33,421 nt of DNA from Gammaproteobacteria bacterium. GTDB taxonomy: Bacteria; Pseudomonadota; Gammaproteobacteria; PS1; Pseudothioglobaceae. Location of the stretch: the NCBI GenBank assembly GCA_029941485.1, contig JAPYOZ010000003.1:1-33421 (forward strand), written 5' to 3'. A program made the translations under genes and the position numbers. Shown here piece by piece: positions 1 to 33,421 of this stretch. The notes under the pieces were generated by a model, which had not been told where the DNA came from, searched no databases, and saw only the letters and a list, made by a program, of their open reading frames with translations. The first letter of the stretch is position 1, and each line of letters begins with the position of its first letter.

Positions 1-246
1 GCGGCAGTGGGTATGCCAATTGCCGTTGCTGGTGCGTTGGGTTTTATTGTGGCCGGTTGGAACGTTGAGAGTGCCACAAGTGGGTTGGGGTTTATTCATG
101 CCAAGGCATTAGTTAGTATTGTAATTGTGAGTGTGTTGTTCGCACCGCTGGGCGCTAAGGTTGCTCACCGTGTGGACGGTAAAAAACTGAAAAAGTTCTT
201 TGCCTTGTTCTTGGCTTTTCTTGGAATGGCCGTATTGTCTTTTTAG
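1..246 (+). CDS. TauE/SafE (TSUP) family membrane transporter, C-terminal part (5' truncated by window edge)
   Basis: Frame is open from base 1 (AAVGMPIAVAGALGFIVAGWN...) and ends ...LGAKVAHRVDGKKLKKFFALFLAFLGMAVLSF*, typical of TSUP/DUF81 C-termini. Confidence 0.75.
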   Translation, partial: AAVGMPIAVAGALGFIVAGWNVESATSGLGFIHAKALVSIVIVSVLFAPLGAKVAHRVDGKKLKKFFALFLAFLGMAVLSF

Positions 247-250
247 AACT

Positions 251-277
251 TATGTAACAGGCAAGGCCTGTTACATA
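251..277. terminator. Perfect inverted repeat between convergent genes, possible terminator or attenuating hairpin
   Basis: TATGTAACAGGC-AAG-GCCTGTTACATA: 12-bp perfect stem with 3-nt loop, directly abutting the ubiX stop codon (278-280). No long T-run. Confidence 0.5.
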
Positions 278-877
278 TTAACCTTGCCAAGGCGCTGCAA
301 GATCGTGATTTACGTCCAAATGGTCGAGTATTCTAGCCACGACAAAATTGACCAAATCCTGAATGCATTGAGGGTTTTGATAAAAGGCTGGATTGGCGTC
401 CATAATCACCACACCTAAGCGAGAAAGTTTGAGCATATTCTCCAGGTGAATGGCTGAATATGGGGTTTCCCTTGGTACTAAGATTAACTTTTTTTGCTCT
501 TTAATTACTACATCGGCGGCGCGGTGCATAAGGTTATCCGCATGGCCATTAGCAATAGCTGAGAGTGTACTCATGGTGCATGGCACCACCACCATTGCGC
601 GTGGTGGGTTAGAGCCAGAGGCAACAGGTGCTGTCCATTGATTTTTAGAAAATACTTCAATTTGGCCATCTTTAGCGCCTAGATATTGAGTGAGATTTTG
701 CTCTACTGATTGAGTGTCACTACCCAAATTAAGGTCAGTTTCCATGGCGATAACAGTATTGGCAGCAGTCGATATCATCACATAAATCAACTCTTGAGTT
801 TTGACTAGCTCTTTGAGTAGGGTAATGGCGTAAGGCATGCCTGAGGCGCCAGTGAGTGCAATTGCAATTGGTTTCAT
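278..877 (-). CDS. ubiX: Flavin prenyltransferase UbiX
   Basis: N-terminus MKPIAIALTGASGMPYAITLLKEL and ...VPCTMSTLSAIANGHADNLMHRAADVVIKE...LVPRETP typical of UbiX/Pad1. Confidence 0.93.
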   Translation of the reverse strand: MKPIAIALTGASGMPYAITLLKELVKTQELIYVMISTAANTVIAMETDLNLGSDTQSVEQNLTQYLGAKDGQIEVFSKNQWTAPVASGSNPPRAMVVVPCTMSTLSAIANGHADNLMHRAADVVIKEQKKLILVPRETPYSAIHLENMLKLSRLGVVIMDANPAFYQNPQCIQDLVNFVVARILDHLDVNHDLAAPWQG

Positions 878-2172
878 AGGTTCGGTATTAGTTTGTTAAA
901 AATATCATCAAAACTACCGTTAGACATGACCACGAAATGGCCTTGATTGATTTGACCTAGTTGGGCGACAATGTCATCAACAGTGTTAAACAGTGTGTCG
1001 TTCTTAAACACGGTATCGATATCCCAAGTTTGATTTTCTGGACGCAATATTAACACTTGATCAGCATCCTTGAGCGCGTCGACTAAACTTTGTTGGTGAA
1101 TGCCAGATTTCATGGTGTTGGATCTAAGTTCTAATATTGCCACGATATTCTCATTACCAACTTTAGCGCGCAGACCTGACAGTGTGGTGTGGATAGCGGT
1201 TGGGTGATGAGCAAAATCATCGTATAAAGTAATGCGATCAGTTTGGTGTTTAATTTCTAAGCGACGCTTCACTCCTTTAAAGGCGTTGAGTGCTTCACAA
1301 GCCACATCAAAAGACACACCAACATGATGCGCAGCATAGACCGCACCCAAGCCATTTTGCATATTGTGCTCACCCAGTAAATTCCAGTTAACGGTTTGCC
1401 CTTCAATGTCAAATTGAGTACCGTTTTCATTAACACTGAGTTTTGATACAGGCAAAGGCTGTGTCGTTGAAAACGCACCCATGTTTAATACTTCAGTGAT
1501 GGGTTGGTTGTTTTGTGGGTGAATAATCAAACCGTCACTTGGTATGGTGCGGATGAGGTGGTGAAATTGATTTTGAATGTCTTGGAGTGAATCAAAAATA
1601 TCAGCATGGTCAAATTCTAGATTGTTAATGACTAAAGTTTTTGGGTGATAATGGATAAATTTTGAGCGCTTGTCAAAAAAAGCAGTGTCGTATTCGTCGG
1701 CCTCAATGACAAAGAAGTTTGAATCGGTTAGACGCGATGAAACGCCAAAATTCTCTACCACGCCACCAATTAAAAAACTAGGGTTATAACCTGCAGATTC
1801 TAATATCCAAGCGAGCATACTGGCCGTGGTGGTTTTGCCGTGCGTACCAGAAATGGCAAGCACCCATTTATCGCGTAAGACATTTTCACTCAGCCATTGC
1901 GCACCCGAAGTGTAGTTGTATTGTTTGTTTAAAATTTCTTCCACACAAGCATTGCCACGCGACAAGGCATTGCCAATAACAAACACATCAGCTTTAGGCA
2001 TATCAACCACTTCATAACCATGAGTGTAAGTAATGTTTTGTTCGTTGAGTTGAGTACTCATTGGCGGATACACGCCTTGATCTTGCCCAGTAACTGTGTG
2101 GCCGAGTTGTTTAGCAATCAGCGCCAGAGAGCCCATAAAAGTGCCAGCAATACCAAGAATGTGTACGTGCAT
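874..2172 (-). CDS. mpl: UDP-N-acetylmuramate:L-alanyl-gamma-D-glutamyl-meso-diaminopimelate ligase
   Basis: MHVHILGIAGTFMGSLALIAKQLGHTVTGQD, ISGTHGKTTTASMLAWIL and YDDFAHHPTAI motifs; 4-nt ATGA overlap with ubiX. Confidence 0.93.
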   Translation of the reverse strand: MHVHILGIAGTFMGSLALIAKQLGHTVTGQDQGVYPPMSTQLNEQNITYTHGYEVVDMPKADVFVIGNALSRGNACVEEILNKQYNYTSGAQWLSENVLRDKWVLAISGTHGKTTTASMLAWILESAGYNPSFLIGGVVENFGVSSRLTDSNFFVIEADEYDTAFFDKRSKFIHYHPKTLVINNLEFDHADIFDSLQDIQNQFHHLIRTIPSDGLIIHPQNNQPITEVLNMGAFSTTQPLPVSKLSVNENGTQFDIEGQTVNWNLLGEHNMQNGLGAVYAAHHVGVSFDVACEALNAFKGVKRRLEIKHQTDRITLYDDFAHHPTAIHTTLSGLRAKVGNENIVAILELRSNTMKSGIHQQSLVDALKDADQVLILRPENQTWDIDTVFKNDTLFNTVDDIVAQLGQINQGHFVVMSNGSFDDIFNKLIPNL

Positions 2173-2174
2173 AT

Positions 2175-2540
2175 TTATTCGCCTTTGAAATTTAATGAAG
2201 CGGAATTAATGCAATAACGCTGTCCAGTTGGCGCTGGCCCGTCAGGAAAAACGTGCCCAAGATGAGCATCGCAGTTTTTGCATCTTACTTCCACGCGAGT
2301 CATGCCGTGGGCGCTGTCTTCGATTAGGGAAACGCTATCGGTTTGTGCAATGTCATAAAAGCTAGGCCAGCCTGTGCCAGAGTCAAATTTAGTGTTGGAT
2401 GAAAACAACACTTGGTTACAACAAATGCAGATATAGTTACCATCTTCGTGGTGATTAACGTATTGCCCAGTAAACGGCGCTTCCGTGCCGCATTGTTGAG
2501 TGACTTTAAACTGTTCTGGCGTTAATTTAGATAAATCCAT
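2175..2540 (-). CDS. msrB: Peptide-methionine (R)-S-oxide reductase MsrB
   Basis: Two CxxC zinc motifs (CICC, CKNC), GTGWPSF, and catalytic RYCINSASL. Confidence 0.95.
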
Positions 2541-2582
2541 TCGTGTATTATATGGGCATTTAAACCATTCTTCTTCACAACC

Positions 2583-3668
2583 ATGAAAAAGTATTTAGTT
2601 GGCGGTGCAGTTCGTGATCGCTTATTAGGCATTAGCGACAACAATACCGAGAAAGACTGGGTAGTGGTTGGTTCATCGCCTGATGAAATGCTGGATCTTG
2701 GGTATCGCCAAGTAGGTAAAGAATTTCCGGTTTTTTTGGATCCAGGCACGCAAGAAGAATATGCACTGGCTAGGTTAGAACGTAAAGTTGGTAAAGGCTA
2801 CAAGGGATTTGAGTTTGATACTTCAAAATCAGTCACACTTGAGCAAGACTTGTCGCGCCGTGATTTAACCATTAACGCGATTGCTGAGAAAGATGAGGAA
2901 TTGTTTGACCCTTTTAACGGCCAAGAAGACTTAAATAACGGCTTGTTAAAACACGTATCTGACGCTTTTAGTGAAGACCCTGTGCGTGTATTGCGTGTGG
3001 CGAGATTTGCGGCACGATTTAAACCATTTGGCTTTAAAGTGGCGCATGAAACACACCGACTAATGAAAGACATGGTTGCCTCTGGTGAGGTAGATGCACT
3101 AACGCCTGAGCGAGTTTTTAAAGAGCTTGAAAAAGCATTGTCTTATGAAACACCATCTGCTTTTTTTAAGGTGTTGTCGGCTTGTGGTGCAGATGCAAAA
3201 GTATTTCCAATGCTTAGTAGTAATGCACACACAACACATGATAATGAATTTGAGTTTTTAGATCATCTTAAAGTTAATAATCCAGCGATAAAATTTGCTG
3301 TTTGGTTGAATCGTGAAAGCATTCAGTCGATTGCTAAATTGTGCAAAGTAATCAAGTGCCCTAAGGAATACGAGCAATTAGCACTGCTTAGTAGTGAATG
3401 GAGTCGCTTTGCAAATGTATTTATTCAGCACGACAGTAAGGAAATTCTTGAATTTTTTACTAAGACGGATGCACTCAGGCGTAAAGAGCGATTTAAGAGC
3501 TTGTTAGTTGTGTTTGAATTGTTGGATATCAACATTCAATTGATTGTCCAACTTCAAGACCAACTTAGTGTTATTGATGTTTCAAAACTGGATAAAAATA
3601 ACATTGCAAAAGCGATTGTTAATAAAAAAATGGACGTGATTACGCTATTTATTGACTCGACAAAGTGA
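2583..3668 (+). CDS. cca: CCA tRNA nucleotidyltransferase
   Basis: [16 protein letters not shown]..., [33 protein letters not shown] class II nucleotidyltransferase motifs. Confidence 0.93.
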
Positions 3669-6131
3669 ATCGTATTCGCAATACTCACAAGCATTTTTAG
3701 TGGGCAATACCTGAGCCTCTCCTTGTTGAAAATCAAGACTGGCTTTACTTATTTTTTCTTGCCAGATGCTTAGTTGTTCATCCCACTGTGAGCATGCAGT
3801 TTTTTTATTGGATTGTTTGGGGAGTGAATCTTTGTCTTTGGACAGACCTTTGTAGGTAATTTTGTCCGACGCCAGTTCAATAAAGCAAACACCTTGTGTT
3901 TTGTTGGATAGGACATAGATGGGTAGTTGTGGATCTTTGATGGTGTCTCCACACCAATCGCTAACGGATGTTTTACCAATTTTATAATCAAAAATAATTC
4001 GATTACCATTTTCCATTTCATCGGTTCTATCGAGGCGCACATCGAAAATAAGTCCTGCGACATTAACCTGCATTTCTTGCTCAGTTGAAATGATTTTAAA
4101 CTCATCGCGCTGTTTTTCACTTTGGATAAATTTGCTTACCAATTCCAGCAAACGATTGCGCTCTACTTTGATGAAGTTAGATTTTGAATGAGTGCTTAGT
4201 TCTTGGTCAATGCTCGATGCAATGAGCGCTGTCAGGTCTTTATCGTTATAAGACAATAACTGCTCGAGTGAGAGTATTTGTTGGTAGATTTTTTCCAGTA
4301 CCTTATGAATAATATTGCCCTGTTCGATTCGACTAAGACCAATGTGGGGCGCGTTAAAATGCTGAGTGTTTAGTCGGTGGGAAAAACCTTTAAATGCACA
4401 AGCCATTTGATCTTTAAGAGTGGAAACACCACCTGAAATACTTTTGTTTGATAATTCTGGTGCTTGTGAATCGTTGAGTGTCTCGGTTTTAACGTGGGTG
4501 ATTTTACTTTTAGTAGGTGCTTCAACGGCGTTGCTAAACTCGATCAGTGGTGAGCTTTGTTGCTCGTTTTCATTGTGAGTTTGAGCGTAACTAAAAACAA
4601 CGTTATCAGATAAACCCATTAGATTGGTGAGTGTGTCTTTAGCGTCTTGGGCGATCAACTCATAATTACTACGAGGTATTTGATGATTAGTGGCAATATC
4701 AAAGGGGATAAACCGCGGAGAGTTGAGCGGAGAAGGTAGAAAATCATTGGTCATTCCAAGTACCCAAGCCTCATCAAAATACAAACCCTCAGCTTCCAAG
4801 CTACCGAGTATTTGAATGGGTGTTTTGGCAGATTGTGCTTGGAACATCACTTGTGATAACCAGTTTTTTAGATCTTCTAAAGCTTGATGAACGTTAACGG
4901 ATTGGCTGTATTGTGAAAGTAAGTTAAGCCCAAGACTGGTTTGTTGGTATTTTTTGAATAATTGGTATTCGCTACTATTAAGCACTCTGTCGGTTGCAAA
5001 CCCCCATGATTGCAAATGATTATTAAAGCTTAATAGCCACTGATCGTGACTTTGTTGGGGTGTGTTTTGATCATCACAAATAGTATTTAGAATTTGTTCC
5101 AATACGGGGCAGCTAGACAATTTCTCTTTAACCCGCCCCAACTTAAAGTTTGTTGTGGATAAAGACAAGACTTTATTGACCAATAGCGCTCGAGCGGATT
5201 GTTCATTTTTAGCAGAGGCAATGTAAGGCGAGGTAATAACAGTGTTAAAAGTAGTTGTTTCAATGCGGTTTTTTTGCAGTTGACTGCTCAATTTTAAGAT
5301 TAATAAAAGGTGTTGAATGAGCGGGTATTGGTCTAATGATAATCCCAAAGAAATGTTGTAGGATTTTTGCCCAGTTTCATTTAAGGTATCGTGAAACACT
5401 TGGTCAAAAATAGATTTGAACTGATAGTGAAGCTCGTTTATTTTTGGTGAAACAACAACAATTTGTTTGGAAGGGTTTGATGCGTGTATTTTTTTTGCCC
5501 ACTGCGCTGCACTTTTGATTTCATCTTGAGTTGTTTTAAAGGTTTTATTGGCATGACTATCGTCCAATTGTCTGTGCTCTAATACTTGATAACCAATGGT
5601 GTTTAAGAATTGTGATTGTTCTGGAGTGAGAGTTTTAAAGCCATAAATATAGGGCTTGGTCATTTTGATATCGTTGTTGATGATCAGTGTAGATAAGTCG
5701 TTGATATCGATCAGTCCTTGTTTTAATTTGTTTTTTTGGTAGTCTTGAATCCAGGCACTGAACAGCTCAGAAGTGTCAAAATGCGACTGTTGTAATTCAT
5801 TCAAGGAGATTAGATGAGCTTTGCAGTAATCGTAGTTCTTAATCACTTCGTCCAATAGTCGACACTCAACTTTTTGCCCCAAGTGGGACATTGATTGAGC
5901 AATTAAAACCCTTGATTCAATATTGGAGATTAATCTTGTGGACGGCTGGAAGTTTATTATGCCCCAAGTATTGAGTAGATATTGTTTCCAGGAAAAGACT
6001 TTAGGCAGTTGGGAGGTGCCTTTTTGCAATTGATAGGTTTTTTTAAAGGCTAAAACTTGACGGTTATTGGCCAAGATGACAACATCTTTAGCGGTGATTC
6101 GGTCTAGATTAGAATTAATCCACATAACCAA
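3645..6131 (-). CDS. AddB/RecB-like PD-(D/E)XK nuclease (inactivated helicase-like N-terminus)
   Basis: C-terminal [37 protein letters not shown] (D...DYK nuclease core), PQLPIYVL, and [10 protein letters not shown] plus an upstream Cys ([12 protein letters not shown]), as in AddB-type Fe-S nucleases. No Walker A motif near the N-terminus. Confidence 0.82.
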
Positions 6132-6714
6132 AGAAAGTGTCTAGCTTGGTCCAAAGTTCTTCTAAGCCTTGCTTTTTTAAACTGGAGAATAATTGCACAT
6201 CGACATAAGGGTGTTGTTCAATTGCCCGTTTGACTTTGAGATTTGCATTGCTAGCCGCACCTTTTTTTAGTTTGTCCGATTTGGTGAGTAGTATCTGCGT
6301 TGGTAGGTTAATGCTTACGCACCAATCGAGCATCATTTGGTCAAAAGGCGTGAGTGGTCGACGGCAGTCCATTACCAACACCGCACCTTTTAGGCATTGT
6401 CGCTTATTAAAATATTCACTCATGTCAGTGTGCCATTGTTTTTTAATGTGTTCTGGTACTTTAGCGTATCCGTAGCCAGGTAAATCCACCAGGCGACGAT
6501 CTTGATCCAATTCAAAAAATACCAAATGCTGTGTTCTGCCAGGCGTACGAGAGACCTTGGCTAGCTTTTTTTGCAAAGTTAGTGTGTTAATGGCGCTTGA
6601 CTTTCCAGCATTAGAGCGTCCAGCAAAAATCACTTCATAGCCTTGATCGGGTGGACAGCCTTTGAGTGATGGGCATGACAGTAAAAACTTAGCTTGTTGG
6701 TAGGAATTACGCAT
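6115..6714 (-). CDS. engB: Ribosome biogenesis GTP-binding protein EngB/YihA/YsxC
   Basis: [16 protein letters not shown] (G1), [11 protein letters not shown] (G3), LTKSDKL (G4). Confidence 0.95.
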
Positions 6715-6799
6715 TGGTTGAAATGGTGTATAATTATTAATATCGTGGTGGACTAAGCGCCATTATATAACTTTTAGTTTTTAATATAAGGAGAGAGTA

Positions 6800-7093
6800 A
6801 TGAAGAAAATTTTATTAGTAGCAGCAGCGGCTGCAATTTCAATGGGTTCTTTTTCAGTTCAAGCAGACGGCGGAGCAATGTACAGTTCATTAGGTTGTTC
6901 GGGTTGTCATGGTGCTGGTGGTAAATCATCAATTCCAACTTACCCATCATTAGCAGGTAAAGACGCAGCATGGATTGTTAAGCAATTAAAAGACTTCCAA
7001 TCCGGTGCTCGTAAAGATGCAACAATGAACGCAATGGCGCCAATGGCTGCTGGCCATGAGCAAGCAATTGCTGACTACTTAGCGGGTCAATAA
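6800..7093 (+). CDS. Secreted monoheme cytochrome c (c4/c5-like)
   Basis: Signal peptide MKKILLVAAAAAISMGSFSVQA, one CSGCH heme site, distal Met region; RBS aaggagaga upstream. Confidence 0.9.
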   Translation: MKKILLVAAAAAISMGSFSVQADGGAMYSSLGCSGCHGAGGKSSIPTYPSLAGKDAAWIVKQLKDFQSGARKDATMNAMAPMAAGHEQAIADYLAGQ

Positions 7094-7124
7094 ATTACCA
7101 GCGGTTCTTGCCGCTTAGTAATTC

Positions 7125-7150
7125 ATAGGATTTAACTTTTTAAATCCTAT
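7125..7150. terminator. Hairpin between cytochrome c genes
   Basis: ATAGGATTTA-ACTTTT-TAAATCCTAT: 10-bp perfect stem with 6-nt loop. Confidence 0.45.
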
Positions 7151-7155
7151 ATTAT

Positions 7156-7194
7156 AATAAGCCGATATTGAGTATAATATCGGCTTATTTTTTT
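7156..7194 (+). terminator. Rho-independent terminator
   Basis: AATAAGCCGATAT-TGAGTATA-ATATCGGCTTATT followed by further Ts: 13-bp perfect stem plus T-tract. Confidence 0.85.
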
Positions 7195-7211
7195 GTAAAA
7201 AGGACTAACAT

Positions 7212-7868
7212 ATGAATAAATTAGCACTTGCTTTTTTTGCTGTACTGGCTTTAATTTCAACAAATATTTTTGCTTCGGGTAATGCCGCTAGTGGTCAAGA
7301 AAAAATAGAAACTTGTACTGGTTGTCATGGTCCTCAAGGCAATGCCATTGTGCCTATCTATCCGAAACTGGCGGGTCAAAGCGAAGGTTATTTATTAAAA
7401 CAATTAAGAGACTTTAAATCTGGAGCTCGTAAGGACGGCATTATGCTTGGTATGGTTGCACCGTTAAGCGATGCGGATATGGCTAATATTGCTGCTTATT
7501 ATTCGGCTCAAACAACCACAAAAGGCATGTCCATAAAAAATGCTAAAGTGTTTACACTGGGTCAAAAAATTTATCGTGGTGGTAAAAAGCACCTACCTGA
7601 CCATAAGCAAATAACTGCTTGCATTGCGTGTCATGGCCCTAATGGCAAAGGCATTTCAACGGCTGGATTTCCAGCATTGGCCTCGCAAAATGCTTCTTAT
7701 ACGGCTAAACAGTTAAAAGCATTCCGTCAAGAGTCGCTAAATGCACAAACGGGTACCACTGCTCACGTTCGAGACAATGACTACGAAAGCATGATGAGAA
7801 GGGTTGCTAGAAATTTGACTAATGAAGAAATTGACGCGGTTTCTCGCTACATCTCTGGCTTGAATTAG
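7212..7868 (+). CDS. Diheme cytochrome c4
   Basis: Signal peptide MNKLALAFFAVLALISTNIFA; two heme motifs CTGCH and CIACH in duplicated domains with YPKLAGQ...YLLKQLRDFKSGARKD; next to engB, as in several gammaproteobacteria. Confidence 0.92.
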   Translation: MNKLALAFFAVLALISTNIFASGNAASGQEKIETCTGCHGPQGNAIVPIYPKLAGQSEGYLLKQLRDFKSGARKDGIMLGMVAPLSDADMANIAAYYSAQTTTKGMSIKNAKVFTLGQKIYRGGKKHLPDHKQITACIACHGPNGKGISTAGFPALASQNASYTAKQLKAFRQESLNAQTGTTAHVRDNDYESMMRRVARNLTNEEIDAVSRYISGLN

Positions 7869-7896
7869 AGCGTAACTTCTTTAGTTCAAAATTGGT

Positions 7897-7921
7897 AAAA
7901 AGGCAGCTACCCTGCCTTTTT
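7897..7921 (+). terminator. Rho-independent terminator after cytochrome c4
   Basis: AAAAAGGCAG-CTACC-CTGCCTTTTT hairpin with T-tract. Confidence 0.85.
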
Positions 7922-7994
7922 ATTGCAGGTGAAAATGCTGTCCTATCAGGTATAATTCACTATTTTTTTAAGTACAACATTTGGATTTATAACA

Positions 7995-9293
7995 ATGAAA
8001 ACTTCACTAGAAACATTAGACGGTCTTAAGAGGTCGTTAACCGTTGAACTACCTATTGATACCTTTAAGCAAAAAACAGATAAAGTTTTGAAAAAAATGG
8101 CCCCACAAGTAACCGTTGATGGTTTTAGAAAAGGAAAAGTACCTTTATCCATTTTGCGTAAACAGTTTGGTGCGAATGCGAGCTCGGATGCGGTGAATGA
8201 AATTGTTGGTGAAACATTGATGGATGCACTGGCTGAAGTTAAGTTAACACCCGTTGCACAGCCAATCATTACTAAAATTGATTCAAACGATGACAGTGAT
8301 TTTTCTTACACGGTGGAGTTTGAGATATTCCCTGAAGTTAAAGTGGGCGATTTTTCTAAGTTAAAAATTGATCAAACTGCCGTTAAGATTACCAAGGCCG
8401 ATGAAGACAAAACGCTGGATGGCTTAAAAGAGCAATCAACAGAATACAAGGCAGTGAAGCGAAATTCTAAAGAAGGCGACCGTTTAAGCATCGACTTTAA
8501 AGGTTTGATAGATGGAAAAATCTTTGAAGGTGGCGAAGCAAAAGATTTTAGCATTGTGATAGGTAAGGGCTCTATGATTAAGGGCTTTGAAGAAGGTTTG
8601 ACTGATGTTGCCACCGATAAGACGGTAACACTGGATTTGGTTTTTCCAAAAGAATACCAAGCGCCTCAATTAGCGGGTAAGGCCGTAACTTTTGAGGTAA
8701 CCATTAACGAAGTGGCCTCACCTAAGGTACCAAAGCTAGACGAAAAATTTGCCAAGAAGTTTGGCGAAAAAGACATGGATGCCTTGCAAAAGAGCATGAA
8801 AGAGCAAATGCGAGTTGAGATTGATAATCGTCTTGCTAATCAAAATAAAGACGCTATATTTAATGCCTTATTAGTGGCCAATGAATTTGATGTGCCACAA
8901 GGAAGTATTGATAGTGAAGCTCAAAATCTATTGAATGAAATGCAAGCGCGTATGCAGCAACAAGGCATGGATTCTCAAACTGCTAGCTTGCCGGCTTCCA
9001 CTTTTAATGGCGAAGCTGAGAAACGTGTTAAGTTGGGCTTATTAGTTAATCAGATTGCCAGTGACAATAAATTTGTCGCTAGTAAAGAACAGCTCGATGC
9101 AAAATTAAAAGAAATGTCACAATCTTATGGTGAAAATGCTCAGCAAATGGTAGACTACTACAATGAAGATCCTACTAGATTAACTAGTATTGAGTTATTA
9201 GTGGTAGAAAAAATGGTAGCAGATTTAATTTTAGAAAAGGCTAAAGTAACTTCTAAAAACAAAAAGTTTCAAGAAGTGACACAACAAGGATAA
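7995..9293 (+). CDS. tig: Trigger factor
   Basis: MKTSLETLDGLKRSLTVELP...VDGFRKGKVPLSILRKQFG ribosome-binding signature, FKBP-type PPIase region; upstream of clpP-clpX. Confidence 0.95.
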   Translation: MKTSLETLDGLKRSLTVELPIDTFKQKTDKVLKKMAPQVTVDGFRKGKVPLSILRKQFGANASSDAVNEIVGETLMDALAEVKLTPVAQPIITKIDSNDDSDFSYTVEFEIFPEVKVGDFSKLKIDQTAVKITKADEDKTLDGLKEQSTEYKAVKRNSKEGDRLSIDFKGLIDGKIFEGGEAKDFSIVIGKGSMIKGFEEGLTDVATDKTVTLDLVFPKEYQAPQLAGKAVTFEVTINEVASPKVPKLDEKFAKKFGEKDMDALQKSMKEQMRVEIDNRLANQNKDAIFNALLVANEFDVPQGSIDSEAQNLLNEMQARMQQQGMDSQTASLPASTFNGEAEKRVKLGLLVNQIASDNKFVASKEQLDAKLKEMSQSYGENAQQMVDYYNEDPTRLTSIELLVVEKMVADLILEKAKVTSKNKKFQEVTQQG

Positions 9294-9890
9294 ATGGATA
9301 TTAAAAATCTAAATCAAATACCGATGGTGGTAGAACAATCTGCCCGAGGTGAACGTGCGTACGATATTTATTCTCGCCTTTTAAAGGAGCGCGTTGTTTT
9401 TTTAGTAGGTCCAGTAGAGGACTACATGGCCAACGTGATTGTTGCTCAATTATTATTCCTTGAATCTGAAAATCCTGATAAAGACATTCATTTGTACATC
9501 AATTCTCCAGGTGGCTCGGTTTCAGCGGGTTTGGCAATTTACGACACCATGCAGTTTATCAAACCAGACGTGTCTACACTATGCATTGGTCAAGCGGCCA
9601 GTATGGGTGCTTTGTTGCTTGCTGCAGGCGCTAAAGACAAGCGTTTTGCATTGCCACATGCGAGGTGCATGATTCATCAGCCGTTAGGTGGGTTCTCTGG
9701 TCAGGCGAGTGATATCGATATTCATGCACAAGAGATTTTAAAAGTGAGAGAAAGGCTCAACCTTATTTTAAAAAACCACACGAGTCAAAACCTTAAAACC
9801 ATTCAAAAGGACACCGATAGAGACAACTTTATGTCAGCCGATGAGGCGGCTAAATACGGTTTAATCGATCGAGTACTTGCAAAACGATAA
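9294..9890 (+). CDS. clpP: ATP-dependent Clp protease proteolytic subunit
   Basis: [56 protein letters not shown]: catalytic Ser and His motifs. Confidence 0.97.
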
Positions 9891-9903
9891 GAGGTTGTAA
9901 TCC

Positions 9904-11160
9904 ATGCCAGAAAATACCGAAGACCTTCATTGTTCATTTTGCGGAAAAGCAAAGTCTGAGGTTGATCGCCTCATTGCTGGTCCGGGCGTTTACATTTGCA
10001 ACGAATGCATTGAATCTTGTTACGATTTAATTCAAGAACAAGCTTTAAAAGAAGTTGTCGATGAGCATCAAAACTGGGATTACACTCCTAAAGAATTAAG
10101 AGACTTTTTGGATGAGTACGTGATCGGGCAAGAGCATGCTAAGAAAGTATTATCCGTAGCAGTTTACAACCATTATAAGCGTCTACAAAGTGGCTATATT
10201 TCTAACGAAGTTGAACTGGATAAGTCTAATATTTTAATGATTGGCCCTACTGGCTCTGGCAAGACGTTATTAGCACAAACGTTGGCGCGTATTTTGGACG
10301 TGCCATTTACAGTGGCTGATGCCACTACGTTAACCGAAGCGGGTTATGTGGGTGATGACGTTGAAAACGTTATCAAGAGCTTGTTGTCTCGTTGTGATTT
10401 TGACCCTGAGCGTGCTGAGCGCGGTATTATTTTTATTGACGAAATTGATAAAATTTCTCGTCGTTCCGATTCTCCGTCGATTACCCGTGATGTTTCTGGT
10501 GAAGGTGTGCAACAAGCAATGCTTAAACTAATTGAAGGTACTGTGGCTTCCGTTCCTCCACAAGGTGGACGCAAGCACCCCAATCAAGAAACCATTGACG
10601 TTGACACTTCAAAGATTTTATTTATCTGTGGTGGTGCGTTTGATGGTCTAGATAAAATCATTGGTAAGCGTGTTGAAAAATCTACAGGCATTGGTTTTTC
10701 TGCGGATTTAAAAGATCAAAGCAAGGAAAAGACTTTAACAGATTTATTTGATTTGATTGAGCCAGAAGATTTAATTAAGTTTGGACTTATCCCAGAATTG
10801 GTTGGCCGTTTACCTGTGCAAACATCACTGAGTGAACTGGACGAGAAAGCTTTGGTGCAAATTTTAACCAAGCCAAAAAACTCAGTAATCAAACAGTTCA
10901 AAGAGGTTTTTTTAATGGAAGGGGTAAAGCTTACTTTTAATAAGCCAGCTTTATCAGCCATTGCCAAGTTAGCCATTAAGCGCAAAACAGGCGCTAGAGG
11001 ACTGCGCTCAATTATTGAAGATTTATTGTTAGATACTATGTTTGATTTGCCTTCAATGGAAAGTGTGGCGGAAGTTGTTATTGATAAGGCGGTTGTTGAA
11101 AAGAAAAAAACACCATTAATGCTGCACAAGTCTGAAAAAAAATCTAAAAAAGCCAGTTAA
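9904..11160 (+). CDS. clpX: ATP-dependent Clp protease ATP-binding subunit ClpX
   Basis: N-terminal zinc-binding CSFCGK...[14 protein letters not shown] Walker [10 protein letters not shown] Walker B. Confidence 0.97.
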
Positions 11161-11165
11161 TCCTA

Positions 11166-12482
11166 TTGGAACTATTTGATCGTCAAAAAGATTGGGTTGG
11201 TCAGGGTGAGAGAACGCTACTGGTTTATGTCGAACTTCCTGGCAATAGACACATACACAACGGTTTAGAAGAATTTATAGAGCTGGCTAACTCTTCAGGA
11301 TTGGAGATTATTCAAGCGCTTAAGGTAAATCGAAATATTGCCACTGCTCAGTATTTTATTGGCTCTGGTAAGGTTGAAGAAATAGCCGAACTGGCTAAAG
11401 AAAACGAAATTGAATTGGTGATTTTTGCCCCAGAACTGTCTCCCTCACAAGAAAGAAATTTAGAAAAAAAACTCAACTGCCAAGTGATGGATCGAACGGG
11501 ACTGATCTTGGATATTTTTGCTTTAAGAGCGCAATCATTTGAAGGTAAATTACAAGTTGAATTGGCTCAGCTTCGACATCTATCGACTCGATTAGTGAGA
11601 GGTTGGACCCACCTAGAAAGGCAAAAAGGTGGCATCGGTTTAAGAGGGCCAGGTGAAACACAATTAGAAACCGATAAGCGCTTAATTGCACTTCGCATTA
11701 AAAACATTAGCAAACGTTTAGAAAAAGTACACAAGCAACGTGATCTAGGCAGGAAATCACGTGTTAAAAATGAGCTCCCTATGATTGCTTTGGCAGGCTA
11801 TACCAATGCAGGAAAGTCCACTTTATTCAATGCGCTGACCAAAGCAGAAGTATTCGCAGACGACCGACTCTTTGCTACGTTAGATTCTACCATTAGGAGG
11901 GTAATCTTACCCGCTTCTGGCGAAGCCGTTATTGCCGATACCGTGGGTTTTATTCAAGATCTTCCTCACGATCTTGTTGCTGCGTTTAAATCCACATTAG
12001 AAGAAACTCGGCGTGCCAACGTAATACTTCATGTGGTTGATGCTTCCGATGAGTATCATCATGAAAAAATTGATCAGGTGGAAGACATTATTAATGAGAT
12101 TGACGCAGATGAAATACCCAGTCTCTTGGTAATGAATAAAATTGATCGTTTGGAAAACTTTAAACCAAGAATTGATAGGGACAAGGACGGAAGAATTTAT
12201 CGTGTTTGGGTTTCGGCTCAAACGTTTGATGGGATTGATCTTTTATATCAAACATTGGCTGAACAGCTTAGTGGTATGATGACACGTGCAAGAATACAGC
12301 TTGATGTGAAGGCGGCCTACATTCGTAGTGAAATTTACAATATTGGCTATATACACAATGAAAAGATGGATGATTTTGGGCAGTGGGTACTTGAAATTAA
12401 CGTTACCAACCACTATCTATCTAAGTTATTACAAAAGCAAGGCGTAAAGCTATTATGGGAACAGAAGTCACAACAGAAGTAA
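11166..12482 (+). CDS. hflX: GTPase HflX
   Basis: GGIGLRGPGETQLETDKR, ALAGYTNAGKSTLFNALT, DTVGFIQDLPHDLVAAFKSTLEE; apparent TTG start 5 nt after the clpX stop. Confidence 0.95.
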   Translation: MELFDRQKDWVGQGERTLLVYVELPGNRHIHNGLEEFIELANSSGLEIIQALKVNRNIATAQYFIGSGKVEEIAELAKENEIELVIFAPELSPSQERNLEKKLNCQVMDRTGLILDIFALRAQSFEGKLQVELAQLRHLSTRLVRGWTHLERQKGGIGLRGPGETQLETDKRLIALRIKNISKRLEKVHKQRDLGRKSRVKNELPMIALAGYTNAGKSTLFNALTKAEVFADDRLFATLDSTIRRVILPASGEAVIADTVGFIQDLPHDLVAAFKSTLEETRRANVILHVVDASDEYHHEKIDQVEDIINEIDADEIPSLLVMNKIDRLENFKPRIDRDKDGRIYRVWVSAQTFDGIDLLYQTLAEQLSGMMTRARIQLDVKAAYIRSEIYNIGYIHNEKMDDFGQWVLEINVTNHYLSKLLQKQGVKLLWEQKSQQK

Positions 12483-14794
12483 TCGATTTAAGCAAGGAGC
12501 GGGTTCCATTATTGCCACTTAGAGACGTGGTTGTTTTTCCGCACACAGTGATGCCGCTTTTTGTTGGCAGAAAAACCTCTGTGAATGCAATTACACAGGC
12601 CATGGGCACTAATAAATACATTTTTTTAGTGACTCAAAAAGACGAAAAAATTGAAAACCCAACTAATGACGAGTTGTACAGAGTGGGCACACTGGCCACT
12701 ATTTTACAAATGCTGAAACTACCTGATGGAACTATTAAAGTTCTTGTGGAGGGAGTTAAACGTGCAAAGGTTGAAGAGTTTTTTGATTCTGACGATGGTT
12801 TTAGCGAAGTCTTAGTGAATGATTTTATGCTTGAATCTAGTGAAGACACTGAGATTAAAGCCATGATGCGCCTTGCACTTGAAAGTTTTGAGACTTACAT
12901 TAAACTGAATAAAAAGATACCTGAAGAAGTTGTTAAAGCTTTGCAGGAAATCAGCGATGTGGAGCGTTTTAGTGATGTCATTATTGCTAATTTAAATCTT
13001 AAGATCCATGAAAAACAATCCTTATTAGAGGGCGACAGAGCTAAGGATCGATTGGATAAAATACTGTTGGTTATTCAGGGCGAAATCGATATCTTAAGTG
13101 CTGAAAGGAAGATCCAATCTCGAGTACGCAAGCAAATGGAATCCAATCAAAGGGATTACTATTTAAACGAACAGATGAAATCCATTCAAAAGGAATTGGG
13201 CCAGGCTGAAGATGAAAATGAAATTGAAGACCTTCAATCAAGCATCAATAAAGCGAAAATGCCTAAATTGGTTAAAACTAAAGCACAAAGCGAATTGAAG
13301 AAGCTTTCACGCATGTCGTCGCAGTCTTCTGATGCGTCTATCATTCGCACGTACATTGAAAATTTATGCGATGTGCCGTGGAAGAAAAAAACCATTATTA
13401 ACAAAGACCTTAAGAAAGCACAAAAGATTTTAGATGGTGATCATTATGGTTTAAATAAAGTCAAGGAGCGAATTTTAGAGCACTTAGCTGTACAAACCCG
13501 TGTGACACACAATAAAGCCAATATTTTGTGCCTTGTTGGCCCTCCTGGTGTGGGTAAAACTTCCTTGGGTGAGTCGATTGCCAAAGCGGTTAATCGCAAA
13601 TACGTGCGTATGGCGTTAGGTGGTGTGCGTGATGAGGCTGAAATTCGTGGCCATAGACGTACTTACATTGGCGCAATGCCAGGCTCTATCGTGCAAAAAA
13701 TGCAAAAAGTGAAGGTTAAAAATCCACTGTTTTTACTTGATGAAATTGAAAAAATGGCTTCTGATTACCGAGGCGACCCATCTTCAGCTATGCTAGAAGT
13801 GCTAGATCCTGAGCAAAACCACACGTTTAATGATCACTATTTAGAGGTTGATTACGATCTTTCTCAAGTGATGTTTGTGGCTACGGCTAATTCATTAGAT
13901 TTGCCACAACCGTTGTTAGATCGCATGGAAATTATCGAATTGTCAGGCTACACTGAGGATGAGAAAGTACAAATTGCCAAGCGTCATTTAGTGGCAAAGG
14001 CGATGGAAAACAACGGCATTAAATCAAGCGAGATTGATTTTAAAGATTCAGCGATTTTAGACATTATCCGTTACTATACCCGCGAGGCAGGTGTGCGTAG
14101 TTTGAGCCGTACCATTAGTACAATTTGTCGTAAGGTAGTGAAAGAAGTTGTGCTTAAAAAACGCAAAAGTAGAGCGATTATCAATGTTAAAAGTTTAGCA
14201 AAATATTTAGGGGTTAAAAAATTCCGCTATGGTTTGGCAGAAGAGCACAATCAAGTGGGTGAAGTCACAGGCCTGGCATGGACATCGGTTGGCGGTGATT
14301 TATTAACCATTGAAGCCACTGCTTACAAAGGCAAAGGCAAGCTGAAATACACAGGCCAATTAGGCGATGTGATGAAAGAGTCTATCCAGGCGGCCATGAG
14401 TGTTGTGCGTACGCGTGCCAAAGAGCTAAATATTGATAGCGACTTCCAAAACAAGCTGGATATTCATATTCACGTACCCGATGGCTCTACCCCGAAAGAC
14501 GGGCCAAGTGCAGGCGCGGCAATGTGCACGTCTTTAGTGTCAGTATTAACAGGACGTAAAGTCAAAGCTGATGTGGCCATGACTGGTGAAATTACCCTGC
14601 GTGGTGAAATTACACCGATTGGTGGCCTTAAAGAGAAAATGCTGGCTGCACTTCGCGGCGGTATTAAAACCGTGATTATTCCTGATGATAATGAGCGTGA
14701 ACTTTCTGAAGTTCCTGACAAAATTAAAGGTGAGCTAAACGTGATTAAAGTTAAGTGGATTGACGAGGTGCTGGATATTGCTTTAGAAAAATAA
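12455..14794 (+). CDS. lon: ATP-dependent protease Lon
   Basis: VPLLPLRDVVVFPHTVMPLFVGR; GPPGVGKTSLGESIAKA; catalytic PKDGPSAGAAM. 28-nt overlap with the hflX 3' end. Confidence 0.97.
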   Translation: MGTEVTTEVIDLSKERVPLLPLRDVVVFPHTVMPLFVGRKTSVNAITQAMGTNKYIFLVTQKDEKIENPTNDELYRVGTLATILQMLKLPDGTIKVLVEGVKRAKVEEFFDSDDGFSEVLVNDFMLESSEDTEIKAMMRLALESFETYIKLNKKIPEEVVKALQEISDVERFSDVIIANLNLKIHEKQSLLEGDRAKDRLDKILLVIQGEIDILSAERKIQSRVRKQMESNQRDYYLNEQMKSIQKELGQAEDENEIEDLQSSINKAKMPKLVKTKAQSELKKLSRMSSQSSDASIIRTYIENLCDVPWKKKTIINKDLKKAQKILDGDHYGLNKVKERILEHLAVQTRVTHNKANILCLVGPPGVGKTSLGESIAKAVNRKYVRMALGGVRDEAEIRGHRRTYIGAMPGSIVQKMQKVKVKNPLFLLDEIEKMASDYRGDPSSAMLEVLDPEQNHTFNDHYLEVDYDLSQVMFVATANSLDLPQPLLDRMEIIELSGYTEDEKVQIAKRHLVAKAMENNGIKSSEIDFKDSAILDIIRYYTREAGVRSLSRTISTICRKVVKEVVLKKRKSRAIINVKSLAKYLGVKKFRYGLAEEHNQVGEVTGLAWTSVGGDLLTIEATAYKGKGKLKYTGQLGDVMKESIQAAMSVVRTRAKELNIDSDFQNKLDIHIHVPDGSTPKDGPSAGAAMCTSLVSVLTGRKVKADVAMTGEITLRGEITPIGGLKEKMLAALRGGIKTVIIPDDNERELSEVPDKIKGELNVIKVKWIDEVLDIALEK

Positions 14795-14803
14795 TTAGTT
14801 AAT

Positions 14804-14833
14804 AAAAAAAGGTGCTTAAAGCGCCTTTTTTTT
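14804..14833 (+). terminator. Rho-independent terminator after lon
   Basis: AAAAAAAGGTGC-TTAAA-GCGCCTTTTTTTT hairpin (one G:U pair) with T-tract. Confidence 0.85.
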
Positions 14834-14847
14834 GAAGAAAAATCGAT

Positions 14848-15272
14848 CTAAGGTCGAATGTAAGAATAGCCCTGTTGCTGTAGTTCGCCAATATGAACCA
14901 CACCAGAAGGTGTGATGTCTACACCATCTGTTAGTGTTGGAAGATGGCCATTCTTCTTCTTATCTTCTTCTTAAAGCCATTCATAGTATTTTGACAAGCA
15001 CTAAAAGTAATGTCATTCATCGCCATCTTTTCGACACGACTAGAGTTTTTATTGCCAGTGGTTAAAATGCCTAAGCCTGGGCCGTAAGCCACAATTTCCA
15101 CATCAACTTTATCAGCACCGTAGTATTTTTGTAAATTGGCCGCATTATTTAGAACGATTTTTTGAATTCTGGCGTCATTTGTGCTGATTTTAATAACGTA
15201 TTGTGGATTAGCGGCTTGCACGTTTAGTGTGAGTAATGCGAACGTCGCAATACTAAGTAGTATTTTTTTCAT
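14848..15272 (-). pseudogene. Secreted DsrE-like protein, apparently frameshifted
   Basis: ORF 14931-15272 encodes signal peptide plus DsrE-like ...YVIKISTNDARIQKIVLNNAANLQKYYGADKVDVEIVAYGPGLGIL...FSACQNTMNGFKKK then aberrant IRRRMAIFQH*. Another frame downstream encodes NGHLPTLTDGVDITPSGVVHIGELQQQGYSYIRP*, which resembles the usual C-terminus of this family. Confidence 0.75.
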
Positions 15273-15312
15273 GGTATTCCCCCGTAAATTTAAAAGCGAC
15301 TTTATAACAAAG

Positions 15313-16623
15313 TCACGATAATTCTACACTTATTTTTTTTAGTTTGGCGTAGTAAAAACCATCAAACTCATGGGTGGGTAGTTGCTGTCTGCCAACAACT
15401 GTTTTAATCCCCCAGTCTAGGTCGATCTTAATTTCACTGACATCATCATGACTGTAAAGAAAGTTAGCCATTTGATCTTCATTCTCGGCTTTTAAAATTG
15501 AACAGGTGGCATATAAAAGCACACCACCTGGCTTTAGCATCTGCCATAAGTTATCAAGAATGGATTTTTGTAATGCCACCAAAGCAGTGATGTCTTTAGG
15601 CTTTCTTAGGAGTTTAATATCAGGATGGCGACGAATAACACCAGTGGCTGAACATGGCGCATCGAGCAGAATTTTATCAAATAATTTACCACCCTTTATG
15701 CCCCCTTGCAGGGTGAACCAATCTTGCACTTGGGCGTTGCCTTGTGATAAAACAATATTTTTAATGTTAAATCGATTAATATTTTCTGCTACACGTTGAA
15801 GTCTCTCTTCATCGCTGTCTAGTGCGACAATAGTTGATTGTGGCTCTAGTTCACTGAGGTGTGTGGCTTTGCCACCAGGTGCAGAGCAGGCGTCTAAAAT
15901 CAACTCGTTGGCTTGTGGATCAAGTAAGTTGGCGGCTAGTTGGGCCGAGCAATCTTGTACGTAGCAAGCGCCTTGTTCAAAACTAGGCAATTTAAATACG
16001 GATACTGCCTCTTCTAGTACCAATGCTTGTGGTGCAATGTCTACTTGGTAAGAGTCAATACCCAATATTGATAATTCTGCTTGATAGTCTTCAAGGTTGT
16101 AATCTGGATGAACACGAATGCTCATGGGTGCTTGAATATTGTTGTTAGCAAATATTTGTTCAAAATAATCAGGGTAATTATTTTTAATTTTTTTAACCAA
16201 CCAACTTGGGTGTGAATAATGAGTTTGTTTTTGTAGGGAGTCTTTTTGCCGATCTACCTCTCTTAAGATGGCGTTTACCAAGCCTTTAGCCCAAACTTTG
16301 TTTAAATCATTTACCACATTAACGGTTTCAAAAATTGCTGCGTGAGTTGCAACATTTGAGTATAAAAGTTGATAAGTACCTAAGAGTAGTAGGCATTGAA
16401 CATCAAGATTGTCTTTTTCTACTGGGTGTTTTAAAAGCTTTGAAACAATATCATTGAGTTGGTGATAAAACCGAATAGTACCAAATACTAAAGACTTAAT
16501 GAGCGATAAGTCTTGATGATCTTGTGGAAATTGAAAGGCTGATAGGGATTGCTTGTTTAATACTACTGAGCAAATTGCCTCTAAGGCAATTGCTCGCGTA
16601 TTGGTACTATTGATATTTTGCAA
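15313..16623 (-). CDS. rsmB: 16S rRNA (cytosine(967)-C(5))-methyltransferase RsmB
   Basis: N-terminal NusB-like domain; VQDCSAQLAANLLDPQ, ILDACSAPGGKATHL, LLDAPCSATGVIRRHPDIK, YATCSI methyltransferase motifs. Confidence 0.94.
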   Translation of the reverse strand: MQNINSTNTRAIALEAICSVVLNKQSLSAFQFPQDHQDLSLIKSLVFGTIRFYHQLNDIVSKLLKHPVEKDNLDVQCLLLLGTYQLLYSNVATHAAIFETVNVVNDLNKVWAKGLVNAILREVDRQKDSLQKQTHYSHPSWLVKKIKNNYPDYFEQIFANNNIQAPMSIRVHPDYNLEDYQAELSILGIDSYQVDIAPQALVLEEAVSVFKLPSFEQGACYVQDCSAQLAANLLDPQANELILDACSAPGGKATHLSELEPQSTIVALDSDEERLQRVAENINRFNIKNIVLSQGNAQVQDWFTLQGGIKGGKLFDKILLDAPCSATGVIRRHPDIKLLRKPKDITALVALQKSILDNLWQMLKPGGVLLYATCSILKAENEDQMANFLYSHDDVSEIKIDLDWGIKTVVGRQQLPTHEFDGFYYAKLKKISVELS

Positions 16624-17329
16624 GTGAGCGTTTTAGTTCTTTTAATAACTCTTTTGGCTTAACATAACCAGGGATGTGGTCACCATTTTCAAAGAAGATA
16701 AATGGCGTGCCTGTGACGTTGAGTTTTTTTGCCAGCACTAAGTGATCAATGACTGGGTTTTCGCATTTATTGAGTGGATTATCTTTTTGTATCATACCTC
16801 TGTCCATTGCTTGTTTTTGATCGTCGGCACACCAGATAGCAACGGAGCGGTAGTAGGATTTAGTGTTTACACCCGAGCGTGGAAAAGCTAAATACTTCAT
16901 GGTAATGCCTGATTTATTGAGTGCGACAATGTCTTTGTGTAATTGACGGCAGAAAGGGCAATCCACATCAGTGAACACGTTGATGATGTATTTCTCATCA
17001 TCGGCTTTGTAGATAACTTTTTCATTGTCAGTTGTTGTGGCAAGTATTTCTTTGGCTAAACTCGATACTCTAGATTGAGTAAGGTTTTTGCGTGTTTTTA
17101 AATCAATCACTTCACCTTGAGACAAATAACGACCATCTTCCGAGATGTAGATAACGTCTAATCTTGGCTCTCTTAGAATAACCTCGTACAAGCCTAAAAA
17201 TGGTGTGGGGCTAATGTCTTCTTTAGTAACATTAGGAAAGTAAGCGTTAAGACCTTTGACAATGTCATTTGTATCGGCTAAAACATTGTTTGAAAAAATG
17301 GTTAATAAAATAAATAATGACTTTAACAT
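16607..17329 (-). CDS. dsbC: Thiol:disulfide interchange protein DsbC
   Basis: Signal peptide, VFTDVDCPFCRQLHKDI (CxxC), GTPFIFFENGDHIPGY. Confidence 0.9.
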   Translation of the reverse strand: MLKSLFILLTIFSNNVLADTNDIVKGLNAYFPNVTKEDISPTPFLGLYEVILREPRLDVIYISEDGRYLSQGEVIDLKTRKNLTQSRVSSLAKEILATTTDNEKVIYKADDEKYIINVFTDVDCPFCRQLHKDIVALNKSGITMKYLAFPRSGVNTKSYYRSVAIWCADDQKQAMDRGMIQKDNPLNKCENPVIDHLVLAKKLNVTGTPFIFFENGDHIPGYVKPKELLKELKRSLAKYQ

Positions 17330-17422
17330 GGCAAGAAATCTATTGATAAAAATGAATAAATTTTACCTACTTAGGTACAATTGCGCCATTGTATTTATTA
17401 AAACATTTATATAGAAGTTATT

Positions 17423-18847
17423 ATGGATTTTTCTCTAACTAATCAAACCGTTCAAAATTTTGACGGTGATTGTGTTGTGTTGTTTTCTTTCTTAGATAAG
17501 GTTAACGACGATCAATTCGTTCAGTCGCTCATTGATTTAAATCATTTCAATGCCAAAGTAGGCAAAACACTCAGTCTTAATTTTGTGGATGGCTTTAAGG
17601 TCAGTAGAGTGATTGTGTTGGGTTTGGGCGAAGTAACGTTGAGTGCTAAAAATTATGAAAAAGCACTGATTTCATTAATAGACACACTGGAGGGTGAAAA
17701 GGTTAAGAGTGCTCTGATAGAAGAAGTTAATGTCGATGGTTACGATCAGTCGTGGATATACAGAACTACCGCCAGAGTCATGCAAAATGCAACCTATCAA
17801 ATTGAGAAAGTAGGGATTGATAATGAACAAGAAAATGCAATTGAGAGTATTGCTATTCAGTCAAGCAGTGATAATGCGCATGAATTAGTACAAGGACAAG
17901 CCATTGCAAATGGTATGGCACTTACTCGACACCTTGGCGATTTGCCTTCAAATATTTGCACACCTACTTATTTGGCAAACACTGCACAATCCTTGGCCAA
18001 AGAGTTCGGTTTAGATTGTGAGGTGTTGGAAGAGTCTGATATGTCAAAGCTAGGCATGAATTCTTTATTGTCGGTTTCTAAGGGTTCGATAGAGCCACCT
18101 AAGCTGATTAGCTTAAGTTATGTTGGTAATGGAGATGCCAAACCAATTGTATTAGTTGGTAAAGGCGTAACTTTTGACAGTGGCGGTATTTCGTTAAAGC
18201 CAGGTGCTGGCATGGATGAGATGAAATACGACATGTGTGGTGCAGCATCCGTGCTCGGCACAATGCGCGCTGTAGCAGAGATGAAGTTTAAAGTTAACCT
18301 TACCATTGTGGTGCCAACGGTTGAGAACATGCCAGCGCACAACGCCTCAAAACCGGGTGATGTGGTCACAAGTATGTCAGGCCAAACCATTGAAATTCTA
18401 AATACCGATGCCGAAGGGCGTTTGATCCTGTGTGACGCACTCACTTACGTTGAAAAATTCAACCCCGAGGTGGTGATTGACGTAGCCACATTAACAGGAG
18501 CGGTTATTGTTGCGTTGGGAAAACACAACAGTGGTTTGATGAGTAACGACCAAGCCTTGGCTGATGGTTTAATCAGTGCGTCAAAAATAGCATTGGATGG
18601 TGCTTGGCAACTACCGATTGAAGATGAATACGACGAGCAGTTAAAATCAAATTTTGCTGACATGGCTAATATTGGTGGGCGTGAGGCTGGCACCATTACA
18701 GCGGCTTGTTTCTTAGCACGCTACAGCAAGGATTATCGCTGGGCGCATTTAGACATTGCAGGCACGGCTTGGGTAAGCGGCAGTAAAAAAGGCGCAACAG
18801 GACGTCCTGTGCCGTTATTAACACAATACATTATTGACAGTGTTTAG
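17423..18847 (+). CDS. pepA: Leucyl aminopeptidase (M17)
   Basis: [34 protein letters not shown] and [17 protein letters not shown]17 signature. Confidence 0.96.
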
Positions 18848-18855
18848 GAAGGTTT

Positions 18856-19167
18856 GTGTCAGATTTTGAAAACGTTACCGTTGTAAAAGAGGCTAATATT
18901 TATTTTGACGGGAAAGTGACCAGTCGTACGATAGAGTTTGCCGATGGCTCTAAGAAAACACTGGGCATTATGATGCCAGGGGATTATGAATTTGGTACCG
19001 ATGATAACGAGCTAATGGAAATTCAAGCCGGTGAGATGAATGTATTATTGCCGGGTGAGAATAAATGGCAAACTTTTACAAAAGGCACGTCATTCAAAGT
19101 ACCTAAAGATTCCAGATTTAAATTAGAAGTCAAATCAGTGACTGATTATTGCTGTTCGTACTTTTAA
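18856..19167 (+). CDS. ppnP: Pyrimidine/purine nucleoside phosphorylase (DUF1255/YaiE)
   Basis: GTG start with aggaagg upstream; small cupin with [31 protein letters not shown] and VTDYCCSYF. Confidence 0.9.
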
Positions 19168-20108
19168 GTATTACGATCAAGCCAAACACCCAAACCTTGG
19201 GCACAGATTTCTAAATCGCCTTTAAACAGCCTAACCTGTTGCGACTCATCCAGAGTAACGCCATGGTTGCTAGCGATCGTTAGCAGATAGTCCAACAAGT
19301 GTTCTTTTATGGTTTTGTGTCTGGATTCACTTTGTTTTAATTGCTTAGCAATATCAACAAATCCATCGATGTGTTGGATTAACATATCAGCAGAATTTTG
19401 GGTAAATTCTATTCGATTAAAATGCGTTAGGTAGGCGTATTTAGGATTAAGATTCATTAAATGTTTAATGGTATTTTTCCAAGTGTCTGGGTCAAATTGC
19501 ACTGGCGTGGTCGGTGGGAAAATTAACTCTCCTTGATCGGTATCAAACTCTCGATAGCTTACTCCAAGCGTGTCACCACTAAACACACCACGAGAAGTCT
19601 CATCCCAAATGCACACATGATGGCGCGCATGTCCAGGTGTGTCGATAAATTTTAGTACTCGATTGCCAAGAGTAATTTCATCACCATCTTGAGCAACGAC
19701 GATTCGATCTTTAGGAATTGGAATTAAATCTCCTAGAAATTGCTTAAAGAATAATTCGCCGTAAACGTCAATCACCCCTTTACGTAATTTTGATGGATCA
19801 GCTAAATGTTGTGCACCACGTTCGTGCACATAAACAGTCGCATTAGGTAAATGCTTGATGATTTCACCCGCTCCACCTGCATGGTCAAGGTGAATGTGCG
19901 TGAGTAAGACATAGTCAACATTTTCATGTTTGATGCTTTTAGCATCAAGCGTGGCGAGTAGTGTTGGTACGGATAAATAACAGCCGGTATCAACAAACGC
20001 GGCACGACCTTCATCTTCAATCAGGTAAGCGGCGACAAAGTCTTTGCGCATGTGTTCGGTGTCAATACAAGTAACACCAAAATCAAGTTCATGGTAAATG
20101 GGTTTCAT
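19164..20108 (-). CDS. MBL-fold metallo-hydrolase
   Basis: [13 protein letters not shown] (HxHxDH), [29 protein letters not shown] metal-binding motifs. Confidence 0.9.
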
Positions 20109-20124
20109 ACTTTATATTATGTAT

Positions 20125-20154
20125 AAAAAAACCGCCCATAAAGGCGGTTTTTTT
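20125..20154. terminator. Bidirectional rho-independent terminator
   Basis: AAAAAAACCGCC-CATAAA-GGCGGTTTTTTT perfect hairpin downstream of the minus-strand DUF302 gene. Confidence 0.88.
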
Positions 20155-20172
20155 AACAATTAAACAAATGAC

Positions 20173-20826
20173 TTAGAAGTCGCCCTCTGCGCCACCATTT
20201 TGAATACGAGTAATCACACGTTGAACCTCTAGTGCTTTGTCAAGCAAGTAGTCTGGTAATGGTGCACCACCGTAAATCATTGCATTCATGTCTAATGTGT
20301 AAATCCATCTTTGACCTTGCTTATCTTCAATCAACGCTAATCGACAAGGTAAGTAAGCCGAGAATGCATCTGAATGCTCAACCATCGTCATCGCAGTACG
20401 CGGTGCACAGTATTGGTAAATTTTAAGGAATCTTTGAGCCTTGAAATCTGCATGTCCTTTTGTTACACCAGGAGCATTAGTTTGTAATTCAACCATTTCT
20501 GATAAAGGCAACATGCCTACAGAGCGGATGCCTTCTTCAGTTGCGATACTTTCCATTGCTTCTTCAACATCTTCGTTAGTGACATCATCAGCCACCTTAA
20601 CACGTACAATTGAGGCCATGGTGATATCACCAGTCTCTAATAAAGTGTTGGCCATTGGCATATAAACTTTAGCCATCGATTCTGGATGTAGTGTTGGTGA
20701 GATTACCTCACTAATAATTTTTCCAGTAACGCCATTATATTTTACTTGTAGTGATACGCCGTAATAAATAGCGATTGCACCGATAACAATCAGCACCCAC
20801 TTAACTATATTAATAACTCCACTCAT
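20173..20826 (-). CDS. Membrane-anchored DUF302-domain protein
   Basis: N-terminal TM segment (IVKWVLIVIGAIAIYYGVSL), C-terminal DUF302-like ...FLKIYQYCAPRTAMTMVEHSDAFSAYLPCRLALIEDKQGQRWIYTLDMNAMIYGGAPLP. Confidence 0.8.
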   Translation of the reverse strand: MSGVINIVKWVLIVIGAIAIYYGVSLQVKYNGVTGKIISEVISPTLHPESMAKVYMPMANTLLETGDITMASIVRVKVADDVTNEDVEEAMESIATEEGIRSVGMLPLSEMVELQTNAPGVTKGHADFKAQRFLKIYQYCAPRTAMTMVEHSDAFSAYLPCRLALIEDKQGQRWIYTLDMNAMIYGGAPLPDYLLDKALEVQRVITRIQNGGAEGDF

Positions 20827-20909
20827 TTTCTACTCCCCTTTTTTTAATTAATAATAATAAGAACTTCGGATTTTATCACTCCTTTTGCTTAGTGTGGGTG
20901 AATATTAAC

Positions 20910-21329
20910 CTAAACTCTTAAGCCGTTAAAGACGATATTGGTTAGGCTGACCACGCCGACAATCTTGCCATTGTCTAATACTGGGCAACGAGACAAGCCA
21001 AAATTCGTGAGTAACTCCGCACAATAACGAATGTCCATGTCAGGATGAACCGACATGACAGGCTTGTTCATAATTTCATAAATATTAACTCGATCAAGTG
21101 CGCGGTCTTTTGCAATTACTTTGGATGCAATATCGGCAATCAATACCACCCCATATTCATCGTAACCATGAGATTTTTCAACTAAGAGCATTTTAGTTTT
21201 TTTGTGTTGCATGTCACTCAATGCATTGTGAACAGTGCATTTACTGTCCACAATATCAACTTGTGTCCACATTACGTCTTTAACTAAAGTTGGTGCTGTC
21301 TGTTTAGACTTCTGTGTATCGTTTGTCAT
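20910..21329 (-). CDS. CBS-domain protein (tandem CBS pair)
   Basis: VKDVMWTQVDIVDSKCTVHNALSDMQHKKTKMLLVE... and NKPVMSVHPDMDIRYCAELLTNFGLSRCPVLDNGKIVGVVSLTNIV. Confidence 0.88.
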   Translation of the reverse strand: MTNDTQKSKQTAPTLVKDVMWTQVDIVDSKCTVHNALSDMQHKKTKMLLVEKSHGYDEYGVVLIADIASKVIAKDRALDRVNIYEIMNKPVMSVHPDMDIRYCAELLTNFGLSRCPVLDNGKIVGVVSLTNIVFNGLRV

Positions 21330-21676
21330 ATCTTTTCCTCCACGGTGTTTTCTAGTGCTTCTATTTGATGCATTATCCCAACTGCATCCTCTACATCAAT
21401 TTGAAAAGCAATTCCTTCTTTGGCATTGCTTTCAAAATCTCCTGCCTTGGCAACACTTTCTAAAATAGCTCTAGCAAGGTGTTGTTCGACAAGTAGTAAT
21501 AATACGTCTCTTGGTGTTTCTAGGCTTAACCCTAGAAATGTTTTGGTGTGTTCGAGTCCTTCACCTCTGGCCTGAGAGATAATGGTCGACCCAGTTGCGC
21601 CTTCTTGTCTGGCCGCTTCAAGGATACGGTCAGTTTTATCGCTGTCAACAAAGGCAATGATTAGTTTGAAATGCAT
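21326..21676 (-). CDS. P-II-like regulatory protein
   Basis: Length and pattern match the PII fold: FKLIIAFVDSDKTDRILEAARQEGATGSTIISQARG...LLLLVEQHLARAILESVAKAGDFESNAKEGIAFQIDVEDAVGI. T-loop region shorter than classical GlnB/GlnK. Confidence 0.8.
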   Translation of the reverse strand: MHFKLIIAFVDSDKTDRILEAARQEGATGSTIISQARGEGLEHTKTFLGLSLETPRDVLLLLVEQHLARAILESVAKAGDFESNAKEGIAFQIDVEDAVGIMHQIEALENTVEEKI

Positions 21677-21688
21677 GATTCCTCCTTT

Positions 21689-22444
21689 TTATTGTTCATG
21701 TTTTGTTTGTGGTTCTTTAGGGTTAAGAAATTTACTCAGTTGCACATAGGCCATCACGCTTATGATTGGGAATAAAGAAGCAAAGGCAATAAGGCCAAAT
21801 CCATCAATGAGCGGATTTCTACCCTCGATGGTACTTGAGAGACCCAATCCTAATGCTACAATGATTGGCACAGTAACAATGGACGTGGTCACACCGCCTG
21901 AATCGTAAGCTAAAGCAATGATGTTTTTAGATGAAAAATAAGTTTGCATTAGTACTACCATATAACCACCAATGATAAACCAATGCAGTGGCAATCCTGT
22001 AACAATTCTAAAACTCCCTAATGCAATACCAATCGCCACGCCAATTGCCACAACAATTCGTAGTGGCCAAATTTTGATAAATCCACCTGAAACTTGGTTG
22101 GCCTTAATAGCAACGGCTAACAATGAAGGTTCGGCAATGGTGGTGGCAAATCCGATACTGGCAGCAAAAATATAAACCCAATAATAATTTGTCCAATGAG
22201 TGTTATTACCAATAAAATTTTGATCAGTGAGTTGCACTGCCATTAATTTTCCTAATGGAAATAAAGCTTTTTCAAGGCCCATTATCAACAGTGTTAGGCC
22301 AATCCAAACCAAGATAAAACCAACAATAATGCGCTTTACTTGAGGTATTTTTTGTTTTAAGATGATGCTTTGAAAGCCGAACAATACTAAGGCAATAGGA
22401 GCAACGTCCCAAAATATCTCAATGAATGGCTGTAGTAAGTTCAT
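21689..22444 (-). CDS. DUF1538-family integral membrane protein (paralogue B)
   Basis: Multiple TM segments; [14 protein letters not shown] and [49 protein letters not shown]. Confidence 0.78.
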
Positions 22445-23172
22445 TGCAAAATCCCGAATATCATGACGGCAATGATGGGCAATAATGAAGCGATGGCAAT
22501 TAGGCCAAAGCCGTCTGTAAGTGGGTTGCGTTCACGAATACTGCTACTTAACCCTACTCCTAGTGCAGTCAACAGAGGCACAGTAATTGGCCCTGTGGTT
22601 ACACCACCAGAATCATAAGCGATGCCAATGATGAAGTCTGGCGCAAAAAAAGTGGTAATAATAACCAGTAAATAGCCGCCAATAATTAACCGATATATTG
22701 GCCAACCTTTCAAAATTTTTAGCACCCCAATAACGACGGCAACTCCAACGGATATGGCCACGGTGTATCTTAAGGTTTGCGCGTAATGATTAAGTTGTGT
22801 TTGGTCATGGATAATGCCACCGTGTTGTGCAACTTTGGCCGCTTCGTTAGCCATTACAATCAGGTCTGGCTCTGCCACGGTTACTCCGAAACCGAGCGCG
22901 AAGGAAAAGATAAGTAGCCAAGCAACCGAGCCTTTTTTTACAAAGGCGTACGCCAGTGTTTCACCGATAGGGAATAGACCCAGTTCAAGGCCGTAGATAA
23001 ATAAAGTTAATCCTAATAGAATAAACACAGTGCCAAGCATAATTTCAGCTAAATTGGGTATGTTTTGCTGCAGAACTACAATTTGAAAAAAAGCAATCAC
23101 CAGTACAATAGGGGTTAAACCCTTTGCGCTATTAGTTAAATTGTTAATAAACTGCTGAACAGTTTTTTGCAT
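22441..23172 (-). CDS. DUF1538-family integral membrane protein (paralogue A)
   Basis: [14 protein letters not shown] and [49 protein letters not shown], paralogous to the downstream gene; ATGA overlap with it. Confidence 0.78.
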
Positions 23173-23227
23173 AAAGGATTCTAGACTTGTGTTATTTTAT
23201 GGATGCACTGAATTATAATACTAGGCC

Positions 23228-25021
23228 ATGAGTAACGTCGTATTAATTAATGGAAAAAAACAATCAAGGTTGAGCGTGTTTAATCGTGCCATACAGTTTG
23301 GAGATGGTTTATTTGAGACTTGTTTGGTAAAAGATGGAAAGCTGTTATTTTGGCCTCAGCATTTTTCTAGATTGGAAAAAGGGCGTAAAAAATTAAAAAT
23401 TAATCAAGTTGAGTCAGCACTATGGCTTAAAGATGTGGCTAAGGCACTGTCTATTTCTAAGCTCGATAACGCAATTGTAAAAATTATTCTTTCTCGCGGG
23501 GAAAGTCTAAGAGGTTATGGATTTGATAAAAGCATACTGCCCACTCGAATTGTTCTTGTTGCTAACGTCCCTGATCAGATCCCAGAACAATATTCATTAA
23601 CATTATGTCAAAGCGGTTATGCAACAAATCGATCATTGGCAGGCATTAAACATTGCAATAGGCTTGAACAGGTGCTGGCCAGATCAGACATGAGTGCCAA
23701 TGAATGCATTATGTTGGATGAAAATGCTTGTGTTATTTCCACAACGCAAGCCAATATTTTTGCGATTAAATCAGGCACTCTATTGACACCGTCTTTAGAT
23801 GAGTGCGGTATCGAAGGTACTCGGCGTGAGATTGTTCTTCAAATTGCTCGTGAGTTGAGTTTGCAAGTTGAAGTGGGCACATTATCCATTGCTGAATTAT
23901 TAGAAGCCGATGAAGTGTTTATCAGCAATAGTGTAATTGGCCTTAAGTCAGTTAGTCGTATCAATGAGCAGTCTTTTGATTTACACACAACCACTGAAAA
24001 AATTAAACACGCTTTCGTGTCTTTGCAAAACATTAGTGGCTCATCGCAAACTTTTAAATCAAAAAATCGTATTCTAGGCTGGATTGCCGTATTTACCGTG
24101 TTTGTTATTGTTGGATGGCTTTATTCAGTCAAAGACGTGCAGGTGAATAAGTCAACAATTTATCGGTTGTCTTCAGGATCAACCATTCACACAATTGCCA
24201 CTGAATTGGAAAATTTGAATTACATTCAATCCAGTCGTTATTTCATTTTTTTGGCTAAATTACTTAAATTAGACGATCAGTTAAAATTTGGTTATTACGA
24301 ACTAACGCCCAACATGAGTCTTAATACGTTGCTTGATAATTTTTCCTTAGCTACGGTTGCCACAAGACAAATAACCCTTATTGAAGGGAAAACAATTCAA
24401 GATTATTATCAGCAATTAAGTAATAATTCAGTTCTTGAACATCGGAGTAATTTTTATCAAATTATGAGCCTACTTAACATTAGCCCTCCTTATGAGGGAA
24501 ATTTTTGGCCAGATACTTATCGGGTTAATTATGGAGATAGCGTGCTTAGTGTTTTAAAAAGAGCCAACAAAATAATGCAGGAAAAGCTCAACACTGCATG
24601 GCAAGGCAGGCAAAAAAATTTAGTTTTAAAAAATGCGGATGAGGTATTAATTCTAGCTTCTTTGATTGAAAAAGAAACCGCGCATCACGAAGAAAAATCT
24701 CAAATTGCAGGTGTTTTTATGAATCGTTTGCAAAAAGGCATGCGTCTGCAGACCGACCCTAGCGTAATCTACGCTTTAGGAAAAAACTATCGTGGCCGAT
24801 TAAGTAAGAAAGATTTGAGCATCAATAGTCCTTACAACACTTATCGAAATAAAGGCTTGCCACCTAGTGCTATTGGTTCAGTGGGTTATGAATCATTAAA
24901 TGCAGCCACCCATCCGCTTGCAACTGAGGCACTTTATTTTGTTTCAAAAAAAGATGGTACGCATGCTTTTGCTAAAACTTATCAACAACATAGACGCAAT
25001 ATCAAAAAATATTTAAATTAA
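23228..25021 (+). CDS. Fusion: aminodeoxychorismate lyase (PabC) - endolytic murein transglycosylase (MltG/YceG)
   Basis: Residues ~1-265 PabC-like (FNRAIQFGDGLFETCLVKDG, LAGIKHCNRLEQVLARSD, STTQANIFAI); TM ILGWIAVFTVFVIVGWLYS; then MltG-like (GNFWPDTYRV, ILASLIEKETAHHEEKSQIAGVFMNRLQKGMRLQTDPSVIYALG, YNTYRNKGLPPSAIGSVG). Confidence 0.9.
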   Translation: MSNVVLINGKKQSRLSVFNRAIQFGDGLFETCLVKDGKLLFWPQHFSRLEKGRKKLKINQVESALWLKDVAKALSISKLDNAIVKIILSRGESLRGYGFDKSILPTRIVLVANVPDQIPEQYSLTLCQSGYATNRSLAGIKHCNRLEQVLARSDMSANECIMLDENACVISTTQANIFAIKSGTLLTPSLDECGIEGTRREIVLQIARELSLQVEVGTLSIAELLEADEVFISNSVIGLKSVSRINEQSFDLHTTTEKIKHAFVSLQNISGSSQTFKSKNRILGWIAVFTVFVIVGWLYSVKDVQVNKSTIYRLSSGSTIHTIATELENLNYIQSSRYFIFLAKLLKLDDQLKFGYYELTPNMSLNTLLDNFSLATVATRQITLIEGKTIQDYYQQLSNNSVLEHRSNFYQIMSLLNISPPYEGNFWPDTYRVNYGDSVLSVLKRANKIMQEKLNTAWQGRQKNLVLKNADEVLILASLIEKETAHHEEKSQIAGVFMNRLQKGMRLQTDPSVIYALGKNYRGRLSKKDLSINSPYNTYRNKGLPPSAIGSVGYESLNAATHPLATEALYFVSKKDGTHAFAKTYQQHRRNIKKYLN

Positions 25022-25022
25022 A

Positions 25023-25649
25023 ATGTCGAGTATGCAAAAAGGAAAATTTATCACCATTGATGGTGTTGAGGGCGCAGGTAAGAGTACACAGATTACTTTT
25101 ATTTGTGATTACTTAAAGAGTAAAGGCATTAACGTGGTACTTACTCGTGAGCCTGGTGGTACAGAGTTGGGCGAGAAGATTCGCACGTTACTACTCAATC
25201 CAGAAACTAAATCAATGCATTCAGATACGGAATTGTTATTAATGTTCGCAGCTAGAAATGAGCACATTAACGCAAAAATTAGGCCACTTTTGCAAGCCGG
25301 CGATTGCGTGCTCAGTGATCGATTTACTGATGCTTCTTATGCTTACCAAGGCGGTGGAAGAGGTTTGGACATGAGGCGTATTGCTGAATTAGAAAGTTGG
25401 GTATTGCAAGATTTTGTTCCGGACATGACCCTGTTATTAGATGTGCCAGTTGAATTAGGCATGTCGCGTGTTGAATCACGAGGCAAGAAAGATCGCATTG
25501 AGCTTGAAGATATAGATTTTTTTAATAGAGTGAGAGAATCCTATATTTCTAGATCTAAGCAGTTTCCAGACCGTATTAAGCTGATTGATTCTTCAAAAAC
25601 GGTGGAACACACCACACAGCAAATTAAAGTTATTTTAGATTTATTATGA
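25023..25649 (+). CDS. tmk: Thymidylate kinase
   Basis: KGKFITIDGVEGAGKSTQ, LTREPGGTELGEKIR, LSDRFTDASYAYQGGGRG. Confidence 0.96.
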   Translation: MSSMQKGKFITIDGVEGAGKSTQITFICDYLKSKGINVVLTREPGGTELGEKIRTLLLNPETKSMHSDTELLLMFAARNEHINAKIRPLLQAGDCVLSDRFTDASYAYQGGGRGLDMRRIAELESWVLQDFVPDMTLLLDVPVELGMSRVESRGKKDRIELEDIDFFNRVRESYISRSKQFPDRIKLIDSSKTVEHTTQQIKVILDLL

Positions 25650-26677
25650 TTCTTCCTTGGCATAAAAAACCGTTTGCAAAACTTAAACAAATGATTGATC
25701 AGAATCATTTGCCCCATGCACTACTCATTACCGGCAGTGAGAAAATAGGGAAGTTTGAACTGATGCAACAATTGGTAAAAACACTGCTGTGTGAAGACCA
25801 AACTTGCGGTCAATGTGCCTTGTGTCGCTCTATTGCTAAAGACAACCCAAAGCAGGTTCTGGACGATTCTGTTCTGATCCGTCGCTCCCATTATCCTAAT
25901 ATGGTGTATTGCCGTACCGAGATTAATGACAAAGGTGTGGAATCGAAAAACATTAGAATTGATCAGATTCGTGCCTTTTGTGATGCACTTAATAAAACAG
26001 CCGATAACTTGCAGATCGGTGTTTTGTTTTACGCCGATCAAATGAACATCCTTGCTGCCAATAGTTTGTTAAAAACCTTAGAAGAACCTAGAGAAAATAC
26101 ACTCATTATTCTATTGGCGCATAATTTAAAAAACTTACCCGCTACGATTGTATCTCGCTGTCAGAGTGTACACATACCTCCCGCCTATGATCAGGAGACT
26201 AAAGCTTGGCTTACACAGCACATTGGCAAAGCACAAAATACAGATTTAGACGTAGTGCAATTATTAGAGCATACCCACGGCGTACCATTTAAAGCACTTT
26301 CAGAACTTTCTGGAGATGGGTTTATTCATTACCAACATTGGCAAAATCAGTTGCTAGACATCGCTGTTCATCCTTTAATGATTAATCAATTGGAAGATTT
26401 TGAGGGTAATGAAGTTGAAGTATTAAATTGTTTACAAAATTTAATAATTGAGGGGATCAGACTCAAAACCTTGAATCATGAAGGTGGGTTGATAGAGCTG
26501 AATAAAGTGGTTAAAGAGGTTAATTCTGATTTTTTATTTAGGTTGTTAGACGATGTTTATCATGCCATTAGCTTGTCAAAAACTACAGTCAATATCAAAT
26601 TATTATTGGATAATGTTTTGATTGTGTGGTCGCACATTACTCACTTAAAGCGCTATCCACAAATTACCAGTACATAG
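25646..26677 (+). CDS. holB: DNA polymerase III subunit delta'
   Basis: [23 protein letters not shown] zinc cysteines, [34 protein letters not shown]; in the conserved tmk-holB position. Confidence 0.92.
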
Positions 26678-26691
26678 AAAGGAGTTATTAC

Positions 26692-27975
26692 ATGAGTCAA
26701 TCGGATATTTTATTTGAACAAGCCAAAGCAGTTATTCCGGGTGGGGTTAATTCGCCCGTTAGAGCATTTAATGGTGTGGGCGGTAACCCTATTTTTTTTA
26801 CTCGTGGGGAGGGAGCTTATTTATTTGATGTCGATGACAAAAAATACATAGATTACGTTGCTTCGTGGGGTCCAATGATCTTAGGTCATGCTAATAAAGC
26901 AGTTATTGATGCGGTAAAAGACACATTAGAAAAAGGTTTGGGATTTGGCGCACCCACTGAAATAGAAACCACTTTGGCTAAAAAAGTTTGTGAACTGGTT
27001 CCTTCAATAGAATTAGTGCGAATGGTAAGCTCTGGCACAGAAGCAACCATGAGTGCTATTCGTTTGGCTCGTGGATACACCAATCGAGATAAAATTATTA
27101 AGTTTGAAGGGTGTTATCATGGCCATTCAGATTCGCTATTGGTCAAGGCAGGTTCAGGCGCATTAACATTGGGTGTACCAACTTCCCCAGGTGTGCCTGC
27201 GGCATTGGCTGAGCACACACTAACATTAGAATACAACAACATTAACCAAGTTCGTGAAGCATTGAATGAAGTTGGGTCGGAAGTGGCCTGCATCATTGTA
27301 GAGCCAGTAGCAGGTAATATGAACTGCATCCCGCCGGTTGATGGATTTTTACAAGGATTGCGCGAAGTTTGCGATGAACACGGCGTGGTACTTATTTTTG
27401 ACGAAGTAATGACTGGATTTCGAGTTGCACTTGGCGGTGCACAAGCTTATTACGGAGTGAAGCCAGATTTAACCACCTTAGGTAAAGTCATTGGCGGTGG
27501 TTTACCCGTGGGTGCGTTTGGCGGTAAGCGTGAAATCATGGAGTGCATTGCACCACTTGGCCCTGTTTATCAAGCTGGAACGCTTTCAGGAAACCCTATG
27601 TCGATGTCAGCAGGTTTGGCAATGTTAAACGCCCTATCAGCGGATAAGGGTTTTTATCAAAATTTAAATGAAAAAGTACAAAAACTAACGGATGGAATCG
27701 TAGTTAAAGCCAAGGAAAATAATATTAGCATGACGGCTAATGTGGTTGGTGGTATGTTCGGTTTGTTTTTTACCGATGCTGATTTAGTTACTAATTTTAA
27801 TCAGACATCGCAATGTGATGTAGAACGCTTTAAAAAATTCTACCACCTAATGTTGGATGAAGGTATTTACATGGCGCCTTCCGCTTATGAAGCAGGCTTT
27901 GTGTCAAATGCACATACGGATAAAGATATTCAAGCAACGATTGATGCAGCAGAGCGCGTATTTGTTAAATTATGA
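26692..27975 (+). CDS. hemL: Glutamate-1-semialdehyde 2,1-aminomutase
   Basis: [58 protein letters not shown] lysine; start at 26692 supported by gaaaggag RBS (the track ORF is longer). Confidence 0.96.
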
Positions 27976-28562
27976 AGATTGATGTTATTGAATCAGAGTT
28001 AAACGAGGCGCAAACTACCCTCGAAAAATTTGACAATAACATCACTATTTTTGGTTCTGCACGCACCATTCAAGATGACCCTTTAGCCAAAATCGCTTAT
28101 CAATTAGGCAAGTCTTTGTCTGACGGCGGGTTTAATGTTTTAACTGGTGCTGGGCCGGGCATTATGCAGGCTGCTAACCATGGCGCGTTTGAAGGAAAAT
28201 CTAAGAGCATTGGCCTAAATATCAAATTACCAAAAGAGCAAACACCAAACCCGTACTTGGATGAGTGCTTGACGTTTGAACATTTCTTTACTCGTAAAGT
28301 CATGCTGATTAAGTATGCCGATGCTTGTGTTTTTTTCCCAGGTGGATTTGGCACTGCCGACGAGTTGATGGAAATCTTAACGTTAGTGCAAACAAGAAAG
28401 GGCAAACAGATTAAAATTTTGTTATTTGATTCAGCATTTTGGACACCTTTACTAGCTTGGTTTGATACTTTGAAAGATAATCAATATATTAATCCAACAG
28501 ACTTAACATCATTTGAAATGGTGGATAGTGTTGAACAAGTATTGGAGATACTCGAGGCGTAA
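27972..28562 (+). CDS. LOG-family protein (TIGR00730-type nucleotide 5'-monophosphate phosphoribohydrolase)
   Basis: [27 protein letters not shown], and [21 protein letters not shown] signature. Confidence 0.88.
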
Positions 28563-28563
28563 T

Positions 28564-29217
28564 ATGGCATTGGCAATTTTTGATTTAGATAAAACACTCA
28601 TTGACGGAGATAGTGATTTTCTCTGGGGTGAGTTTATGAGTGAGATTGGTGCAGTTGACTCCAACTCCTACCAAAAGAAAAATCAGTATTTTTTTGATGA
28701 ATATGCCAAAGGTAAATTAGACATTAATGAGTATTTAGAATTTTGTTTAGAGCCACTTTCTCAACACTCCATATCAACACTAAATGCTTGGCATAAAGAT
28801 TTTATGCAGCAAAAAATCCAACCCATTGTATTACCTAAAGCGCAAGCAGTAGTGGACGATCATAAAGCCAAGGGTGATAGAGTATTGGTCATTACAGCAA
28901 CCAACCGTTTTGTAACTGCACCTATTGTTGCCGAATACGGCATTGATGATTTACTGGCCACAGAGCCAGAAATAAAAGATGGCAACTACACGGGCTTAGT
29001 AGAAGGAGAGCCTTGTTTTCAAAAAGGCAAGATTACTCATCTTAATCAGTGGCTTGCCAAAACTGGAGAGAGTTTAGAGGGTACTTATTTTTATTCAGAC
29101 TCGCACAATGATCTGCCAATGCTAGAGTTGGTTGATCATCCTGTTGTTGTGCATGGTGATGATACTTTACAGGAAATAGCCAAAGAGAGGAGCTGGCCAA
29201 GCTTAGACTGGCGTTAA
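28564..29217 (+). CDS. HAD-IB family hydrolase (SerB-like phosphatase)
   Basis: ALAIFDLDKTLIDGDSD motif I, VITATNRFV motif II, YSDSHNDLPMLELV motif IV. Confidence 0.88.
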   Translation: MALAIFDLDKTLIDGDSDFLWGEFMSEIGAVDSNSYQKKNQYFFDEYAKGKLDINEYLEFCLEPLSQHSISTLNAWHKDFMQQKIQPIVLPKAQAVVDDHKAKGDRVLVITATNRFVTAPIVAEYGIDDLLATEPEIKDGNYTGLVEGEPCFQKGKITHLNQWLAKTGESLEGTYFYSDSHNDLPMLELVDHPVVVHGDDTLQEIAKERSWPSLDWR

Positions 29218-29224
29218 ATTTCAG

Positions 29225-29260
29225 GCAATAAAAAACCTCCAGAAGGAGGTTTTTTATTGC
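29225..29260. terminator. Bidirectional rho-independent terminator between convergent genes
   Basis: GCAATAAAAAACCTCC-AGAA-GGAGGTTTTTTATTGC: 16-bp perfect stem, A-tract/T-tract on either side. Confidence 0.93.
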
Positions 29261-29290
29261 TGTCTATAAGATAAAAAGACGACGCAAAAA

Positions 29291-29806
29291 TTACATGTAT
29301 AAGTGGTGGTCACCAGTTGCAGCCTCATCAAAGTAGGATGCAGCACCTGCAAATTCAACACCATCAATAAAGTCTTCTTTATTAAAACCAAATAATTCAA
29401 CGGTCATTTCACAAGCAATGAATTTAACGTCAAATTCTTGACACATGTCTCTAAGGTCTTCTAATTTAGCCACACCGTGTTTGGCCATGGTTTTTTTCAT
29501 TAGCCACGTTACTAACGCTTCAGTGCCTGGAATACTCCATAGAATGTTAGGAATTTTTGGACCAAAGTTAATTTTTTGCAACCATTTAGGACCAAAAGGC
29601 ATTTTCATTGGCATGCCAGGGTTTCCTAGTGGTGAAACGCGTAATTTAGACGTGTCTTTTAATAAAAGATTTAATCCGTAGAATGTAAAGAAAATAGTAA
29701 CTTCTTTATCCATTGCCACACCAGTAGAGGCGATAATGAAAGGAGGAAACGCCCAATCAAAAGTACCTTTAGTGGCGATAATAGTCATTTTGTTGTTGTC
29801 TGACAT
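29291..29806 (-). CDS. DsrE2 family (DsrE/DsrF/DrsH-like) sulfur-trafficking protein
   Basis: MTIIATKGTFDWAFPPFIIASTGVAMDKEVTIFFTFYGLNLL..., CQEFDVKFIACEMTVELFGF; strong RBS ccaaggagga; adjacent to tusA. Confidence 0.85.
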   Translation of the reverse strand: MSDNNKMTIIATKGTFDWAFPPFIIASTGVAMDKEVTIFFTFYGLNLLLKDTSKLRVSPLGNPGMPMKMPFGPKWLQKINFGPKIPNILWSIPGTEALVTWLMKKTMAKHGVAKLEDLRDMCQEFDVKFIACEMTVELFGFNKEDFIDGVEFAGAASYFDEAATGDHHLYM

Positions 29807-29831
29807 ATTCTCCTCCTTGGATAACTAGCGT

Positions 29832-30056
29832 TTAAACTTTCTCAATAGTGAAAACGTATTTACCACCGTCTTCAACATTAGAAATTAATTTGTTGCCAGT
29901 TTGATTGCAGAATGCTTCAATGTCTTTTACAGAACCAGCATCTGTTGAAATAACCTCTAAGACTTGACCAGCGCTCATTTTACTTAGTTCTTTTTTAGTT
30001 TTTAAAATTGGAAGTGGGCAGTTTAAGCCTGATGCATCTAAAGTTTGGTCAGCCAT
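29832..30056 (-). CDS. tusA: Sulfurtransferase TusA family protein
   Basis: MADQTLDASGLNCPLPILKTKKEL (CPxP); start at 30056 with aaggagct RBS; the track start at 30140 is probably too long. Confidence 0.93.
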   Translation of the reverse strand: MADQTLDASGLNCPLPILKTKKELSKMSAGQVLEVISTDAGSVKDIEAFCNQTGNKLISNVEDGGKYVFTIEKV

Positions 30057-30160
30057 GGTAAGCTCCTTGTGTAATTTAATTTGAAAAAACATATTAGAAA
30101 AAACTAATAAGTCTGTGTATTTTAATCGTTCACAGGCCAATAGTCAAATATAATGACTTC

Positions 30161-31504
30161 ATGATAAAGATTTTAACCTTGTTTATTTTAATGCCATTGT
30201 GGGTATTTGCACTCAGTGTGCCTGAGTTGGAGCTTTCTGAGTCTTTAAGTGAAAAGAAACGTGGCCATGAGTTTTTGCAGTTACTTTGGGATACTGGCTC
30301 GATTGTTGAGGACATCGAAATTCAAACCTACCTTAAAGATTTAGGCCATGAACTAACCACTTACAGCGAAAATCCAGATAAACACTTTGGATTTTTATTG
30401 CTTGATGACAGCAGTATTAATGCTTTTGCAGGGTCTTATGGTTATATTGGTATACACACGGGCATGTTGCTCAGTTCAGATTCAGAATCTGAATTAGCAG
30501 GAGTACTGTCGCATGAAATATCGCACGTTACTCAAAATCATTTGAATCGATTCAGCGAAAAAACCGACAAACAAACTTATCTGCTGGTGGCTGGCATGTT
30601 GGCCGCTGTATTGGTTGATGATTCCAACACCTCTCAGGCCATTGCCGCCTCAACGGTGGCAGGCGCTGCTCAGCAAAGCATTAACTTTACTAGAGAGCAT
30701 GAGTGGGAAGCCGATCGAATAGGCACAAACATGTTGACCAAGTCTGGTTTTGACCCTCAAGGCATGGCACATTTTTTTGAAAAATTAAAAGACAATTCCA
30801 GTGCCGAGGAGTTTTTGCGTTCACACCCGTTGAGTATTAATCGAATCTCTGATAGTCTGCAGCGTTCAGCTAGAATGTCGGGCAATTACAGGAAGGACTC
30901 CTTTGAATACTTAACCGCTAAGGCTAGGCTCTATTATCATAAGAATGGGCGTATTAAGTTAGAGCAGGATGATATGCTGACGCATTACATGCAAGCTTAT
31001 CATGCATTTGAGCAGCAAAATTATAAAACCGCACAACAAAATATTAATAAGCTATTTCTTATTGATTCATCTAAACCAAGCTACATTCTTGCAGGGCGAA
31101 TCGCCTCTAAGTTGGGCGATGTTCAAACCGCTCAGCAGTATTTTAATCAAAATAATTTAAATCAAGACGACGAGGCAAGCCTTTATTATGCGGCTCAATC
31201 TTATCTTGAAAACCAACAAGAAAAGCGGGGTATTGCTGTTTTAAAATCTTTCTTAAGGGTAAACACAGTAACCGCACAGTCTCATCAGTTATTATCTTCA
31301 CTTTACGTTAAAAATGGAGACCTTGATCGTTCTCACATTCAAAGTGCAAAAGCGCTGGTTGTGAAGGGTAAGTTTGCCAAGGCGATTCAGCAATATGAGC
31401 GTGCAAAATCCATAACGAGCAATCAAGATTTGTACGATGTACTAACCGTTAAAATTGAACAACTGCAACAAACCCTTGATTTGTACAAAGATTTAGCAAA
31501 ATAG
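30161..31504 (+). CDS. Periplasmic M48 metalloprotease with TPR-like C-terminus (BepA/YfgC-like)
   Basis: Signal peptide; NAFAGSYGYIGIHTGML, LSHEISHVTQNH (HExxH), REHEWEADRIGTNML; repeats in C-terminus. Confidence 0.88.
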   Translation: MIKILTLFILMPLWVFALSVPELELSESLSEKKRGHEFLQLLWDTGSIVEDIEIQTYLKDLGHELTTYSENPDKHFGFLLLDDSSINAFAGSYGYIGIHTGMLLSSDSESELAGVLSHEISHVTQNHLNRFSEKTDKQTYLLVAGMLAAVLVDDSNTSQAIAASTVAGAAQQSINFTREHEWEADRIGTNMLTKSGFDPQGMAHFFEKLKDNSSAEEFLRSHPLSINRISDSLQRSARMSGNYRKDSFEYLTAKARLYYHKNGRIKLEQDDMLTHYMQAYHAFEQQNYKTAQQNINKLFLIDSSKPSYILAGRIASKLGDVQTAQQYFNQNNLNQDDEASLYYAAQSYLENQQEKRGIAVLKSFLRVNTVTAQSHQLLSSLYVKNGDLDRSHIQSAKALVVKGKFAKAIQQYERAKSITSNQDLYDVLTVKIEQLQQTLDLYKDLAK

Positions 31505-31514
31505 ATTTAGACTT

Positions 31515-32177
31515 TTAAGCGCCGACTACCGTTACACCGGTTGGTGTGCCGAGCAACAATACATTAGCACCGCGATTAGCGAATAAGCCGTTTGTTACCA
31601 CTCCAACAATGCTATCTAGTTCTGTTTCTAAAGCTTTAGGATCGGTAATTTTTAACCCTTCAACGTCTAAAATCAAATTGCCATTATCGGTAACAAAATT
31701 TTCACGAACAAAAGGCGTACCACCAATGCGACGAGTGATTTGGTGTTTAACATAGTTTGCCGCCATCGGAATCACTTCAACCGGCAATGGGAAGTCACCC
31801 ATAGTTTTTACAAATTTTGATTCATCTGCGATACACACAAATTTATCGGCCACTGCTGCTACGATTTTTTCACGAGTGAGTGCGCCACCACCACCTTTAA
31901 TCAGGTTTAGGCCATCATCGGACTCATCGGCACCATCGATATAGACGGATATTGCCTCCACTTCATTGAGATCAAACACCTTAATACCATGACCTTCTAA
32001 ACGTTCAGCAGTAGCAACAGAACTGGCAACGCAACCTTTTATATCATCCTTCATGGTTGCCAATGCATCGATGAAAAAATTTGCTGTTGAACCGGTACCC
32101 ACGCCTATAATAGTGTCTTTTACGACAAATTTAAGCGCCTCTTGTGCCACGGCAAACTTCATTTCGTCTTGAGTCAT
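31515..32177 (-). CDS. rpiA: Ribose-5-phosphate isomerase A
   Basis: [43 protein letters not shown]; start at 32177 with ggagcg RBS. Confidence 0.96.
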
Positions 32178-32218
32178 AATTCGCTCCATAAATTCTATAA
32201 TATTCAAACAATTATACT

Positions 32219-32809
32219 ATGAAAAAAATCATTCTTGCCAGTAACAATAAGGGGAAAATCGCAGAATTCAACACTATGTTGAACGGTATTTACCAAGTAG
32301 TATCCATGTCAGATATGCAAGTAGAAGAAGTCCCGGAAACAGGCTTGACCTTTGTTGAAAATGCATTGATTAAGGCTAGAAATGCATCAGAACAATCGGG
32401 TTTGCCAGCACTCTCTGATGACTCAGGTATTGTGGTGGATGCACTGAATGGCGAACCGGGTATTTATTCGGCACGCTATGCGGGTAATCATGGCGATGAT
32501 GAGGCCAATACCCAAAAACTATTGGATCAGATGCGTGCCATTCCTGAGGGTGAGCGTGCTGCTCGATTTTGGTGTGCTATTGTCTTTGTGGAGCATGCGA
32601 ATGACCCAACACCCATTATTATTCAGCGTGGCTGGGAAGGTGAAATCTTACGTAAAAAGGTAGGGGAGAATGGTTTTGGTTATGATCCAATTTTTTATGT
32701 ACCTACCCATGGTTGTGCATCGGCTGAATTATCGTCAGAAATTAAAAACACTCTCTCGCATCGAGGTCGGGCACTCACTGCATTACTTAAAGAACTAAAA
32801 GCTTGCTAG
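32219..32809 (+). CDS. rdgB: XTP/dITP pyrophosphatase (RdgB/HAM1)
   Basis: MKKIILASNNKGKIAEFNTML, LSDDSGIVVDALNGEPGIYSARYAG, GENGFGYDPIFYVP. Confidence 0.96.
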   Translation: MKKIILASNNKGKIAEFNTMLNGIYQVVSMSDMQVEEVPETGLTFVENALIKARNASEQSGLPALSDDSGIVVDALNGEPGIYSARYAGNHGDDEANTQKLLDQMRAIPEGERAARFWCAIVFVEHANDPTPIIIQRGWEGEILRKKVGENGFGYDPIFYVPTHGCASAELSSEIKNTLSHRGRALTALLKELKAC

Positions 32810-33421
32810 TACTACCGCCGTTATCGCTCTATATCCATTACCCATGGTGTGTTAAAAAATGCCCTTATTGCGACTTTAATTCCCACGAAGGTGAAGATAG
32901 GAATGGCTACATTGAGGCGCTACTGAAGGACCTTGATAAAGATTTAAAATACGTCCAGGGTCGATCAATTTATTCTATTTTTATTGGTGGCGGCACCCCG
33001 AGCTTAATGAGCGCAGAGGAACTCAGTGAATTATTTATTGGTTTACAATCAAGACTCAGCTTCGATCAGAATATTGAAATCACCCTAGAGACTAATCCTG
33101 GCACCTTTGAGATTGAAAAATTCAAAGCTTTTAAAGACGTCGGTATTAATCGATTATCGATTGGTGTGCAGTCTTTTCAAGACCATCACCTTAGCGCATT
33201 AGGACGCATTCATAGTGCCAAAGAGGCAAGTAAGGCTTGCACCTTTGCCGGCCAGATATTTGATAATTTTAATATTGATTTAATGTACGGTTTAGAAGGG
33301 CAAAGTATTGACAGTTGTTTGTCAGATCTTAATCAGGCAATGGATTTGAATCCACAGCATATTTCATTTTATCAGCTCACCATTGAGCCCAATACCTTGT
33401 TTGCAAAATTCCCGCCAGCGT
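32803..33421 (+). CDS. hemW: Radical SAM heme chaperone HemW (3' truncated by window edge)
   Basis: Not in the supplied ORF track. Manual translation from TTG 32803: LLVLPPLSLYIHYPWCVKKCPYCDFNSHEG (CxxxCxxC), IFIGGGTPSLM, ETNPGTFE, GINRLSIGVQSFQDHHLSALGRIHS, NIDLMYGLEGQS. In-frame stop at 32788-32790 bounds the start. Confidence 0.93.
   Translation, partial: MLVLPPLSLYIHYPWCVKKCPYCDFNSHEGEDRNGYIEALLKDLDKDLKYVQGRSIYSIFIGGGTPSLMSAEELSELFIGLQSRLSFDQNIEITLETNPGTFEIEKFKAFKDVGINRLSIGVQSFQDHHLSALGRIHSAKEASKACTFAGQIFDNFNIDLMYGLEGQSIDSCLSDLNQAMDLNPQHISFYQLTIEPNTLFAKFPPA

Follow-up and report, generated by a model that had tools for sequence, protein, structure and literature searches.

A frameshifting 11-bp tandem duplication and the probable recent inactivation of a secreted DsrE-like gene in a Candidatus Thioglobus-related gammaproteobacterium

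A gene for a secreted DsrE-like protein, the only copy of its type in the draft genome (908 kb, 73 contigs, estimated 82% complete) of a marine-type, sulfur-oxidising gammaproteobacterium, is interrupted by a perfect tandem duplication of 11 bp, and is best regarded as having suffered a recent loss of function, being either an early-stage pseudogene or a segregating null allele, a reading to which we give a probability of about three in four. The gene lies in the window analysed here, a stretch of 33,421 nucleotides from contig C3 (Table 1). The duplication places the C-terminal quarter of the gene out of frame, and the expected product would be a 113-aa protein in which ten foreign residues stand in place of the final two beta-strands and final helix of the DsrE fold. 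The frame is disrupted relative to intact orthologues and conserved parts are lost, the pattern by which a pseudogene is recognised.

Table 1. Features at and around the frame-split DsrE-like gene (positions in the window).
Feature	Position	Strand	Remarks
DsrE-like gene, frame-split	14848-15272	-	putative signal peptide at start
Called ORF, 113 aa	14931..15272	-	putative signal peptide; DsrE-like residues 1 to ~103; 10 off-frame residues (IRRRMAIFQH); TAA
11-bp unit TAAGAAGAAGA, first copy in coding-strand order	14963..14973	-	
11-bp unit TAAGAAGAAGA, second copy	14952..14962	-	frame-shifting perfect tandem duplication
Displaced C-terminal coding part, other frame	14848..14961	-	KKKNGHLPTLTDGVDITPSGVVHIGELQQQGYSYIRP, then TAG
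RsmB-like 16S rRNA methyltransferase gene (presumed name)	15313..16623	-	intact; upstream neighbour
DsbC-like periplasmic disulfide isomerase gene	16607..17329	-	PF10411, PF13098
Lon-type protease gene (presumed name)	12455..14794	+	convergent neighbour

The called ORF opens with a signal-peptide-like stretch, MKKILLSIATFALLTLNVQA, and ends in ...NTMNGFKKKIRRRMAIFQH followed by its stop codon, and across the break the coding strand is GGCTTTAAGAAGAAGATAAGAAGAAGAATGGCCATC; the ORF end and the sequence at the break are exactly as given in the first-pass annotation of this DNA. After the break the other frame reads DKKKNGHLPTLTDGVDITPSGVVHIGELQQQGYSYIRP and is open as far as its terminal TAG (14850..14848). 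Compared codon by codon, the relatives have GGC TTT AAG AAA AAG AAA GGT CAT or similar at this tract, and the window has GGCTT-TAAGAAGAAGA-TAAGAAGAAGA-ATGGCCAT. The net change is thus +11 bp (+2 modulo 3), by exact duplication of the 11-bp unit, and the earlier proposal of a loss of 1 nt or a gain of 2 nt had the size right modulo 3 only. The extra 11 bp are absent from all of the approximately 30 homologues compared. Within the window the tandem is the sole exact non-simple duplication of at least 8 bp, and no such duplication reaching 11 bp appeared in ten order-1 Markov resamples of the window. A further 200 kb of the genome, taken as ten stretches of 20 kb, yielded a handful of exact duplications of 8-12 bp, the longest of which, at 12 bp, was the only one to reach 11 bp. 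Replication slippage or misalignment in the AAG-rich lysine tract would most simply account for the duplication, and we infer slippage as its cause.

The displaced frame is the natural continuation of the gene. The closest orthologues are 82-89% identical to the window ORF, with the alignment extending only to residue 103-104, after which they continue in one frame to ...GHFPKLTDGVSITPSGVVRIGELQQQGYSYIRP, and intact relatives in general read through the break into ...PSGVVRIGELQQQGYSYIRP. The window's downstream frame is 88% identical to the orthologue C-terminus over 33 aa, in agreement with its earlier description as a DsrE-like C-terminus, and since about 20 intact homologues cross the break point in a single frame into this same C-terminus, the second frame in the window is not a chance ORF. 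The split would have been refuted if homologues naturally ended at MAIFQH or if the downstream frame were unrelated to DsrE-like C-termini; none of the homologues compared ends there, and homology of the downstream frame is plain. The nearest homologues come from same-family genomes, and the named records that carry the gene belong to Candidatus Thioglobus and to uncultured Gammaproteobacteria. Secreted DsrE-like proteins (PF02635) of Thioglobus-type and other sulfur-oxidising Gammaproteobacteria share this C-terminus and the gene order lon-dsrE-rsmB, which is common to the window and its relatives, and the window copy differs from them by the 11-bp duplication that puts the C-terminus out of frame. 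Around distant homologues the genomic context differs, and no conserved partner gene was found there. We also weighed, and rejected, a separate translation of the C-terminal part, since the displaced frame lacks an ATG and offers a single in-frame GTG, far inside the domain. A literature search returned nothing specific on the secreted DsrE-like gene in this clade.

Membership in the DsrE family is clear for the intact gene, for which an orthologue (L003) scores 28.0 bits against Pfam DsrE (PF02635), above the gathering cut-off of 22.7, and with this match, and a downstream frame that is the family C-terminus, the first-pass account of a DsrE-family gene that looks secreted and is split by a frameshift within a tract rich in AAG is right. 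The 113-aa window ORF itself has no Pfam match at E values up to 1, its homology being pairwise to orthologues only, and the displaced 38 aa match positions 91-115 of the DsrE profile weakly (12.6 bits, E 0.16). An AlphaFold2 model of the intact orthologue (mean pLDDT 91.6) shows the alpha/beta DsrE fold, and beyond the break this model places a strand (114-117), a helix (120-129) and a second strand (133-135); the family-invariant residues G120, V121, R123, I124, L127 and P137 fall in the lost part. Given the strands and helix that are missing by this model, and the Pfam match that the intact orthologue has and the truncated ORF does not, the 113-aa product is most likely non-functional. What the ORF keeps, upstream of the break, is the putative catalytic cysteine motif FSACQNTM, the Cys of FSAC-NT being invariant among 23 homologues. 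The modelled fold and this conserved cysteine together suggest that the intact protein may serve as a periplasmic sulfur carrier.

The DsrE-fold proteins MTH1491 (PDB 1L1S) and ST0148 (PDB 2PD2) are the closest solved structures in sequence-profile searches (E 4e-18 and 2e-8) as well as in fold searches (E 7e-11 and 3e-7), with a TM(target) of 0.94 to 1L1S for the intact-orthologue model in Foldseek. Both were deposited without an assigned function, and the matched chains start at the mature domain and have no signal peptide. The DsrEFH complex of A. vinosum, for which a role in sulfur transfer has been described (PMC13047784), has the same general fold, at a weaker match (Foldseek E 6e-4), and a conserved cysteine; unlike the secreted protein of the window type, however, DsrEFH is a cytoplasmic heterohexamer, and the identity is only about 16%. 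A better match to DsrEFH in the window genome is a separate DsrE-family pair encoded on contig C43. Elsewhere in the window a gene for a DsrE_2-family protein (PF13686; 29291-29806, minus strand) adjoins one for a TusA-family sulfurtransferase (29832-30140, minus strand), and these neighbours are probably a cytoplasmic sulfur-trafficking pair.

Selection has left its marks on both sides of the break. Against close relatives, dN/dS (Nei-Gojobori) is 0.03-0.12 for the upstream part and 0.05-0.14 for the downstream part, the same range as among the close relatives themselves (medians 0.06 and 0.07), ratios that are rough because many pairs are close to saturation at synonymous sites. Purifying selection on both halves implies that the window gene was functional until recently and that the break is recent, and no second disabling mutation was seen in this copy. 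Where alignment columns are otherwise invariant across 11 close relatives, the window copy has six private replacements, against zero to two in each relative, and in a leave-one-out comparison with 23 diverse homologues it departs from two invariant residues (Q to K and R to H), no homologue departing from more than one. These replacements are a weak hint of relaxed constraint on the window copy, a signal that comes from few sites and is biased in that the window alone represents its genus there.

Within the family, a dsrE match is present in 32 of 83 genomes (21 of the 49 of good quality), and in at least 11 genomes (L070, L071, L073, L075, L077-L080, L084-L086) lon adjoins rsmB with no dsrE match between them. 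Three family members with single-contig assemblies (L041, L043 and L021) have independently broken dsrE genes at the same place, with a single frameshift in L041 and several lesions in each of the other two. Taken together, this suggests that the secreted DsrE-like gene is dispensable and repeatedly lost in this Candidatus Thioglobus-related family. The process resembles that by which bacterial pseudogenes arise from short tandem duplications in genome-reducing lineages, where likewise a single recent frameshifting duplication affects a dispensable gene, and broken orthologues likewise occur in further family members with small genomes; we see no notable difference between the two cases. In the one same-genus genome compared (85% complete), an unrelated gene follows rsmB and no copy of dsrE was detected, although the missing part of that genome may hold one. 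The L041 frameshift (1395-1815, minus strand, in the single-contig genome G082) is recent and independent, and the remaining C-terminus is intact in another frame. A separate observation concerns rsmB: in two genus g2 genomes, each a single contig (G081 and G084; L087-L088 and L091-L093), it is represented by short, stop-containing pieces and appears decayed.

Three readings of the break had been offered at the outset, a recent pseudogene, a sequencing or assembly error and a slippage-prone switch, of which the recent pseudogene is the best supported. The second, under which the gene is intact in the population and the extra 11 bp stem from sequencing or assembly or from a minority strain, is possible and in our judgement unlikely. 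An incomplete draft in many contigs may be wrong at any one place, and the strong purifying selection that has long acted on each half, together with the lack of any further disabling mutation, would suit such an artefact. A clean and perfect 22-bp tandem, however, is unlike errors of the homopolymer type and is shorter than the k-mers usually applied to short reads, both points against an artefact, and among genes with homologues in the compared stretches no other frameshift was found in the window and ten 20-kb stretches (about 233 kb), which speaks against a generally error-ridden assembly although not against one local error. That dsrE is repeatedly broken or lost in related genomes, single-contig ones included, makes a real lesion plausible, and the allele is probably real in the cell.

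The switch, in which gain or loss of one 11-bp unit turns the protein on or off by phase variation, is disfavoured and in our view very improbable. The repeat is indeed a tandem inside a coding region and its unit length is not a multiple of three, but phase variation is poorly served by just two copies of so long a unit, no homologue has a repeat at this tract, the product is putatively a sulfur carrier of the periplasm and not a surface antigen, and the family loses the gene outright. Were it true, a secreted sulfur-carrier protein would be switched reversibly in a natural population by the gain or loss of one unit. Slightly harder still to credit is a C-terminally truncated variant that functions with its new tail: the retention of FSACQNTM would allow it, yet two strands and a helix with family-invariant residues are gone and no homologue ends at that point. 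Least probable is the restoration of a full-length protein by programmed ribosomal frameshifting or transcriptional slippage, to which the purifying selection kept in the downstream frame and the AAG-rich tract might be thought to point. Sequence inspection found neither an X_XXY_YYZ heptamer nor a long homopolymer between the two frames, the homologues are single-frame and need no frameshift, and the RNA fold of the region is unremarkable (z = -1.7); programmed frameshifting was rejected on the absence of a slippery site and the single-frame homologues.

If the window gene is indeed a recently inactivated copy, it provides a small and clear example of how the decay of a dispensable gene begins in a small-genome sulfur oxidiser, with one duplication in place and the signatures of selection still intact. 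Members of the family can apparently do without the secreted DsrE-like protein, and any role proposed for it in sulfur trafficking has to allow for this. Annotators should flag the called 113-aa ORF as belonging to a frameshifted gene.

Elsewhere in the window, a 597-aa ORF (23228-25021, plus strand) fuses a PabC-like aminotransferase class IV domain with one of the YceG/MltG type, and this fusion is full length in four of the five relatives checked, the match in G024 being to the first half only. A run of small genes includes those for a DUF302 protein (20173-20826, minus strand) and a P-II-like protein (21326-21676, minus strand), together with two short putative membrane proteins (21689-23172).
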